Shown here one piece after another: positions 1-64,000 of a DNA stretch of 64,000 bases (the first letter of the stretch is position 1; each line of letters opens with the position of its first letter). A program made the translations under genes and the position numbers. Below the pieces are notes generated by a model. The model saw only the letters and a list, made by a program, of their open reading frames with translations, ran no database searches and had not been told where the DNA came from. Origin of the DNA: Lachnospiraceae bacterium (lineage in GTDB: Bacteria > Bacillota > Clostridia > Lachnospirales > Lachnospiraceae); NCBI GenBank assembly GCA_024403255.1, contig JAKSSE010000001.1:1-64000 (forward strand), given 5' to 3'.

Positions 1-1
1 T

Positions 2-667
2 CAGCGCACTATACAAGAAGGCTGGAGCCGTGCAGCTTTGTTAAATGCAATTGAAGCTGATTTGTATCACAAAACAGGTGGAGCAATCACAAATTTTGAA
101 CAGCACTTGGAACTGACACAAAGCAAGCTTGCAAAAGAAATAACTAAGGAAACATATGATTTAGGGTTTATTTCATTACCACCAGAATATGATGAAAATG
201 ATTTAGAAGATGCGTTGGAGCAAAATATAACTCAGTTTTTATTGGAGCTTGGTACAGGCTTTGCATTTGTTGGGCGACAGAAAGAAATTGTTGTTGCTGG
301 TAAGACAAGAAAAATTGATATGCTCTTTTATCATATAAAACTTAGATGTTACGTGGTAGTAGAATTAAAAGTTACAGCCTTTGATCCGGAGTTTGCCGGT
401 AAATTAAATTTCTACGTTAATGCGGTCAATGAGCTAATTAGAACAGAGAATGAAAATCCTACTATTGGTCTTCTTATCTGCAAGGATATGAATCAAACAG
501 AAGTTCAATGGGCTTTCCAGGGAATACAGACACCTATGGGAGTTGCTACATATAATCAAGTACAGATAAAAGAAATAACCGATGCACTGCCATCAGTTGA
601 AGAAATACAGAAAAGAATTGAACTTGCTGAGATAGAATTTAATCTGAATAAGAATCAGAATAATTAA
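2..667 (+). CDS. YhcG/DUF1016-type PDDEXK nuclease, 5' end outside window
   Basis: The frame is already open at base 2 (QRTIQEGWSRAALLNAIE...), before the first in-window start-like TTG at 38, so the gene begins left of the window and its N-terminal DUF1016_N half is missing. The visible ~221 residues match the C-terminal nuclease half of the YhcG family: an IEADLYHKTGGAITNF opening, then a core with IDMLFYH followed by VVVELKV, the D...ExK pattern of PD-(D/E)XK nucleases. Members are often found beside restriction-modification or other defence genes, but nothing to the left can be seen. The ORF ends in a basic, Asn/Gln-rich tail. The family call is firm; its biological role is not known from this sequence. 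Confidence 0.85.
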   Translation, partial: QRTIQEGWSRAALLNAIEADLYHKTGGAITNFEQHLELTQSKLAKEITKETYDLGFISLPPEYDENDLEDALEQNITQFLLELGTGFAFVGRQKEIVVAGKTRKIDMLFYHIKLRCYVVVELKVTAFDPEFAGKLNFYVNAVNELIRTENENPTIGLLICKDMNQTEVQWAFQGIQTPMGVATYNQVQIKEITDALPSVEEIQKRIELAEIEFNLNKNQNN

Positions 668-746
668 ACGGCTATTGCCTTAAAGAAACGAGAATACGAA
701 ATTTTAGTTTATTCTCTCACTTATAGGTAAACTTTAGGGGTTCCTT

Positions 747-801
747 AAGGGGTTCCCTCGCGGGAGACGGTGCTGGAAGCCCCTTTCTTACTGTTTTTTT
801 T
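747..801 (+). terminator. Probable rho-independent terminator after the YhcG-type gene
   Basis: AAGGGGTTCC (747-756) faces GGAAGCCCCTT (775-785) with one bulged G, enclosing a CTCGCGGGAG mini-hairpin, and is followed by a run of eight T (793-800). The 5' arm sequence GGGGTTCC is itself directly repeated at 737-744. Confidence 0.55.
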
Positions 802-869
802 AGTGGCGATTAATTCAAGTCCCATCCTCGCCGCAAAGCGGCTTCGTCGGTCGGTTCGGTGGGAAAAGG

Positions 870-950
870 TTAAACAACCGACCAAAGTCCACTTGCCTGA
901 ACATAAAAAACTTTACACGATGCGCATGTGAATTTATTTTCAGTGTCCAT
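870..950 (-). CDS. 26-aa CxxC micro-ORF
   Basis: On the minus strand an ATG at 950 sits 6 nt after a strong GGGAGG ribosome-binding site and opens a 26-residue frame (start MDTENKFTCASCKVFY) ending in TAA. It begins 16 nt after the stop of the LprI-like lipoprotein gene, so it could be co-transcribed. A single Cys-X2-Cys pair resembles half of a zinc ribbon. The end of the frame overlaps an 8-bp inverted repeat (849-856 with 876-883), so it may be a truncated remnant of a longer zinc-ribbon gene. A real small protein and a gene remnant are both possible; no function is assigned. Confidence 0.4.
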   Translation of the reverse strand: MDTENKFTCASCKVFYVQASGLWSVV

Positions 951-965
951 AACAAGCCTCCCTTT

Positions 966-1841
966 TTAATTAAAAACATCAACATAATCTTTTAAGTCGT
1001 CACGGTGACTAAATTCCAGTTCGCCTTCCCATGACAATCCAATTTCAAAGAATTCATCTTTGGTACTTTTCCAAATAATACGATCTGAAGTGTAGCCCCA
1101 AAGCTCTACCTGCTGTCTTTCACCGTTATAGGTAATAATAGGTTCCCATTCGTCAAACTCATGGCTAATCATAAGTTCTCCGGTAGAGTCATCATAGCTA
1201 ACCATGTCATAAGGCCCTCTAAATCCCCACATTACATCATCATAGGATGGGTCCACGTAATCAATTAAAGCTTCGACATCACCCATAGAAAACTGTTCGC
1301 CTCTGGCATCTGCAAGAATTTTTGCAAGCTGGTAGCATCTTACTCTTGTCATATCAGCAGCGCCGCTGCTTTCAAGCATCTGCTGCATAGACCCTCCAAA
1401 AGCCTCTGAACCACATGCTCTTATATGAAATGTTTTACGTTCAAGCCATGCACGTTGTTCATCAAGAAGCTTTGTGTAAGCACCTTCGTCCAAAGAAGAT
1501 TTGATTTGATCCCAAAGGGCATTCAGCTCGTTATTCCACAGCTCATATTCTTCATAACATTCGGCATTCATATCTCCCTGAGTATAATTTGAGGTATCTC
1601 TCGATAGAATTTCCTGGTATGCAGATTCTACTGTAGCTATTTCTTCGCTAACTGGAGTTTTATTGATATCACTATTATCCTGAGGTTTCTCTGACTCTTC
1701 CTGATTCTGTGTTGCTGAAGATTCGGTTTTTTCAGTCTGCTCTGAGGTATTTGGTTCGGTAGTAGAGTTTTTATCTTTACACCCTATTAGACTAAATGAG
1801 ATGCAACCAGCCAGAATAAAAACTATTATTTTCTTTTTCAT
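966..1841 (-). CDS. Lipoprotein with LprI/DUF1311-like domain
   Basis: Start chosen at the ATG at 1841, 7 nt after AAAGGG and directly before a signal peptide; an upstream in-frame ATG at 1874 would bury that signal. The ~291-aa protein has a basic n-region, hydrophobic core and lipobox LIGC (Cys21), so it should be a membrane-anchored lipoprotein. A Ser/Thr/Glu-rich linker follows, then an LprI-type domain with NNELNALWDQIK, LLDEQRAWLERK and a GGSMQQ segment followed by TRVRCYQLA. LprI relatives inhibit lysozyme in some bacteria, but that activity is only a possibility here. The last ~90 residues are an uncharacterised Trp/Asp-rich beta region. It is transcribed away from the divergent histidine kinase. 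Confidence 0.75.
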   Translation of the reverse strand: MKKKIIVFILAGCISFSLIGCKDKNSTTEPNTSEQTEKTESSATQNQEESEKPQDNSDINKTPVSEEIATVESAYQEILSRDTSNYTQGDMNAECYEEYELWNNELNALWDQIKSSLDEGAYTKLLDEQRAWLERKTFHIRACGSEAFGGSMQQMLESSGAADMTRVRCYQLAKILADARGEQFSMGDVEALIDYVDPSYDDVMWGFRGPYDMVSYDDSTGELMISHEFDEWEPIITYNGERQQVELWGYTSDRIIWKSTKDEFFEIGLSWEGELEFSHRDDLKDYVDVFN

Positions 1842-1957
1842 TTTTTTCCCTTTATATATTTTGACCATAGTCATGCTGTTTGATTTGTATTTAATACCAT
1901 ACAGTTTAATAAATAACTATTTTATGTGCAATAGAGTATGGTAGCCAATGGAAATAG

Positions 1958-1993
1958 TGATATAATAACCCCTGGGTGCAAACCCATCAGGGG
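1958..1993 (+). promoter_or_regulatory. Extended -10 promoter and start-site hairpin of the histidine kinase gene
   Basis: TGATATAAT (1958-1966) is an extended -10 with no good -35. It is followed at once by a hairpin in which CCCCTG (1969-1974) pairs with CAGGGG (1988-1993), GGGT/ACCC lying inside. The 3' arm contains most of the Shine-Dalgarno sequence AGGGGAG (1989-1995) used by the ATG at 2003. Depending on the exact transcription start, the hairpin could hide the ribosome-binding site. Confidence 0.5.
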
Positions 1994-2002
1994 AGAAAAT
2001 AC

Positions 2003-4231
2003 ATGTACATTAGTCTGTTATATTTAACACTTTTTTTCTTGTCGCTATTTGCGACGTTCCTTTTGGTATATAACATTTCAAATAAGAGAGCGAGCTACTA
2101 TGTAGTTCTATTTACTTTAGTTACAGTTGTATGTCTTGCATACTTTGCTTATAGCACAGCTCTTGATACTGGAATGGCTCTTACAGCTAATCAGTTTTCA
2201 TATATTGATGGCACATTCATGCAAATGTTTTTCCTATTTTGCGTTCTTGATATATGTGGAATTGAAATAAAAAAAGCGTATGGAATACCGCTTACAGTAT
2301 GTAATTTATTCTTTTTGCTTTTGGCTTTTACAACACAGAGGACAGGTCTTTTATATAAGACTTATGAGATTGGTTTTTATAAAGATTCTGCTCATCTTGA
2401 TGTCGAGTTTGGCCCACTGCAGGTTGTTTTCTTGTTCTGGGTTGTGTTTAACACTGTTGTTCCAATGGGAATGATTATATATTCGATTGTAAGAAAAAAG
2501 AAAATTTCATATAAATACACTCTTGCGCTTGGAGGATTGGAAGTAGCAATTGTTTCTTTGTATTTTATAGAAAGAGCGTTTAATCTTGGATTTGATATAC
2601 TTCCCTGCGGTTATGTTTTGATGGAGTTTGTTATTCTTGGAATAATCCATAGAATAGCATTATATGATGGGTCGCAGATTGTCCTTTACAACAGCGAAGA
2701 CAGAAGAGAGTTCGGATACATTATTTTTGATATTAAGAAGAACTATGTTGGTTCCAACATGGTTGCACGTTTCTATTTTCCAGAAATCAATAATCTTGCA
2801 ATTGATAGACCCGTATCAGGTGGTTTTATAAAAGATGAATTTGTTGACAGACTTAGTATGTCGGTAAAGGAATTGGAAAGCTCCAGGGTTTATTCGAGAG
2901 AGGGGAAAGAGGTTGTTTGCACCATTAAACCATACAGGCATGGACCAAAATCTACAGTATATGGGTATATTATAGAGATTAGGGATGATACTGAACAGCA
3001 GCGTTTAATACAGGAACTTAACAAAGTTAATGATGAGCTGGAAAAAGCTGTTCAAAGTGCTGTTGATGCCAGCAAGGCAAAGAGTGAGTTCCTTGCGAGT
3101 ATGTCACATGAGATTAGAACCCCTATGAATGCGGTTCTTGGAATGAATGAAATTGCTTTAAGAGAATGTAAGGATGAAGCCATAATATCTTATCTTAAAG
3201 ATATACAAAATGCTGGTAGTACACTCTTAACTATCATAAACGACATACTGGATTTTTCAAAAATTGAGGCTGGAAAAATTGAACTTATAAAGGATGAGTA
3301 CGAAACCTTATATCTAATAAATGGTGTCAAAAACATTGTTGAGGCTAAAGCTAAAGAGAAGAATCTTGATTTTGTTGTAGATGTTGATTCAAATATCCCT
3401 TCTATGTTGTACGGAGATGAGGGTAGAATCCGTCAGATTATAATTAATATACTTAATAATGCTGTTAAGTATACAAGAGAAGGCAAGGTTGAATTTATTG
3501 TCAATTCTGAAACAATAACTGATGATAAAGTGAATATCATCATCGCTGTAAAAGATACTGGAATAGGAATAAAAGAAGAAGACATACCTGTTCTTTTTGA
3601 TAGCTTTTCACGAGTAGATGAGCATAAAAACAGCAGAATTGAGGGAACAGGATTAGGTCTTGCCATAACGCAAAGATTGGTAAAGATGATGCAAGGTTCG
3701 ATTAAAGTCGATAGCGTTTATGGTGAGGGAACGACATTTACAATAAGGATTCCTCAAAAAGTAGTAGATGCTGCTCCATTATACGATTATGAGGCAAAAG
3801 CTGGCGATTCCAAGGCAGGTAACGAAAAATATACTCATATAGACGCTTCAGATTTAGAGATACTGGTTGTTGATGATAATAAGCTTAATCTTACTGTTGC
3901 AAAGGGACTTTTAAAGCCAACAAAGGCGAAAGTAGATACATGCTTAAGCGGTGCTGAGTGTTTAGAAAAGATTGTACAAAAGCATTATGACTTTGTGTTA
4001 TTAGATCATATGATGCCTAAGATGGATGGTATTGAGACTTTACATAGGGCAAAAGCACTTGAAGATAGTAAATGCAAGGATACAGTATTTATTGCCCTTA
4101 CAGCTAATGCAATATCGGGCGTTAAAGAACTTTATATGGCGGAGGGCTTTGACGATTATGTAAGTAAACCTATAGACAATAAATGTCTTGAGGCGACAAT
4201 TGAAAAATACAGAAAAGGAGCTGCTTTATAG
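2003..4231 (+). CDS. Hybrid sensor histidine kinase/response regulator with 7TM input domain
   Basis: Membrane signalling protein of ~742 aa. The ATG at 2003 follows AGGGGAG; a GTG at 1976 lies inside the leader hairpin and is less likely. Residues 1-220 hold about seven hydrophobic segments of the HisKA_7TM type, followed by a PAS-like region (ca. 225-340). HisKA has SHEIRTPMNA with the phospho-acceptor His at about 369. HATPase_c shows IINILNNAVKY (N box), DTGIGI (G1) and GTGLGLAI (G2). The C-terminal receiver (from about 616) has LVVDDN, a phospho-acceptor Asp at about 668 in LLDHMMPKMDG, and a conserved Lys in VSKP. There is no output DNA-binding domain, so signal probably passes to a separate phosphotransfer partner. 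The input signal is unknown. Its stop shares a terminator hairpin with the convergent AAA+ gene. Confidence 0.93.
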   Translation: MYISLLYLTLFFLSLFATFLLVYNISNKRASYYVVLFTLVTVVCLAYFAYSTALDTGMALTANQFSYIDGTFMQMFFLFCVLDICGIEIKKAYGIPLTVCNLFFLLLAFTTQRTGLLYKTYEIGFYKDSAHLDVEFGPLQVVFLFWVVFNTVVPMGMIIYSIVRKKKISYKYTLALGGLEVAIVSLYFIERAFNLGFDILPCGYVLMEFVILGIIHRIALYDGSQIVLYNSEDRREFGYIIFDIKKNYVGSNMVARFYFPEINNLAIDRPVSGGFIKDEFVDRLSMSVKELESSRVYSREGKEVVCTIKPYRHGPKSTVYGYIIEIRDDTEQQRLIQELNKVNDELEKAVQSAVDASKAKSEFLASMSHEIRTPMNAVLGMNEIALRECKDEAIISYLKDIQNAGSTLLTIINDILDFSKIEAGKIELIKDEYETLYLINGVKNIVEAKAKEKNLDFVVDVDSNIPSMLYGDEGRIRQIIINILNNAVKYTREGKVEFIVNSETITDDKVNIIIAVKDTGIGIKEEDIPVLFDSFSRVDEHKNSRIEGTGLGLAITQRLVKMMQGSIKVDSVYGEGTTFTIRIPQKVVDAAPLYDYEAKAGDSKAGNEKYTHIDASDLEILVVDDNKLNLTVAKGLLKPTKAKVDTCLSGAECLEKIVQKHYDFVLLDHMMPKMDGIETLHRAKALEDSKCKDTVFIALTANAISGVKELYMAEGFDDYVSKPIDNKCLEATIEKYRKGAAL

Positions 4232-4240
4232 CAGCTCCTT
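4215..4240. terminator. Bidirectional terminator containing both convergent stop codons
   Basis: AAGGAGCTGC (4215-4224) and GCAGCTCCTT (4231-4240) form a perfect 10-bp stem, flanked by A-rich sequence on the left and AATTTTATTT on the right. The loop and loop-closing bases hold the stop of the kinase (TAG 4229-4231) and of the AAA+ gene (TTA read in reverse, 4226-4228). It can serve both strands. Confidence 0.85.
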
Positions 4241-5704
4241 AATTTTATTTGCATCGTATGTTACGCTTGAGGCGTTATTTGCTTCGATATGATACAGGGC
4301 GTTAGCAGCAATGTGTTCTGCGGCCTGCTCTAAGTCTCTAATACCGCTTGAGCCTTCGAAGGTTTTTATTATTGCATCAAGTCCGTCATCGGTAATAATG
4401 CATTCTGATTCTTTCATTCCGATTCGTTTTAAAACTTTAGGGAAGGTAAAACCGGTAAATATTGCTTTCTTTTCTTCAAAGGTGTAATCAGGAAGCTCGA
4501 TTACAGCAAATCTTGACATTAAAGGAGCACTTATTGCATCTTTATCGTTTGCAGTTGCAATTGGGTAAACTCCGCTGGTGGGGATATTGCACTCGATGTA
4601 GTTGTCGGTAAAACCAAGGTTATCAAGAAGAGTTAAAAGTACATCAGCAGGATTTCCGTTGCCTTTACCGGATGAAGCTTTATCAAGCTCGTTTATTATG
4701 AAAACCAGATTTGAACTTTCTGCTTTTTCAAAAGCTTCCATAATGATACCTGGTTTAGCGTTTGAATAGATTCTTGATGAACCTGTGAGCTGTTCTGGAT
4801 CATTAATGGAACTCATTTCTAATGTTGTCCAGCTCATCTTGAGGATTTTTGCAACAGCATAAGCAATCTGAGATTTACCAACACCAGCAGGCCCTATAAG
4901 AAGTAAACCATAGGATGGAAGAGTGTGAGTACGATTAATCTGAATAATCGTCTCTATGATACGCTGCTTTACTTTTTCCATACCGTAAAGCTCTTCATCA
5001 AGAATTTGTCTGGCCTTTACAGGATCGATAGCTTCAAAATAATCATTTTTCCAGTAAATACTGAGCATGATAGAAAGGGCACGAAGAGCATGTCGTCTTT
5101 CTTCAGGAGTAACCTCTGAGGATTTTGCGATTGCGAGATTTCTTTTTGCCCAGAGCTTTATATTATCTGGAAGAGTGTTGCCAGCACAGGTTAAAAAGTC
5201 AGTGATGCTCTGAATGCTGGTCATCTTCATGCTGTCTGAGTCTTCAAGGTTATCTAAATCAATGTCTGTTTCTGTTGGGGATTCACTTTCGAAAAGGCGT
5301 CCCATCATAAACTGCAAAAAGCCATTTTCTCCAGCAAGTTTGGTGCCGCGAACAGAAACACCCATCTCCATGATTTTGTATATGGCATAACCTTCATCCG
5401 TGACAGAGCCAGAAAGCATAACCATGATGTGATTTTCACCGAGCCATTTTACAAGGTTAACAAAGCGGGAATCGATTCTTAAGATATCCTCGCTGTCGTT
5501 AGTGCCTTCTATTGTGAAAAATGAACCTTTGACTGGATTTGAGAATAATCCGTTGGTGTGATGTGCTAATTTTCCAGCACGGTTGCTAAGAACTATTATT
5601 GGATTGTCCTTGTCGGCACTTTTTCTGTTTGAATTAAAAGCTGTATAAGTAGTAGAAGCGACTTGAGCGCTTTCAGGTTTTTCGTTGAAATCAAATACTG
5701 GCAT
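4226..5704 (-). CDS. Lon-type AAA+ ATPase without protease domain
   Basis: A 492-aa protein whose C-terminal half (ca. 225-492) is a Lon-like AAA+ module: a YGMEKVKQRIIE lead-in, Walker A GPAGVGKS at 271-278, a Walker B-like strand LVFIINELDK at 333-342, sensor-1 Asn in ATAND, an arginine finger in PLMSRF and a sensor-2 Arg in GIRDLE. The Walker B aspartate is replaced by Asn (N338) while the catalytic Glu is kept. There is no Lon Ser-Lys protease domain and no recognisable LAN domain; residues 1-220 are unfamiliar, with a predicted beta-rich start and an acidic stretch near 140-160. RBS CGGAGA lies 8 nt before the ATG at 5704. It may remodel a protein partner through its N-terminal region. 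Function unknown; single-gene unit divergent from argG. Confidence 0.85.
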   Translation of the reverse strand: MPVFDFNEKPESAQVASTTYTAFNSNRKSADKDNPIIVLSNRAGKLAHHTNGLFSNPVKGSFFTIEGTNDSEDILRIDSRFVNLVKWLGENHIMVMLSGSVTDEGYAIYKIMEMGVSVRGTKLAGENGFLQFMMGRLFESESPTETDIDLDNLEDSDSMKMTSIQSITDFLTCAGNTLPDNIKLWAKRNLAIAKSSEVTPEERRHALRALSIMLSIYWKNDYFEAIDPVKARQILDEELYGMEKVKQRIIETIIQINRTHTLPSYGLLLIGPAGVGKSQIAYAVAKILKMSWTTLEMSSINDPEQLTGSSRIYSNAKPGIIMEAFEKAESSNLVFIINELDKASSGKGNGNPADVLLTLLDNLGFTDNYIECNIPTSGVYPIATANDKDAISAPLMSRFAVIELPDYTFEEKKAIFTGFTFPKVLKRIGMKESECIITDDGLDAIIKTFEGSSGIRDLEQAAEHIAANALYHIEANNASSVTYDANKIKELL

Positions 5705-5751
5705 GTTTTTTCTCCGATTAATTGGTCTATGTTGCTTGTAAATAATTTTAA

Positions 5752-5768
5752 TATAATATATTATATAA
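5752..5768. promoter_or_regulatory. Symmetric AT palindrome with divergent -10 elements
   Basis: TATAATATATTATA (5752-5765) is a perfect palindrome that gives TATAAT on both strands, with another plus-strand TATAAT at 5763-5768. It lies between the divergent AAA+ gene and argG, so overlapping promoters that could interfere with each other are likely. I could not pick out clear -35 boxes or an ArgR operator. Confidence 0.45.
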
Positions 5769-5825
5769 TGCTAGAAAAAAAGGTAAACATTATATTTAAA
5801 TAATATAGAAAGAAGGCACATAATT

Positions 5826-7049
5826 ATGGAAAAAGTTGTATTAGCTTATTCAGGTGGACTTGATACTACAGCAATTATTCCTTGGCTTAAGGAAACTTAT
5901 GGATATGAAGTAGTTTGCTGCTGTATCGACTGCGGACAGGAAGAGGAGCTTGACGGCTTAGAGGAGCGCGCAAAGCTTTCTGGAGCAGCAAAGCTCTATA
6001 TCGAAGATATTATTGATGATTTTGCAGAAAATTACATCATGCCATGTGTTCAGGCTGGTGCAGTTTATGAGCATAAATACCTTATGGGTACTGCAATGGC
6101 TCGTCCTGGTATTGCTAAGAAACTTGTTGAGATTGCCAGAAAAGAAAATGCTGTAGCTATCTGCCACGGCGCAACTGGTAAGGGAAATGATCAGATTCGT
6201 TTCGAACTTGGTATCAAAGCTTTAGCACCAGACATCAAGGTTATCGCTCCTTGGAGAGATGACAGATGGAATATGGATTCACGTCAGGCTGAGATTGATT
6301 ACTGTAAGGCACACGGCATTGACCTTCCATTCGGAACTGATCAGTCATATTCAAGAGATAGAAACCTTTGGCACATCAGCCATGAGGGACTTGAGCTTGA
6401 AGATCCTTCACTTGCTCCAAACTATGATCACATGCTTGTTCTTGGAGTTACTCCAGAGAAAGCTCCAGATGAGTCAGTTGATGTGACACTTACTTTTGAA
6501 AAGGGCGTACCTGTTTCTCTTAATGGAAAGAAGATGAAAGTTGCTGATATCATCAGAGAACTTAACGCACTTGGTGGAAAGCATGGTATTGGTATTGTTG
6601 ATATCGTTGAGAACCGTGTAGTTGGTATGAAGAGCCGTGGCGTATATGAGACTCCTGGTGGAACAATTCTTATGGAAGCTCATCAGCAGCTTGAGGAGCT
6701 TGTTCTTGACCGTGATACCCTTTCACTCAAGAAGGATCTTGGTAATCGTATGGCGCAGATAGTATACGAAGGAAAGTGGTTTACACCTATCCGTGAGGCA
6801 ATCAGCGCATTTACTGAATCAACTCAGGAAGTTGTTACTGGTGAAGTTAAGCTTCGTCTTTACAAAGGTAACATCATTAAGGCTGGTACCACATCACCAT
6901 ATTCACTTTACAGTGAGTCACTTGCATCATTTACAACTGGTGATATGTATGATCATCATGATGCAGAAGGTTTCATTACACTTTGGGGACTTCCACTTAA
7001 GGTTCGTGCAATGAGAATGAACGAATTAAAGAAAGACAACACAAAATAA
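5826..7049 (+). CDS. argG: Argininosuccinate synthase
   Basis: Cytoplasmic arginine biosynthesis enzyme that joins citrulline and aspartate using ATP. The 407-aa length is normal for the family. The N-terminal AYSGGLDTTAII is the ATP-binding PP-loop SGGLDT. Also visible are the ATGKGNDQIRFE segment that binds citrulline/aspartate, APWRDDRW, and the YSRDRNLWHISHEG stretch. RBS AGAAAGAAGG precedes the ATG. It stands alone: argH is not adjacent, and a strong terminator follows. Codon use is biased toward frequent codons, suggesting good expression. Confidence 0.97.
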   Translation: MEKVVLAYSGGLDTTAIIPWLKETYGYEVVCCCIDCGQEEELDGLEERAKLSGAAKLYIEDIIDDFAENYIMPCVQAGAVYEHKYLMGTAMARPGIAKKLVEIARKENAVAICHGATGKGNDQIRFELGIKALAPDIKVIAPWRDDRWNMDSRQAEIDYCKAHGIDLPFGTDQSYSRDRNLWHISHEGLELEDPSLAPNYDHMLVLGVTPEKAPDESVDVTLTFEKGVPVSLNGKKMKVADIIRELNALGGKHGIGIVDIVENRVVGMKSRGVYETPGGTILMEAHQQLEELVLDRDTLSLKKDLGNRMAQIVYEGKWFTPIREAISAFTESTQEVVTGEVKLRLYKGNIIKAGTTSPYSLYSESLASFTTGDMYDHHDAEGFITLWGLPLKVRAMRMNELKKDNTK

Positions 7050-7057
7050 TATAAATG

Positions 7058-7081
7058 AAGGCGGGATTGTTCCCGCCTTTT
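7058..7081 (+). terminator. argG terminator
   Basis: AAGGCGGGA (7058-7066), loop TTGT, TCCCGCCTT (7071-7079) followed by TT. It is a compact perfect 9-bp stem just after the argG stop. Confidence 0.9.
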
Positions 7082-7093
7082 AAATGGAGAAAT

Positions 7094-8158
7094 ATGATAG
7101 CAATTTTAGGAACAGGAAGCATAGCACATAGCCATGTAAATGCTATTAGGTGCGCAGGAAAAGAAGTGGGACTGGTTGTTAACCCACATGTTGAAGCAGC
7201 AAAAACTTTTGCTGAAAATTATGGTATAAAAAAATATTCGGCTGAGTTTGATGAACTTCTTAGTGATGAAGTTGAAACAGTGCACATTTGTACACCAGCG
7301 AATCTTCACTATGAAGAGGTAAAAGCTTTGCTTTTTGCAGGTAAAAATGTGCTTTGCGAAAAGCCACTGTGCCTTTCTTTTGCGGAGTCAAAAGAACTTG
7401 CCGAGATTTCTTCAAAATTAGATTCTGTGACAGCAATTGACTTAAATGTTCGATATAATCCTGCATGTAGAAGTGCGAAAGAAATGGTACAAAGCGATGA
7501 TTTTGGTGCACTTATGCTTATGCATGGGGAGTATCTTCAGGAGTTTGAACTTTTACCGACGGCTTATACCTGGCGATATGATGAAAAAAAGGCGGGCAAG
7601 ATGCGTGCGGTAACAGAGATTGGTTCGCATCTGGTTGATCTTATGTATTTTGTCAGTGGTCAAAAAATAGTTAGACTTTCTGCCTGCTTTAACAGGATTC
7701 AAAAGGACAGAGTTATAAAAGACGGAATGATGTATGATGCATCGATCGAAAGCGGAGATGAGTTTAAAGTTGATTCTGAAGATTCAGCTCTAGTTACCTA
7801 TCAGCTTGAAAATGGAGTATTTGGTTCATTTGTATTATCAGAAGTGTCATCAGGTCACATGAACACTATAAAGCTTGAACTTGCTGGTTCAAAAAAGGAT
7901 GTTTCATGGAACTCAGATGAGGCAACAAAGCTTAACTTTGCCAGCAAAGGTAATCCGGTAAATACTATCAATTTTGCTTTTGGAAATAATGGTTTTAATG
8001 ATTCAATTATTGAGTTAGTAAAAGATTTCTATATGTCAGTGGATGGTAAAGAAAGTAGCAACGTGCTTCCTTCTTTTGAGGATGGGGCATACCTTTCAAG
8101 AATATGTGAAGCTATTTATGAAAGTGCGCATAACGATGCCAAGTGGGTGAATATATGA
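7094..8158 (+). CDS. Gfo/Idh/MocA-family NAD(P)-dependent oxidoreductase
   Basis: Start taken as the ATG at 7094 (TGGAGA just upstream, and MIAILGTGSIAHSHV begins the Rossmann strand). An upstream in-frame ATG at 7055 lies in the argG terminator stem. The ~354-aa protein has the Rossmann motif GTGSIA and the family signature CEKP (N-terminal domain, about residue 90), which carries the catalytic Lys, followed by the larger alpha/beta C-terminal domain. Members oxidise or reduce sugars, inositols or related compounds; the substrate cannot be told. It overlaps the downstream cupin gene by ATGA, suggesting the two act together, for example on a sugar derivative. Confidence 0.88.
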   Translation: MIAILGTGSIAHSHVNAIRCAGKEVGLVVNPHVEAAKTFAENYGIKKYSAEFDELLSDEVETVHICTPANLHYEEVKALLFAGKNVLCEKPLCLSFAESKELAEISSKLDSVTAIDLNVRYNPACRSAKEMVQSDDFGALMLMHGEYLQEFELLPTAYTWRYDEKKAGKMRAVTEIGSHLVDLMYFVSGQKIVRLSACFNRIQKDRVIKDGMMYDASIESGDEFKVDSEDSALVTYQLENGVFGSFVLSEVSSGHMNTIKLELAGSKKDVSWNSDEATKLNFASKGNPVNTINFAFGNNGFNDSIIELVKDFYMSVDGKESSNVLPSFEDGAYLSRICEAIYESAHNDAKWVNI

Positions 8159-8643
8159 GCAGTGTAAGAGTAGAAGATATTATTGAAAAGCTTGAACTTG
8201 AGGAACTTCCGGTAGAAGGAGGCTTATTTAAGTCTACTTATCACAGTGAAGAAAAAACTGGTGATAAGGAAATGTGTAATGCTATTTATTACATGCTTAG
8301 AGATAATGCGTTTTCTCATCTTCACAAGCTTCCAAATGATGAAATTTATCATCACTATATGGGCGATCCAATTGAAATGCTTGAACTGCGCCCAGATGGT
8401 ACAGCAAAAAGAATAGTGCTTGGAAAAGATGTTTTAAATGGACAGGTTCCACAGGCTGTTATGCATAAGGGCTGTTTTCAGGGCTCAAGGCGACTTCCTG
8501 GGAGTGAAAATGGCTTTGCTTTGGTTGGTTGCACGAATTCTCCAGGCTATACAGATGAGGGATATGAGCATTTAAATGATGTAAAGTGGGCTATAGAGAC
8601 CTACCCAGAATATAAAGAGCTAATAGTTGCTCTGACAAATTAA
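8155..8643 (+). CDS. DUF985 (Cupin_5) family protein
   Basis: A 162-aa single-domain cupin. The ATG at 8155 overlaps the stop of the oxidoreductase (ATGA), indicating translational coupling; a GTG at 8143 is a less likely start. Family marks are FSHLHKLPNDEIYHHYMGDPIEML, where the His residues and Glu line the cupin cavity, then QAVMHKGCFQGSR and ALVGCTNSPGY. DUF985 proteins resemble sugar-epimerase cupins such as yeast Yml079w, but no activity is established. Inference: it processes the same metabolite as its neighbour. Confidence 0.85.
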   Translation: MSSVRVEDIIEKLELEELPVEGGLFKSTYHSEEKTGDKEMCNAIYYMLRDNAFSHLHKLPNDEIYHHYMGDPIEMLELRPDGTAKRIVLGKDVLNGQVPQAVMHKGCFQGSRRLPGSENGFALVGCTNSPGYTDEGYEHLNDVKWAIETYPEYKELIVALTN

Positions 8644-8701
8644 AATTGTTGCTAAAAATAACCAAAAATATGTTATTATAATATAAGTTGTAGGGGGTTA
8701 C

Positions 8702-10324
8702 ATGAAGTCATATTATAATTACGGAAATACGGGCCGAAAGACTGTTGCAATCTTGATGGCCGTTATATACATGGTTATTGTAGCTTTTGTCTCAAAAGCA
8801 GGCAGAGCAGATGCGTTACCTCTTTTCAAGGGAGCATCAGTTTTAGGTATTCTTACTGCAGTTCAGTTCTTGCTGGCTTTACTTATGGTTGCTATCGATT
8901 ATGAAATCGGTGGTGCGCTGGCTCTTTTTGTAGTTTCTGCGTCTACAGTTGTTGCAGTTATCCCAATGATAATATTGCATTCTTTATCACCACTTCCTGG
9001 TGTTCTTAACTATGCAGCATGTGCGATTGCAGTTTTCACAATCAGAAATCAGATAGGGCATGAGAGACAAAAAGCTTTCGTCGATGAACTTACTGGGCTT
9101 GGAAATAGAAAAAGTCTTATTCAGTATATAGAACATCTTATGAACACAAGGACACCATTCTACCTTGTCCTTCTTGATTTGGATCACTTTAAGAAATTAA
9201 ATGATAAGATGGGTCATTCTCAGGGTGATGAATTGTTAAAGGATTTGGCACATAGGTGGAGTGCTATTTATCCGAACAGTGCTGTAATGGGAAGACTTGG
9301 CGGAGACGAGTTTGTTGTTATTATAAAGAAACGTAATTTTAACGACATCGAGCTTGCTTCACAAAAATATATCAAAGTTGTTGAGAAAATTGCCAATGCA
9401 CCACAAAGTGCATATCCTACACTTACTATTTCTACAGGTATCGTGGAATATCCACTTTTTGGCGATAGTGCTGATGACCTTTTAAAGAAGGCTGATATTT
9501 CGGTTAGAAAAGCTCAGGATGCCGGTCGTAATCTTTACATGAGATATCAAGAGGAATTTGATGAGGAAGTTGTTCACGAATTAAATGTTGAATCCAGAAT
9601 CAAAGATGCACTTGATAATGATTTATTCTATATGGTTTATCAGCCACAGTTTGAGGCGAATACCAAGAAGTTAAGGGGCTTCGAATCTTTGATTCGTATG
9701 AGTAACGTTAATGGACAGGCTCCTGTATATCCTGGTGATTTTATTCCTGTAGCAGAGAAGACAAACCTTATTATAGAAATTGGCGAGTTTGTTATAAAAA
9801 GGGTGTTAAATGATTTTAAAGAGATAGTACTAAGACATCCTGAACTTGTTATTTCAGTTAATATTTCCGCAAAACAGCTTTTGGATCATGGATTTGTGGA
9901 TATGCTTCAGCAGGCTTTGGAGGATGTTAAGTTTAATCCAAAGAATCTTGAAATCGAAATTACAGAATATTGTATGATGGATACTGCTGATGATGCTTTA
10001 AAAGTTGTTAACGATATAAAAGCGATTGGCGTCAATATTGCAATGGATGATTTTGGAACGGGATTTTCTTCCCTTTCATATCTTGCTAAAATGCCTATTG
10101 ATTTACTTAAAATTGACAAGACTCTTATTGATGATATGGGCGATGGAGAAATTGTCGAAGCGATTTGCTCAATGTCACACGCGCTCTCCTGTGAGGTAAT
10201 TGCGGAAGGCGTTGAAGAAAGCGAGCAGTTAGATATTTTAAAGAGTAAGTCATGTAATTATATCCAAGGATATATTTGGTCGAAACCTTTGGAATATCAG
10301 GACGCTATAAAGTATATAGAATAA
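8702..10324 (+). CDS. Membrane GGDEF-EAL cyclic-di-GMP protein
   Basis: 540 aa. An N-terminal membrane region (about four hydrophobic segments in residues 12-118) is followed by a diguanylate cyclase domain with DELTGLGNR and the signature GGDEF (about 200-204), and a phosphodiesterase domain with ESL in place of EAL (about 328), NISAKQL, EIEITEY, DDFGTGFSSL, KIDKTL, EGVEE and YIQGY. The metal-binding and catalytic residues of both domains look intact, so it may make or break c-di-GMP, with the balance set by the membrane domain. The ATG follows GTAGGGGG; an AT-rich promoter region with TTATAAT lies just upstream. Single-gene unit ended by a strong terminator. Confidence 0.93.
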   Translation: MKSYYNYGNTGRKTVAILMAVIYMVIVAFVSKAGRADALPLFKGASVLGILTAVQFLLALLMVAIDYEIGGALALFVVSASTVVAVIPMIILHSLSPLPGVLNYAACAIAVFTIRNQIGHERQKAFVDELTGLGNRKSLIQYIEHLMNTRTPFYLVLLDLDHFKKLNDKMGHSQGDELLKDLAHRWSAIYPNSAVMGRLGGDEFVVIIKKRNFNDIELASQKYIKVVEKIANAPQSAYPTLTISTGIVEYPLFGDSADDLLKKADISVRKAQDAGRNLYMRYQEEFDEEVVHELNVESRIKDALDNDLFYMVYQPQFEANTKKLRGFESLIRMSNVNGQAPVYPGDFIPVAEKTNLIIEIGEFVIKRVLNDFKEIVLRHPELVISVNISAKQLLDHGFVDMLQQALEDVKFNPKNLEIEITEYCMMDTADDALKVVNDIKAIGVNIAMDDFGTGFSSLSYLAKMPIDLLKIDKTLIDDMGDGEIVEAICSMSHALSCEVIAEGVEESEQLDILKSKSCNYIQGYIWSKPLEYQDAIKYIE

Positions 10325-10335
10325 ATGTAAAAAAG

Positions 10336-10380
10336 AGGAGAATGAATTTGAGTTTATTGAAATTCATTCTCCTTTATTTT
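10336..10380 (+). terminator. Terminator between the GGDEF-EAL gene and pyrB
   Basis: AGGAGAATGAATTT (10336-10349) pairs perfectly with AAATTCATTCTCCT (10360-10373), followed by TTATTTT. It ends the c-di-GMP gene. It sits only ~35 nt before pyrB, so a role as a leader attenuator for pyrB cannot be excluded. Confidence 0.8.
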
Positions 10381-10414
10381 ATAATTTTTAGAGCAAAAAT
10401 TATGGAGGCGAATG

Positions 10415-11329
10415 ATGCGACATCTTATTAGTCCTTTGGATTTTTCCGTTGAGGAACTGGATAAGCTTATAAATCTGGCTTACGATATTAAGGATAATCC
10501 TGCAAAGTATGCACATACATGTGATGGTAGAATTTTAGCTACATGTTTTTATGAACCATCGACCAGGACACGTCTTTCTTTTGAATCTGCAATGCTCCGT
10601 CTTGGAGGTAAAACCTTAGGTTTTGCGTCAGCTGATTCTTCATCGGCGGCGAAAGGGGAGAGCGTTTCAGATACTATCTCTGTTATTTCAGGATATGCTG
10701 ATATTTGTGCTATGCGTCATCCAAAAGAAGGAGCGCCATTAGTGGCAAGCATCCATTCGACTATTCCTGTTATCAATGCAGGTGATGGCGGACATCAGCA
10801 TCCAACACAGACTCTTACAGATCTTCTTACAATACACTCACTTAATGGTGAAATTAAGAATCTTACTATTGGTCTTTGTGGTGATCTTAAGTTTGGTAGA
10901 ACAGTTCATTCTCTTATCACAGCATTAGTTCGTTATGAGAATATAAAGTTCATCCTTATTTCTCCAGAAGAACTTAAGGTTCCAAGTTATATTCGCCAGC
11001 TTTTGATTGATAAAAATATACCTTTTGAAGAAGTTGTCACATTAGATGATTCCATGTCTAAACTGGACATACTTTATATGACAAGAGTTCAGAGAGAAAG
11101 ATTCTTCAACGAGGAAGATTATCTTAGAATGAAGGATTTCTATATCTTAGATAAAGCAAAGATGGCTTTGGCTAAAGAGAATATGCTGGTTTTACACCCA
11201 TTGCCTCGTGTAAATGAAATTTCCGTAGAGGTTGATAATGACCCAAGAGCAGCATATTTTAAGCAGGCTAAATTTGGAGTTTATATTCGTATGGCACTTA
11301 TATTGACTCTTCTTGAGATTGAGGTATAA
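10415..11329 (+). CDS. pyrB: Aspartate carbamoyltransferase catalytic subunit
   Basis: Catalyses carbamoyl phosphate + aspartate to carbamoyl aspartate, the first committed pyrimidine step. Two ATGs are adjacent (10412, 10415); GGAGG at 10404-10408 gives 6-nt spacing to 10415, which I prefer. The 304-residue protein shows the carbamoyl phosphate loop [13 protein letters not shown], the Ser-Lys loop region (SSAAKGES), HPTQTLTDL and HPLPR. Followed after 9 nt by pyrI, so the enzyme is expected to be a regulated PyrB-PyrI holoenzyme. The other pyr genes are not nearby. Confidence 0.97.
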
Positions 11330-11338
11330 GGAGGAGAT

Positions 11339-11767
11339 ATGTTAAATATTAGTGGAATTCATGAGGGCTTTGTTTTAGATCATATAAAAGCAGGGGACTC
11401 ATTAAGAATATATCATGACCTTAAGCTTGATGAACTTGATTGTACTGTCGCAATTATAAAGAATGCTAAAAGTAACAAAATGGGCAAGAAGGATATTATA
11501 AAAGTTGAGTGCCCAATCGAAGCTCTTGATCTTGATATACTTGGATTTATAGATCATAACATTACCGTTAATGTGATTAAGGATGATGCAATTGTTGCAA
11601 AGCATAGACTGACACTTCCTGAGAAGATTGTAAATGTCATTAAGTGCAAGAATCCACGATGCATAACCAGTATTGAGCAGGAACTTGACCAGATATTCCT
11701 TTTGACTGATCCAGAAAAAGAGGTATATCGCTGCAAGTATTGTGAAGAAAAATATACAGGAAGATAA
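11339..11767 (+). CDS. pyrI: Aspartate carbamoyltransferase regulatory subunit
   Basis: 142 aa, RBS AAGGAGGAG just before the ATG. The N-terminal allosteric domain binds CTP/ATP. The C-terminal zinc domain has the four cysteines in CKNPRC and CKYCEEK, which hold Zn at the interface with PyrB. Length is slightly short of the ~150-aa norm but no element is missing. It confers nucleotide feedback on the pyrB product and ends at a strong terminator. Confidence 0.96.
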   Translation: MLNISGIHEGFVLDHIKAGDSLRIYHDLKLDELDCTVAIIKNAKSNKMGKKDIIKVECPIEALDLDILGFIDHNITVNVIKDDAIVAKHRLTLPEKIVNVIKCKNPRCITSIEQELDQIFLLTDPEKEVYRCKYCEEKYTGR

Positions 11768-11772
11768 TTTTT

Positions 11773-11800
11773 GGCTCTGCTTTGGCAGAGCCTTTTTTTT
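11773..11800 (+). terminator. pyrBI terminator
   Basis: GGCTCTGC (11773-11780), loop TTTG, GCAGAGCC (11785-11792), then eight T. Strong intrinsic terminator. Its 3' arm doubles as the -35 region of the next promoter. Confidence 0.93.
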
Positions 11801-11810
11801 ATGTTATAAT
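11782..11810 (+). promoter_or_regulatory. Promoter of priA embedded in the pyrBI terminator
   Basis: TTGGCA (11782-11787), 17 nt, TATAAT (11805-11810). Spacing is ideal. The expected transcription start, 6-7 nt after the -10, coincides with the A of the priA ATG at 11817, and no Shine-Dalgarno sequence is present, pointing to a leaderless mRNA. Confidence 0.6.
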
Positions 11811-11816
11811 TTTGAT

Positions 11817-14027
11817 ATGTATGCGCAGATAATCATTGATATTTCTCATGAAAAGCTGGATAAGCCTTTTACATATGGAATTCCTGAGGAATTATCTAAA
11901 AAGATAGTTCCGGGAGTAAAGGTTATTATTCCTTTTAGAAACAGGGAAATAGAAGGATATGTTGTTGAACTTACTGATTCGATAGACTTTGATGAGAGTA
12001 AGGTTAAAAATATAATAAAGATCTGTGATGATATGATTGCGACAGATGTTCGCATGATTGCTTTAGCTTACTGGATGAAAAGACATTTTGGCGGTACGTT
12101 AAATGCATCACTAAAGACTGTTATTCCTGTAAAAGAGAAGGTTAAGCCTACTGTATATCGTTTTATAAAGCGAAATATGCCTGTAGACGATTTGAGAGTC
12201 GAACTGGCAGAAATAGCGAAAAAAAAGAATGCTTCAGAACAGAAGATAAGGCTTTTATCAGCACTTCTTGAGGATGAAGTAATTCCCTGGGAGGTTGCAA
12301 CAGGGAAGCTTTTTGTGGACTCACCTGTCATACGAGACCTGGAAAAAAGGGGACTTTTAGAGGTGGAGGAGAAGGATGCACTTCGAAATCCACTTTCCCA
12401 TATTTCGCAGGGGAAGATTCCACCAGTCTTAAATGAAAATCAAAGACAAATAGTTGATGATTTTTTGGTAGACTATAGTGGCGGAATAAGAAAAACCTAT
12501 TTGTTGAGAGGTGTCACAGGATCAGGAAAGACGGAAGTCTATATGGAGATGATTTCCGAGGTGATAAAAAGTGGCAAACAGGCTATCTTTTTGATTCCTG
12601 AAATATCGCTTACATTCCAGACTGTTATGAGACTTTATGGCAGGTTTGGAGACAGAATAAGCGTACTTAACTCGAAAATGAGTAAGGGTGAGCGCCATGA
12701 TCAGATGGAAAGGGCTCGCATTGGAGAAATTGATATATTGATTGGACCAAGAAGTGCTCTATTTGCTCCTTTTTTAAATCTTGGTTTAATTATTATAGAT
12801 GAGGAACATGAGACTAGTTATAAGTCGGAGACAGTTCCAAAATATCACGCAAGAGAGACGGCGATTGAACTTGCAAAAATGTCAGGGGCTTCAGTCGTTT
12901 TGGGCTCAGCCACTCCTTCAGTTGAAAGTTATGAGAAAGCGAAGAAGGGTGAATATAAGCTTTATGAGCTTACGGAACGTGCACAAAAACAGGCACTTCC
13001 TGATTGTGAAATAGTTGATTTAAGAGAAGAACTAAAAAAGGGAAACAGAAGTATTTTAAGCAGACGCGCTCATGAGGTGATGGAATAAACATTACGTAAA
13101 GGTGAGCAGTCCATACTCTTTCTTAATAGAAGAGGCGTAGCTGGTTTTGTTTCGTGCAGATCCTGCGGTGAAGTAATAAAGTGCCCACATTGTGATGTTT
13201 CACTTACAGAGCACTATGGAAATAAGATGGTTTGCCATTACTGTGGTCACACTGAAAGTAAACCAAAGCTTTGCCCGAAGTGTGGATCTAAGTATATATC
13301 AGGATTTAAGGCTGGAACTGAAAAAGTAGAAGAGATGATACAAAAAGAGTTCCCGGGAATAAGGACTCTTCGAATGGACGCTGATACCACCTCGAAAAAG
13401 GGTGATTATGAGAATATAATTACAAAGTTTAAGGATGGCGAAGCGGATGTACTTATAGGAACTCAGATGATTGTAAAAGGCCATGATTTTCCGAAAGTTA
13501 CTTTTGTTGGAATTTTGGCGGCAGACATGTCATTAAATGATCATGATTTTAGGTCGTGCGAGAGGACTTTTCAGCTTTTGACACAGGCGGCTGGAAGAAG
13601 TGGAAGAGGCGATTTGCCAGGAAAAGTAATAATTCAGACCTATCAGCCAGATCACTATGCTGTTTTGTTAAGTAAAGAGCAGGATTATGAAGGGTTTTTT
13701 GAAAAGGAAATTGCTTATAGAAGAGTTCTTGATTATCCACCTGCAGGACATATGTTAAATCTGCTTTTAAGTTCGCCTAATCAGAAGAACCTGGAGGCTT
13801 CGGCGAACGCATTGAAACATAAGCTAAGTGATGCTCCAAAGAATTTACTTGTTATGGGACCTAAGGATGCAGGTATTTCGAAAATACAGGACGTGTATAG
13901 AAAAGAAGTATTTATAAAGGCAAGAAAGATGGAAAGCCTTGTTGCTATAAAGGATGAATTGGAAGCCTTTATGTTAGAGAACAGCTTGTTCAGAAATATA
14001 CAAAGCCAGTTTGACTTTGATTTATAG
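11817..14027 (+). pseudogene. priA: Primosomal helicase PriA with an in-frame TAA
   Basis: Two same-frame ORFs (to 13088, and from 13227) form one PriA of ~736 codons interrupted by a TAA at 13086-13088 (codon 424). The 46 codons after the stop keep normal PriA sequence (TLRKGEQSILFLNRRG, then CRSC). Before it are the 3'BD domain (MYAQIIID start), Walker A GVTGSGKTEVY and Walker B DEEHET. After it are the Cys-rich zinc cluster (CRSC, CPHC, CHYC, CPKC) and helicase lobe 2. A protein ending at the TAA would lack both and be inactive as a helicase. A single CAA or GAA to TAA change explains it. Sequencing error, a true null allele and readthrough are all possible; the intact remainder argues for a very recent event. 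PriA restarts stalled replication forks. Confidence 0.85.
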
Positions 14028-14040
14028 AAAGAGGATTGAT

Positions 14041-14517
14041 ATGGCGACTAGAAAAATTAGAGTAATGGGTGAGGAGTGTCTCACAAAGGTCTGCAGAGAA
14101 GTAACTGAAATGAATGAAAGAAACAGGATTCTCGTTGAGGATATGCTTGATACTATGTATGAGGCAGAGGGTGTAGGCCTTGCAGCTCCTCAGGTTGGAG
14201 TTCTTAAGAGAATAGTTGTAATAGACGTTGGGGAGGGTCCAATCATTCTTGTTAATCCTAAGGTCATTGAAACTTCAGGAGAACAGACGGGTCAGGAAGG
14301 ATGCCTTTCCGTTCCTGGAAAATCAGGCGAAGTAACAAGACCTAATTACGCTAAGGTTGAAGCTTTCGATATTGATATGAATCCAATAGTAGTGGAGGGT
14401 GAGGAACTTTTAGCAAGAGCACTTCTTCATGAAATAGATCACCTTGATGGACATCTTTATGTAGAGAAGGTTGTAGGAACTTTAAAAGATGTAAACTACG
14501 ATGAGGACGAAGAATAA
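14041..14517 (+). CDS. def: Peptide deformylase
   Basis: Removes the formyl group from the N-terminal Met of new proteins at the ribosome. Start at the ATG at 14041 after AGAAAGAGGA (an upstream in-frame ATG would overlap priA). The ~158-aa protein has the three PDF motifs: EGVGLAAPQVG, EGCLSVPG with the metal-binding Cys, and HEIDHLDG with the two metal-binding His and the catalytic Glu. The stop overlaps the fmt start (TAATG), linking removal and addition of the formyl group in one operon. Confidence 0.97.
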   Translation: MATRKIRVMGEECLTKVCREVTEMNERNRILVEDMLDTMYEAEGVGLAAPQVGVLKRIVVIDVGEGPIILVNPKVIETSGEQTGQEGCLSVPGKSGEVTRPNYAKVEAFDIDMNPIVVEGEELLARALLHEIDHLDGHLYVEKVVGTLKDVNYDEDEE

Positions 14518-15431
14518 TGAGAGTAATGTTCATGGGAACACCAGACTTTGCTGGTGAGATTCTTGAAGCAATTATAAATGCAGGACATGAAGTTCCTTTG
14601 GTTGTTACTCAACCCGATAAGCCAAAAGGAAGAAGCGGCGCACTTTGCCCTAGCCCAGTTAAAGAAATTGCTGTAAAGAATGATATTCCAGTTTTTCAGC
14701 CAGTGAAGATAAGGCTTCCTGAAAATGTAGCCAAGGTAGTAGATACTCCATGTGATGTATGTGTGGTTGCTGCTTTTGGACAGATTTTGCCTAAGGAAAT
14801 ACTTGAGTTTCCAAAATACGGATGTATAAATGTGCATGCGTCACTTTTGCCTAAATATAGAGGTGCAGCCCCTATTCAGTGGGCAATTTTAAATGGAGAA
14901 GAAAAGACAGGTGTTACTATCATGCAGATGGGCGAAGGCCTTGATGATGGAGACATACTTTATACAAAAGAACTTCCAATAAGAGAAGATCATACTGGAG
15001 GGCTTTTGTTTGATGAACTTGCAAAACTGGGGGCAGATACTTTAGTTGAAGCACTTGATAAAATAGATGAACTAAAGCCAGTGCCACAGGATGAAGCTTT
15101 GGCTACCAAGGTTGGCAAAATAAGCAAAGAACTTGGCAGAATTGATTTTAATAAGAGTGCTGAAGAAATTGTGCGATATATAAAAGGCCTTAATCCCTGG
15201 CCTTCTGCATTTACTGATTTTAATGGTAAGCTTTTAAAATTATGGTGGGGCAGGGTTGCTGAGTTTGAAGAGTGCCAAGAACTTAAGGATAAGGAAAATG
15301 GTGCGGTTGCAAAAATTAAAGATAAATTATATTTTAGGGCATCTGATAAACTTATAGAAATAACAGAACTTCAGCTTGAAGGAAAGAAGAGGATGAATGC
15401 CGCAGATTTCTGTAGAGGAATAAATCTTTAA
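14517..15431 (+). CDS. fmt: Methionyl-tRNA formyltransferase
   Basis: Formylates initiator Met-tRNA using 10-formyl-THF. 304 aa. MRVMFMGTPDFAG opens the formyltransferase fold; HASLLPKYRGAAPIQWA carries the catalytic His/Asn region and MQMGEGLDDGDIL follows. The C-terminal OB-like tRNA-binding domain is present (LWWGRV...). It shares one base with def upstream and with rsmB downstream (TAATG at both joints), the usual def-fmt-rsmB order. Confidence 0.97.
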   Translation: MRVMFMGTPDFAGEILEAIINAGHEVPLVVTQPDKPKGRSGALCPSPVKEIAVKNDIPVFQPVKIRLPENVAKVVDTPCDVCVVAAFGQILPKEILEFPKYGCINVHASLLPKYRGAAPIQWAILNGEEKTGVTIMQMGEGLDDGDILYTKELPIREDHTGGLLFDELAKLGADTLVEALDKIDELKPVPQDEALATKVGKISKELGRIDFNKSAEEIVRYIKGLNPWPSAFTDFNGKLLKLWWGRVAEFEECQELKDKENGAVAKIKDKLYFRASDKLIEITELQLEGKKRMNAADFCRGINL

Positions 15432-16738
15432 TGAACGAGAGAGAACTGATTTTAGACAGTTTAATAGAAATTCTTGAAAAAGGCGCATATACAGATCGGA
15501 CTTTATCCGATCTGTTATTTAAGTATGGATATCTTGACAGGCATGTAAAAGCTCTTCTTTCAAGAGAAATTACAGGCGTAGTAGAAAATAAAATACTTTT
15601 GGATTACATTATCTCTCTGGATAGTAAGACAAAAGTTAATAAGCTAAAGCCTATAGTTAGAAATTTACTTCGTATGGCTATTTATGAGATTTATTTTTTG
15701 GATAGTATAAAAGATCATGCGGCTGTAAATGAGGCTGTTAAGCTTTGCAAGAAAAGAGGTCTTGGCGGATTGTCAGGATTTTTAAATGGAGTCCTAAGGT
15801 CAGTTATTAGACGTAAAGAGGCCCTTCCATCGGGCCAAAAGTTCCCGGGCTGTGATGAAAAAATACTTTATTCTGTTCCGGACGAGGTTTGGAATGTACT
15901 TAATGAATGTTCCGATGATCCGGCTGCGCTAGCTAAGGCTATGATGGAACAAAGCAGTATCACCGTAAGGGTGAATGAAGATGAAATATCATCAGAAGAA
16001 CTTAAAAAAATATTGGAAGAATCAGGTGCTACTGTTAGTAAGGTTAGCTTAGAAGATGTTTTAGGAAAAACGATAACTGCACTTTCTGTCAGTGGTTTAG
16101 GAGTTCTTGAAAAGAATGAGGAATTTATTAAAGGCAGATTTTACATTCAAGACCTAAGCTCAATGGCGGTAGCAATAGTCTCTGATCCTAAAGAGGGGGA
16201 TTATGTGATAGATGTATGTGCAGCACCCGGAGGAAAAGCTACACATGCAGCACAGCTTATGCACGGCAAAGGCCATGTTGATGCCAGAGATTTGACAGAA
16301 TATAAAGTTGAACTGATAGAAGAAAATAAAACAAGACTTAATTTATCCAATTTAAGTGCTAAAGTTTTTGATGCAACGAAGCTGGATGAAGATGTTTTAG
16401 GGAAAGCGGATATTGTTATAGCGGATCTTCCTTGCTCTGGCCTTGGTGTAATTGGTAAAAAGCCGGATATAAAGTATAATTTCTCAATAGAAAAAGCTTC
16501 TGAACTTGCAAAGCTACAGGCGCAGATATTAGATGTTGTATGCCAGTATGTAAAGCCGTCAGGGAAGCTTGTATACTCAACATGCACCATAAACAAGGCA
16601 GAGAATGAGGAAAATGCACTTTCTTTTGAGAAGAGACACCCGGAATTCGCATTAAAAGGTTATACACAAATTCTGCCAGATATTAATATTGGAAATGATG
16701 GCTTTTTTATAGCGGTCTTTGAGAAAAGTAATGAGTGA
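15431..16738 (+). CDS. rsmB: 16S rRNA (cytosine-967-C5) methyltransferase
   Basis: 435 aa. An N-terminal NusB-like RNA-binding domain (1-140) leads into a Rossmann SAM methyltransferase. DVCAAPGGKATH is the SAM site, DLPCSGLGVIGKKPDIKY and YSTCTINKAENEENA carry the two catalytic cysteines of the m5C methyltransferases. In the consensus position for SAM ribose binding it has DARDL. Coupled to fmt by a one-base overlap and to rlmN by an 8-nt overlap. Confidence 0.95.
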   Translation: MNERELILDSLIEILEKGAYTDRTLSDLLFKYGYLDRHVKALLSREITGVVENKILLDYIISLDSKTKVNKLKPIVRNLLRMAIYEIYFLDSIKDHAAVNEAVKLCKKRGLGGLSGFLNGVLRSVIRRKEALPSGQKFPGCDEKILYSVPDEVWNVLNECSDDPAALAKAMMEQSSITVRVNEDEISSEELKKILEESGATVSKVSLEDVLGKTITALSVSGLGVLEKNEEFIKGRFYIQDLSSMAVAIVSDPKEGDYVIDVCAAPGGKATHAAQLMHGKGHVDARDLTEYKVELIEENKTRLNLSNLSAKVFDATKLDEDVLGKADIVIADLPCSGLGVIGKKPDIKYNFSIEKASELAKLQAQILDVVCQYVKPSGKLVYSTCTINKAENEENALSFEKRHPEFALKGYTQILPDINIGNDGFFIAVFEKSNE

Positions 16739-17795
16739 ACTTGATTTAAACAGCCTCTATCCCGAGGAATTAACAAAAATTGTAGAAGAACTTGGCGAAA
16801 AGAAATTCAGGTCCAAGCAGATTTTTGAGTGGATTCATAAAAAACAGATTTCGTCATTTGATGAAGCAGGAAATATTCCGAAGAAATTAAAAGAAGATTT
16901 ACTAAATAAATACAAGTTGGCAAAAACTGAAGTGGTGGATTGCCAAATTTCAAAAGAGGATGGTACAAGAAAATATCTTTTTGGACTTTACGATGGAAAC
17001 GTGATAGAAAGTGTGCTTATGCGTTATCATTACGGCAATACAGTATGTATTTCGTCGCAGGTTGGCTGCAGGATGGGGTGTAAGTTCTGTGCTTCTACCA
17101 TAGACGGAGTTGTCAGAAACTTAAGCGCAGGTGAGATGCTTTCTCAAATCTATTCTATAGAAAAAGACACTAATGAAAAGGTTGGTCATGTTGTAATTAT
17201 GGGTTCTGGTGAGCCTTTGGATAATTATGATAACCTTATACGATTTTTAAACCTTATAAGCCACCCAGATGGAAAGAATCTTTCCCTTAGAAATGTCACT
17301 GTTAGTACCTGCGGTATTGTTCCAAAGATAAAAGAGCTATCTCAAAATCATTTTCAGCTGACTTTGGCTCTTTCTTTGCATGCTTCTTCTCAGGAAAAAA
17401 GAAGAGAACTCATGCCTATTGCTAATAAATACAGTATTGAAGAAGTGCTAGGTGCCTGCAGTGAATATTTTGAGACTACTGGCAGAAGACTTTCCTTTGA
17501 ATATACACTTATACAAAATGTTAATGACTTTGAGGAAGATGCAAAAGAACTTGCGAACCTTCTTGAAAATAATATGAAAAACTTCCCTTCAGATGCCCAT
17601 ATTAATCTTATTCCGGTTAATCCAATCAAGGAGAGAAATTATGAATCCACGACCAAAAATAGGTCTTTAGTCTTTAAGAAAAACCTTGAAAAATACGGCA
17701 TTTCTGTTACTATTAGGAGGGAAATGGGACGTGATATAGATGGCGCGTGCGGACAGCTTAGAAGGCGTCATTTGGAAGGTAAGAACCTTTCATAA
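16731..17795 (+). CDS. rlmN: 23S rRNA (A2503-C2)/tRNA (A37-C2) methyltransferase RlmN
   Basis: Radical-SAM dual-specificity RNA methyltransferase, ~354 aa. The ATG at 16731 lies inside the rsmB end; a TTG at 16719 is in frame but less likely. CRMGCKFC binds the 4Fe-4S cluster, GSGEPLDNYDN follows, and the C-terminal GACGQLRRRH contains the Cys that forms the protein-RNA crosslink. The N-terminal KFRSKQIFEWIHKK helix is typical. No clear Shine-Dalgarno, so translation probably depends on rsmB. Confidence 0.95.
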   Translation: MSELDLNSLYPEELTKIVEELGEKKFRSKQIFEWIHKKQISSFDEAGNIPKKLKEDLLNKYKLAKTEVVDCQISKEDGTRKYLFGLYDGNVIESVLMRYHYGNTVCISSQVGCRMGCKFCASTIDGVVRNLSAGEMLSQIYSIEKDTNEKVGHVVIMGSGEPLDNYDNLIRFLNLISHPDGKNLSLRNVTVSTCGIVPKIKELSQNHFQLTLALSLHASSQEKRRELMPIANKYSIEEVLGACSEYFETTGRRLSFEYTLIQNVNDFEEDAKELANLLENNMKNFPSDAHINLIPVNPIKERNYESTTKNRSLVFKKNLEKYGISVTIRREMGRDIDGACGQLRRRHLEGKNLS

Positions 17796-17813
17796 ATTTG
17801 GAGATTTAGTTTC

Positions 17814-18536
17814 GTGAAAAGCTACTCATTAACTGATAAAGGAATGGTAAGAAGTGCTAATCAGGACTTCTTTTTTTCGTGTGACACAAGTTTGGGTCAC
17901 CTTCCTAATTTCTATGTTGTGGCTGATGGAATGGGTGGTCATAACGCAGGTGAGTTTGCATCAAGCTTTGCTGTTGAATCCATTACATCTTACATTGAGG
18001 CAGATTCAAATTTTGAGATATCAGAAATCTTAGAGGATGCTACTTTAAAAGCAAACATTGATTTGATTAATATTGCAGCTGTTGAAGACGATAAAAAAGG
18101 CTGTGGAACGACTGTAGTTGAAGCGGTTGTAGAAAACGGCATTCTTACTGTTTTGAATATAGGCGACAGCAGACTGTATCTTATAAATAAATCTGGTATC
18201 AGGCAGATTACAGAAGACCATTCAATGGTTGAAGAGATGGTCAGACTTGGAATTCTCACACACGAGGAAGCCAAGCATCACCCTGAAAAGCACAAAATAA
18301 CCAGAGCATTTGGTATTGAGCCGGATGTTAAGGCTGATATTTTTGAGGCTCGTGTATTTGAAGGGGATACTATTATCATGTGTTCAGACGGATTATCAAA
18401 CATGGTGTCCGATGAAGAAATATTTAATATTGTTGAAGAAGAAAAAGAAGTAGAAATGATTGCCAAAAGAGCTGTGAAAATGGCGAATGAGGCAGGAGGA
18501 ACAGATAACATCACTATTACAGTGGTAAGAGTTTAA
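17814..18536 (+). CDS. prpC: PP2C-type Ser/Thr protein phosphatase (PrpC/Stp)
   Basis: 240 aa. GTG start with GGAG 10 nt upstream; MKSYSLTDKGMVRSANQD is the usual N-terminus. Motifs that hold the two Mn/Mg ions and catalyse are present: SANQD, VADGMGGH, GTT, GDSRLYL, CSDGLSN and GGTDNIT. It dephosphorylates proteins modified by the PASTA kinase encoded 10 nt downstream. The pair sits in the standard Firmicutes cluster rlmN-prpC-prkC-rsgA-rpe-thiN. Confidence 0.95.
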   Translation: MKSYSLTDKGMVRSANQDFFFSCDTSLGHLPNFYVVADGMGGHNAGEFASSFAVESITSYIEADSNFEISEILEDATLKANIDLINIAAVEDDKKGCGTTVVEAVVENGILTVLNIGDSRLYLINKSGIRQITEDHSMVEEMVRLGILTHEEAKHHPEKHKITRAFGIEPDVKADIFEARVFEGDTIIMCSDGLSNMVSDEEIFNIVEEEKEVEMIAKRAVKMANEAGGTDNITITVVRV

Positions 18537-18546
18537 GGAGTAGGAT

Positions 18547-20748
18547 ATGTTGACATCAGGAATGTTTTTACAGGATCGATATGAAATACTTGAGCAGATT
18601 GGCTCAGGCGGAATGTCATATGTATATAAAGCAAAAGATGCTGTTCTTGATCGTTTTGTGGCTATAAAAGTTATCAAGAGTGAATATGCTCAGGATACGA
18701 CATACCTCACAAAGTTTAGAGCAGAGGCTCAGTCTGCTGCATCTTTGGAGCATCCAAACATTGTTAATGTATATGACGTTGGAAGTGATAACGGAGAATA
18801 TTTCATTGTTATGGAATATATTGAGGGAATCACATTAAAGACATATATCGAAAAGAAAGGTAAGCTTACTTTTAAGGAAGCTACTTCAATTGGTATTCAG
18901 GTAGCCAGAGGTATTGAGGCTGCTCATAATAAAGGAATCGTTCACAGAGATATAAAACCTCAGAACATTATGATTTCTTCAGAAGGTAAGGTTAAAGTTA
19001 CTGATTTTGGTATCGCAAGAGCAACCACTGGAAACACTGTTTCTAATGAAGCAATGGGATCAGTTCACTATACTTCACCAGAGCAGGCCAGAAATGGATA
19101 TGTTGATCAGAAGTCTGATATCTATTCTTTGGGTATCGTAATGTTTGAGATGCTTACAGGCCATGTTCCATTTGATGGAGACAATGCTGTGACTGTTGCA
19201 ATTCAGCATCTTCAGCAGGATTTACCAGACATCAGATCTTTTGCACCAGAAACACCAATAAGCATTATTGGAATCATTGGAAAGTGTACTCAGAAAAGTC
19301 CAGATAAGAGATATCTCACTCTTGCAGACCTTATTTTAGATTTAAAGAAAGCTCTTATGAGCCCAAATGAAAACTTCGTAGTTACTGCTGACAGCATTCA
19401 GGAAACAAAGGCAATCTCAGCAGATGAGATGGAGAGAATTAAAAAGGCTAATGATGAAAAGATAGCGGCTAAGATGCCTAAGAAGCCAATCACCATCGAT
19501 GATGACGAAGACGACGAAGATGATGATGACGATGACAGAAAGCCAAAGAAAAAGCGTGGTCTGTTCTCAATCTTTGATGACGATGATTATGATGATGACG
19601 ATGATTACGACGACGAAGATGATGATGACTACGATGAGGATGATGAGGACGACGATGATGATGACGATGAAGGATTTTTAAATCCTAAGGTTGAAAAGCT
19701 TATCACCGTTCTTGGTATTATCGCTGGTGTAGTTATCCTTTGCCTTGTTATTTATCTTGTTCTTAATGTTGCAGGTATTATTGGAAATGACAAGCCAGAA
19801 GATACTCAGATCGAGGAAGTCGTAGAAGAGGAGACTGCAGAAGAGGAAGCTCCAGCTGATAAGGTTGAGATGGTAAATATCTGTGGTCTTACTGTTGACG
19901 AAGCTACAAAGAAGCTTGAGGAACTTGGTCTTTCTCTTAAGGTTCAGGGACAGGTTACATCAGATACTATTGACGAGGGTCTTATTGCAGAGCAGAGCGC
20001 AGAAGTAGGAGAAATCCTTGAAACTAAATCTGTTGTATATGTTATGACTTCAAGCGGTACTGGTCAGATTGCGGTTCCTGATATTTCAGGATTCTCAGAG
20101 TCACAGGCTGTAAGTGCTCTTTCAGATGCAGGATTTAACTTCACAAGAAGTTATTCATATAGTAATTCAGTTGCTTCAGGTTATGTTATTTCACAGTCAC
20201 CAGTTTCTGGTAGCATGGCAAGCAAGGGTGACACCATCGCAATGGTTATCAGCCAGGGTACTGAGAGTATTACTGTTCCAGATGTAACTGGTCTTACTCA
20301 GGAGGAAGCAAACAAGAAGATTACCAATGCTGGACTTGCTGTAGGTACTGTCACTACAGAAAACAGTACTACTGTTGAGCAGGGTAAGGTTATTTCTTCA
20401 AGCCCATCTAAGAATGCAGCAGTAGATAAGGGTGCTAAAATTTCACTTGTTGTTTCATCAGGTAGTGCTCTTTACAGCTACAATAGAACAATTACTCAGG
20501 ATGAAATGACTCTTACTGGATGTCAGAAACTTACCGTAAAGATTTACGATGATAATGATAATCTTCTTACTGAAGGTACTGTAAAGGCTGGTTCAACCAT
20601 CACCATTCAGAATATTAAGACACCTGGTGGATATATGAACGTTGAAGGTGATACAGGTAATGTGGATCAGAATCTTAAGCCAATCTATTTCACAAACAAA
20701 GAAAAACTTACATTTACTCAGCAGCAGGGTGCTGTTCTTACAAACTAA
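18547..20748 (+). CDS. prkC: PASTA-domain Ser/Thr protein kinase
   Basis: 733 aa membrane kinase that senses cell-wall fragments. RBS TAAGGAG. Kinase domain 10-270: GSGGMSYVYKA, VAIKVIK (ATP-binding Lys), HRDIKPQNIM (catalytic Asp), DFG, and an activation segment rich in Thr/Ser (ATTGNTVSNEAMGS). Residues ~317-377 are an extraordinary acidic linker, mostly Asp/Glu, broken only by a basic KPKKKRG patch; the DNA there is a GAT/GAC near-repeat. A TM helix follows at ~385-410, then three extracellular PASTA domains (ca. 437-640) and an extra C-terminal beta domain (ca. 643-733). All catalytic parts look intact. Paired with the phosphatase upstream. Confidence 0.95.
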   Translation: MLTSGMFLQDRYEILEQIGSGGMSYVYKAKDAVLDRFVAIKVIKSEYAQDTTYLTKFRAEAQSAASLEHPNIVNVYDVGSDNGEYFIVMEYIEGITLKTYIEKKGKLTFKEATSIGIQVARGIEAAHNKGIVHRDIKPQNIMISSEGKVKVTDFGIARATTGNTVSNEAMGSVHYTSPEQARNGYVDQKSDIYSLGIVMFEMLTGHVPFDGDNAVTVAIQHLQQDLPDIRSFAPETPISIIGIIGKCTQKSPDKRYLTLADLILDLKKALMSPNENFVVTADSIQETKAISADEMERIKKANDEKIAAKMPKKPITIDDDEDDEDDDDDDRKPKKKRGLFSIFDDDDYDDDDDYDDEDDDDYDEDDEDDDDDDDEGFLNPKVEKLITVLGIIAGVVILCLVIYLVLNVAGIIGNDKPEDTQIEEVVEEETAEEEAPADKVEMVNICGLTVDEATKKLEELGLSLKVQGQVTSDTIDEGLIAEQSAEVGEILETKSVVYVMTSSGTGQIAVPDISGFSESQAVSALSDAGFNFTRSYSYSNSVASGYVISQSPVSGSMASKGDTIAMVISQGTESITVPDVTGLTQEEANKKITNAGLAVGTVTTENSTTVEQGKVISSSPSKNAAVDKGAKISLVVSSGSALYSYNRTITQDEMTLTGCQKLTVKIYDDNDNLLTEGTVKAGSTITIQNIKTPGGYMNVEGDTGNVDQNLKPIYFTNKEKLTFTQQQGAVLTN

Positions 20749-21627
20749 TTGACAGGCACAATTATTAAAGGCATAGGAGGCTTCTATTATGTCTATGCAG
20801 AGGATGGAGAAATTTATTCCTGCAAGGCAAAAGGAGGTTTTCGCCGTCAAAAAATAACACCTTTAGTGGGAGATGAGGTAGAGTTCACTCCACTCCATGG
20901 TGAGGAAATTACGGGAGGTCTTGATGAGATACTTCCGCGTAAAAACAGTCTTATTAGACCGGCGATTGCGAATGTTGACGTGATTTTGGTTGTGTTTGCA
21001 GCAAAGACACCGGATCCAGACTTTAATCTTTTGGATAGATTTCTTTTAAGGATGGAGTCGGAAGGCGTAGAGTGTATCATTGTTGTAAATAAATCAGACC
21101 TTGCATCACAAGAAGAGCTTGATTTATTTAAAGAAGAACTGAAAGGTTCTAATTACAGAGTTATTTTTTCGTCGACAAAGACAAAGCTTGGACAGGACGA
21201 GATTCTTGATGCCATAAAGGATAAAAGAGCAGCAGTTGCAGGTCCTTCCGGGGTTGGGAAGTCATCCCTTATAAACAATATATGTCCAGAAAACAAAATG
21301 GAGACTGGAGAGCTATCAGAAAAGATAGCAAGAGGAAAGCATACAACAAGACATGCTGAACTTTTACCAGTAATGGATAATACTTTTATCTTTGACACTC
21401 CAGGATTTTCCTCAGCGGACATTCCAATGGTAGAAAAAGAAGAGCTTAGAGATTTATATCCGGAATATGTAAAGCTTGAGCCGGGTTGTAGATTCAGTCT
21501 TTGCCTGCATGAAAATGAGCCTGATTGTGCAATAAAAGACGCTGTTTCTGAGGGAGCTATCAGTCAGGGGCGTCATCAAAGGTATATAGGATTTTTAACG
21601 GAAGTTAAGAACAGAAGCAAATATTAA
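20749..21627 (+). CDS. rsgA: Ribosome small subunit GTPase RsgA
   Basis: Circularly permuted GTPase for late 30S assembly, 292 aa. TTG start directly abutting the prkC stop (TAATTG), with no recognisable Shine-Dalgarno. The alignment IIKGIGGFYYVY supports this start and suggests coupling to prkC translation. OB fold first, then G4 VNKSD, G1 GPSGVGKSS, G3 DTPGF, and a zinc-binding C-terminus with CRFSLC, H and C (CLHENEPDC). Confidence 0.95.
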   Translation: MTGTIIKGIGGFYYVYAEDGEIYSCKAKGGFRRQKITPLVGDEVEFTPLHGEEITGGLDEILPRKNSLIRPAIANVDVILVVFAAKTPDPDFNLLDRFLLRMESEGVECIIVVNKSDLASQEELDLFKEELKGSNYRVIFSSTKTKLGQDEILDAIKDKRAAVAGPSGVGKSSLINNICPENKMETGELSEKIARGKHTTRHAELLPVMDNTFIFDTPGFSSADIPMVEKEELRDLYPEYVKLEPGCRFSLCLHENEPDCAIKDAVSEGAISQGRHQRYIGFLTEVKNRSKY

Positions 21628-21636
21628 GAGGTTATT

Positions 21637-22284
21637 ATGAACTGTTTATCACCATCAATTTTAGCTGCAGATTTTGGAAACCTTCGTGCCCAAATTGAGG
21701 CGGCAGACAGAGCAGGAGCTCAATATATCCACTTTGATGTAATGGATGGTGATTTTGTACCAAATTTTTCGTTTGGTACAGCAGAACTTAAATCAGTTCG
21801 TCAGATGACAGATAAGATTCTTGATGTTCATCTTATGGTAAATAACCCTGAGCGTCATATTGATTTATTTGCTGATGCCGGAGCTGATATTATTACAATT
21901 CATGCAGAAGCAACAAATCATCTGGATGCAACTATTAGAAAAATAAAAAACAGAGGCATTCTTGCAGGTGTTGCAATTAATCCTGCTACTCCAATAGATA
22001 CTGTTTCACTCATTCTTGATGAAGTTGATATGATTTTACTTATGACTGTAAATCCTGGATTTGGCGGTCAGAAGTTTATTCCATATATGAAGGAAAAGAT
22101 TAAGGATCTTCGCAAACTGATAGAGGAGAGAGGCCTTAAAACAGATATAGAAGTTGATGGTGGCATAACTTTGGAGAATGTCGAGGAAATTCTTCATGCA
22201 GGAGCAAACATTATTGTTGCAGGTTCTGCAGTTTTCCCTAATGATGTTGAGGAAAATGTTGAGGCATTTCTTTCTAAAATGTAA
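21637..22284 (+). CDS. rpe: Ribulose-phosphate 3-epimerase
   Basis: 215-aa TIM barrel interconverting ribulose-5-P and xylulose-5-P (pentose phosphate pathway). Motifs: LSPSILAADFGN, HFDVMDGDFVPN (metal His and catalytic Asp), DVHLMVN, MTVNPGFGGQKFI, DGGI with the second catalytic Asp. RBS AAGAGG. One-base overlap with thiN. Confidence 0.97.
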   Translation: MNCLSPSILAADFGNLRAQIEAADRAGAQYIHFDVMDGDFVPNFSFGTAELKSVRQMTDKILDVHLMVNNPERHIDLFADAGADIITIHAEATNHLDATIRKIKNRGILAGVAINPATPIDTVSLILDEVDMILLMTVNPGFGGQKFIPYMKEKIKDLRKLIEERGLKTDIEVDGGITLENVEEILHAGANIIVAGSAVFPNDVEENVEAFLSKM

Positions 22285-22952
22285 TGAAGGACATAAAAAA
22301 AGTAATAATAGTTGCCGGCGGGAGCATTGATACAGATTTTCTAAAGGAGCAGCTAAAAGATGTTAGCTACTCCTTTATTATTGCGGCGGATAAAGGCCTT
22401 GAGGCTCTTGATAAAGCTAAAATAAAGCCTGATTTGATGCTGGGAGATTTTGATTCGGCTTCTGAAAAGATTATTGAAAAATATAGAAGTCTTGAAATAC
22501 CAGAAATTAAATTAAATCCAGTAAAAGATGATACTGATATGGAGTTTGCCATAAGAGAGAGTATAAGAAGATTTGAAGCCGTTCCAATCGTTCTTTACGC
22601 TGCATCAGGATCAAGACTTGATCACACAATGGCAAATATGGAACTTCTTAAGATAGGATATGAGAAGAGTCCTTACACAAATATTACTTTGATTAATGAA
22701 AAAAATAGAGTTTCCCTGCTTAGTAGAGGAGAACATACTATTGTAAAAAAAGAGCAGTATGGTCAATATATTTCTCTTTTATGTTACACTGATGAGGTTA
22801 AAGGGGTGACCCTTAAGGGTATGAAATATAACCTAAATAAAAAAAATATAAAAAAGGGAAGCAGTCTATGCATAAGCAATGAAATAATAGATGATGTTGC
22901 TTATATAGACTTCGATGAGGGGATGATGTACCTTGTCGAGGCCTTGGATTAG
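22284..22952 (+). CDS. thiN: Thiamine pyrophosphokinase
   Basis: 222 aa, ATP-dependent conversion of thiamine to thiamine pyrophosphate. IIAADKGLEAL, LMLGDFDS, KDDTDMEFA and ASGSRLDHTMANM are the TPK catalytic and ligand motifs; a C-terminal thiamine-binding beta domain follows. ATG shared with the rpe stop (TAATG). This rsgA-rpe-thiN order is common in Firmicutes. Confidence 0.93.
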   Translation: MKDIKKVIIVAGGSIDTDFLKEQLKDVSYSFIIAADKGLEALDKAKIKPDLMLGDFDSASEKIIEKYRSLEIPEIKLNPVKDDTDMEFAIRESIRRFEAVPIVLYAASGSRLDHTMANMELLKIGYEKSPYTNITLINEKNRVSLLSRGEHTIVKKEQYGQYISLLCYTDEVKGVTLKGMKYNLNKKNIKKGSSLCISNEIIDDVAYIDFDEGMMYLVEALD

Positions 22953-22960
22953 GAGGACAA

Positions 22961-24475
22961 ATGTCAGAAATTATTGCAAACGTAAATGGCGCTATTAACG
23001 ACGTCGTGTGGGGCGTTCCGGCACTTATACTCTTGGTAGGAACAGGTGTCATCATGACATTAGTAACTGGATTTTTCCAGGTTACCCACTTTAGACATAT
23101 GATGAGGGAAACCTTCATCGGTATGTTTAAGAAAAAAGATGTCAGAAAGAATCATGATAAGACGCAGATATCTCAGTTTCAGGCTCTTTGTACCGCTCTT
23201 TCAGCGACAATTGGTACTGGTAACATTGCAGGTATCGCATTCGCTATCACCATGGGTGGTACAGGATCAATTTTCTGGATGTGGATTGCAGCATTCTTCG
23301 GAATGATGACTAACTACTCAGAAAATGTTCTTGGTATTTTCTTCAGAAGAAAGAATGAACATAACGAGTGGAGTGGTGGTGCTATGTACTACCTTCGTGA
23401 TGGTCTTGGCGCAAAAAAAGGCTGCAAGGTTATTGGTAAAGTACTCGCAACTTTATTCTCATGTTTTGCAATATTAGCATCTTTTGGTATTGGAAATATG
23501 GGACAGATTGTTTCTATTAAGGAATCTGTTCTTAATGTTTGCGGTGTTCCTACAGATAGTAAAACAGGTGGCCTTATTATTGGTATCATTCTTGCTATCG
23601 TAGTTGCACTTGTTGTAATTGGTGGTCTTCAGAGAATTGCTAAAGTAAATGAAAGAGTTGTTCCTTTCATGGCAGGATTTTATATCGTTGGCGCTTTGAT
23701 AATTGTAATTATGAATGCGAACATGGTTGGCCCAGCTTTTGCTTCTATTTTTGGACATGCATTTACTGCTAAAGCTGCTGCAGGAGGTGTTGGCGGTGCT
23801 ATTATCAAGCAGGCAATCACCTGGGGATTTAAGCGTGGTGTATTCTCAAATGAAGCAGGTCTTGGATCATCAGTTATGGTTCACTCAGCTTCAAACGTTA
23901 AAGAGCCTGTAACTCAGGGCCTTTGGGGTATTTTTGAGGTATTTGTTGATACAATTATCGTATGTACACTTACCGCTCTTGTAGTATTAACTACTGGTAT
24001 TGTTGATCTTGAAACTGGTGCTTCTATTTCAGGAGCAACAAAGCTTGGCCTTGCTACAGAGGCATTTACTTCAAGCTTTGGTACTGCAGGTGGTGTATTT
24101 ATTGCAGTCGCAGTTACTCTCTTTGCTCTTTCAACTGTACTTGGTTGGAGTTACTATGGATCAAAGGCTTGGGAGTTCTTGTTTGGAACAAAGGCTATTA
24201 TGGTTTACAAGGTCATTTTTGTAATTGTAGTTGTAGCAGGATCTACTCTTGATGCTTCACTTGCAATTGATCTTTCAGATACCTTTAACGGTCTTATGGC
24301 TATTCCTAACCTTATTGGTGTACTTACTCTTTCTGGTACAGTTCTTGCAATTACCAAGAACTACAAGCAAAGAAAATTCAAGGGTGAGGATATCAAACCT
24401 ATGATTTCTTTCTTCCCAGAAATTCAGGAAATGCAGGAAGCTGCAATTAAGGCAGAACAGGAAAATGAAAACTAA
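22961..24475 (+). CDS. Alanine/glycine:cation symporter (AGCS family)
   Basis: 504-aa integral membrane protein with about 10-11 hydrophobic helices. Family features include a first helix near VWGVPALILLVGTGVIMTL, SATIGTGNIAGIAFAI (the AGCS substrate/ion motif), the ENVLGIFFR loop, and GFKRGVFSNEAGLGSS. It should import alanine or glycine with Na+ or H+. RBS AGGAGG, 9 nt after thiN; the next lipoprotein overlaps its end by 11 nt. Confidence 0.92.
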   Translation: MSEIIANVNGAINDVVWGVPALILLVGTGVIMTLVTGFFQVTHFRHMMRETFIGMFKKKDVRKNHDKTQISQFQALCTALSATIGTGNIAGIAFAITMGGTGSIFWMWIAAFFGMMTNYSENVLGIFFRRKNEHNEWSGGAMYYLRDGLGAKKGCKVIGKVLATLFSCFAILASFGIGNMGQIVSIKESVLNVCGVPTDSKTGGLIIGIILAIVVALVVIGGLQRIAKVNERVVPFMAGFYIVGALIIVIMNANMVGPAFASIFGHAFTAKAAAGGVGGAIIKQAITWGFKRGVFSNEAGLGSSVMVHSASNVKEPVTQGLWGIFEVFVDTIIVCTLTALVVLTTGIVDLETGASISGATKLGLATEAFTSSFGTAGGVFIAVAVTLFALSTVLGWSYYGSKAWEFLFGTKAIMVYKVIFVIVVVAGSTLDASLAIDLSDTFNGLMAIPNLIGVLTLSGTVLAITKNYKQRKFKGEDIKPMISFFPEIQEMQEAAIKAEQENEN

Positions 24476-25217
24476 AAAAATTATAGCGTTAGCTTTTTCG
24501 GCGAGTTTAGCATTAGGCGTTTTAACAGGCTGTGGTGGTGTAAAAGTAGAAGATGAAATAACAGAGGTTAAAGGTTGGCCTGCTACTGATGGAACAAATC
24601 TTTACTGCACCAGACTTGACTATGACGAGCTTAAAACATCAAATTCAGATCTTCAGGCAGGAATAGATGCATATGTTGAAAGTGTGAAAGATTATTTCTA
24701 CGACCAGGAAGATAATCTTGAATATGCTCAGATGGATTACGATGACTGGAGCGTTGAGATTGATGGAAAAGAGTTTACGTCTCTTGATATAGAAGCGTTT
24801 GAAAATGAGGAGGCGACTGAAGGATATTATGATGTCCTTAGAATAACCACCACATCAAAGAAGGCTCCATATATTTCTTTTAGGACTGACAGACTTACAA
24901 ATTCTTCAAAAAGTAATGTTTATTCTGAGGTAACAGGTACGACACTTGATGCCGAAACTGGTAAGAAACTTGCTATTACTGATATCTACACAGATGATGA
25001 GCTAAAAGAACTTGATAAAAAGATAGCCGAAATTCTTGAAAAAGATCACAAAGATGATTTAAAGGAAAACTATCTTGATAAGATATCGACTTATAGAGAC
25101 GAATTTTTGGCAATCTGGTATGTCGAAAAAGGTGATTTGGTTATCGTCTATAAGCAGGGTACACTGACCTCACTTATGGCTGGAGATGTTGAAATAAGAA
25201 TTCCAATAAAAAAATAG
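24465..25217 (+). CDS. Lipoprotein with DUF3298/RsiV-like C-terminal domain
   Basis: 250 aa. Signal peptide with lipobox VLTGCGG (Cys about 23), so exported and lipid-anchored. The rest is a soluble domain; the second half (YISFRTDRLTNSS..., TTLDAETGKKLAITDIYTDDELK, ending VEIRIPIKK) follows the DUF3298 pattern seen in anti-sigma RsiV and related wall proteins. No transmembrane helix or sigma-binding domain is present, so it is not an RsiV itself. It starts inside the symporter gene and ends at a terminator, so the two are co-transcribed. Binding partner unknown. Confidence 0.7.
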   Translation: MKTKKIIALAFSASLALGVLTGCGGVKVEDEITEVKGWPATDGTNLYCTRLDYDELKTSNSDLQAGIDAYVESVKDYFYDQEDNLEYAQMDYDDWSVEIDGKEFTSLDIEAFENEEATEGYYDVLRITTTSKKAPYISFRTDRLTNSSKSNVYSEVTGTTLDAETGKKLAITDIYTDDELKELDKKIAEILEKDHKDDLKENYLDKISTYRDEFLAIWYVEKGDLVIVYKQGTLTSLMAGDVEIRIPIKK

Positions 25218-25220
25218 CTT

Positions 25221-25252
25221 AAATGCATTCACGAAAGTGGATGCATTTTTTT
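25221..25252 (+). terminator. Terminator after the symporter-lipoprotein unit
   Basis: AAATGCATTCAC (25221-25232), GAAA tetraloop, GTGGATGCATTT (25237-25248, one T-G wobble), continuing into T to 25252. The following 127 nt hold an AT-rich promoter region for the next gene but no clear consensus boxes. Confidence 0.92.
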
Positions 25253-25379
25253 ATAGCTATTTTTGTCGGTAAAACGTATAAATTGTAAAGAAATGTTGAT
25301 TAAAAATGATAATAAAGACTCATTGAACAGCAGATAATAAACAAATAGAATTAACTTTATCTAGGAACAGGAGGAAAAA

Positions 25380-28097
25380 ATGAAAAAGATAAATAAGAAA
25401 ATTCTATACATGGTTATAAATGTGTCAATGGTTCTTCTTATTGCCTTCACATCAGTTGCGCTTAATCCGTACGTTGTAATGGCAGTGGAAGATCCAGACC
25501 CAATAGAGGAGCCTGTTTCGGATCCGGAGCCAGACCCAGATCCAATTCCCGATCCGGATCCAGTACCTACACCGGCTCCTACACCAGGTCCATCGGATCC
25601 AAGCTTTATTGATCCGGTTCCGGCACCAACACCAGAGCTTGTGACAGAAATTTCAGTTAATACCAGGGTAGTAAGTTTTGGTGAAGTAGATCAGGGAAGT
25701 ACTACTGTTGATTTTAAACCTGTAATTGTTACAAATACAGGTACAGCAACTGTAAACCTTATCTATCAGCTTGATGGAACAGCCTATGAGGTGAATGCTT
25801 CTGGTCCAATGTCATTAGCTCCAAGCCAGTCAACTACTATTTATGTGAAATTGAAATCGGAGCAGGAAATTGGCGCTTATACTGGAGGCCTTGTACTTAT
25901 CCCTAATGGTGATACTACAAAATCTATAACAGTTGGACTTACCGGACAGATTGTAAATAAGGCGCCATACATTACTTATATGGCTGTTGTGCCTGGCCGT
26001 GTAACCTTATCACCAGGAAGCAGTTATTCATTCTCAGCTGATGTAAAAGGTAAAAACAACCCAGACACCAGAGTAAACTGGAAAGTTGGTGGTAATACCA
26101 GTGCAAATACCAAGATTGATAATAGCGGTAACCTTGTAGTCGGTAATGATGAAACTGCTAAAAGTTTTCAGGTTATCATTACTTCAGTAATGGATCCTGA
26201 TGTATGGGAATTTGGTATCGTAGATGTTGAGTCGGGAAAATATTCTGTTACAACAAGATCAAACCCATCAGACGGTGGTACTACAAGTGGTGGAAAGACT
26301 GTTAAGTCTGGAAGTGATGTAGAACTTCTTGCAGCACCAAATAATGGATATAAGTTTGTAAACTGGACTATTGATGGAAATGCGGTTTCAAGCGACCAGA
26401 AATATGTTCTTAAGAATGTTAAAAAGAATACAGAAGTAGTAGCAAACTTTGCTCAGACTAACTGTTATGTAAAAGTAAAAGCTAACCACCCAGAAGGTGG
26501 TAAGATTTCAGACAGTGTCAACGTATTATACGGTACAAGCACTAAACTTAAGGCAAAACCAAATAGTGGGTTTGAGTTTAAAGGCTGGTATGAGGATGAC
26601 GAAAGAATCTCTAAAAAGGAGGAATTTGTTCTTGAGAACATTACTTCAAATAGAGAGATTGTAGCTAAATTTGAAAGAACATCCTACGCAATTAATGTAG
26701 GTGTCTATCCAGATAAGACAGGTGTTGTATTTGGCGCAGGAAATTATGCTAAGGGCTCTACCGTTACACTTACAGCAAAGCCAATTGATGGATACACTTT
26801 TGATGGCTGGGTATATAACAACGATGTTGTAAGTAAAAATACAGATATTACAATTTCTAACATAGGCCAGGATTTCTCGCTTACAGCTACCTTTAAGAAG
26901 AAAGGTGCAACTGTCTATAATATTAAATCGTCCGTAGCAGAAGGACAGGGTAAGATTACTCCATCTGGCAACAATAGTTTTGTTCAGGGAGATAATGTTA
27001 CCTACAGATTTGTACCATCAAATGGATATGTGATTTCAGCAGTAATTGTTGATGGAACAAATGTTGGTGCAGTATCAAGCTACACATTTGATAAGCTTGC
27101 AGCAGGACACAATATAAGTGTTAAGTTTGCAAAGACTGCTACACCTGGTGGTAAAGACCCTGCAACACCAGCAGATAAGAAGGGTGATGAAGAGACCAAG
27201 AAAGAAAAAGAGGAAACTGCAAAAGAATTAGAGGAGACTTTTGAAAAGCCTGATGCTGATGCAGAGGAACTTGACCAGCTTGATCCAGAGGAAATGGCAG
27301 AGTTCTACGGATATGCTGATGCCGTTGGTGTACTTCAGGAACTTGATATAACTGAAAGCGAAGCAAGAGAGTTAATTCGTCAAAGACAGGATCGACTTCT
27401 TCTTGAAAAGGCTGCAGAAAATCAGTTCTTGGCTGTTTCTGTAAATAATGACTACTCTAGCAATGCAAGAGAAACTGAGGAAAAGAGCTACTTTGAGGTT
27501 GCTTCTATCCCTAACCTTGGCGATGTAGTAGATGGAATTCTTACGGAAGAAGAGAAGATTGAATGCTTCAAGGGTAATCCAATCCAGGTTAACATGAACA
27601 TCTTCTCAAACAATCAGTTCCAGACCAAAGATGATAAGGAAATGGCACGTCTTGCCTCAAAGAATCATATGGTTGTTGGAAACTTCTTTGAAGCTGTTCT
27701 TATGAAGAGCAATTCAGGAAGAACCGAGTGCGTAACTGAGCTTTCAGTACCAATGCAGATTGTTCTTGAGATTCCTAATAACATTAAGGCTGAAGGAAGA
27801 GAGTTCTGCATCTTAAGAGCTCATCAGACCGCAGATGGAACTGAATATGAATTCCTTGATAACGAATCAAATGATTCAGACAAGATCATGTTCACAACAG
27901 ACAGATTTTCATCTTATGCAATCTGCTACAAGGGTGGAAAGTCTACAGGACTTACAATGATGAAAGCAGTAAACACTATCATTGTTGTTCTTATCATAAT
28001 CCTTGGATTAGCAGTATCATTACTTCTTTTAATCTTTGTAAATGAGTCAAATAAACGCAAGGCAAGAAAAGCCCATGCAGCTCATAACAAGAAATAA
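25380..28097 (+). CDS. Large surface protein with InlB-type repeats and C-terminal membrane anchor
   Basis: 905 aa, RBS AGGAGG. A signal peptide (1 to about 36) is followed by a Pro/Asp-rich spacer (~37-85, PDP-type repeats), a Hydin/choice-of-anchor-like beta domain (~95-195), an Ig-like domain (~197-285), and four tandem InlB B-repeat-type (Flg_new_2-like) units (~288-590). Each unit has the GYKFVNW or GFEFKGW pattern and ends in a VxxxFxxT-type strand. A charged Glu/Lys linker and a ~270-aa globular region follow, then one TM helix (~866-887) and a basic tail (NKRKARKAHAAHNKK). There is no LPXTG motif. The architecture suggests a wall-spanning adhesin or extracellular binding protein anchored in the membrane. 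Ligand unknown. Monocistronic, with a strong terminator. Confidence 0.8.
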   Translation: MKKINKKILYMVINVSMVLLIAFTSVALNPYVVMAVEDPDPIEEPVSDPEPDPDPIPDPDPVPTPAPTPGPSDPSFIDPVPAPTPELVTEISVNTRVVSFGEVDQGSTTVDFKPVIVTNTGTATVNLIYQLDGTAYEVNASGPMSLAPSQSTTIYVKLKSEQEIGAYTGGLVLIPNGDTTKSITVGLTGQIVNKAPYITYMAVVPGRVTLSPGSSYSFSADVKGKNNPDTRVNWKVGGNTSANTKIDNSGNLVVGNDETAKSFQVIITSVMDPDVWEFGIVDVESGKYSVTTRSNPSDGGTTSGGKTVKSGSDVELLAAPNNGYKFVNWTIDGNAVSSDQKYVLKNVKKNTEVVANFAQTNCYVKVKANHPEGGKISDSVNVLYGTSTKLKAKPNSGFEFKGWYEDDERISKKEEFVLENITSNREIVAKFERTSYAINVGVYPDKTGVVFGAGNYAKGSTVTLTAKPIDGYTFDGWVYNNDVVSKNTDITISNIGQDFSLTATFKKKGATVYNIKSSVAEGQGKITPSGNNSFVQGDNVTYRFVPSNGYVISAVIVDGTNVGAVSSYTFDKLAAGHNISVKFAKTATPGGKDPATPADKKGDEETKKEKEETAKELEETFEKPDADAEELDQLDPEEMAEFYGYADAVGVLQELDITESEARELIRQRQDRLLLEKAAENQFLAVSVNNDYSSNARETEEKSYFEVASIPNLGDVVDGILTEEEKIECFKGNPIQVNMNIFSNNQFQTKDDKEMARLASKNHMVVGNFFEAVLMKSNSGRTECVTELSVPMQIVLEIPNNIKAEGREFCILRAHQTADGTEYEFLDNESNDSDKIMFTTDRFSSYAICYKGGKSTGLTMMKAVNTIIVVLIIILGLAVSLLLLIFVNESNKRKARKAHAAHNKK

Positions 28098-28110
28098 TAG
28101 TGATGTCCCA

Positions 28111-28140
28111 AAAACTCCTGCACAATAGTGCAGGAGTTTT
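28111..28140 (+). terminator. Terminator of the surface protein gene
   Basis: AAAACTCCTGCAC (28111-28123), loop AATA, GTGCAGGAGTTTT (28128-28140): perfect 13-bp stem with built-in A/T tails. Confidence 0.93.
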
Positions 28141-28147
28141 GAACTCT

Positions 28148-28174
28148 GGGGACGGGGGTTTGGGTTCATAAAAG
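28148..28174 (+). repeat. Divergent copy of the GGGGACGGGG intergenic repeat
   Basis: GGGGACGGGG at 28148-28157 continues GTTTGGGTTCATAAAAG. It parallels the reverse complement of the two-copy repeat at 29369 and 32156 (GGGGACGGGGTTAGGGACTC then ATAAAA). It differs by a one-base insertion and several substitutions, and lacks the hairpin arm of those copies. Confidence 0.5.
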
Positions 28175-28257
28175 ACATGTCCTAAATATGTGTTGAAAAA
28201 TATAGGCTCGTATGTAATAATTTTTTTTAGTATTACGCTCATAAAGGAGGATATGAA

Positions 28258-28653
28258 ATGGGTTTTTCAGATGCAATGGGAATGAAGATGGTTAAGATTC
28301 AGACTAAAGAAAAGTTGGACATCGAAGGATTCTATAACAAAATTAAAGACATAGAATTTGAAGCAGGTGTTCCAGAGTATACAAAACATGGTTTTGCATA
28401 TCTTATAGCATTTCCTAAGGTTGATAATGAAAACCAGGTTTGGATTACTGGAAATAAGGGTAAATTCATTATCCAGAGAAGTACAATGATTGCTGGTGTG
28501 GGTAATATGCTTGAGAGCAGCATTAAGGCTGGAATAAAGGATAAACTTACTTTTGGCATTTCAGGAATGAAATCAACATTTGGTGAACCAAAGAAACAGT
28601 GCATGGCTCAGGTTGATGAGATTGCTGAAAAGATTAAGGCACTTGATATTTAG
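28258..28653 (+). CDS. Hypothetical protein, 131 aa
   Basis: Strong RBS AAAGGAGG before the ATG. A small soluble protein, no signal peptide or TM helix. It has a mixed alpha/beta pattern, one Cys, and a start MGFSDAMGMKMVKIQTKEK with a conserved-looking EFEAGVPEYTKHGFAYLIAFP stretch split by a short turn. I do not recognise the family. It lies between the surface protein and a zinc-ribbon membrane protein and has its own terminator, so it is probably monocistronic. It reads as a well-formed gene with codon use like its neighbours. Confidence 0.7.
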   Translation: MGFSDAMGMKMVKIQTKEKLDIEGFYNKIKDIEFEAGVPEYTKHGFAYLIAFPKVDNENQVWITGNKGKFIIQRSTMIAGVGNMLESSIKAGIKDKLTFGISGMKSTFGEPKKQCMAQVDEIAEKIKALDI

Positions 28654-28662
28654 GTAAAACAA

Positions 28663-28694
28663 AGGGACGCTCCTTGAAAGAAGCGTCCCTCTTT
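28663..28694 (+). terminator. Terminator after the 131-aa gene
   Basis: AGGGACGCT (28663-28671) pairs with AGCGTCCCT (28682-28690) across a 10-nt loop, then CTTT. The TTG at 28674 in its loop is not a credible start for the next gene. Confidence 0.8.
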
Positions 28695-28712
28695 ATTAGA
28701 GGTAGAAAAGAC

Positions 28713-29351
28713 ATGTTATTTTTGTTATTTGTTGTATTTGTAGTTGTTGTTATTCTTTATTACAGAGGTAAGGCAAAATATCAGGAGGCACATCCAAGAA
28801 ACTGTGCTGTATGTAATAAACTTATTCCTACAGGAATAGAACTTGCAGATAGTGGCGTTATGTGTGAGACCTGTGGTGAGTTTACTTATGGCGAAAAACA
28901 GATGCGTATTGATCGATTAAGAGTACATAAGGATATAAAGAAGGTTACAGCAGCTGAAGCAAAAGCATTTCTTGAGAGTATTCCTGAAAGAAACGAGATT
29001 CTTAATAGATTCACAGCTACTACTTATTCTCCATCAGGCAAAATTGCTGTAGATGAGGCAAATGGCCTTATTAGAGTAAATGACGGCTTTGTTCACAAAA
29101 TTAGTGATATTGAATCGTTCCGCGTTGAATGTGAATTTGATCCTGGTGATTCGCATGATACTGGAAAATATACCGGTGGTCATATAGAAATTGATTACAA
29201 TGATTTATATATGACTGATGATGTGAGAAAGAAAGTAGATGAAAAACTCTTTGATGTAGCTACCATCAATTCAGTAAAGAAGGCTTATGAAGATGAAGTA
29301 GAATTCCTTGAAAAAATTTCAGGAAAGAAATGTAAGGCTATGAAGCTGTAA
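28713..29351 (+). CDS. Membrane-anchored zinc-ribbon protein (DUF4428-like)
   Basis: ATG at 28713 with GAGGTAG upstream; 212 aa. An N-terminal TM helix (MLFLLFVVFVVVVILYY) is followed by a four-Cys ribbon CAVC...CETC, then a soluble domain with FTATTYSPSGKIAVDEANGLI and ISDIESFRVECEF, a pattern I associate with DUF4428-type Lachnospiraceae proteins. The C-terminus repeats Lys/Glu and ends in KKCKAMKL. With no second TM helix, most of the protein is cytoplasmic or extracytoplasmic depending on the orientation of the helix; the positive residues (RGKAK) just after it favour a cytoplasmic C-terminus. Function unknown. Confidence 0.65.
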   Translation: MLFLLFVVFVVVVILYYRGKAKYQEAHPRNCAVCNKLIPTGIELADSGVMCETCGEFTYGEKQMRIDRLRVHKDIKKVTAAEAKAFLESIPERNEILNRFTATTYSPSGKIAVDEANGLIRVNDGFVHKISDIESFRVECEFDPGDSHDTGKYTGGHIEIDYNDLYMTDDVRKKVDEKLFDVATINSVKKAYEDEVEFLEKISGKKCKAMKL

Positions 29352-29368
29352 GATAATTAATCCAGTAA

Positions 29369-29428
29369 AAAAGCTCTGCAATCGCAGAGCTTTTTTTATG
29401 AGTCCCTAACCCCGTCCCCAAAAGCTCA
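29369..29428. repeat. 60-bp convergent-terminator repeat, copy A
   Basis: Aligned without gaps to 32156-32215, 54 of 60 bases agree. The left half is a hairpin, AAAAGCTCTGC / GCAGAGCTTTT, that acts as a terminator for the gene to the left. The right half is the constant CTAACCCCGTCCCCAAAAG followed by CTCA. It lies between two convergent genes, and the stop codon of the HD-GYP gene (TCA in reverse, 29426-29428) is its last codon. Confidence 0.8.
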
Positions 29429-31141
29429 GTTATTGCTGTAGTAGCTTTCGAGTTCAGTTTTGCAGGAAAGAAATACCTTTGTTAAATTCTCATCAAAATG
29501 AGTACCTGCACCCTTTTTTATAATGTCAAATGCTTCGTCACTGGAAAGGGCATCTTTGTAACATCTCTTTGATACTAATGCATCATAAACATCTGCCAGT
29601 GCCATAATTCTGGCTTCTACAGGGATTTCCTCGCCTTTAAGACCTGCTGGATATCCAGTGCCATCCATTTTTTCGTGATGATAGTGTGCAACGTTTTCAG
29701 CAACCTTAATAAATTCTGGTTCCTCAACATCTGCTAATACTTTGTTAACCATATTGAACCCAATCTCTGGATGCTTCTTCATAGCGATAAAATCCTCACT
29801 GCTAAGTTCTGAATTTTTTCTAAGAATTGCATCCTCTATCCCGAGCTTTCCTAAGTCATGCATAGGTGCACTACTTATAATATTATCAAGAAATTCATCG
29901 TCAAAGCCCAAATCTGAAGCTCTAAGCTTATCAGCAAATATTTTAAGAACCTCGCTGGTTCTCTTGATATGACCACCGGTGCTTAAATCTCTGGATTCAA
30001 TCATCTCTGCCATTCCAAGAATAACTTTTTGCTGAATGTCTTTGATTTTTCTGGTCTTTTCTTCGACCTCTTTGGTAAGTTCCTCATTGTATCTTTCTGT
30101 AAGAACAAGAATTTTCTGGCGGTCTGTATCATCTTTAAGCTTTATGGTGTATCCTTCGAGCTTACCAAAGGCATTTGTCACACCATAAATTTCACCCACA
30201 TAATATCTGTCACCAACCATAAATGTATCGATAGGTACAGTCAGAATATCTTTTTTGAGACTCCTATGATACTTCATCTCTAATGAAGAAATATTGCTAA
30301 TAACATTCTCAAGATCGTGGCTGCAGTATGAAATTTTCTGGCCAATGATGTAGTTTCTTAATTCTGGAAAAACGCTTTCCATAAATTCATTACATCCCTT
30401 GTAAGTAAAGTTTCTGTCAAAAGTCATAAAGCCAACGCTCGAGAAAACTTCATCCATAATATTCTTATTTTCCTGAACAGTGTACAAGTCAGAATCATAT
30501 ACCGGTATTAAAGAACCAAGCATTAATACAACATATACAAATGGGACTAATTCGAATCCTAAATCAACAATTCTTTCTACTACATATACTCCTAATGCAA
30601 ATGTTACAAATATTAACATGATGAATAAGGATTTTTTATTTACAGATTTTTTCCTAAGAAGAGCATAGTTCGCAGCAATTATTGATGCAACAAAATATAT
30701 AAACATCATCATAGGGAAAAGAAAATGTAGTGTTCCACATTCTTCAGAAATAATACAAACACCATCAACTGTATGAGTTGTAATATTCTTATAAAAGAGT
30801 TCAGATTTATCCATTGTGCATACAAGATAATATATAAATCCCTGAACGATGACTAATAACACACAAGCGTAGTTGCTTATATAGATGTGGCATATTTCAA
30901 GTATCAAAAAGAAATAGAAGACTGGTAAAAATACACCGCCAAACAGCGCAATTTTGTGAGCCATAATAGCTTCTTCATAATCTTCAGATATCGACACAAA
31001 ATAAAATCCCAGGTTAGAGGTTATTACGATAAGCAAATTAAAGAACTGAATGGTGCTATTTCTTACGTCATATATTTTTAACCAGAAAAACATTCCTATT
31101 GATATTATTAAACATCCAAGATACATATATTCCATTCCCAT
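29426..31141 (-). CDS. HD-GYP c-di-GMP phosphodiesterase with 7TM sensor region
   Basis: ATG at 31141 (AAAGGAG 9 nt upstream on this strand); an upstream in-frame ATG at 31264 would add 41 unlikely residues. ~571 aa. The N-terminal ~220 residues are a seven-helix membrane module like that of the hybrid kinase at 2003-4231, sharing the LGFELVPFVYV / LGFDILPCGYV type join. A PAS-like domain follows (~235-345), then a short coiled coil and the HD-GYP domain: HDLGK near 429-433 and HHEKMDGTGYPAGL near 485-498, with the DVYDALVSKR segment. The metal-binding and GYP residues look intact, so it should hydrolyse c-di-GMP. Its signal is unknown. It stands alone between two copies of an intergenic repeat. 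Confidence 0.92.
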   Translation of the reverse strand: MGMEYMYLGCLIISIGMFFWLKIYDVRNSTIQFFNLLIVITSNLGFYFVSISEDYEEAIMAHKIALFGGVFLPVFYFFLILEICHIYISNYACVLLVIVQGFIYYLVCTMDKSELFYKNITTHTVDGVCIISEECGTLHFLFPMMMFIYFVASIIAANYALLRKKSVNKKSLFIMLIFVTFALGVYVVERIVDLGFELVPFVYVVLMLGSLIPVYDSDLYTVQENKNIMDEVFSSVGFMTFDRNFTYKGCNEFMESVFPELRNYIIGQKISYCSHDLENVISNISSLEMKYHRSLKKDILTVPIDTFMVGDRYYVGEIYGVTNAFGKLEGYTIKLKDDTDRQKILVLTERYNEELTKEVEEKTRKIKDIQQKVILGMAEMIESRDLSTGGHIKRTSEVLKIFADKLRASDLGFDDEFLDNIISSAPMHDLGKLGIEDAILRKNSELSSEDFIAMKKHPEIGFNMVNKVLADVEEPEFIKVAENVAHYHHEKMDGTGYPAGLKGEEIPVEARIMALADVYDALVSKRCYKDALSSDEAFDIIKKGAGTHFDENLTKVFLSCKTELESYYSNN

Positions 31142-31297
31142 GGATTTATTCTCCTTTATAATCAAGTGCATTTTGGGAACTTTATTGTTCCATTTGATTA
31201 TGTATACGTGCCAGATTATAAAGTGGCTACTTTGGGGGAATGACTTATATTTCGTTATTTTCATACCTGTATTTTATCTTTCTTTTAATCCTTCATA

Positions 31298-31355
31298 TGA
31301 TATAATGGACTAGACATCAAGGGCCCACATTAACATGAGGTATTATTTTGATGTC
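31298..31355 (+). promoter_or_regulatory. Promoter and start-codon-pairing inverted repeat of the Rpn-type gene
   Basis: Extended -10 TGATATAAT (31298-31306). The likely transcript start is about 31313, exactly where GACATCAA (31313-31320) begins. This arm is the perfect reverse complement of TTGATGTC (31348-31355), which contains the ATG at 31351. A GGGCCC lies between. The mRNA 5' end could therefore fold over its own start codon. Confidence 0.5.
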
Positions 31356-32151
31356 AAAATATAACGAAAAAACTCTGAACAGAGCAAAAAGTCTACGATT
31401 AATTGACGATGCTTTTTTCAGGCTAGTAGGTGCACGTAAAAAAGTGTGCCAGGAAATTCTAAGAACGCTACTCACTGATGATAATCTTGTCGTAAAAGAA
31501 GTTACAGTTCAAAAAACTGAAGTGAGTATCTATCGAGAGTTAGTTTTAGATGCTTTATGCACTCTTGGTGATGGTTCTTTATGTAATATTGAAGTACAGA
31601 AGTCTGATGCAAACAACGATATTAAAAGAGCACGATTTCATGCCTCTCTCATTACATCAAACCATACACCTAAAAAAACTTCGTTTGACAATATTCCAAA
31701 TGTAAAAATCATATATATTACAGAATATGATGTTTTGGGAAACGGTCAGGCAGTTACGCATATTTCAAGATGCCAATTAGTCAGAAATACATATAAGCCA
31801 GTCAATGATGGAGAAGACATCTTTTTTGCAAACGCTGCAAGTAAACAACGAAATAAGCAATCACATTTACTAAAACTCTTTCTTAAAAGTGACAGTTTTT
31901 ATGATGAAGCATATCCTGCTTTAAGTAGAACTGTTAAACACTTTAAGGATTCAAAGAAAGGACGTGATCAAATGTGTCAATCTATAGAAGAATACGCCGC
32001 TGAAAGTTCAATTGATGCTATTATCAAAACATGTTTAGCACATAAGGACTCCCTTGAGCAAACAATACAATTCGTCAAGTATCAGTTTTCTGAAGCTACT
32101 AATGAACTAATCACAGACAGATATCATCTATTATCTGGAGTAACTCAATAA
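31351..32151 (+). CDS. Rpn-family recombination-promoting nuclease/PDDEXK transposase-like protein
   Basis: 266 aa from the ATG at 31351 (ATGAGG ten nt upstream; a TTG at 31348 is adjacent and less likely). Family features: an N-terminal KSLRLIDDAFFRLVGARKK region, then LVLDALCTLGDGSLCNIEVQKSD, which carries the D and E-x-Q of this PD-(D/E)XK subgroup, and a helical C-terminus. These proteins are very common in Lachnospiraceae, often as many paralogues, and E. coli RpnA is a DNA endonuclease that raises recombination. No inverted repeats typical of an IS surround it. Function here may be nuclease or a domesticated relative. Confidence 0.85.
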   Translation: MSKYNEKTLNRAKSLRLIDDAFFRLVGARKKVCQEILRTLLTDDNLVVKEVTVQKTEVSIYRELVLDALCTLGDGSLCNIEVQKSDANNDIKRARFHASLITSNHTPKKTSFDNIPNVKIIYITEYDVLGNGQAVTHISRCQLVRNTYKPVNDGEDIFFANAASKQRNKQSHLLKLFLKSDSFYDEAYPALSRTVKHFKDSKKGRDQMCQSIEEYAAESSIDAIIKTCLAHKDSLEQTIQFVKYQFSEATNELITDRYHLLSGVTQ

Positions 32152-32155
32152 CTAC

Positions 32156-32215
32156 AAAAGCTCTGCAACCGCAGAGCTTTTGTAATGAACCTCTAACCCC
32201 GTCCCCAAAAGCTCA
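32156..32215. repeat. 60-bp convergent-terminator repeat, copy B
   Basis: Second copy (54/60 to copy A at 29369-29428). Hairpin arms AAAAGCTCTGC and GCAGAGCTTTT, then CTAACCCCGTCCCCAAAAG followed by CTCA. It again lies in a convergent space, here between the Rpn-type gene and the minus-strand ribbon-helix-helix gene. Confidence 0.8.
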
Positions 32216-32221
32216 TCAATA

Positions 32222-32250
32222 AAAAAACTGGCATTATTTGCCAGTTTTTT
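32222..32250. terminator. Bidirectional terminator, stop codon in loop
   Basis: AAAAAACTGGCA (32222-32233), loop TTATT, TGCCAGTTTTTT (32239-32250). The stop of the minus-strand gene (TTA in reverse, 32234-32236) is in the loop, the same layout as at 4215-4240. Confidence 0.85.
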
Positions 32251-32398
32251 TGATTTCGGAATCGTATTTTTTTATTGCCTGTCTTATTAAGTATAAGACT
32301 TCTCCGTTGATGGAACGACCATCATAATCAGCTAATTCTTTTAGCTTAGTATGAGTTTCAGAATCTATTCTTAAACCTAAGTGTTTATTTTTATCCAT
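32234..32398 (-). CDS. Small ribbon-helix-helix DNA-binding protein, 54 aa
   Basis: Minus-strand ATG at 32398 after GAGAGGT; 54 residues plus stop. The sequence LGLRIDSETHTKLKELADYD begins the RHH beta strand and helix A, and GRSINGEVLYLIRQAIKKY is helix B of the Arc/MetJ fold, which binds operators as dimers. Its length and start are typical of antitoxin or autoregulated plasmid-type repressors. Two copies of a 16-bp sequence (32411-32426 inverted, 32460-32475) lie just upstream and are probable operators. No toxin is adjacent: the neighbour across the divergent promoter is an exonuclease. High confidence in fold, low in partner. Confidence 0.8.
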   Translation of the reverse strand: MDKNKHLGLRIDSETHTKLKELADYDGRSINGEVLYLIRQAIKKYDSEIKKTGK

Positions 32399-32410
32399 AA
32401 CTACCTCTCG

Positions 32411-32479
32411 ACTTATTTTAAGTACATTTTAAGGACGTGATATGATAAAATGTTGTAAGTGTACTTAAAATAAGTACAC
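32411..32479. promoter_or_regulatory. Paired operator-like sites between RHH gene and exonuclease
   Basis: TGTACTTAAAATAAGT at 32460-32475 occurs as its exact reverse complement at 32411-32426. The right site extends to a 21-bp perfect palindrome (32459-32479; arms GTGTACTT and AAGTACAC around a five-base centre AAAAT). The left site keeps only the inner arms. The spacing, ~49 nt centre to centre, would put two dimers on nearly the same DNA face. Likely the RHH protein's autoregulatory sites, possibly also acting on the exonuclease. Confidence 0.65.
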
Positions 32480-32627
32480 AAAATATATGGATAGAAGTAA
32501 AAAATTATAAAAGTGAATAGAGTAAAATTTTTTGTTTGTTAGGTGAAATAAGATACGAGAAAGATTTAGAAACTCGTAAAATGCCTATAGTATTTTGGGT
32601 TTTAGGTTTATAGAAAGAAAATGGATT

Positions 32628-34445
32628 ATGGCTTTATTAGATTTATTAAAGAATGTTGAAAAAAAGAGCTATGCTAATATAAAGTTTGCGAACACAAAAG
32701 AATTCTACAATGTAATTGATGCTGATAACAGAAAAGAAATTCTTCAAGAGATTGGATTAGAATATAAAAGATTTAAAAGAGAAAAAGAACTTTATTATAA
32801 AGCATCAGATGGGGATTTTCGATGTGATGTTATAGGATTAATGCCATATATAAATGAAGAATCTTGTGGGTGTACAGTTCTTATAAAATTAAGAAAAACC
32901 GGAGAATGTATTGCGATTAATCTTGATAGTTTATTAGAAATGCAATCTGGAAATGCAGATGAAGGAGAAAAACCTGAAGAATCAGTTGAATCATATACAC
33001 AGATGGTTTTGGATTTGTTTGGTACAGCAGATGCTTCCCACAAGGCGAAAGAGCTGAATCTTATAATGAATGAATTTATTGCAAAAACCAAGGTCTATAT
33101 GCCTAGATATATTTCGTATTATGATGCGTATTATCTTCCGAAGAAAGAGAAGGATACATACTATAAGCTTTTGGCGATGTTAAACAACATAGAGGAAGAG
33201 TATGACAAACAGTTTATTGAAAATATAAGTTATAAAGAAGGCTGTCTTTATGTGAAGGATATAACACTCGATGACTACTTGGAGGATACAATTATTGCTT
33301 TTGATACAGAAACTAACGGTGGAAATAAAAGTAATAAGAGGATAATACAGATAGGTGCTGTTAAATTTGTTAAGGGGGAGATTGTTGATAGATTTGAATC
33401 CTTGGTGAATTCTACTGACTATATGAATCCTATTGCACAAGGGATACATCATATATCTTTGGAGATGCTTAAAACGGCGTCATCTGAAGAACAGGTTATA
33501 AGAGAGTTTGTGGAGTTTTTAGATAAGAACAGAAATATTCCGATAGTGACTTTTAACGGTAGAAGTTGTGATATGCCTTTACTAAAAGAAACTATAGCGA
33601 GACTGGGATATAACGGCATAATAAATCATGTTGATTTGTATCATGATATTAAATATATATCTAGATATAAAATTAATACTAAAACTGGGAAGTATACACA
33701 GTCTGATGTTGCTGAATGTTATGGTATAGATGTAAAAAATGCTCATAGTGCTTTAGATGACGCTATTGTATGCGGAAAGATTTACTACAGCATAAAAAAT
33801 GGGAAAGAGCCTGTAATGGTGGAAGTAGATGAGGAAGATGTAGAAGTAAATCTTTCGGATTTAAATACTCAACAGGTGAAATTGGTTCACAGTTGTATGC
33901 CAAATATAGATGGACTACTGCGACGAAAAGAAGAAGAATTGAATATGCCGGAGGGGACACTTTCTTATACAGTGTCGATAAGTCAGGCAGAAAAAAGAAA
34001 AGGACAAATTGCTTCGATAGGCTTGTTTATTAATGAAGAAGAGTATCCCAGAGTAAGACCGGATAAGCCTGTATTTAAACATGGGGATATTGTTATTAGA
34101 TTTATGCCAGAACCGTCATCTTTTGTAGGTAAAACATATATGTTTTATGTGCAAAGATACAAGATAAGGGATACAAAAATTTCTATTGGCGAAGATAAAT
34201 CTATTAAATCAGATAAACTTTATAATCATTATAGGGTGAATGTGGATGATGAAAACATTGAGAGTTTTTTGAATACACTTTTAGATTATAGCTTTAAAAA
34301 TTACAAAACATCAGCTAAACCATTTGGATGTTGTTCTAAATATAAACAATGTAGTGATGCTAGGCGGTGTTTGCATTGCAATCTGCTTTATGCAACAGCG
34401 TGTCAGTATAGGAAGAATCTTGAGGCGGGAAAAATATATTATTGA
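32628..34445 (+). CDS. DEDDh exonuclease-domain protein with Cys-rich C-terminus
   Basis: 605 aa from ATG 32628, the first of a plausible start; an in-frame TTG at 32595 adds 11 residues. The N-terminal ~220 residues are unfamiliar. A DnaQ-like 3'-5' exonuclease core follows: DTETNGG (D226, E228), TFNGRSCDMPLL and HSALDDA (H373, D378), completing the DEDDh set, so activity is likely. Residues ~390-560 form another unfamiliar domain, and the last ~45 have a Cys cluster (GCCSKYKQC, CLHC, C) ending in a YRKNLEAGKIYY motif known from Firmicutes exonuclease-like proteins. It may act in DNA repair or plasmid/phage defence. It shares a divergent operator region with the RHH repressor. Confidence 0.75.
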   Translation: MALLDLLKNVEKKSYANIKFANTKEFYNVIDADNRKEILQEIGLEYKRFKREKELYYKASDGDFRCDVIGLMPYINEESCGCTVLIKLRKTGECIAINLDSLLEMQSGNADEGEKPEESVESYTQMVLDLFGTADASHKAKELNLIMNEFIAKTKVYMPRYISYYDAYYLPKKEKDTYYKLLAMLNNIEEEYDKQFIENISYKEGCLYVKDITLDDYLEDTIIAFDTETNGGNKSNKRIIQIGAVKFVKGEIVDRFESLVNSTDYMNPIAQGIHHISLEMLKTASSEEQVIREFVEFLDKNRNIPIVTFNGRSCDMPLLKETIARLGYNGIINHVDLYHDIKYISRYKINTKTGKYTQSDVAECYGIDVKNAHSALDDAIVCGKIYYSIKNGKEPVMVEVDEEDVEVNLSDLNTQQVKLVHSCMPNIDGLLRRKEEELNMPEGTLSYTVSISQAEKRKGQIASIGLFINEEEYPRVRPDKPVFKHGDIVIRFMPEPSSFVGKTYMFYVQRYKIRDTKISIGEDKSIKSDKLYNHYRVNVDDENIESFLNTLLDYSFKNYKTSAKPFGCCSKYKQCSDARRCLHCNLLYATACQYRKNLEAGKIYY

Positions 34446-34484
34446 TTAATTTATTACATTGAAACTACAAATTCAAAATAAACA

Positions 34485-34679
34485 GCACTAGGGATGGTGA
34501 GTATAGGCTAAAGACTTAAGCGAGACTTTGTTATGAGGAGCAAGCTAGCAACGTAGGCGGGCGCGAGTCCGAAGGACCAAGGACGAAGTCCGCAGTTCGC
34601 GCATTGAGCCGGAGTGAATAAGCGCTTGCGACGAGTAGAAGTCGAGACGGTCTTAGCATATACTCACCATCCCTAGTGC
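34485..34679. other. Structured element with 21-bp perfect terminal inverted repeat
   Basis: Bases 34485-34505 and 34659-34679 are perfect reverse complements (21 bp, GCACTAGGGATGGTG...). The stem extends outward by four pairs past a bulge (to about 34480/34683) and inward as GCTAA(A)GAC/GTCTTAGC (34507-34515 with 34650-34657). Inside are AAGCG/CGCTT (34518-34522 with 34623-34627), a junction closed by GCGCGA/TCGCGC (34561-34566 with 34597-34602) holding GTCC-GAA-GGAC and GGAC-GAA-GTCC, and a CGAC/GTCG hairpin (34629-34644). The region is GC-rich compared with its flanks. No ORF in it is convincing. No target-site duplication is visible. It is either a structured non-coding RNA, a MITE-like element, or both; I cannot place it in a known RNA family. 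Confidence 0.6.
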
Positions 34680-34695
34680 GTTTTACTACGAACTG

Positions 34696-34704
34696 TGATA
34701 TAAT
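34696..34704 (+). promoter_or_regulatory. Extended -10 promoter of the cobalamin operon
   Basis: TGATATAAT at 34696-34704 with no recognisable -35 (the expected position is in the outer stem of the upstream element). Transcription would begin near 34711, just before the riboswitch. Confidence 0.6.
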
Positions 34705-34710
34705 ACGCAA

Positions 34711-34924
34711 GTTGTGGGTGCCGAGGTGGACTTTGGCGTTTAGCACGAAGTATCCATGCCCGGTGAAAAGGGAAGCAGGTGAGAGGCCTGCGCGAACTCG
34801 TCACTGTATGGTTTTGAGTAAGTCTGAGCCACTGCGAAAGCGGGAAGGGGACTTACAGCGACTAAGCCAGGAGACCTGCCCATAAAATAATACTTTTATA
34901 GCCACGAGTAATTGGCAAAGGAGG
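34711..34924 (+). ncRNA. Cobalamin (AdoCbl-type) riboswitch with P13 kissing loop and anti-SD arrangement
   Basis: Hallmarks in order: GTGCCGAGGTGGAC start, GCCCGGTGAAAAGGGAAGC, the GAGAGGCCTGCGCG stretch, the CACTGTATGG and GCCACTGCGAAAGCGGGAAGG region, and the B12 box AGCCAGGAGACCTGCC (ca. 34865-34880). Loop 5 holds ACTCG (34796-34800). Downstream, GCCA (34901-34904) and TGGC (34913-34916) form P13, whose loop starts with CGAGT (34905-34909), the exact complement, giving the L5-L13 kissing interaction. The Shine-Dalgarno AAAGGAGG (34917-34924) follows directly. Cobalamin binding should fold P13 and shut off translation of the first gene, and probably the operon. Confidence 0.95.
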
Positions 34925-34928
34925 AAAG

Positions 34929-36137
34929 ATGAAAAAAAAGGTATTATCATTATTATTCTCAGCCGTATTGGCTGCAAGTATGCTTTCTGCATGCGGAGAA
35001 ACAAAGGATGTTGCTCCTAGCACCCCAGAAAAAACAGAAGAGCCAGCAGAGGTTCAGGAAGAAGTAGCAGAAGAGACTGAAGAGGTTGCAGATGATCAGG
35101 CTTTGGCTGATGAGTGCGCTGCACTTATTGATGCAATTTATGTGCAGACAAGAACTGATGAGACTGATGCACAGTGCAAGGCTGCTAAAGAGGCTTGGGA
35201 TGCACTTACTGATGCACAGAAGGAACTCGTAGAAGGCGAAGAGGCTGATCCAGATTATTTTGGAAGAAATACAGGTGATGCATCTTTGGATGATCCATTA
35301 AATCAGGATAACATTGGTGAGAACGAGATTCTTGTTGTAAGCTTTGGTACCTCATTTAATGATAGCCGAGTAAAGGATATTAGCAGCGTTGAAAAGATTA
35401 TCGCTTCATTCTATCCTGATTGGACAGTAAGACGTGCATTTACTGCACAGATTATCATCAATCATGTTCAGGCTAGAGATGAAGAGTTTATCGATAACAT
35501 GGATCAGGCTTTAGAGCGTGCGGTGGCCAACGGTGTTAAGAATCTTGTCGTTCAGCCTACCCATCTTATGCATGGCGCCGAGTATGATGAGCTTTGCGAA
35601 GCATTAGCAAATTACGAAGATAAAATTGAGAATATTGTGGTAGCTGAGCCACTTCTTGGTGAGGTAGGTAGTGATGCCACTGTTATTAACTCAGATAAAG
35701 AAGCAGTAGCTAAGGCAGTTGTGGCAGAAGCTAACGTTCCTGAAGATACCGCGCTTGTTCTTATGGGACATGGTACTTCGCACACTGCAAAGGTTACTTA
35801 TAGCCAGATGCAAACAACTATGGAAAAGATGGGCTATAACAACGTATTTGTAGGTACTGTTGAGGGTGAGCCAGAAGGAACATCAGCAGAGGAGATTGTA
35901 GAGAAGGTTAAGGAAGCAGGCTATAAGAAGGTAGTACTTCGCCCATTTATGGTAGTTGCTGGTGATCATGCAAACAATGATATGGCTGGCGATGATGAGG
36001 ATTCTTGGCTTAGCATCTTTAATGCATCAGGTGAATTTGATTCAGTGGATACTCAGATTGAAGGTCTAGGTAGAATTGATGCAGTTCAGTCAATTTACGT
36101 ACAGCATACCGCTGATGCAATTGCACAGATTAAATAA
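34929..36137 (+). CDS. cbiK: Exported CbiK-type sirohydrochlorin cobaltochelatase (lipoprotein)
   Basis: 402 aa, first gene after the riboswitch. Signal peptide with lipobox SMLSACGE (Cys about 22), then a ~100-aa acidic linker, so the chelatase domain (from ~130) should face outward. CbiK family marks: ILVVSFGTSFNDSRVKDI, VVQPTHLMHGAEYDEL, LVLMGHGTSH (His at 281 and 285) and MVVAGDHANNDMAGDD (His 347), the metal-binding and catalytic residues. CbiK normally inserts Co2+ into sirohydrochlorin in the cytoplasm. An exported version suggests scavenging of metal or tetrapyrroles, or cobalt loading outside. Exported CbiK homologues are known in Desulfovibrio (periplasmic CbiKP). The activity of this one is an inference. 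Confidence 0.88.
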   Translation: MKKKVLSLLFSAVLAASMLSACGETKDVAPSTPEKTEEPAEVQEEVAEETEEVADDQALADECAALIDAIYVQTRTDETDAQCKAAKEAWDALTDAQKELVEGEEADPDYFGRNTGDASLDDPLNQDNIGENEILVVSFGTSFNDSRVKDISSVEKIIASFYPDWTVRRAFTAQIIINHVQARDEEFIDNMDQALERAVANGVKNLVVQPTHLMHGAEYDELCEALANYEDKIENIVVAEPLLGEVGSDATVINSDKEAVAKAVVAEANVPEDTALVLMGHGTSHTAKVTYSQMQTTMEKMGYNNVFVGTVEGEPEGTSAEEIVEKVKEAGYKKVVLRPFMVVAGDHANNDMAGDDEDSWLSIFNASGEFDSVDTQIEGLGRIDAVQSIYVQHTADAIAQIK

Positions 36138-36155
36138 TTAAGCAAGGAAGTAAGA

Positions 36156-36752
36156 ATGAAAAAGAAGTTATACTTAGTAATACTTGTTTGTGCGATGGCT
36201 TTTTCGTTAGTTGCCTGTGGTAATAAAACTGACGCACAGCCTCAGGAAACTGCACAAGAGACAGAGACTGTATCTGAAACAGTTGAAGAACAAGAAGATC
36301 CTGTAGAAGAAACCGTTGAGGAGACTGAAACTGAAAAAACTGCAGCCCAGGAACTTGCTGAAAACACAGAATGTCCATTAGAGGATGGAATCTATAAAGC
36401 AAAGTTTACAACTGATAGCAGTATGTTTCATGTAAATGAGGCAAATGAAGATTATGGTGAACTTACAGTTGCTAATGGTAAGATGACCATACATGTTACT
36501 TTAGCTGGAAAAGGAATCCTTAATCTTTATCCAGGACTTGCAGAAGATGCAGAAAAAGAGGGGGCAGTTCTTCTTCAGCCAACTACTGATGAGGTTACCT
36601 ATAGTGATGGAACCACCGATGAGGTTTATGGATATGACATTCCTGTTCCTTATTTGGATGAGGAATTTGATGTTGCACTTATCGGAAAAAAAGAAGTTTG
36701 GTATGACCATAAGGTTTGTGTTACAGATGCAGAACTATTGATTCAGGAGTAG
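36156..36752 (+). CDS. Lipoprotein with beta-rich domain shared with the next gene
   Basis: 198 aa, RBS AAGGAAG. Signal peptide and lipobox LVACGN (Cys 21), an acidic Gln/Glu/Thr linker (24-70), then a ~120-aa domain starting DGIYKAKFTTDSSMFHV. Shared with the protein at 36797-37282 in order: YKAK (80-83), GKMTIHV (108-114), DIPV (161-164), DEEFDVA and a late His (185). The SSMFHVNEA..LTV..GKMTIHV..GKG..NLY pattern resembles domains annotated in clostridial lipoproteins, some near heme or B12 transport, and a NEAT-like fold is one option; I cannot name it firmly. Likely ligand: a tetrapyrrole or corrinoid (inference from operon). Confidence 0.7.
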   Translation: MKKKLYLVILVCAMAFSLVACGNKTDAQPQETAQETETVSETVEEQEDPVEETVEETETEKTAAQELAENTECPLEDGIYKAKFTTDSSMFHVNEANEDYGELTVANGKMTIHVTLAGKGILNLYPGLAEDAEKEGAVLLQPTTDEVTYSDGTTDEVYGYDIPVPYLDEEFDVALIGKKEVWYDHKVCVTDAELLIQE

Positions 36753-36758
36753 GTTTTA

Positions 36759-36780
36759 GGCCTCCGCTTTAGCGGGGGCC
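36759..36780 (+). other. Intercistronic hairpin
   Basis: GGCCTCCGC, loop TTTA, GCGGGGGCC (9-bp stem with one T-G pair). No T-run follows, so it is more likely an mRNA processing or stability structure than a terminator. Confidence 0.5.
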
Positions 36781-36796
36781 GATTTGTATTTAGAAA

Positions 36797-37282
36797 ATGA
36801 AAAAATTATTAGTAATTCTAGCTGTGCTACTGACAATGCTTTCAACCTCGCTTACAGCATTTGCAGCTCAGCCAACATTAAATGTAAAAGACAAAGTATA
36901 TAAAGCAAAAGTAGAACTTGCTGGAGGAAGTGGCAGAGCCTCCATAGATTCCCCTGCGACAGTTATGGTTAGTGGTGGTAAAGGAACCCTTCACGTTGTT
37001 TGGAGTAGCCCAAATTACGACTATATGATTGTCGATGGAGAAAAGTTTCTTCCTGTAAATACTGAAGGAAATTCAGAGTTCGATATTCCGGTTATGGCAC
37101 AGTTTGATGAGCCTTTTACAGTTATTGCTGATACAACGGCAATGAGTAAGCCTCATGAAATAGAATACACAATTACGCTAAAAAAGATAAATGGAACACT
37201 GTCGACAATTCTTTTATATACCGGATTAGCGTTTATTGTTGTTGCAATCACCTCTTTAATATTAAAACGTGTTAAAAAATAG
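36797..37282 (+). CDS. Exported membrane-anchored protein, paralogous domain of the preceding lipoprotein
   Basis: 161 aa. N-terminal signal peptide (cleavage near AFAAQP), a domain with YKAK (35-38), GKGTLHV (61-67), DIPV (96-99), DEPFTVIA and His 120, then one TM helix (~137-156) and a basic tail (LKRVKK). It is the membrane-tethered partner of the lipoprotein just upstream; the two share a ligand-binding-like fold. No strong Shine-Dalgarno is seen, so translation may be coupled or reinitiated. Its end overlaps the next gene by 14 nt. Function inferred only from the operon: surface capture or relay of corrinoid/heme. Confidence 0.7.
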   Translation: MKKLLVILAVLLTMLSTSLTAFAAQPTLNVKDKVYKAKVELAGGSGRASIDSPATVMVSGGKGTLHVVWSSPNYDYMIVDGEKFLPVNTEGNSEFDIPVMAQFDEPFTVIADTTAMSKPHEIEYTITLKKINGTLSTILLYTGLAFIVVAITSLILKRVKK

Positions 37283-38396
37283 AATTAGAATTAACCTGTT
37301 AATACTTCTAGTTATACTGACATCAATTCTAACAGGATGCTCAAAGAAAGTTGATCCAAAAAACTTAGACTTTCTTGGAAATGAAACAGGCAAAGTACCA
37401 ATTGAATATGCAAATCTTTTTGAAATTACAGAGTATGACAGTGGTTATGCTCTTTTAAGCATAGATAAAATAGAACAGACGGTTCTGATTGTTCCAGAAG
37501 ATAAAGAGATTCCTAAGGATTGCCCAAAAGAGCTTATGGTGGTAGAAAAACCACTTGATAAAATATATGTTGTAAGCACTGGGGCTATGGACTTTTTTGT
37601 AAAGGCGGATGCTCTTGATAAAGTAAAATTTGCATCGCTTAATGAAGAGGACTGGTATATTGATGAGGCCAAAGAAGCGTTAAAAGATGGTAGTATATCT
37701 TATGCAGGAAAATATTCCATGCCTGATTATGAACTTTTAAGGGATAAAGAATGTGATTTGATTCTTGAAAATTCGATGATCACTCATACTCCGGAAGTTT
37801 TAAACGAACTTAAGAATCTTGATTTTCCTGTTATTGTTGAGGTGGCAAGTTACGAGGATGAGCCGCTTGGCAGGATGGAGTGGATTAAGCTTATAGGCTA
37901 TCTTACAGATCAGGAAGATAAAGCGAAGGAAGCCTTTGAAAAGCAGAAGGAAAAGGTGCTTTCGATTAAGGCGGCAAGTGATGATAATAAACCAACAGCT
38001 ATCATCTTTTCAATTACATCAGCAGGTACGGTATCTGTTAGAAAATCTGATGATTATATGGTAAAGATGTTAGAACTGGCAGGTGCTAAAAACGGACTTT
38101 TTAAAGTAGAAGAGGGTACTGGTTCAACAACCATTCAGCAGGAAGCTTTTTATGATGAGGCAATAAATGCGGACTATCTTATTTATAATTCATCTATCGA
38201 AGGCGAAATAGATTCAATAGAAAGCCTTGAAGAAAAGTTTCCGCTTATAAAAAATACAAAGGCTTATAAAGAAGGTCATATTACATGTTTAAAGGGGAAC
38301 ACCTATCAGTCAGTAATGTCTACGGGTGATTTGATTTTTGACCTAAGCCGTATGTTTCAGGGTGAACCAGATTTAGAATATTTATATTGGTTATGA
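37269..38396 (+). CDS. btuF: BtuF/FepB-like substrate-binding lipoprotein of ABC importer
   Basis: 375 aa. GTG start at 37269, inside the preceding gene. Signal peptide with lipobox LTGCSK (Cys about 23), then a class III binding-protein fold: a first lobe to ~180 (DLILENSMITHTPEVLNEL), a helical backbone (IGYLTDQEDKAKEAFEKQKEKVLSIK) and a second lobe with VRKSDDYMVKMLELAGAKNGL. Its position directly before the FecCD-type permease and ATPase, in a B12-controlled operon, makes vitamin B12 or another corrinoid the likely cargo; iron-siderophore or heme would be alternatives in this family. Confidence 0.82.
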   Translation: MLKNRIRINLLILLVILTSILTGCSKKVDPKNLDFLGNETGKVPIEYANLFEITEYDSGYALLSIDKIEQTVLIVPEDKEIPKDCPKELMVVEKPLDKIYVVSTGAMDFFVKADALDKVKFASLNEEDWYIDEAKEALKDGSISYAGKYSMPDYELLRDKECDLILENSMITHTPEVLNELKNLDFPVIVEVASYEDEPLGRMEWIKLIGYLTDQEDKAKEAFEKQKEKVLSIKAASDDNKPTAIIFSITSAGTVSVRKSDDYMVKMLELAGAKNGLFKVEEGTGSTTIQQEAFYDEAINADYLIYNSSIEGEIDSIESLEEKFPLIKNTKAYKEGHITCLKGNTYQSVMSTGDLIFDLSRMFQGEPDLEYLYWL

Positions 38397-39400
38397 AAAA
38401 AAACAGGACACTATCAATTTATATAGTACTTTTAATGGCAGTTATTTTGCTGCTTTTCTTAAATATATGTGTTGGCAGTGTTAAAGTGCCTTTTTCAGAG
38501 GCAATTATGTCTTTGGTAGGGAAAAATAAGGACACTTCTTTTTATGATATCGTGATGTTAATCCGTTTCCCCAGAGCAGTAGGAGCTATTGTTTTAGGGG
38601 GCGGTCTATCTCTTGCAGGCTTTGCACTGCAGTCTTTTTTCCACAATCCAATTGCAGGCCCATATCTATTAGGTATCTCTTCAGGTGCAAAACTTACGGT
38701 TGCATTACTATTTGTTTTTGCGGCTAATATGGTGCCAAGCGCAGCTTATGGGGCAAAGATAATATGTGCATTTCTTGGCGCGTTCCTTGCGATGGGCTTT
38801 GTTCTTTTGTGTTCAAAAAAGATAAATAATATGGCTATGCTTTTAGTGTGCGGAATTATGATAGGTTATATCTGCTCAGCTGTAACAGATTTTGTTGTAA
38901 CCTTCGCAAAAGAAGCGGACATCGTAAATCTTCATAACTGGACAAAGGGCTCTTTATCAGGTCTGACGTGGATGGATGATCTTGTTTTAAGTGTAATCAT
39001 ACTTGTCGCAAGCTTTGGGCTATTGGCTCTTTCAAAGCCACTTTCAGCCTATGCTATGGGCGAAAACTATGCTAAAAGTGTTGGCGTAAATATAAAAAGA
39101 TTTAGGGTTATGCTTGTTATTATAAGTAGCCTTCTTGCGGCAACCGTTACAGCTTTTGCTGGCCCAGTATCATTTGTTGGAATCGCAGTGCCTCATATAG
39201 TAAGAGGACTTACAAAATCTACAAAACCTATAGTATTAATTCCTGCATGCTTTATCGGCGGAGGGGCATTCTGCCTTCTTTGTGATTTTGTTGCAAGGGT
39301 TATATTGTCACCTGTTGAGTTATCAATTAGCACAGTTACAGCTTTCTTTGGAGCCCCAGTTGTTATATACATTTTGATTCAGAGGAGGAAAAGAGCATGA
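38393..39400 (+). CDS. btuC: FecCD/BtuC-type ABC permease
   Basis: 335 aa, about 9-10 TM helices. ATG at 38393 overlaps the binding-protein stop (ATGA). Family features: a RFPRAVGAIVLGGGLSLAGFALQ stretch (split as RFPRAVGAIVLGGG and LSLAGFALQSFFHNPIAGPYLLG), WTKGSLSGLTW, and GPVSFVGIAVPHIVRGL near the coupling helix. It forms the membrane channel with the upstream lipoprotein and the downstream ATPase. Confidence 0.9.
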   Translation: MKKNRTLSIYIVLLMAVILLLFLNICVGSVKVPFSEAIMSLVGKNKDTSFYDIVMLIRFPRAVGAIVLGGGLSLAGFALQSFFHNPIAGPYLLGISSGAKLTVALLFVFAANMVPSAAYGAKIICAFLGAFLAMGFVLLCSKKINNMAMLLVCGIMIGYICSAVTDFVVTFAKEADIVNLHNWTKGSLSGLTWMDDLVLSVIILVASFGLLALSKPLSAYAMGENYAKSVGVNIKRFRVMLVIISSLLAATVTAFAGPVSFVGIAVPHIVRGLTKSTKPIVLIPACFIGGGAFCLLCDFVARVILSPVELSISTVTAFFGAPVVIYILIQRRKRA

Positions 39401-40158
39401 GTCTTCTTGAAATCAAGAAATGTAGCTGTGGCTATGAAAATAAAACTGTAATTAGTGATGTTTCTTTTTCAGTAGATAAAGGCGAGATTGTAACATTAAT
39501 TGGACCTAATGGATGTGGAAAAACAACATTGATAAAAACAGTCTCAACGCTGATTAATAATATGTCAGGCGAAGTGTTACTTGATGGAAAAAATGTTTTT
39601 TCCATGAAGGAAAATGAAAGAGCAAGGTGCATGGCACTTTTGCTTACTGATAAAGGACAAGGAGAGGGAAGCACCTGCTTTGAAGTTGTATCTATGGGAA
39701 GGTATCCGTACACAGGAAAGTTTGGACTTCTCTCAAAAGAGGATAAAGAAATCTGCTATGAGGCAATGAGACTTTGTGATGTTAGTGATTTGGCAGAAAG
39801 ATATTTTACACAAATTTCTGATGGACAAAGGCAGAGAATTTTATTGGCAAGAGCCATAGCGCAAAAGCCAGATTTAATGATACTTGATGAGCCTACATCT
39901 TTTTTGGATGTTAAGTACAAGCTTGAGTTTTTGAATATATTAAAGGAACTCGCAAAAAAGACCCCTTTTGCAGTCGTAGCTTCTCTTCACGAGCTTGATT
40001 TAGCATACCAGGTATCGGATAAGATTGTCGCAATAAAAGATGGCAGAGTGGATAGGATAGCGTCGCCTAAAGAAGTTTTTACAGGTGGATATATAGACGA
40101 ATTGTTTGGAATAACAAAAGGACACTTTGAAGAAGAAAGTTTAAAGATAATTCTTTGA
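39397..40158 (+). CDS. btuD: BtuD/FecE-type ABC transporter ATPase
   Basis: 253 aa, ATGA overlap with the permease. Walker A GPNGCGKTT, signature-like SDGQRQRILLARA (SDGQ in place of LSGGQ), Walker B LMILDEPTSFLD, switch His in ASLHELD. Powers the corrinoid importer. One nt separates it from cobQ, so import and biosynthesis share one transcript. Confidence 0.92.
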   Translation: MSLLEIKKCSCGYENKTVISDVSFSVDKGEIVTLIGPNGCGKTTLIKTVSTLINNMSGEVLLDGKNVFSMKENERARCMALLLTDKGQGEGSTCFEVVSMGRYPYTGKFGLLSKEDKEICYEAMRLCDVSDLAERYFTQISDGQRQRILLARAIAQKPDLMILDEPTSFLDVKYKLEFLNILKELAKKTPFAVVASLHELDLAYQVSDKIVAIKDGRVDRIASPKEVFTGGYIDELFGITKGHFEEESLKIIL

Positions 40159-40159
40159 T

Positions 40160-41587
40160 ATGGCAAAAAATCTTATGATTATGGGCACTATGAGTAGTGC
40201 CGGGAAAAGCTTCATAGTGACAGGACTTTGCCGTCTTTTTTCAAGGATGGGGTATAAGGTCGCACCTTTTAAGAGTCAGAATATGGCTCTTAATTCGTAT
40301 GTGACAGATGAAGGTCTTGAGATGGGAAGAGCACAGGTGGTTCAGGCAGAGGCGTGCGGTAAAAAACCAAGCGTACATATGAATCCAATACTCTTAAAAC
40401 CTTCTTCGGATGTTGGATCTCAGGTTATTGTCCATGGTAAGTCTATAGGCAATATGAAAGCCGACGAATATTATAAATTTAAGCCAAAGCTTATCCCTGA
40501 AATTTTATCTTCGTATGAAAAATTAAGCGAAGAAAATGATTTAATCATAATAGAGGGCGCAGGCTCACCGGCTGAGATAAATTTAAAGGAAAATGATATT
40601 GTAAATATGGGACTGGCAAAATTGGTCGATGCACCGGTTTTACTTGTAGGAGATATTGACTTAGGCGGAGTGTTTGCCCAACTTATAGGGACGCTCATTC
40701 TTCTTGAAGATGAAGAAAAAGAACGAATAAAGGGTTTATTAATCAATAAGTTTAGAGGGGATGTAAATCTTTTAAAACCAGGAATAACTCAGCTTGAAGA
40801 AAAAGCGAATAAAAAAGTTATTGGTGTTGTTCCAATGGTTAAAGCAAATATAGAGCAGGAAGATAGTGTGACATCCGCTTTTGTTAATAAAAAGACGGAA
40901 GGAAAAGTTGATATAGCCATTATCAGACTTCCGTATATTTCAAATTTTACTGATTTTGAAGTATTAAAGCTAAATGAAAATGCTAATGTCAGATTTGTGG
41001 ATAAGGTATCAGAATTTGGAAATCCGGATCTTATTATTTTACCTGGCACAAAAAGTACAATAGCTGATTTAAGATGGCTTAAACAGGAAAAGCTGGCCGA
41101 TGAAATAATATGTTCCAAGGCTCCAATAGTTGGAATCTGTGGGGGTTATCAGATGCTTGGTGAAGAAATAGAAGACCCGGATCAGATTGAAACAGGCGGC
41201 CAGGAAAAAGGGCTTGGACTTCTTGCTCATAAAACGATTCTTGATAGTGAAAAGACCACAAAGCAGGTTAGTGGTACTTTTGAAAATCTAAGAGGCGTTT
41301 TTGAAATACTAAATGGCACAACTTATGAGGGGTATGAGATTCATAACGGTAAGACTGAAATTACTGGGAAAACAACCCGCGAAAACATTTTAGGGACGTA
41401 CGTCCATGGTATTTTTGATAAAGGAAATATAGCTTCAATCCTTGTAAACCATTTGGCTAATATTGAAGTAGATGCTAGTAATCTTGATTATCAAGAATAT
41501 AAAATGGATCAGTATGATCTTATTGCAGATGCAATTGAAGAGTCGATAAACATCGAAGAACTTAAAAAAATAATTGGATTAGAATGA
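40160..41587 (+). CDS. cobQ: Cobyric acid synthase (CobQ/CbiP)
   Basis: 475 aa. Amidates the b, d, e and g side chains of adenosylcobyrinic acid a,c-diamide, using glutamine and ATP. N-terminal dethiobiotin-synthetase-like domain with P-loop GTMSSAGKSFIVTG and FKSQNMALNSYVT, then a triad glutamine amidotransferase with GICGGYQMLG (nucleophile Cys) and YEIHNGKTE (His region) and GTYVHGIFD. Slightly shorter than the ~490-510 norm. The start has only a weak RBS and follows btuD by 1 nt; it overlaps cobT by ATGA. Confidence 0.94.
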   Translation: MAKNLMIMGTMSSAGKSFIVTGLCRLFSRMGYKVAPFKSQNMALNSYVTDEGLEMGRAQVVQAEACGKKPSVHMNPILLKPSSDVGSQVIVHGKSIGNMKADEYYKFKPKLIPEILSSYEKLSEENDLIIIEGAGSPAEINLKENDIVNMGLAKLVDAPVLLVGDIDLGGVFAQLIGTLILLEDEEKERIKGLLINKFRGDVNLLKPGITQLEEKANKKVIGVVPMVKANIEQEDSVTSAFVNKKTEGKVDIAIIRLPYISNFTDFEVLKLNENANVRFVDKVSEFGNPDLIILPGTKSTIADLRWLKQEKLADEIICSKAPIVGICGGYQMLGEEIEDPDQIETGGQEKGLGLLAHKTILDSEKTTKQVSGTFENLRGVFEILNGTTYEGYEIHNGKTEITGKTTRENILGTYVHGIFDKGNIASILVNHLANIEVDASNLDYQEYKMDQYDLIADAIEESINIEELKKIIGLE

Positions 41588-42603
41588 ACATAGAATTACG
41601 AAAAAAGATAAAACAAAACTGGGATAACATCATAAAACCGATAGACTCTTTGGGAGATTTTGAGGATCTTGTTGCAGAGCTTGGAGCTGTGCTTGAAGAT
41701 GAAAGAGTAAATCTTTTCCCTGCAACTTTGATTACTTTTTGCGCTGATAATGGAGTAATAAAAGAAGGTGTGGCACAGTCTGATGAAAGTGTTACTTTGA
41801 CTGTTGCAAAATCTTTTGCAAATAGAAATTCCTGTGTGTGTCTTATGGCAGATGAAGCCGGAATAGATATTTATCCAGTAAATATTGGAATGAAGCTTGA
41901 TATCGATATGCCTGGCATTAAAAATAATATCGTTGCAAAAGGAACCAAAGATTTTTATATTGAAAAAGCGATGACTAAAAAAGAGATGGAAAAAGCCTTT
42001 TTAGTAGGAGCAGATACACTTAGTGAAGTCACAAAAAATGGTGCAAAATGTGTCCTTCTTGGGGAGATGGGAATTGGAAATACCACAACATCGGCGGCAG
42101 TTATATCTGCTCTTTTAAAAGTAGATGCAAATGAGATAACTGGACGAGGCGCAGGCCTTAATGACGAAGGTCTTTTGATAAAAAAGAGAGTCATAAATGA
42201 ATCTATAAAAAAATATAATCTTTTTGAAGCTGATGCTAAAGAAGTTCTAAGCTGTGTTGGTGGTTTTGATATCTGTGGAATGGTGGGCGTAATACTAAAA
42301 GCAGTTGAGCTTTCTGTTCCAGTTATTTTGGATGGGCTTATCACAGCTGCGGCTGCTTTGGCAGCGTGTAAGATAGACGAAAGGGCAATAGATTATATTT
42401 TCTTTACCCATGAAGGAAAGGAAAAAGGTGTAGTTAAGGTTGCCGATTACCTTGGGAAAAAGACTTACATAAAAGGAAATCTTGCTTTGGGTGAAGGTTC
42501 AGGTGCAGTTGCGTTTATGGCACTTTTAAAGAATATTAAAACGATATACGATACTCAGGCTTCTTTTGAAGAAAGAGGTATGGAGGCTTATAAAAGATTT
42601 TGA
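41584..42603 (+). CDS. cobT: Nicotinate-nucleotide:dimethylbenzimidazole phosphoribosyltransferase
   Basis: 339 aa. Makes alpha-ribazole phosphate for the lower ligand of B12. Family marks: FCADNGVIKEGVAQSDESVT, GEMGIGNTTTSAA, TGRGAGLNDEGL, EGSGAV near the end. Start coupled to cobQ (ATGA), stop coupled to cobU (TTGA). Confidence 0.95.
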   Translation: MNIELRKKIKQNWDNIIKPIDSLGDFEDLVAELGAVLEDERVNLFPATLITFCADNGVIKEGVAQSDESVTLTVAKSFANRNSCVCLMADEAGIDIYPVNIGMKLDIDMPGIKNNIVAKGTKDFYIEKAMTKKEMEKAFLVGADTLSEVTKNGAKCVLLGEMGIGNTTTSAAVISALLKVDANEITGRGAGLNDEGLLIKKRVINESIKKYNLFEADAKEVLSCVGGFDICGMVGVILKAVELSVPVILDGLITAAAALAACKIDERAIDYIFFTHEGKEKGVVKVADYLGKKTYIKGNLALGEGSGAVAFMALLKNIKTIYDTQASFEERGMEAYKRF

Positions 42604-43130
42604 TTTTAGTATATGGTGCTGCTGGCAGTGGAAAATCTGAGGCCGCTGAAAATATCATAGTGTCTTTGGCGAAAAAGGAAAATCTTCCTTTGGTTTATAT
42701 GGCAACTATGGAAAATACTTCAGAGGCGGCAAAAGAAAGAATTAAAAGGCATAGAAAACTTCGGGAGGGGAAGGGCTTTTTTACTATAGAGGAGATGAAA
42801 AAGCTTTCTAATCATTTGACTGAAGTGAAAGATAAATGCGTCCTTGTTGAGTGCATGTCAAATCTGGTTGCAAACATTTTCTTTTCTGATGAAAAAGAAG
42901 AAATCAAGAATGTAAAAGAGGATGTAAGAAAACTTCTTAGGGAAGCCAAAGAGGTAGTCATAGTGACAAATAACATTTTTGAAGAAGGAAAATCTTCTGA
43001 TGAAATGTGTGATGAATATATGAAGGCTCTAGCTAAGATAAATATGGAGCTTGCAGACGAGGCAGAATGTGTTTTAGAGATTTGCCGCGGTGAAGAGATC
43101 TTTTTAAAAGGGGATAAATGTTGGACATAA
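42600..43130 (+). CDS. cobU: Adenosylcobinamide kinase/guanylyltransferase (CobU)
   Basis: 176 aa. TTG start overlapping the cobT stop (TTGA). P-loop GAAGSGKSEAAE; MATMENTSEAAKERIKRHRKLR is the cobinamide-binding guanylyltransferase stretch with the nucleophilic His region. VLVECMSNLVAN follows. The usual NEVGxGIVP-like C-terminus is diverged (TNNIFEEGKSSDEMCDEYM), while a second gene 750 nt downstream retains that motif without a P-loop. Converts adenosylcobinamide to its GDP form. Confidence 0.88.
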   Translation: MILVYGAAGSGKSEAAENIIVSLAKKENLPLVYMATMENTSEAAKERIKRHRKLREGKGFFTIEEMKKLSNHLTEVKDKCVLVECMSNLVANIFFSDEKEEIKNVKEDVRKLLREAKEVVIVTNNIFEEGKSSDEMCDEYMKALAKINMELADEAECVLEICRGEEIFLKGDKCWT

Positions 43131-43888
43131 TAAAGTCGTTTATTGCTGCTATAAGTACATACTCAAAAATTCCAATGCCAAATGTAAATGGGGAAGAAAA
43201 ATCTTTTAGATTTACAATCGCTTTTTTCCCATTTGTTGGTGTGATAATCTATGGTCTTTTGTATTTATGGATGTTTATTACAAATAAATTTGAATTTGAC
43301 AGGGTAGTGTTTTTGCTTGGAATAATGATAATTATTGTTATGACCACCGGAGGGATTCATGTAGATGGCCTTATGGATGTTTTTGATGCAAAATGCTCAT
43401 ATGGGGATACGAAAAAGAAACTTGAGATATTAAAAGATCCTCATATTGGGGCTTTTTCTGTCATAAAACTGCTTGAATACGTTGGTGTATTTTTTGCAGG
43501 TTTATTACTAATTAAAGAAGAATACATGCCAGCTTTATTTTTGATGGTTATTTTTTCAAGAATACTAAGTGGCCTTTCTGTCTGCCTTTTTAATGGAGCG
43601 AAAGAAAGCGGTATGATTGCATACATAAAACGAACAGCGTCAAAAGGTTGTGTGCCATTTTTGTGCATCCAGTTTTTAATAGCATTAGTAACTTGCATTT
43701 TATTCTTTGGAATAAGGATGCTTATTCCAGTTTTTGCGTCTGCCATCTATTTTGGTTATTACAAGTATAGAACAAATAAGGATTTTGGTGGTATTACAGG
43801 TGATACATCAGGTTATTTTTTGTGTATGACTGAACTTATATGGATTTTGGTTTTTGCTGTTTTATCGGTGGTAAGTAAATGGATTTAA
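43118..43888 (+). CDS. cobS: Cobalamin synthase (CobS)
   Basis: 256-aa membrane protein, joins GDP-cobinamide to alpha-ribazole (phosphate). Start overlaps cobU by 13 nt. Motifs: SKIPMP near the N-terminus, GGIHVDGLMDVFDA (metal-binding Asp residues), FGGITGDTSGYFL near the end. About six to seven TM helices. Confidence 0.95.
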   Translation: MLDIIKSFIAAISTYSKIPMPNVNGEEKSFRFTIAFFPFVGVIIYGLLYLWMFITNKFEFDRVVFLLGIMIIIVMTTGGIHVDGLMDVFDAKCSYGDTKKKLEILKDPHIGAFSVIKLLEYVGVFFAGLLLIKEEYMPALFLMVIFSRILSGLSVCLFNGAKESGMIAYIKRTASKGCVPFLCIQFLIALVTCILFFGIRMLIPVFASAIYFGYYKYRTNKDFGGITGDTSGYFLCMTELIWILVFAVLSVVSKWI

Positions 43889-44193
43889 TAACAGGTGGTC
43901 TCTATCAGGGACAAGAAGAGTACATAAAAGAAAATTATGAAAGCTGCCTTGATCTTCTAGAAAGTGTAAGGGGGCTTCTTTCTGAAGGCAAGAATGAAGA
44001 TGAGATAATAGAGTGTGTCCTTGATAAAAACAAGGATGCTGTTCTTGCGATAGAGATAGGAGCAGGCTTAATTCCGGTAGATTCTTTTGAAAGAAATCTT
44101 CGGGAAGTGTACGGAAGGTGCTCCTGTGAGGTGGCTAAAAAAGCTGATAGGGTAATAAAGTTCACATGTGGGATAAAGACATATATAAAGTAA
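43879..44193 (+). CDS. Small CobU-like protein lacking the P-loop
   Basis: 104 aa, start inside the cobS end. The first residues MDLITGGLYQGQEEYIKEN align with the CobU N-terminus (VTGGxxSGKS), but the P-loop residues are gone (YQGQEE in place of SGKS). Its second half EIGAGLIPVDSFERNLREVYGR and SCEVAKKADRVIKFTCGI (split) matches the CobU C-terminus NEVGxGIVP..R.fRd..GR..Q..A..AD.V..v..Gi. This is the part diverged in the full CobU upstream, so the two could complement each other as a two-piece enzyme, or this could be a regulatory paralogue. Overlaps the next gene by 28 nt. Confidence 0.75.
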   Translation: MDLITGGLYQGQEEYIKENYESCLDLLESVRGLLSEGKNEDEIIECVLDKNKDAVLAIEIGAGLIPVDSFERNLREVYGRCSCEVAKKADRVIKFTCGIKTYIK

Positions 44194-44777
44194 AAGTAAA
44201 TTTCATAAGACATGGGAGAACTCCTTCTAATGAAAAACATTTATACCTTTCATATACGGATGAATCTCTTTCAGAGGAAGGAAAAAAAGAACTTAAAAAA
44301 AACTCGTATCCGCCTTGTGATATTGTTTTTACAAGCGGCTTAAAAAGATGTAATGAAACTGCAAAGATTATTTACGAAAAAAATGATATAATAGAAATTG
44401 CAGATTTTTTGGAAATTGATTTTGGCATTTTTGAATTAAAAAGCTACGAAGACTTAAAAGAGAATCCTGACTACATTGAATGGATTGATAAAAGAGGAAT
44501 GATTGCCCCAAAAGGCGGTGAATCAAGACCTGAATTTATCAACAGACTAAAAAGGGGATTTTATAAAGCTTTATCAATGTCAAAGGAGGCTGATGAAATT
44601 TCTTTAGTTGTGCATGGTGGCACAATCATGGGAATAATAAGCAGCTTCACTAAGTTAGACTATTATGATGTTCAACTTAAAAATGCAGCAGTATTAAGCT
44701 GCATGGTTGAATTTGGGGAGAACAATGGCGTTATTTTCATATCACATTTTAGCCTTATGGTTGGGAGTGGTTCTTGA
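44166..44777 (+). CDS. cobC: Histidine phosphatase, probable alpha-ribazole phosphatase
   Basis: 203 aa. NFIRHGRTPSNEK carries the catalytic RHG; SGLKRCNETAK and VVHGGTIMG supply the second His pocket. In this operon the role is removal of phosphate from alpha-ribazole phosphate or from adenosylcobalamin phosphate. The start lies within the preceding gene and its last 53 nt overlap cbiB, a long overlap for bacteria; the C-terminus (NNGVIFISHFSLMVGSGS) is therefore read in both. Confidence 0.85.
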   Translation: MWDKDIYKVKVNFIRHGRTPSNEKHLYLSYTDESLSEEGKKELKKNSYPPCDIVFTSGLKRCNETAKIIYEKNDIIEIADFLEIDFGIFELKSYEDLKENPDYIEWIDKRGMIAPKGGESRPEFINRLKRGFYKALSMSKEADEISLVVHGGTIMGIISSFTKLDYYDVQLKNAAVLSCMVEFGENNGVIFISHFSLMVGSGS

Positions 44778-45726
44778 CAGTATTGTTGGAGATCCGCACT
44801 TTTTGCCGCATCCAATAAGACTTATTGGGAGATGGATTTCATTTCTTGATAAGAAGATGCTAGGAGAAAAGCCAGATGAAGTATCTGCTAAAAAACAAAA
44901 GGGCAGGGGCTTTTTACTAGTACTTCTCGTGATAATACCGGTAGCTGTTATTACTTTTTTCATTACATATGGCCTTTATAGAGTAAATATTTATGCTGGC
45001 ACGGTAGCAGAAACTATTATTTCTTTTTATTGTCTTTCTTTAAAGAGTCTTTTTATAGAAAGCGGAAATGTAGTAATTGCATTAAGAGAGGAAGGTCTTG
45101 ATGGGGCAAGAAAATCACTTTCAATGATAGTTGGAAGAGATACTAAAGATCTTTCAGTTAAAGAAGTGATAAAGGCAACTGTTGAGACTATTGCGGAAAA
45201 TACTTCAGATGGGGTAGTTGCACCTTTATTTTATCTTTTGTTAGGTGGCCCTGTTCTGGGTATGGTATATAAGGCAATAAACACCATGGACTCAATGGTC
45301 GGCTATAAAAATGACAGATATGAAAATTTTGGTTTTTTTGCAGCAAAACTTGATGATATAGCAAACTTTATTCCAAGCAGATTTGCAGCTTTTCTGGTGA
45401 TTTTTACTTCTGCAATGATGAAAAATGAATTTTCTGGAAAAGAAGCAAGAAGGATATATAAAAGAGACAGATTTAACCATAAAAGTCCTAACAGTGCTCA
45501 GACAGAATCGGCTTTTGCAGGGGCGATGGGGATTATGCTTGGAGGCGGTGCATCCTATTTTGGAAAATGGGTTGATAAGCCAACAATTGGAGATGAGACC
45601 AGGGAAATCGAAATAGAAGATGTTGATAGAGCACACCGGATAATGATAGTGTCCTACAGTACGTTTCTTTGTCTTATCCTACTTTTAGATGCTGCATTGT
45701 GGTATTCAATTAGAGGTAGCTTATGA
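44725..45726 (+). CDS. cbiB: Adenosylcobinamide-phosphate synthase (CbiB)
   Basis: 333-aa membrane protein. ATG at 44725 preceded by GGGGAG; a TTG-type start at 44707 is less likely. Marks: LDSIVGDPHFLPHPIRLIG, KATVETIAENTSDGVVAPLFY, YKAINTMDSMVGYKNDRY and NSAQTESAFAGAMGI. It joins aminopropanol (or its phosphate) to adenosylcobyric acid. ATGA overlap with the decarboxylase gene next. Confidence 0.95.
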   Translation: MALFSYHILALWLGVVLDSIVGDPHFLPHPIRLIGRWISFLDKKMLGEKPDEVSAKKQKGRGFLLVLLVIIPVAVITFFITYGLYRVNIYAGTVAETIISFYCLSLKSLFIESGNVVIALREEGLDGARKSLSMIVGRDTKDLSVKEVIKATVETIAENTSDGVVAPLFYLLLGGPVLGMVYKAINTMDSMVGYKNDRYENFGFFAAKLDDIANFIPSRFAAFLVIFTSAMMKNEFSGKEARRIYKRDRFNHKSPNSAQTESAFAGAMGIMLGGGASYFGKWVDKPTIGDETREIEIEDVDRAHRIMIVSYSTFLCLILLLDAALWYSIRGSL

Positions 45727-46754
45727 AAAAAATTCATGGTGGAGATGGGTACAACTATGATGAGATGTATGATTATTCAATCAATGTCAATCCACTAGGT
45801 GCGCCCCAAAGTGTAAAGGATGCGTTAAAGAAAGCCGCAGACAGAGTAGAGGCTTATCCTTCATATGGCTCTTTGGAAGTGAAAAATAAGCTTGCTAAAA
45901 CACTTGATATACCACCTGAATTTATAAATGTTACTGCTGGTGCGTCAGAAGCATTTATGGCTATTGCGCATGGAAGAAATTATCAGAATGTAGCGATTAA
46001 AGCGCCAAGTTTTTATGGGTATGAATATGCATTAAAGGCTGCAGGAAGCAGACTTGAGCACTTTACAACCCAGGGTTTCCAAAATTTTTTAAAAGGCTAC
46101 AGGGGTGATGCGATTTTTATGGCAAATCCTAATAACCCTGATGGCGAATTCTTTGATCATGACTCCATGCTGGAGATGGCTCAACTTGCAAAAGATCATA
46201 GTATGGACCTTATAGTGGATGAATGCTTTTTGACCCTTTCAGGACATGAAAAGGACAGCCTCGTTTACGATATAAAAAATGATCCGGTTGGGATGAATCA
46301 TGTGATTGTGGTTCGAAGCTTTACAAAAACCTTTGCCATCCCAGGAGCCAGAATAGGTTATTTTGTGACCAGTAACAAGGCATATCATAAGATGATCACG
46401 CCGCAGCTTATTGAGTGGAATGCATCCAATCTCGCGCAGGCCGCTGCTTTAGCAGCTTTGGATGAAACAGGCAGCTATATTGATAGAGCTGTAAATATTA
46501 TCAAAGAAGAAAGACCAAGACTTATAAAAGCTCTTATAGATAAGGGCTTTGAGGTTCCAGAGTATGAATCTGGTGCAAACTATATTTTCTTTAAAGGGCC
46601 TGCTGGACTTAAGGATAAATTTATTGAAAAGGGGTTCTTTATAAGAGACTGTAGTAATTACTATGGACTTAAAGATGGTGATTATCGTATTGCAGTAAGA
46701 GATAGGGCTGCAAATGATGCATTCATAAACGCTTTAAATGGCATTGAACTATAG
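45723..46754 (+). CDS. cobD: Threonine-phosphate decarboxylase-like aminotransferase (CobD)
   Basis: 343-aa PLP fold type I protein. MKKIHGGDGYNYDEMYDYSINVNPLG (split as HGGDGYNYDE and DYSINVNPLGAP) is the usual N-terminus; ANPNNPDGEF, DECFLTLSGHEKD and RSFTKTFAIPGARIGYF with the PLP Lys. Should make aminopropanol phosphate from threonine phosphate for CbiB. HisC-like aminotransferase activity is the alternative but context favours CobD. Ends at an intercistronic hairpin. Confidence 0.92.
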   Translation: MKKIHGGDGYNYDEMYDYSINVNPLGAPQSVKDALKKAADRVEAYPSYGSLEVKNKLAKTLDIPPEFINVTAGASEAFMAIAHGRNYQNVAIKAPSFYGYEYALKAAGSRLEHFTTQGFQNFLKGYRGDAIFMANPNNPDGEFFDHDSMLEMAQLAKDHSMDLIVDECFLTLSGHEKDSLVYDIKNDPVGMNHVIVVRSFTKTFAIPGARIGYFVTSNKAYHKMITPQLIEWNASNLAQAAALAALDETGSYIDRAVNIIKEERPRLIKALIDKGFEVPEYESGANYIFFKGPAGLKDKFIEKGFFIRDCSNYYGLKDGDYRIAVRDRAANDAFINALNGIEL

Positions 46755-46780
46755 TCTGGCATATTTTATAAAATGGAATA

Positions 46781-46817
46781 AAGGGGGAGTGGTTTCTTTG
46801 TTTGAAACTGCTCCTTT
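46781..46817 (+). terminator. Weak hairpin between cobD and cbiD
   Basis: GGAGTGGTTTC (46786-46796) pairs with GAAACTGCTCC (46804-46814) with two G-T pairs, flanked by GGG and TTTAGTT. T-run is short, so it may attenuate rather than stop transcription. No second riboswitch is present before cbiD. Confidence 0.5.
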
Positions 46818-46841
46818 AGTTAATATATAGGGCTTTGATAG

Positions 46842-47960
46842 ATGAGAAATGGTTTTACAACAGGAAGCTGTGCTGCTGCAGCGGCAAAGGCATCAGCTTA
46901 TCAGTTACTTTTTCAACATAATATAGATGCTATAAAAATTGATACTCCTTCGGGGGTATCTTTTGATGCAAAGTTAGTAGAATCCTACTATGACGGAGAA
47001 CTCTCTATTTGTGCAATAAAAAAAGACTCTGGAGATGACCCTGATATTACTGATGGAATCAGAATTTATGCAAAAGTATCCTACGGCAATGCAAATGAGA
47101 AAGGTGTTTATATAAAAGGTGGCCCAGGCATAGGCAAGGTGACAAGAAAAGGCCTTGAGATGCCTGTAGGAGAATGGGCAATAAATTCTGTTCCAAGAGA
47201 AATGATAAAAAATGAAGTCCTTCAGATTATGGAATTATGTGACTATGAGGGAACATTAATAGTTGAAATTTTTGCACCAGAAGGAGAAGAAATCGCAAAG
47301 AAAACTTTTAATCCACACATGGGTATTGAGGGTGGAATATCAATCTTAGGAACGAGTGGTATTGTTGAGCCGATGAGTAAAAAAGCTCTTTTGGACACTA
47401 TAAAACTTGACCTTAAGATGCAGTATGAGGAAGGCGCAAAGGTAGCAGTAATTGTGCCAGGAAATTATGGCGAAACATTCCTTTCTAAAACATATGGGGT
47501 AAATCCAGACAAAATAGTTGCCTGCTCCAACTTTGTTGGTGAAGCTTTAGACTATGCTGTAGAGGTTGGTTTTGAGAAAATTCTTTTTACAGGACACACA
47601 GGAAAACTTGTCAAAGTATCGGGCGGTATTATGAATACTCATTCTAAAGAAGCCGACTGCAGAATGGAATTAATGCTTAGCGCCCTGATTAAAACTGCGA
47701 AAGAACTTGAAATAGAAGTTTCTATGGAACTGATGGAAAATATACTTTCGCAGGTTTCAACTACAGCCGTTCTTGAAATATTAGAAGATGAGCATGTTTT
47801 ATATCCAGTATGTGAAACGATTCTTGAAAGAATACTTTTTTACATGAAAAAGAGAATAGATGATAAAGCACAGATAGAGTGCATTTTATATGAGAACAGT
47901 TTTGGGACTCTTGCAAAATCAAAAAAAGCAGAACTTTTTTTAGGAATGATAGATGACTAA
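46842..47960 (+). CDS. cbiD: Cobalt-precorrin-5B C1-methyltransferase (CbiD)
   Basis: 372 aa. MRNGFTTGSCAAAAAKAS is the signature N-terminus; SGDDPDITDG, GPGIGKVTRKGL, GEWAINSVPREM, GGISILGTSGIVEPMS and HTGKLVKVSGGIMNTHS follow. Methylates C1 in the anaerobic corrin pathway. Only a weak Shine-Dalgarno (TAGGG). Stop overlaps cbiF. Confidence 0.96.
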   Translation: MRNGFTTGSCAAAAAKASAYQLLFQHNIDAIKIDTPSGVSFDAKLVESYYDGELSICAIKKDSGDDPDITDGIRIYAKVSYGNANEKGVYIKGGPGIGKVTRKGLEMPVGEWAINSVPREMIKNEVLQIMELCDYEGTLIVEIFAPEGEEIAKKTFNPHMGIEGGISILGTSGIVEPMSKKALLDTIKLDLKMQYEEGAKVAVIVPGNYGETFLSKTYGVNPDKIVACSNFVGEALDYAVEVGFEKILFTGHTGKLVKVSGGIMNTHSKEADCRMELMLSALIKTAKELEIEVSMELMENILSQVSTTAVLEILEDEHVLYPVCETILERILFYMKKRIDDKAQIECILYENSFGTLAKSKKAELFLGMIDD

Positions 47961-48720
47961 GATTTATTTTGTTGGTGCTGGGTGTGGCGCAAAAGATTTA
48001 ATAACGGTAAGGGGGATGAACATTCTAAAAGATGCGGATATTATTGTTTATGCCGGATCTTTGGTTAATCCTGAACTTTTGACATATAACGAAACAAAAG
48101 CAGAGATATATAATAGCGCCACAATGACCCTGGATGAGGTTATGGAAGTGTTAATTGGTGGAGCTAGAAACAATAAAAAAGTTGTTAGACTTCATACCGG
48201 AGATCCCTCACTGTACGGAGCTATAGGTGAGCAGATACGGATTTTGAAAAAAGAGAGTATTTCTTATGAAGTGGTTCCTGGTGTTTCAGCAGCTTTTGGA
48301 GCTGCAGCGTCATTAGCATGCGAGATGACTTTGCCTGATGTTTCTCAAACTGTGATTCTGACAAGGATGGAAGGTAAAACAAAAGTTCCCAAGAAAGAAG
48401 CTATAGAGAATTTAGCCAGGGTTGGGGCAACTATGGCTATTTATCTTTCAGGAACCAGGGCTAAAGATTTAGCAGATAAACTTCTTTTGGGCGGCTATAA
48501 AAAAGATACCCCTGTTGCGGTATGTCATAAGGCAACCTGGGATGATGAAGTAATTATACGTTCTGATGTAGAACATATGGCAAAAGTTGTAGAAGAAAAT
48601 AATATTGAAAATACAACGTTGTTTTTGGTGGGAGATTCTGTAGGGGAAGATTCTGATTTTGAACTTTCAAAGCTTTATGCACCGGACTTTTCCACAGCAT
48701 TTAGAAAGGCGAAAGAATGA
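47953..48720 (+). CDS. cbiF: Cobalt-precorrin-4 C11-methyltransferase (CbiF)
   Basis: 255 aa, tetrapyrrole methylase fold. MTKIYFVGAGCGAKDLITVRG with YAGSLVNPEL, HTGDPSLYGAIGEQ (SAM site) and VVPGVSAAFGAAA. Overlaps cbiD by 8 nt and cbiG by ATGA. Confidence 0.95.
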   Translation: MTKIYFVGAGCGAKDLITVRGMNILKDADIIVYAGSLVNPELLTYNETKAEIYNSATMTLDEVMEVLIGGARNNKKVVRLHTGDPSLYGAIGEQIRILKKESISYEVVPGVSAAFGAAASLACEMTLPDVSQTVILTRMEGKTKVPKKEAIENLARVGATMAIYLSGTRAKDLADKLLLGGYKKDTPVAVCHKATWDDEVIIRSDVEHMAKVVEENNIENTTLFLVGDSVGEDSDFELSKLYAPDFSTAFRKAKE

Positions 48721-49661
48721 AAAATTATGCAGCTTTAGCCTTTACGGACAATGCAAAAAAAATATATGAAAAAATTTCGAAATCTTTTGATGGCGAAGCA
48801 TCTATTAGTTTAATTACAGTCAATGATATTGGGGCTTTATGGGATAAAACTGATGCCTTTATTTTTATATGTGCATCAGGAATTGCGGTAAGACATATAG
48901 CACCTTTTATAAAAGATAAGTTAACTGACCCTGCAGTTTTAGTTATGGATGAGCTGGGGATGAATGTTATTCCGCTTTTATCAGGACATGTAGGAGGGGC
49001 TAATGAGCTTGCAGGAAGGATAGCAGATAAACTATCCTGCAATGCAGTGATAACGACAGCTACTGATATAAACGGAACCTTAGCCATAGATGAGTGGGCT
49101 GTAAATAACAATCTTAAGATAAACAACAAATCCGGTATAAAGAAAGTGGCGATGAAACTTTTAAATGGTGAGGATGTTGATATTGCGGCTAATAGTTCAG
49201 TAATAATATCTAATCAAAAGCCAGATGAAGAGTGTGATTTGTGGCTTTCTCCTAAAAGGCAGTTTGTGGTAGGCATGGGCTGTAAAAAGGGAACATCTTT
49301 TGAAAAATTAAAAGACATATTAGAAGAGACATTAAGAGAACTGGGGATAGAAAATAGCGAGGTGAAAGCTTTAGCATCCATTGATTTAAAGATGGAAGAA
49401 GATGGACTTTTGGAGCTGTCAAATGATATGGATATCCCTATATATTTTTATAGTGCAGACGAATTAAAAAATGTTCCTGGAGATTTTGATGAGTCTTCAT
49501 TTGTTGAAAGCATCACTGGAGTTTCTGATGTGTCAGCAAGGGCAGCGAAATGCTGTGGCAGAGTGGGAAATTTTGCTCTAAAGAAAAAGAAACATGATGG
49601 AATGACAATATCAGTATTTGAAAAATATCAGGTTATAAGGATTGGCAATGAAGAAAATTGA
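48717..49661 (+). CDS. cbiG: Cobalt-precorrin-5A hydrolase (CbiG)
   Basis: 314 aa. Opens the C20 lactone, releasing acetaldehyde. N-terminal region with FICASGIAVRHIAPFIKDK, VLVMDELGMNVIPLLSGHVGGANELA and TTATDINGT; C-terminal VGMGCKKGTSFEKL and ASIDLKMEEDGLLELS. Full length for the family. Confidence 0.94.
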   Translation: MKNYAALAFTDNAKKIYEKISKSFDGEASISLITVNDIGALWDKTDAFIFICASGIAVRHIAPFIKDKLTDPAVLVMDELGMNVIPLLSGHVGGANELAGRIADKLSCNAVITTATDINGTLAIDEWAVNNNLKINNKSGIKKVAMKLLNGEDVDIAANSSVIISNQKPDEECDLWLSPKRQFVVGMGCKKGTSFEKLKDILEETLRELGIENSEVKALASIDLKMEEDGLLELSNDMDIPIYFYSADELKNVPGDFDESSFVESITGVSDVSARAAKCCGRVGNFALKKKKHDGMTISVFEKYQVIRIGNEEN

Positions 49662-50373
49662 TATTGTAGGTTTTGGACCTGGAAATAAAAATAAGATGAC
49701 TCTCGAAGCCATTGAAGCAATAAATAACGCAGATATTGTAGTTGGCTTTTCTACTTATGTGGAAATATTAAAGGAGTCATTTCCAAATAAAAAATATCTT
49801 TCGACTGGAATGGGTTCGGAAATAGAAAGATGCAAACTTGCTTTTGAAAAAGCAAGAGACTTTGATGTTGCGATTGTATGCTCTGGTGACAGCAGTATAT
49901 ATGGTATGGCAGGACTTATGAGAGAAATGAGCATATCCTATCCTGATATTACGGTTAATACCATACCAGGTGTTACAGCTGCGATAAGCGGCGGTGCACT
50001 TTTGGGAGCAGCTTTGGGACATGATTTTGCCTGTGTGAGTTTAAGTGATTATCTTACAGATAGAAAAGACATTGATAAAAGGCTTTTGGCTTTGGCTTCA
50101 TGTGACATGGTTATTGTTTTATATAATCCGAGAAGTAAGGCAAGGCCAGACAGTTTAAAAGATGCATGTGATTTACTTATGAGCATTATTCCAAAGGACC
50201 GCTCATGCGGCGTTGCAGCTAATATAGGTCGCGATGGAGAGTATTCCAAAGTTATGACGTTAGAAGAACTTGCTTTATATGAAGCGGATATGTTTACTAC
50301 TGTTTTTATAGGAAACTCAAAAACCAGAATAATGGACGATAAATTAGTAACTCCAAGAGGTTATATTCTTTGA
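49648..50373 (+). CDS. cbiH: Cobalt-precorrin-3B C17-methyltransferase (CbiH)
   Basis: 241 aa from the ATG at 49648 (14 nt inside the cbiG end; an in-frame TTG at 49642 exists). Tetrapyrrole methylase: IVGFGPGNKNKMTLEA, CSGDSSIYGMAGL, TIPGVTAAISGGALLGA, ARPDSLKDACDLL and NSKTRIMDDKLVTPRGY. Contracts the ring at C20. TTGA overlap with the fusion gene downstream. Confidence 0.94.
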   Translation: MKKIDIVGFGPGNKNKMTLEAIEAINNADIVVGFSTYVEILKESFPNKKYLSTGMGSEIERCKLAFEKARDFDVAIVCSGDSSIYGMAGLMREMSISYPDITVNTIPGVTAAISGGALLGAALGHDFACVSLSDYLTDRKDIDKRLLALASCDMVIVLYNPRSKARPDSLKDACDLLMSIIPKDRSCGVAANIGRDGEYSKVMTLEELALYEADMFTTVFIGNSKTRIMDDKLVTPRGYIL

Positions 50374-51734
50374 GTAAAATATATGTTTTTTCAGGGACAA
50401 CAGAAGGAAAACTTATAAGCAGAGCGCTCTCCAAAGCGTCTATTTATCATACAGTTTTTGTTGCTACAGAGTACGGAAAACTTGTTATGGACCCTTCTGA
50501 ATACGCAGATATAAAAGAAGGGCGAATGGATGCAGATGATATGGAAAAGCTTTTTACAGAAAGCACCCCCAAGTACGTTATAGATGCAACACATCCATAT
50601 GCTGTAGAAGTTACTAAAAACATAAGAAAGTCCTGCGAAAAGGCAGGTGTTATAGAATCGTATGTTCGCGTTGTAAGAAGGTGTGAAAATACAAATGAGT
50701 ATGAACACGCCGTAAGCTGCGCTGATGCAATAGAGAAATTAAAAAGTACTGATGGAAACATATTACTTACAACAGGCGTAAAAACCCTGCCAGAGTATAT
50801 GGCGCAAGAGGAAATAAAAGACAGAATTTATGCAAGAATACTGCCGTCTGTTGAATCTTTGAATATAGCTTTAAATACAGGAATAAAACCAGGGCATATT
50901 ATTGCTCAGGAGGGTCCTTTTTCTACCCAAAGCAATGAGGCTTTAATTTCCCAATATGACATAAAGGTACTTGTTACCAAAAATAGTGGTGACAGAGGCG
51001 GTTTTAAAGAAAAGATAGAAGCTGCCTTAAATAAAAATATAAAAGTAATTGTTATTGATCAGGAATCTGTGGATGAAGGAATAAGTGTAGAGGAAGCTAT
51101 AATGCTTGCCACTGGAAGGTGCGATGTCTCTTTGGAAGTTATAGTGGCAGGGATAGGTGTTGGTAATATTGATTCTTTAACAGTGGGTGTAAAGAAGGCC
51201 ATTGAGAAAGCTGACTTATTAATTGGCGCCAGTCGAATGGTCAGTTTTGGAAAAGAACTAAATCCAAGAGCAAAAATAGTCTGTGAGTATGATGCATTTA
51301 AAATTGCAGAGGCAATAGAAATGTATAAGCCGAAAAATCCAGTTGTTCTTATGTCTGGTGATACAGGATTTCATAGCGGGGCGGCAAAAGCAGGAAAGGT
51401 TCTTGAAGAAAAAGGCTATGAGGTTGTTTTGATGCCTGGAATTAGCAGCATATCATATTTTTCTTCACTTATTGGATGGGAGTATGAAAATATAATAAGT
51501 CTTCATGGTCAGGATAATGATTTGGCAAAAATACCTAATTTGGAATCTTTTTTTGCGATACTATCAGGCCCGGAGGATATAAAGAAGGTTACCAGTGTTT
51601 TAAATAATGACTGGGAAGTAGCCGTTGGATATAACCTTGGGTATGAAGACTCAAGCGTTGATATTTCAAGGTGTAGTGAAGTTAAAGAATATGATGAAAA
51701 GGGGCTGTATGTCATGGCAGCTCGCAAAGTATAA
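50370..51734 (+). CDS. cbiJ: CbiJ-CbiE fusion: cobalt-precorrin-6A reductase plus C5-methyltransferase
   Basis: 454 aa in two parts. Residues 1-250: YVFSGTTEGKLISRAL, YVIDATHPYAVEVTKNI, ARILPSVESLN, AQEGPFSTQSNEALI and TKNSGDRGGF of CbiJ/CobK. Residues ~255-454: EVIVAGIGVGNIDSLTVGVKKAI, GASRMVSFG, LMSGDTGFHSGAAK, LMPGISSISYFSSLIGW and SLHGQDND of CbiE, which methylates C5. The CbiT partner (C15 methylation and decarboxylation), often fused to CbiE, is absent. TTG start overlaps the cbiH stop. Last gene of the B12 run, followed by an AT-rich gap with no clear terminator. Confidence 0.9.
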   Translation: MSKIYVFSGTTEGKLISRALSKASIYHTVFVATEYGKLVMDPSEYADIKEGRMDADDMEKLFTESTPKYVIDATHPYAVEVTKNIRKSCEKAGVIESYVRVVRRCENTNEYEHAVSCADAIEKLKSTDGNILLTTGVKTLPEYMAQEEIKDRIYARILPSVESLNIALNTGIKPGHIIAQEGPFSTQSNEALISQYDIKVLVTKNSGDRGGFKEKIEAALNKNIKVIVIDQESVDEGISVEEAIMLATGRCDVSLEVIVAGIGVGNIDSLTVGVKKAIEKADLLIGASRMVSFGKELNPRAKIVCEYDAFKIAEAIEMYKPKNPVVLMSGDTGFHSGAAKAGKVLEEKGYEVVLMPGISSISYFSSLIGWEYENIISLHGQDNDLAKIPNLESFFAILSGPEDIKKVTSVLNNDWEVAVGYNLGYEDSSVDISRCSEVKEYDEKGLYVMAARKV

Positions 51735-51771
51735 AATTTATGCATTTTTCCTATAAATCCTTGCACTAAAA

Positions 51772-51780
51772 TGGTATAAT
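51772..51780 (+). promoter_or_regulatory. Extended -10 promoter before the GH13-like gene
   Basis: TGGTATAAT at 51772-51780, no good -35 at the proper distance. Suggests a transcript independent of the B12 run, starting near 51787; GCGAGG then serves the ATG at 51803. Confidence 0.5.
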
Positions 51781-51802
51781 TGTTAAGATTGCGAGGTTTT
51801 TT

Positions 51803-53686
51803 ATGATTACAATATCCGAAGGAAATTTTTTACATTACGGAGCACTTTTAGATGGAAAGTGCGTATGCTTTACTTTTGAAGCGGATAAGGAGCAGAAATG
51901 CTTCCTTCTTTTGTTTGACAAAAAAACCAAGGAGTTAATTCAGAAAATAGAACTTCCAGATGAATACTGCATAGGATCTTTATGGTCTGTCTGTGTTGAG
52001 GGAATAGATTATTCAAAGGTTATGTACCTTTATGAAATAGATGGCAAGAGGATTCTTGATCCATATGCGACATCTATTATAGGTCGTGAAGTTTGGAAGG
52101 ATGAGAAGCGCCTTAAAAATCCAAATGAGGTATATGCTGGAATTACCAAAAGAGAAGCTCTTTGGAAAGAGGATAATTTCCCGGAACTTGGCTGCGAAGA
52201 TATGGTTATGTACAAGCTTCATGTCAGAGGCTTTACCATGGATCAGGCAAAGGTTAAAAATAAGGGAACTTTTTCCGGCATAGAAGAGAAGATTCCATAC
52301 TTTAAAGAACTTGGAGTTACTACGTTGTGTGTAATGCCAATATATGATTTTGAAGAGTGGATGTTTCCGGAAGAAGCAGAGACCGAATATAGAGAATGGC
52401 AGTCACAGGAAGGCGATGTAATTGCACCTCTACATAACGAGAGTGATTTAAAAGTTAACTACTGGGGCTATACCAAAGGCAATTATTTTGCACCAAAGGC
52501 ATCTTATTCAAAAGATAAGGATACGGCAAAAGAATTAAAGCATCTTATACATACTCTCCATGAAAATAATATGGAACTTGTTATGGAGATGTTTTTCGTG
52601 GGTGATATGAATCCTAATGAAATCGTGAGGATTCTTCGTCATTGGGTTATTGAATATCATGTGGATGGTTTTTCTCTTATGGGATACGACCTTCCTATGG
52701 CAGCAATAACCAGCGATATGATTTTAAGAAGAACAAAGCTTTTCTATTATGGATTTGACAGTTCTATTCTTGAAGCTTCTAAGTATAATAATCTGTTCAT
52801 CTGTAATGATGAATTTATGTATCCTGCAAGAAAGCTTCTTAACCGTATGGAAGGAAGATTATACGAGCTCGCAGCACAGATGAGACGTCAGGGTGAGAAT
52901 TTTAGCTTTGTAAATTATATCGATACAAATAATGGATTTACCTTAAATGATTTATTCTCATACAGCGAAAAGCATAATGAGGCTAATGGTGAGAATAATT
53001 TAGATGGTCCAATTTGGAATTATTCATCAGGTAATGGGGCAGAAGGTCCATCTCGAAAGAAAGCGATTAATGACTTTAGAACAAGGCAGATAAAGAATGC
53101 GCTTTGTGTCATGCTTTTGTCTCAGTCGGTGCCTTTGATTTTATCAGGTGATGAGTTTGGTAATTCTCAGGACGGAAACAATAATGCGTATTGTCAGGAT
53201 AACAAGACTGGCTGGGTAAACTGGGGAAAAGCAAAAAGCAATGAAAAACTTCTTAAGTTTACAGAGGATTTGATTAAGTTTAGAAAAAATCATCCTGTGA
53301 TAAGAAGTGCAAAGCCTATGCGAATGGCTGATTATGAAAGAACCGGATTTCCTGATTTTTCATATCACTGTGAACAGCCATGGATTAACGAAATTGCAGA
53401 ATCACGCTATGCTGTAGGAATGATGTATAACGGCGATTATGCAAAAGTAGATGATAAAAGTGATGACACTTTGTACATTTGCTACAACTTCCATGTTGGA
53501 ATGCAGCTTATGAGTCTTCCTGAACCAGTAAAAGGTGGTAAATGGGAAAAACTCTTAAATACCTGTGAAGGTGGTGGAGTTTTCCTTGAAAAACCTGAAA
53601 TCCTTGAAAATCAAAAGATTTTGATGATACCAGGTCAGTCAGTAACAATACTTAGACTAGTTTTACCGGAAGCAGATAATGAATAA
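51803..53686 (+). CDS. GH13 (GlgX/pullulanase-like) family pseudoenzyme
   Basis: 627 aa. The scaffold of a glycogen-debranching GH13 is clear: N-terminal beta domain (1-110) with YEIDGKRILDPYA, YKLHVRGFTM, NYWGYTKGNYFAPKASYS, SGDEFGNSQDGNNNAYCQDN and GWVNW, plus a C-terminal beta domain. But all four GH13 catalytic regions are altered. Region I reads ELVMEMFFVGD instead of DVVxNH. Region II reads DGFSLM at 288-293, replacing the Arg and the nucleophile Asp of DGFRFD. Region IV reads IDTNNGF at 373-379, replacing the HD pair. Only a Glu at 337 may be left in region III. Hydrolysis is therefore very unlikely; glycan binding or regulation is more plausible. Overlaps TraX by 8 nt. Confidence 0.85.
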   Translation: MITISEGNFLHYGALLDGKCVCFTFEADKEQKCFLLLFDKKTKELIQKIELPDEYCIGSLWSVCVEGIDYSKVMYLYEIDGKRILDPYATSIIGREVWKDEKRLKNPNEVYAGITKREALWKEDNFPELGCEDMVMYKLHVRGFTMDQAKVKNKGTFSGIEEKIPYFKELGVTTLCVMPIYDFEEWMFPEEAETEYREWQSQEGDVIAPLHNESDLKVNYWGYTKGNYFAPKASYSKDKDTAKELKHLIHTLHENNMELVMEMFFVGDMNPNEIVRILRHWVIEYHVDGFSLMGYDLPMAAITSDMILRRTKLFYYGFDSSILEASKYNNLFICNDEFMYPARKLLNRMEGRLYELAAQMRRQGENFSFVNYIDTNNGFTLNDLFSYSEKHNEANGENNLDGPIWNYSSGNGAEGPSRKKAINDFRTRQIKNALCVMLLSQSVPLILSGDEFGNSQDGNNNAYCQDNKTGWVNWGKAKSNEKLLKFTEDLIKFRKNHPVIRSAKPMRMADYERTGFPDFSYHCEQPWINEIAESRYAVGMMYNGDYAKVDDKSDDTLYICYNFHVGMQLMSLPEPVKGGKWEKLLNTCEGGGVFLEKPEILENQKILMIPGQSVTILRLVLPEADNE

Positions 53687-54380
53687 TATTTGTCCTAAAT
53701 ATATAAAACCGGTTTTGTCTGGCGCCCATCTTAAGGCAATCGCTATAATTACGATGATTATTGATCATTTGGCGGTTGCTTTTACCACAACGGATATGCC
53801 AATAAGAGCATGTTTAAGAGGGATAGGAAGAAATGCATTTCCTATATTTTGTTTTCTGCTGGTAGAGGGAGCCTTAAAAACCAGCAATATAAAAAAGTAT
53901 GCTTTAAGACTTTTTGTATTTGCGCTTGTTTCAGAAATACCTTTTGATCTTGTTCTTTACAGAAGCGCGTGGGCCATTCGAAAACAAAATACTTTTTTTA
54001 CACTTTTGTTTGGGCTTTTGATGCTTTGGATTTTAAAGTCGACCACAAATAATCTTTACCTTTTGGTAGGAGTTTTTAGCTGTGGCTTTGCGGCTTATTT
54101 TTTAAAAACTGATTATGGCATGTGGGGAGTTGCGTTAATCCTTGCATTCTATGTTGCTACAATTTTTCCTGAGGTGGGATTTACGCTTTTTGTTGTTCTT
54201 ATGTTTTTTAAAGGGGGCAGCGAGTATTGGGGATTATTTAGTATTATTCCAATAGCTTTATATAATGGACAAAGAGGCAAGCAGATGGGACATGCTCTTT
54301 ATCTTGTTTATCCATTACATTTATTAGTGATTTATATAATTTGGTGTATTTATAATGGCACATCCGTTTTTGCATTTTAA
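53679..54380 (+). CDS. TraX-family membrane protein
   Basis: 233 aa, about seven TM helices. Family marks: LKAIAIITMIIDHLAVAF, RGIGRNAFPIFCFLLVEGAL, RLFVFALVSEIPFDLVLY and the C-terminal YLVYPLHLLVIY stretch. In F plasmids TraX acetylates pilin, but chromosomal members are widespread in Firmicutes, probably as membrane acyltransferases, and there is no conjugation gene here. Its start lies in the GH13-like gene end, its end in the DUF5662 gene, so the three are one transcript. Confidence 0.85.
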   Translation: MNNICPKYIKPVLSGAHLKAIAIITMIIDHLAVAFTTTDMPIRACLRGIGRNAFPIFCFLLVEGALKTSNIKKYALRLFVFALVSEIPFDLVLYRSAWAIRKQNTFFTLLFGLLMLWILKSTTNNLYLLVGVFSCGFAAYFLKTDYGMWGVALILAFYVATIFPEVGFTLFVVLMFFKGGSEYWGLFSIIPIALYNGQRGKQMGHALYLVYPLHLLVIYIIWCIYNGTSVFAF

Positions 54381-54906
54381 AACAATTACAAAGCATAAGT
54401 TTCTTGTCATGGGGCAGTGCTTCAAGGTGGGACTTATTTGGCAGGGATTAGCTCATGATATGAGTAAATACAGCCCAACGGAGTTTATTCCCGGTGCTAA
54501 ATACTATATGGGAACATCAAGCCCCTGCAATGAGGAAAGAAGAAACACAGGCCAGTCAAAGGCATGGGTTCATCATAAGGGAAGAAACAAACATCACTTT
54601 GAGTATTGGATAGACTGGAATCCAAATCCAGAACATAAATGGGACCTTGTTGGTACAAAGATGCCAGTAAGATATGTTGTAGAGATGTACTGCGATAGAA
54701 TTGCAGCATGCAAGAACTATCAGGGAAAAGCCTATACCCAAAGAAGCCCCATTGATTATTATAATGGTGGTCCTACGAGGCGATGGCTTCACCCCGAATC
54801 TGCAGATTTGATTGAGCTTTTACTCAATATGCTTGCGGATAAGGGGGAAAAAGAAACAAACCGTTACATTAGACAAAATATCCTCAAAGGGAATAGGTAT
54901 AAATAG
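54355..54906 (+). CDS. DUF5662 family protein
   Basis: 183 aa, start 26 nt inside the TraX gene. Soluble, rich in His, Trp and Asp: MAHPFLHFKTITKHKFLVM, LAHDMSKYSPTEF, HHKGRNKHHFEYWIDW and YCDRIAACKNYQGK (HD-like arrangement of His and Asp residues that could bind metal). The family is common in Firmicutes and phages; no activity is established. Followed after 8 nt by trpS. Confidence 0.8.
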   Translation: MAHPFLHFKTITKHKFLVMGQCFKVGLIWQGLAHDMSKYSPTEFIPGAKYYMGTSSPCNEERRNTGQSKAWVHHKGRNKHHFEYWIDWNPNPEHKWDLVGTKMPVRYVVEMYCDRIAACKNYQGKAYTQRSPIDYYNGGPTRRWLHPESADLIELLLNMLADKGEKETNRYIRQNILKGNRYK

Positions 54907-54914
54907 GAGTTATC

Positions 54915-56060
54915 ATGTCAGAAGAGAAGAAAACAATATACAGTGGAATGCAGGCAACAGGAAATCTTACTTTAGGAAATTATCTTGGAGCACTTAAGAA
55001 CTGGGTAAATCTGCATCAGGATTATAATTGTCTTTTTGGTATTATGGATCTTCATTCACTTACAGTTCGTCAGGATCCAGCCGCATTTAAAAAGCATGCA
55101 AGAAGCCTTTATGCACTTTATGTTGCAGCAGGTCTTTCGCCAGAAGAAAATATCATTTATTACCAGTCACATGTACCAGCACATGCTGAACTTGGCTGGA
55201 TATTAGACTGCTTTACCTATATGGGTGAGCTTAACAGAATGACTCAGTTCAAGGATAAGTCAGCAAAACATGCAGATAATATCAATGCAGGTCTTTATAC
55301 ATATCCAGCTCTTATGGCAGCTGATATTCTCTTATATCAGGCTGATTTAGTACCAGTTGGAGCAGACCAGAAACAGCACCTTGAGCTTTGCCGTGACGTT
55401 GCACAGAGATTTAACTCTATTTATGGCGATGTATTCACCATTCCAGATGGCTATTTTGGAAAGACTTCTGCAAAGGTAATGAGCCTTCAGGAGCCAGAAA
55501 AGAAGATGAGTAAGTCAGATGAAAACTTAAATGCAACGATTCTTCTTACTGATGATAAAGATACTGTTATTAGAAAGTTTAAAAGAGCAGTAACTGACTC
55601 AGAGGCAAACATTGCATATAGAGACGAGCAGCCAGGAATTAAAAACCTTATCAATATCTATTCGGCAGTGACTGAAAAGACTCCGGAAGAAGTTGTAAAA
55701 GAGTTTGAAGGCAAGGGTTATGGTGACTTTAAGATGGCTGTAGGTGAGGCTGTTGCGAGTGAACTTGCGCCACTTCAGGAAAGATATAACGATATCCTTA
55801 AAAATAAAGATTACCTTGACCAGATGATTAGAACCAACGATGAAAAGGCTGCAATCCTGGCAAATAAGACCTTAAGAAAGGTTCATAAGAAGGTAGGACT
55901 TACTGATAGGGTATATTATCCATTCCCACCAAAGAAGGAAGAGCCAAAGGAAGAAGTTCCTGCAGCTGATGATGGAGCTTATGTTCAGATGTCTCTCACA
56001 GCAACGAAGATTAAGGATAAAGATACTATCACCGTAAAAGAAAACAAAAAAAGAAAGTAA
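54915..56060 (+). CDS. trpS: Tryptophanyl-tRNA synthetase with extra C-terminal tail
   Basis: 381 aa. Class I synthetase: MQATGNLTLGNYLGAL contains the HIGH-like site (TLGN) and KKMSKSDEN the KMSKS loop. LPVGADQKQHLELCRD-type segment (VPVGADQKQHLELCRD) is intact. Typical TrpS ends near 335-340; here a ~45-aa tail follows, with a Glu/Lys-Pro segment (PPKKEEPKEEVP) and a charged end. There is no T-box leader in the 8 nt before it, so regulation is by the upstream promoter. Confidence 0.95.
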   Translation: MSEEKKTIYSGMQATGNLTLGNYLGALKNWVNLHQDYNCLFGIMDLHSLTVRQDPAAFKKHARSLYALYVAAGLSPEENIIYYQSHVPAHAELGWILDCFTYMGELNRMTQFKDKSAKHADNINAGLYTYPALMAADILLYQADLVPVGADQKQHLELCRDVAQRFNSIYGDVFTIPDGYFGKTSAKVMSLQEPEKKMSKSDENLNATILLTDDKDTVIRKFKRAVTDSEANIAYRDEQPGIKNLINIYSAVTEKTPEEVVKEFEGKGYGDFKMAVGEAVASELAPLQERYNDILKNKDYLDQMIRTNDEKAAILANKTLRKVHKKVGLTDRVYYPFPPKKEEPKEEVPAADDGAYVQMSLTATKIKDKDTITVKENKKRK

Positions 56061-56063
56061 TAT

Positions 56064-56087
56064 AAGGGCGCTAGGCGCCCTTTTTTT
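56064..56087 (+). terminator. trpS terminator
   Basis: AAGGGCGC (56064-56071), TAG loop, GCGCCCTT (56075-56082), T-run to 56087. Confidence 0.92.
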
Positions 56088-56091
56088 AAGT

Positions 56092-56622
56092 ATGACAAGA
56101 CAGGAAGCATGCGAAAGACTAGGCGTTGCTGTGTACGCTTCAAAAAGTGAAATAAAGGCAGCGTTTAAACAAAAGTCTAAAGAATTTCATCCGGATAACA
56201 ATAATGCACCAGGAGCGGTGGAATGCTATAGGAGCATTCAGGAGGCTTATGAGGCCCTTAGAAGCATGCCTGATGTTGTTTTGGTGGGCGGAGATAATAT
56301 GACTAGGGTAAATCCCGAAAGCGTCAAAAGAGGCCGCTCATCCAATATCACGGAGAAACGTATAATGCGCGAACAGATGGAAAAGCGCGACGAGATAAAA
56401 CGCAGGCAGAAAAAAGAAAAAGAAGAACAGGCAAAAAAAGAACTTTTTGAGAGAAGAAAAGAGCTTGAATACAGAAAAGCGATGAAAGATATAAACCTGG
56501 TTCTTTTGGCGGAACAGATAAAGCAGACAATGCATGAGGACAGGATTCAAAAAGCCAGGGAAAAGAAACTTTTTGAAGCTTTTGAAAAACGAAAAGAAAA
56601 TTTAGGTGAAGAAAATGCATAG
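56092..56622 (+). CDS. J-domain protein with charged coiled coil
   Basis: 176 aa. The first ~65 residues are a J domain (RLGVAVYASKSEIKAAFK, HPDNN, YRSIQEAYEAL); HPD is intact, so it can stimulate an Hsp70 such as DnaK. The rest is a Lys/Glu/Arg-rich, predicted coiled-coil helix (RREQMEKRDEIKRRQKKEKEEQ-type, split here). The ATG is 4 nt after a strong terminator and has no Shine-Dalgarno, so expression may need readthrough or a leaderless start. Overlaps the histidine phosphatase by 8 nt. Confidence 0.82.
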   Translation: MTRQEACERLGVAVYASKSEIKAAFKQKSKEFHPDNNNAPGAVECYRSIQEAYEALRSMPDVVLVGGDNMTRVNPESVKRGRSSNITEKRIMREQMEKRDEIKRRQKKEKEEQAKKELFERRKELEYRKAMKDINLVLLAEQIKQTMHEDRIQKAREKKLFEAFEKRKENLGEENA

Positions 56623-57154
56623 CGTATATTTTGTAAGACACGGTCAGACAGTATGGAATGTTGAAAATAAAATTTGTGGGGCAACCGATAGTCCGCTCAC
56701 AGAACTAGGGCATAAGCAGGCTATTGAAACTGGAGAAAATATTTTGAAATCAGGTATAAAAATTGACCAGATTTTGTATTCTCCTTTATCAAGAGCAAAA
56801 GATACGGCGCTTGATATCTCTGAAATTATTGGGGTGCCAGCGAAAGAGGAAGATCGACTTTTTGAGCAGCGTTTTGGAAAGTGGGAAGGTACACCTAGAA
56901 ATGGCGCAGATTTTCAGGCAGATAAAAGAAACTTTGTCCATAGTTATGAGGGCGGAGAGTCTATGCTTAGACTCTGCCAGAGAATTTATAATCTGTTAGA
57001 TGAGATAAAAAAGGATGAGGATAAGACTTATCTTTTAGTTGCGCATAATGGAATAGCAAGAGCAGTAAATTCATACTTTAGTGATATGTCTAACGATGAA
57101 TATGCTTCTTTTGGAGTTAAGAATTGCGAAGTTAGGGAGTTTATCTTTAAATAA
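56615..57154 (+). CDS. Histidine phosphatase family protein
   Basis: 179 aa from the ATG at 56615, inside the J-protein end; an in-frame GTG at 56606 is the alternative. VYFVRHGQTVWNVENK carries the catalytic RHG; SRAKDTALD and LLVAHNGIARA supply the second site, and the acidic EQRFGKWEG segment is typical. Likely acts on a small phosphorylated metabolite (phosphoglycerate-mutase-like fold); not in the B12 cluster, so not obviously a CobC. Confidence 0.85.
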   Translation: MHSVYFVRHGQTVWNVENKICGATDSPLTELGHKQAIETGENILKSGIKIDQILYSPLSRAKDTALDISEIIGVPAKEEDRLFEQRFGKWEGTPRNGADFQADKRNFVHSYEGGESMLRLCQRIYNLLDEIKKDEDKTYLLVAHNGIARAVNSYFSDMSNDEYASFGVKNCEVREFIFK

Positions 57155-57162
57155 TTTATACT

Positions 57163-57191
57163 TGCAAATTGCCTGGTGATTTGCTAGATTC
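57163..57191 (+). promoter_or_regulatory. Promoter of the comM-dprA pair
   Basis: TTGCAA (57163-57168), 17 nt, TAGATT (57186-57191). Transcription would start near 57198, giving a short leader before AGAGGA and the TTG at 57247. Confidence 0.45.
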
Positions 57192-57246
57192 TAAATATCT
57201 TAATTTCTTAATTTAATTTTACAATCCCCTTGGAAAAGAGGAACAA

Positions 57247-58785
57247 TTGTATAGTGAAATTATGTCTGCGATTCTTGAGGGAATCGACAGTGTTTTAGTG
57301 CGTGTAGAAACGGACATTTCTGATGGAATGCCTGTTTTTGAGATGGTTGGATATCTTTCTTCTGAAGTAAAGGAATCAAAAGAAAGGGTGAGAACGGCTC
57401 TTAAAAACAGTGGTATTTCTCTTCCTGTAAAAAGAATTACAGTAAATTTTTCCCCAGCGAATATAAGAAAAAGTGGATCCGGATTTGATTTGCCTATAAC
57501 GGTCGGGATTTTAATTGGCATGGGAATTTTGCCAAAAGAAAACTGCAGGGATGTGCTTGTAGTTGGCGAGATGAGCCTTGATGGAGATGTGATTCCTATC
57601 AATGGAATTTTATCAATGGTAGCGAAGGCAAAAGAAGAAGGGATAAAGCATTGCATAATTCCGAAAGGGAATGCGAAAGAAGCTTCGCTTATTACGGGGA
57701 TTACATGCTATCCAGTTGAGCATTTAAGTGAGGTTATAGAATTATTAAATCTGGATGAAGATAAAAGAGATAGTTTTTTGTATGAGGATAATAAGGCGGT
57801 AGAAGAATATATTGAAAAGACTTTTGATTTTGACATGATTAGTGGCCAGAAATTTGTAAAAAGAGCCTGCGAGGTTGCGGCAAGTGGAATGCATAACCTG
57901 CTTCTTATTGGGCCAGCTGGAAGTGGAAAAACAATGATGGCAAGATGTATTCCATCAATTCTTCCGCCCATGACAGAAAAAGAGCAGCTTGAATTATCAA
58001 AAATTTATTCAGTTGCGGGTCTTTTTAAAAACAGAAGCAGTCTGATGACCCAAAGGCCTTTTAGAAATCCGCACCATACAATTTCAACAATAGGGTTAAC
58101 TGGAGGTGGAAGCAGAGATATAAAGCCTGGAGAAATCACATTGGCACATTGCGGCGTTTTGTTTTTAGATGAGTTTTTGGAGTTTACAAAGTCTTCAATT
58201 GAAATTCTTCGTCAGCCCATGGAAGATCGGGTAATTAATATCACAAGAAATAAAGGGAATTATACTTTTCCTGCTGATTTCATGCTTGTTGCGGCGACGA
58301 ACCCATGTAAGTGTGGTTATTTTCCGGATTTAAACAGGTGCACCTGTACTAGTGCGTCAATTGAAAGATATTTGGGTAAAATGTCAGGTCCAATGCTTGA
58401 CCGAATTGATATTACGGCAGAAACGCCGCAGATGGATTTTGAATCGCTTGTAAATGGGGAAAAAGGTGAATCCTCAAAAGATATAAAAAAGAGGGTGATT
58501 ACCGCAACTCAGATACAAAAAGAAAGGTTTAAAGGTACCAGTATCAGGTTTAACAGTGCGATTCCATCTTCAAGAATAGAGGAGTTTTGTCAGCTTTCGA
58601 AAAAAGATGAGCAGTATATGAAGGATGTTTATGAAAATCTTGATTTATCTGCCCGAAGCTATTTTAAGATTCTTAAAGTTGCAAGAACTTTGGCGGACAT
58701 GGATGAAAGTAAAAATATAGAAACACGTCACCTTAAAGAGTCAGTTTTTTACAGAAGCATAGATAAAAAATTTTGGGAGAGGTAA
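57247..58785 (+). CDS. comM: YifB/ComM-family Mg-chelatase-like AAA+ ATPase
   Basis: 512 aa. TTG start with AGAGGA upstream; MYSEIMSAILEGIDSVLVRV fits the family N-terminus better than the ATG at 57262. N-terminal Lon-protease-like fold region with EVKESKERVRTAL and SPANIRKSGSGFDLPI, then the AAA+ domain with GPAGSGKTMMA (Walker A), LFLDEFLEF (Walker B), NPHHTIS and a zinc-like CKCGYFPDLNRCTC insert, and the C-terminal lid. ComM is a branch-migration helicase in natural transformation. Followed 3 nt later by dprA. Confidence 0.93.
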   Translation: MYSEIMSAILEGIDSVLVRVETDISDGMPVFEMVGYLSSEVKESKERVRTALKNSGISLPVKRITVNFSPANIRKSGSGFDLPITVGILIGMGILPKENCRDVLVVGEMSLDGDVIPINGILSMVAKAKEEGIKHCIIPKGNAKEASLITGITCYPVEHLSEVIELLNLDEDKRDSFLYEDNKAVEEYIEKTFDFDMISGQKFVKRACEVAASGMHNLLLIGPAGSGKTMMARCIPSILPPMTEKEQLELSKIYSVAGLFKNRSSLMTQRPFRNPHHTISTIGLTGGGSRDIKPGEITLAHCGVLFLDEFLEFTKSSIEILRQPMEDRVINITRNKGNYTFPADFMLVAATNPCKCGYFPDLNRCTCTSASIERYLGKMSGPMLDRIDITAETPQMDFESLVNGEKGESSKDIKKRVITATQIQKERFKGTSIRFNSAIPSSRIEEFCQLSKKDEQYMKDVYENLDLSARSYFKILKVARTLADMDESKNIETRHLKESVFYRSIDKKFWER

Positions 58786-58788
58786 TTT

Positions 58789-59859
58789 ATGAAATATACA
58801 TACTGGTTAGCGTGCATGCCTTTTGGCAGCGAGAAAAAGCGTATGCTTGTAGGAGATTATTTTTCAGCGAAAGCGGTATATGAAACAAAAAAAGAAGAAC
58901 TGGAAAGGTTAAGCTATCTTAATGAGTGTGATGTTAAGGCTCTAACGGACCTTGGCTGCAAGAAAAAATATATAGAAGATTATGAAAAAATAAAGGAGCA
59001 GGATATAGTTTTTTGCCCCTATACATCAGTGGAATATCCGTCCAGACTTCGTAATATTTATAATCCTCCTTTTGCATTGTTTTACAAAGGAAAACTTCCC
59101 AAAGAGGAGGGAATAAAAATCGCTGTTGTAGGTGCAAGAGTCTGTTCTGCCTATGGACAGAAAATAAGTGAACAGATAGGAGAAGCTTTTGGGAAAATTG
59201 GGATTGATGTCATAAGTGGTATGGCAAGAGGCGTTGATAGTGCAGCGCATTATGGTGCTCTTAAAGGAAATGGGAAAACTTTTGCCGTTCTAGGGTGTGG
59301 CGTGGATATTGTATATCCAAGACAAAATAGGGAGCTGTATAACCGTATATTAGAAAATGGAGCTGTAATTTCTGAGTATGCACCGGGCACGCCTGCTCAG
59401 CCAATTTTCTTTCCTCTTAGAAACAGGATAATCAGCGGTCTTTCCGATGTAGTGATAGTAACGGAAGCAAAAAGAAAAAGTGGATCTTTAATAACGGCAG
59501 ATTTAGCCATGGACCAGGGACGTGAAGTTTTTTGTGTACCAGGAAGAGTGGGGGATAGTTTGTCAGAGGGGACAAATGACTTGATACATCAAGGGGCAGG
59601 AATAATCACCTCCTTTGAACAGTTAATGAACGACCTTAATCTTACATATAAACCAGAAAAAAATGGGGTATATAACATTGGAGGATTAAGTAAAGACGAG
59701 GTTACCTTATACAAAGCTTTGGATGAGTATCCAAAGTCTCTGGATAATATTTTAGATGATTCGAATCTTACAATTTCGACTGTTTTTGAAGTTATATCAT
59801 CTCTTATGAGTAAAGGCCTTATTAAAGAAACTTTCAAGAATAATTATGTGAGATGTTAA
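58789..59859 (+). CDS. dprA: DNA-processing protein DprA
   Basis: 356 aa. Rossmann core: GARVCSAYGQKISEQI, VISGMARGVDSAAHYGAL, FAVLGCGVDIVYPRQN, GAVISEYAPG, FPLRNRIISGLSDVVIVTEA and SGSLITADLAMDQGREVFCVPG. C-terminal winged helix (LYKALDEYPKSLDNILDD). Loads RecA on incoming single-stranded DNA. Strong terminator not obvious before topA, which has its own promoter. Confidence 0.95.
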   Translation: MKYTYWLACMPFGSEKKRMLVGDYFSAKAVYETKKEELERLSYLNECDVKALTDLGCKKKYIEDYEKIKEQDIVFCPYTSVEYPSRLRNIYNPPFALFYKGKLPKEEGIKIAVVGARVCSAYGQKISEQIGEAFGKIGIDVISGMARGVDSAAHYGALKGNGKTFAVLGCGVDIVYPRQNRELYNRILENGAVISEYAPGTPAQPIFFPLRNRIISGLSDVVIVTEAKRKSGSLITADLAMDQGREVFCVPGRVGDSLSEGTNDLIHQGAGIITSFEQLMNDLNLTYKPEKNGVYNIGGLSKDEVTLYKALDEYPKSLDNILDDSNLTISTVFEVISSLMSKGLIKETFKNNYVRC

Positions 59860-59870
59860 AACTTTTCCTC

Positions 59871-59900
59871 TTGACACGAAAAAAACCTTTGTTGTATATT
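59871..59900 (+). promoter_or_regulatory. Strong topA promoter
   Basis: TTGACA (59871-59876), 18 nt, TATATT (59895-59900). Expected start near 59907, ~44 nt before the topA ATG with AAGGAG upstream. Confidence 0.8.
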
Positions 59901-59950
59901 TATGCACGTTTCTAATGACTATATATAGAAGAAACATTTAAGGAGCATAT

Positions 59951-62020
59951 ATGGCAAAGTATCTAGTTATCGTAGAGTCCCCTGCTAAGGTTAAAACAAT
60001 TAAAAAGTTTTTGGGAAAAAACTATGAAGTTATGGCTTCTAATGGCCATGTAAGAGATCTTCCAAAAACCAGAATGGGAATTAAGGTTGAGGATAATTAC
60101 GATCCTGAATATATAACAATTCGAGGAAAGGGAGATCTTCTTGCGGGTCTTCGAAAAGAAGCAGCAAAGGCAGATAAAGTTTATCTTGCAACTGACCCTG
60201 ACCGCGAAGGAGAAGCAATTTCATGGCATCTTATGACAGCGTTAAAGCTTGATCCTAAGAAAACTTTTAGAATTAGCTTTAATGAGATTACCAAGCCAGC
60301 TGTAACTGCGGCTATAAAAAGCCCACGCGAGCTTGATATGGGACTTGTAGATGCACAGCAGGCTCGTAGAGTATTAGACAGACTTGTGGGTTATCAGATT
60401 AGTCCACTTCTTTGGAAGAAGGTAAAAAGAGGTTTATCAGCAGGACGAGTTCAGTCTGTTGCTTTAAGAATTATCTGTGACAGAGAAGATGAAATTAACG
60501 CTTTTATTCCAAAGGAATATTGGACTTTGGAGGCTGATTTTAAGGCAGATGGCGAAAAGAAGCCTTTGACTGCTAAATTTTATGGCGATACAAAGGGTAA
60601 GCTTGAGCTAAACAGCGAGGCTGAAGTAGATAAAGTTATTAAGGCTATAAGTGGGCAGGATGCAGTTGTATCTGAGGTGAAGAATTCTTCAAGAACCAAG
60701 AAATCGCCTATGCCATTTACAACTTCTACCATGCAGCAGGAAGCTGCTAAGGCTTTAGGCTTTTCTGTTACTAAGACCATGCGTGTTGCACAGCAGCTTT
60801 ACGAAGGAGTATCTGTAAAGGGTCGTGGTAATATGGGTCTTATCACATACCTTCGTACTGATTCTGTTCGTGTATCTGATGAGGCGATGGCTGCTTCAAA
60901 AGCGTATATTGGTGAAAAGTATGGAGAAGAATATCAGGGAGGACCTCAGGCAGCTAAAAAGACTGGTTCTAAGATTCAGGACGCACATGAGGCTATTAGA
61001 CCTGCAGATATTACCCTTACACCAGATGAAGCAAAGGAATCTTTGACAAGAGATCAGTTCCGTCTTTATCAGCTTATCTGGAAGAGATTTGTTGCAAGCC
61101 GAATGAAAGAGGCAACATATGCAACCACTTCAATAAAAATTACTGTTGGTGGTTATGTATTTACAATGTCTGCATCAAAACTTACTTTTGATGGTTTCTT
61201 AAGTGTATACAGGGATGCTGATGATAAAGAGGAAAAGAATCTTTATTCTGGCAATTTGAATGAAAAAGATGTGTTGGCTTTAGAAAAGTCAGAAAAGACT
61301 CAGCACTTTACTCAGCCACCAGCACATTTTACTGAGGCGTCTTTAGTTCGTACTCTGGAAGAAATTGGAGTAGGACGTCCTTCTACTTATGCACCTACAA
61401 TTTCTACTATTCAGGGAAGAAGATATATAACATTAGAAGGTAAGAACATCTTTGTTACTGAAATCGGAGAGATTGTAAATGGCATCATGAAAGAGTCGTT
61501 TGGCTCTATCGTTGATGAGCACTTTACTGCAAATATGGAGTCACTCCTTGATGGAGTTGAGCTTGGCAATATTCCTTGGAAGACTCTGATTGAGAATTTC
61601 TATCCAGATCTTCATCAGTCAGTTGAAAAGGCTGAAAAGGAATTAGAGAAGATTGAAATCCATGATGAAGAAACAGATGTTATTTGTGACCAGTGTGGAC
61701 GAAACATGGTTATCAGGTATTCTATTCATGGAAAGTTCCTTGCTTGTCCAGGCTTCCCAGAGTGTAGAAATACTAAAACATATCTTGAAAAGGTAGGAAT
61801 TGCCTGCCCTAAATGTGGAAAAGATGTTGTTTATAGAACTACAAGAAAAGGTAGAAGGTACTTTGGATGTGAAAGTGCACCAGAGTGTGATTTCATGAGT
61901 TGGTCAAAGCCTCTTGAAAAGAAGTGTCCTAACTGCGGTGGGTATATGACAGTTAAGGGTAAAAAAGCGGTTTGTGCTGATGAAAAATGTGGTTATACTG
62001 AGGATCTTCAGGAAGAATAA
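59951..62020 (+). CDS. topA: DNA topoisomerase I
   Basis: 689 aa. Toprim domain (YLVIVESPAKVKTIKKFLG, DPDREGEAISWHL), core with GLITYLRTDSVRVSDEA (active-site Tyr near 299), and three C-terminal four-Cys zinc ribbons (CDQCGR..CPGFPEC, CPKCGK..CESAPEC, CPNCGG..CADEKC). Relaxes negative supercoils. Stop overlaps codY start by one base (TAATG). Confidence 0.97.
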   Translation: MAKYLVIVESPAKVKTIKKFLGKNYEVMASNGHVRDLPKTRMGIKVEDNYDPEYITIRGKGDLLAGLRKEAAKADKVYLATDPDREGEAISWHLMTALKLDPKKTFRISFNEITKPAVTAAIKSPRELDMGLVDAQQARRVLDRLVGYQISPLLWKKVKRGLSAGRVQSVALRIICDREDEINAFIPKEYWTLEADFKADGEKKPLTAKFYGDTKGKLELNSEAEVDKVIKAISGQDAVVSEVKNSSRTKKSPMPFTTSTMQQEAAKALGFSVTKTMRVAQQLYEGVSVKGRGNMGLITYLRTDSVRVSDEAMAASKAYIGEKYGEEYQGGPQAAKKTGSKIQDAHEAIRPADITLTPDEAKESLTRDQFRLYQLIWKRFVASRMKEATYATTSIKITVGGYVFTMSASKLTFDGFLSVYRDADDKEEKNLYSGNLNEKDVLALEKSEKTQHFTQPPAHFTEASLVRTLEEIGVGRPSTYAPTISTIQGRRYITLEGKNIFVTEIGEIVNGIMKESFGSIVDEHFTANMESLLDGVELGNIPWKTLIENFYPDLHQSVEKAEKELEKIEIHDEETDVICDQCGRNMVIRYSIHGKFLACPGFPECRNTKTYLEKVGIACPKCGKDVVYRTTRKGRRYFGCESAPECDFMSWSKPLEKKCPNCGGYMTVKGKKAVCADEKCGYTEDLQEE

Positions 62021-62775
62021 TGAGCACAAGGTTACTTGATAAAACAAGAAAACTAGGTAATGTATTAAGAAACAGTTCTTCAAACAAAGCTTGCGTTAGC
62101 GAGCTTGCGAGGACTGTTTCTTCGCTTATAATGGGCAATGTTTATCTTGTGTTAAAAGATGGGGTTGTAGAAGAATGCGTAGAAGTTGCAAAAAAAGTTG
62201 ACTCTTTTTCAATAGGGAACATTCTGCCAGAAGATATAAATACATCCTTATTACAGTTTGCTTCGACCAAAGAGAATATTAGACTTGGAGAAATTGGACT
62301 TGATGAAAATAAAGATGCATTCGCAATTATTTTGCCTATTGAAACTAAAAACTGCAGATATGCGAGCGTTATAATTTTAAGAGAAAATGATCCGTTTGAT
62401 ATTGAGGATATAATTATAGCTGAATATTTTTCCAATGCTTTAAGCCTTCTTCTTGGTAACGAGAATAATCAGAAACAGGATGAAAAAAACAGAAATCTAG
62501 AAGCTGTAAAAAGTGCTTTAAACAGTTTGTCACATAAAGAATATATGGCTGCTAAAGCTTTGTTTAAGGTACTTCCAATTGAAGGAGGACTTATTGTTAC
62601 TTCAAAAATTTCAGAAGAATATGAGATTACAAGATCAATAATAATAAACTGTATTAGTAAGCTTGAAAGTGCCGGAATTATTGAATCAAGATCGATGGGG
62701 GCAAGAGGCACAAATATAAAAATTAAAAATCCTGTCATTTATGATGAAGTTTTCAAAGAAAACGTCGATATATAA
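62020..62775 (+). CDS. codY: GTP- and branched-chain-amino-acid-sensing repressor CodY
   Basis: 251 aa. N-terminal GAF domain that binds Ile/Leu/Val (MSTRLLDKTRKLGNVLRN start), a linker, and a C-terminal winged helix-turn-helix with KISEEYEITRSIIINCISKL and SAGIIESRSMGARGTNIKI. The GTP-sensing region is as in Clostridia. It is placed between topA and the flagellar operon, a synteny seen in Lachnospiraceae, and is known to repress motility genes in some Firmicutes (known of the family). Confidence 0.95.
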   Translation: MSTRLLDKTRKLGNVLRNSSSNKACVSELARTVSSLIMGNVYLVLKDGVVEECVEVAKKVDSFSIGNILPEDINTSLLQFASTKENIRLGEIGLDENKDAFAIILPIETKNCRYASVIILRENDPFDIEDIIIAEYFSNALSLLLGNENNQKQDEKNRNLEAVKSALNSLSHKEYMAAKALFKVLPIEGGLIVTSKISEEYEITRSIIINCISKLESAGIIESRSMGARGTNIKIKNPVIYDEVFKENVDI

Positions 62776-62818
62776 GAAAATGCATATTGTCATATATTCA
62801 AAGGATTGAATTATTAGT

Positions 62819-62846
62819 AAAAAGGGACTTTTATAGTCCCTTTTTG
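62819..62846 (+). terminator. codY terminator
   Basis: AAAAAGGGACT (62819-62829), loop TTTAT, AGTCCCTTTTT (62835-62845). Confidence 0.92.
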
Positions 62847-62858
62847 TTTGGAGGTAAA

Positions 62859-62906
62859 ATGTACGATTTAGTACCTTTGCACTATCAAAACCACAATATA
62901 TGGTAA
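62859..62906 (+). CDS. 15-codon leader peptide candidate
   Basis: ATG at 62859 behind a near-ideal TTTGGAGG, encoding MYDLVPLHYQNHNIW then TAA. It lies between the codY terminator and the flagellar promoter, so it is not on the flagellar transcript from 62914-62941, but could be on readthrough from topA-codY. Too short to judge by coding statistics; the strong ribosome-binding site is the main support. Confidence 0.3.
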   Translation: MYDLVPLHYQNHNIW

Positions 62907-62913
62907 TAATCCC

Positions 62914-62941
62914 TTGCATTTTTCACAAGATACACTATAAT
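62914..62941 (+). promoter_or_regulatory. Sigma-A type promoter of the flagellar operon
   Basis: TTGCAT (62914-62919), 16 nt, TATAAT (62936-62941). Expected start near 62948. No sigma-28 type box is seen, consistent with an early-class operon. Confidence 0.75.
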
Positions 62942-62949
62942 GTAAAGGA

Positions 62950-62983
62950 ATAAAAGGGTAATAGTATCTTTGTGCCCTTTTAT
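62950..62983 (+). promoter_or_regulatory. Leader hairpin before flgB
   Basis: ATAAAAGGG (62950-62958) pairs with CCCTTTTAT (62975-62983), starting at the expected mRNA 5' end and ending 8 nt before AAGGAGG. It may protect the 5' end or affect access to the ribosome-binding site. Confidence 0.5.
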
Positions 62984-63001
62984 ACAAAGGAAGGAGGCAA
63001 A

Positions 63002-63394
63002 ATGATTACTTCAGAAGCGTTTGATTATATAAACGTGCTTGATAAAGCTGCTGATGCCAGCTATAAGCGAGAGGAAATCATAGCAAATAACCTTGCTAAT
63101 GCGACTACTCCGGGTTACAAGCGCCAGGATCTTGATTTTGCGCTTTACTTAAAAAGAGAGCTTGGAAAGTCAAAGCATATCGCATTAGACCAGAAAGTAG
63201 ATGATGTTCACTTAAGACATCTTAATCCTCCTGTTTACGAGGATCACGAAAGCTATTCATACAGACTTGATGGAAACAATGTAGACATTGCTACAGAGAA
63301 CGTAGAGCTTGCTTCAGAGCAGCTTCGTTATCAGGCGATTACAGGTTCTATCTCAAATCAGTTCGCACAGCTTAATGCTGCAATGCAGAAGTAG
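63002..63394 (+). CDS. flgB: Flagellar basal-body rod protein FlgB
   Basis: 130 aa from the ATG at 63002 after AAGGAGG; an in-frame start at 62972 would run through the leader hairpin. EEIIANNLANATTPGYKRQDLDF carries the ANNLANxxTPGYKR rod motif (split: ANNLANATTPGYKR). First gene of the class-II flagellar operon in this group. Confidence 0.95.
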   Translation: MITSEAFDYINVLDKAADASYKREEIIANNLANATTPGYKRQDLDFALYLKRELGKSKHIALDQKVDDVHLRHLNPPVYEDHESYSYRLDGNNVDIATENVELASEQLRYQAITGSISNQFAQLNAAMQK

Positions 63395-63404
63395 GAGGTA
63401 GCTT

Positions 63405-63857
63405 ATGGGTTTATTTCAGGGATTTGATATATCCGCATCCGGTATGACTGCTCAGCAGTTCCGTATGGATATAATTGCCGAAAATATTGCAAATGTTAAC
63501 ACCACACGTACCGAGGACGGCACTCCATATAAGCGTCAGGTAGTTCGTTTTGAAGAAAAAGAGATGCGTACTAAATTCGGTCACGTTTTATCTCATGCAA
63601 AAGCTAGAGCTACAAAATATTCTGGAAATGGTGTAAAAGTAGCAGAAGTTTTTGAAGATAACGAGACAGATGACATCATGGAATATGATCCATCACATCC
63701 AGATGCAGATGAGAATGGTTATGTTCATTACCCAAATGTAAATACTGTTACCGAAATGACAAACTTAATCGATGCCTCAAGAGCATATGAGGCAAGTGCT
63801 ACAGCCTTCGATGCGCTTAAAGCATCGGCCCAGGCAGGTCTTAACATCGGAAAGTAA
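63405..63857 (+). CDS. flgC: Flagellar basal-body rod protein FlgC
   Basis: 150 aa, RBS TAGGAGGTAG. GLFQGFDISASGMTAQQFRM, IAENIANVNTTRTEDG and the C-terminal VTEMTNLIDASRAYEASATA motif. Follows flgB by 10 nt. Confidence 0.96.
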   Translation: MGLFQGFDISASGMTAQQFRMDIIAENIANVNTTRTEDGTPYKRQVVRFEEKEMRTKFGHVLSHAKARATKYSGNGVKVAEVFEDNETDDIMEYDPSHPDADENGYVHYPNVNTVTEMTNLIDASRAYEASATAFDALKASAQAGLNIGK

Positions 63858-63865
63858 GGTAAAGT

Positions 63866-64000
63866 ATGGACATAATGAGACTTACAAATGTATCAAATGA
63901 CACCATAGCAAAAAAGGCTACACATGACCTTCACAATGTTGTTAATGGTTCAAGTTTTGATACTTTATTTAAAAAAGTTTTAGGTCAGATTGACGATGCA
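63866..64000 (+). CDS. fliE: Flagellar hook-basal body protein FliE, 3' end outside window
   Basis: The first 45 codons are visible (ATG 63866, 8 nt after the flgC stop, AAGG upstream), ending at the window edge. FDTLFKKVLGQIDDA fits FliE, and flgB-flgC-fliE is the conserved order. The protein links the MS ring to the rod. Confidence 0.8.
   Translation, partial: MDIMRLTNVSNDTIAKKATHDLHNVVNGSSFDTLFKKVLGQIDDA

Follow-up and report, generated by a model that had tools for sequence, protein, structure and literature searches.

What does a protein built like a debranching enzyme do once the residues that hydrolyze the branch are gone? The question is raised by a gene in the window (the whole 64,000-nucleotide stretch of Lachnospiraceae DNA analyzed here) whose product resembles GlgX and isoamylase over its entire length. 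A sequence-only reading of the window had described this gene as an intact member of the family with its catalytic motifs erased, a conserved dead fold that might act as a glycogen or starch sensor or scaffold. We refer to the protein as dead GlgX. The features of its gene are listed below; counts are of 78 aligned dead members of the clade unless marked otherwise.

51803-53686, + strand: dead GlgX/isoamylase (GH13_11-like) paralog, 627 aa (intact ORF, TIGR02100, AlphaFold model [AF2], Foldseek)
51803-52057, + strand: N-terminal CBM48-like beta-sandwich, residues ~1 to 85 (beta-rich in the AF2 model)
52463-52471, + strand: kept sugar contacts W221 and Y223 (W in 78/78; Y in 70/78, F in 8)
52586-52609, + strand: former region I, EMFFVGDM for DVVxNHTA; next loop reduced from 57 to 13 residues
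52661-52681, + strand: former region II, VDGFSLM, residues 287 to 293; nucleophile Asp replaced by Met; next loop reduced from 26 to 12 residues
52736-52756, + strand: former region III, KLFYYGF, residues 312 to 318; acid/base Glu replaced by Tyr316
52916-52942, + strand: former region IV, YIDTNNGFT, residues 372 to 380; catalytic His-Asp replaced by Asn-Asn
52991-52993, + strand: kept sugar contact E397 (E470 of GlgX; E in 77/78, versus 19/29 in active GlgX)
53174-53203, + strand: kept GNNNAYCQDN with contacts N461 and Y463 (N in 78/78, Y in 74/78)
53330-53383, + strand: C-terminal segment D510...PDxSxHGxxxW527 (D510 in 77/78, S520 in 78/78, H522 in 78/78, W527 in 77/78)

A GlgX fold without a GlgX active site

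The open reading frame runs unbroken from ATG to TAA, in agreement with the sequence-only reading. The TIGR02100 GlgX profile matches the protein with an E value of 6e-82, although its score of 276 bits falls far short of the equivalog cutoff of 640.9 bits (~641). Sequence matches in the PDB are GlgX proteins and isoamylases (E values down to 2e-54). In the AlphaFold model (pLDDT 89.3, pTM 0.90), a CBM48-like domain, a (beta/alpha)8 barrel, and a C-terminal beta-domain are present, and the best PDB matches found by Foldseek are rice ISA1 and Streptomyces venezuelae GlgX (query TM ~0.82); plant ISA2 scored somewhat lower. The GlgX fold is thus predicted to be kept. At the sequence level, a CBM_48 match was detected in 24 of 39 aligned clade members and was weak or undetected in the window protein. 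No signal peptide was seen by eye at its N terminus, and the protein looks cytoplasmic.

Within this fold, the motifs that the sequence-only reading had called erased are indeed gone: EMFFVGD stands where DVVxNHTA is expected in region I, DGFSLM replaces DGFRFD in region II, and region IV reads YIDTNNGF versus FVTxHDGF, with NN for HD. Region III is likewise altered (KLFYYGF versus KLIAEAW). The nucleophile, the acid, the His, the Asp, and the region I His have all changed, and the positions of the GlgX catalytic residues are occupied by M293, Y316, N377, and N376. The loops after barrel strands 3 and 4 (beta3 and beta4), which border the active site, have contracted by 44 and 14 residues relative to GlgX (57 to 13 and 26 to 12) in every member of the clade; both were shortened once, in the clade ancestor.

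If the fold is dead, orthologs should share these losses, and they do: the 78 orthologs and 19 further sequences outside the original set agree, and orthologs that keep the catalytic residues were not seen. The nucleophile Asp occurs in 1 of the 78 aligned dead members, and that one is an off-register alignment (locus L162); in the 19 additional sequences, no nucleophile was present wherever the position could be read. The acid Glu persists in 10/78 and the transition-state Asp in 14/78, with all three catalytic residues together in none (0/78). Because His-Asp lingers here and there in the clade and the nucleophile nowhere, the nucleophile was probably lost first, with the remaining catalytic residues decaying later. 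Active GlgX has 171 conserved columns; the dead clade retains 67 of them and has lost 61. Loss of catalysis is near certain from these replacements, and the protein is predicted not to hydrolyze alpha-1,6 branches.

Sugar contacts are retained away from the cutting site

In S. venezuelae GlgX, acarbose is contacted in the -1 site by W222, Y224, H271, D342, E378, W380, H449, and D450, and at the other sugars by R212, E470, N534, and Y536 (PMC9530166). We transferred these contacts to the window protein through the PDB-match alignment, in which R212 was unmappable. W222, Y224, E470, N534, and Y536 correspond to W221, Y223, E397, N461, and Y463, which are retained in 100, 90, 99, 100, and 95% of the clade, respectively. 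E397 is more conserved among dead members than its equivalent in active GlgX. In contrast, the -1-site contacts H271, D342, E378, H449, and D450 have disappeared, and W380 persists in one third. The five kept contacts are also present in the 19 further sequences, apart from a single F, a single Q, and a few W. GNNNAYCQDN, which the sequence-only reading had noted as a kept scaffold motif, is present in the window protein and includes two of these contacts. Because most of the contact residues sit in loops conserved across all GlgX, they may have been retained for folding instead.

One ancient clade under purifying selection

Orthologs were sought in 145 relatives and in 84,980 species genomes. 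They occur across Lachnospiraceae as proteins of ~560 to 700 aa with intact reading frames in dozens of genera. Dead GlgX is present in no fewer than 72 of the 89 family genomes, as checked at the residue level or by context; some presence and absence calls use score and length, not residues. In a class sample of 291 genomes drawn evenly, 8 of the 10 genomes of the same family were positive, the window's own apart, and dead GlgX was found in none of the ~280 genomes outside Lachnospiraceae at E<=1e-70.

A maximum-likelihood tree separated 78 dead from 30 active sequences by one branch (SH-aLRT 100), supporting a single origin of the dead clade. The active GlgX proteins of Lachnospiraceae fall on the active side of the tree, indicating that the dead protein is an old paralog, not a product of recent decay. 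Within one genus (~80% identity), dN/dS was 0.07 to 0.12; dS exceeds 1, which makes these values approximate, yet they stay clearly under 1, and the gene is therefore no pseudogene. The incompleteness of the window's source bin (60.7% complete) would be compatible with an assembly artifact of the metagenome, and an active GlgX missing from that bin is not proven absent from the genome. Nevertheless, with intact reading frames in dozens of genera, dN/dS of ~0.1, shared derived deletions, and a well-predicted fold, we rejected a decaying pseudogene or artifact, whose probability is negligible. With one origin, purifying selection, and losses common to the whole clade, "conserved dead fold" proved an apt description.

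Gene neighborhood

Three co-directional genes and a terminator-like structure follow dead GlgX in the window.

53679-54380, + strand: TraX-family membrane protein (PF05857, E = 4e-40); starts 8 bp inside the end of dead GlgX
54355-54906, + strand: DUF5662 protein (PF18907, E = 5e-35); called start 26 bp inside TraX
54915-56060, + strand: tryptophanyl-tRNA synthetase (trpS; ORF, named from sequence), probably the final gene of the unit
56064-56082, + strand: strong terminator-like hairpin after trpS, AAGGGCGC-TAG-GCGCCCTT followed by a T-run

The two overlaps bear out the coupling to two genes described by the sequence-only reading. Its claim that the gene has its own promoter was not supported: 10 promoter-like sites were found versus 14.6 in shuffled DNA, and the nearest overlaps the start codon. 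Directly upstream in the window (45723-51734) lies a co-directional run of genes that by eye belongs to cobalamin (cbi/cob-type) biosynthesis.

Across 76 loci, the immediate co-directional downstream gene encodes TraX in 21 and DUF5662 in a further 27 (48/76 in total), and overlap with either is frequent; trpS neighbors dead GlgX in several relatives as well. Housekeeping genes lie upstream (gltX, a UvrD-like helicase, and exonuclease III), and no glg genes adjoin the dead GlgX gene in the loci examined. In one subclade of 8 loci (L153 to L158, L161, and L162), the gene immediately upstream encodes a Peripla_BP_4 sugar-binding lipoprotein, the spacing running from -35 to +24 bp. These lipoproteins are ~335 to 365 aa long and bear a lipobox, and dead GlgX in this subclade is shorter (~565 to 585 aa). 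DUF5662 occurs in most Lachnospiraceae genomes examined, with a second copy (G000:C71) in the genome that the window comes from.

Glycogen genes and the function of dead GlgX

The glycogen genes glgA, glgC, and glgD are almost universal in Lachnospiraceae, and every carrier of dead GlgX except one has glgA; given this near-universality, their co-occurrence with dead GlgX is uninformative. Active GlgX was found in 28 of the 89 family genomes, the dead copy being the commoner. Twenty-nine carriers (e.g., G010, G022, G054, G056, and G066) have glycogen synthesis genes and no recognized GlgX, type I pullulanase, or GDE_C.

One explanation for dead GlgX is that it serves as a noncatalytic subunit that pairs with and tunes active GlgX, as plant ISA2, a GH13_11 paralog in which the same residues are lost, binds ISA1 (PMC12510319). 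Active GlgX is indeed present in 25 carriers. However, it is missing in 47 of 72, which makes an ISA2-like role as a general GlgX subunit unlikely, and co-occurrence of the dead and active proteins was not significant (25/71 versus 2/16; P = 0.13). An obligate GlgX partner, and with it dependence on active GlgX, is excluded as a general rule; we regard the subunit explanation overall as unlikely. Moreover, 29 of the 47 carriers without active GlgX have neither type I pullulanase nor GDE_C, so that dead GlgX is the sole isoamylase-type protein found in them. This would be consistent with a protein that has remained an enzyme, its active site rebuilt or its chemistry different, and that debranches glycogen where no other debrancher is present; D510, near-invariant in the dead clade only and not in active GlgX, could be read the same way. 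Such an enzyme would nevertheless have to work without the nucleophile and its adjoining loops, at a position that varies freely in the dead clade (N, I, L, V, K, and S), and no new invariant acidic pair appears there at strands 4, 5, or 7. In addition, all five genomes examined among those without GlgX, PulA, and GDE_C carry a GH13 protein of 680 to 700 aa resembling neopullulanase or maltodextrin glucosidase, which could do the debranching there. Its presence lowers the case for a hidden enzyme, which we consider improbable.

The neighborhood suggests a different task, in which dead GlgX works with TraX (membrane acyltransferase-like) and DUF5662 on the envelope or a surface glycan and not on glycogen. 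Next-gene positions held by TraX or DUF5662 in 48/76 loci, often with overlap, and the upstream lipoprotein of the 8-locus subclade point in this direction, and a functional link to the two proteins is possible. However, both are near-universal in Lachnospiraceae with or without dead GlgX, making their co-occurrence uninformative; the upstream genes are housekeeping genes, the protein looks cytoplasmic, and TraX, DUF5662, and trpS may be passive syntenic neighbors. We doubt this explanation, slightly more than we doubt the subunit and less than the hidden enzyme.

The explanation that we favor, and judge moderately probable, is that dead GlgX, an ancient nonhydrolytic GlgX paralog now fixed in most of the family, attaches to the outer chains of glycogen or maltodextrin inside the cell and serves there in binding, regulation, or scaffolding. 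Judging from the retained contacts in its sequence, alpha-glucan binding without hydrolysis is the best-supported function. The protein would hold alpha-glucan chain ends through W221, Y223, E397, N461, Y463, and the CBM48-like domain, and occupancy of the chain ends or recruitment of a partner would then set access for synthase, branching enzyme, phosphorylase, or the species' own hydrolase. Scaffold, sensor, and access-control roles are indistinguishable from these data. As for the glycogen or starch sensor or scaffold proposed by the sequence-only reading, glycogen is plausible, given the contacts kept away from the cutting site and the presence of glgA, glgC, and glgD in nearly all carriers; starch is unlikely because no signal peptide was seen by eye, and the protein cannot be a GlgX-specific scaffold in the 47 carriers that lack active GlgX. 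More tentatively, and with somewhat less than even confidence, we suggest a family-wide pseudo-debranching enzyme, evolved apart from plant ISA2, that controls glycogen architecture or use without a GlgX partner.

Comparison with known systems

Dead GlgX shares with GlgX/TreX (CAZy GH13_11; TIGR02100) the CBM48-like N-terminal domain, the TIM barrel, the C-terminal beta-domain, the motifs GNNNAYCQDN and KHNExNGExNxDG, and the contacts W222/Y224/E470/N534/Y536 (S. venezuelae numbering). In contrast to these enzymes, its nucleophile, acid/base, and His-Asp are missing, two active-site loops are shortened (-44 and -14 residues), its score is far under the GlgX cutoff, and its gene lies away from glg genes. 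Because the defining catalytic residues were tested for and are absent, it should not be classed as a GlgX enzyme.

Most similar in kind is plant ISA2, also a catalytically dead GH13_11 paralog that is ancient and lineage-wide and evolves faster than the active enzymes related to it (PMC12510319). As in ISA2, at least four of the five catalytic residues, including the nucleophile, are changed in the window protein. However, ISA2 has an extra N-terminal beta-sandwich, whereas dead GlgX starts directly with the CBM48-like domain in the AF2 model, and ISA2 complexes with ISA1, whereas most carriers of dead GlgX have no active partner; we therefore do not class it as ISA2. The two probably originated independently, given their separate lineages (plants versus Lachnospiraceae); the tree comprised the 78 dead and 30 active sequences, without ISA2. 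A further parallel is GlgD, a paralog of GlgC described as its regulatory subunit (PMC10395257). Like dead GlgX, GlgD is a paralog within the same pathway and occurs in many of the same genomes, but it derives from another enzyme and fold and acts with GlgC, whereas dead GlgX has no known partner.

Implications for glycogen metabolism in Lachnospiraceae

A review credits Blautia obeum with two glgX homologs (PMC10395257). Among the papers covered by our search, which took in no subscription journals, none described a dead GlgX from bacteria, and an earlier description is possible. Lachnospiraceae rank among the dominant bacteria of the gut, and their glycogen genes have been surveyed by counting homologs. 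One of the two B. obeum homologs may be the dead paralog; if so, counts of debranching-enzyme genes in gut bacteria may be inflated. The many glycogen-synthesizing Lachnospiraceae without a recognized GlgX, type I pullulanase, or GDE_C also raise the question of how their glycogen is debranched. The retention of plant ISA2 is itself openly described as not understood (PMC12510319). Should dead GlgX bind glycogen, bacteria would possess a counterpart of ISA2 that evolved independently, in organisms where the effect of such a protein would be separable from that of an active partner.
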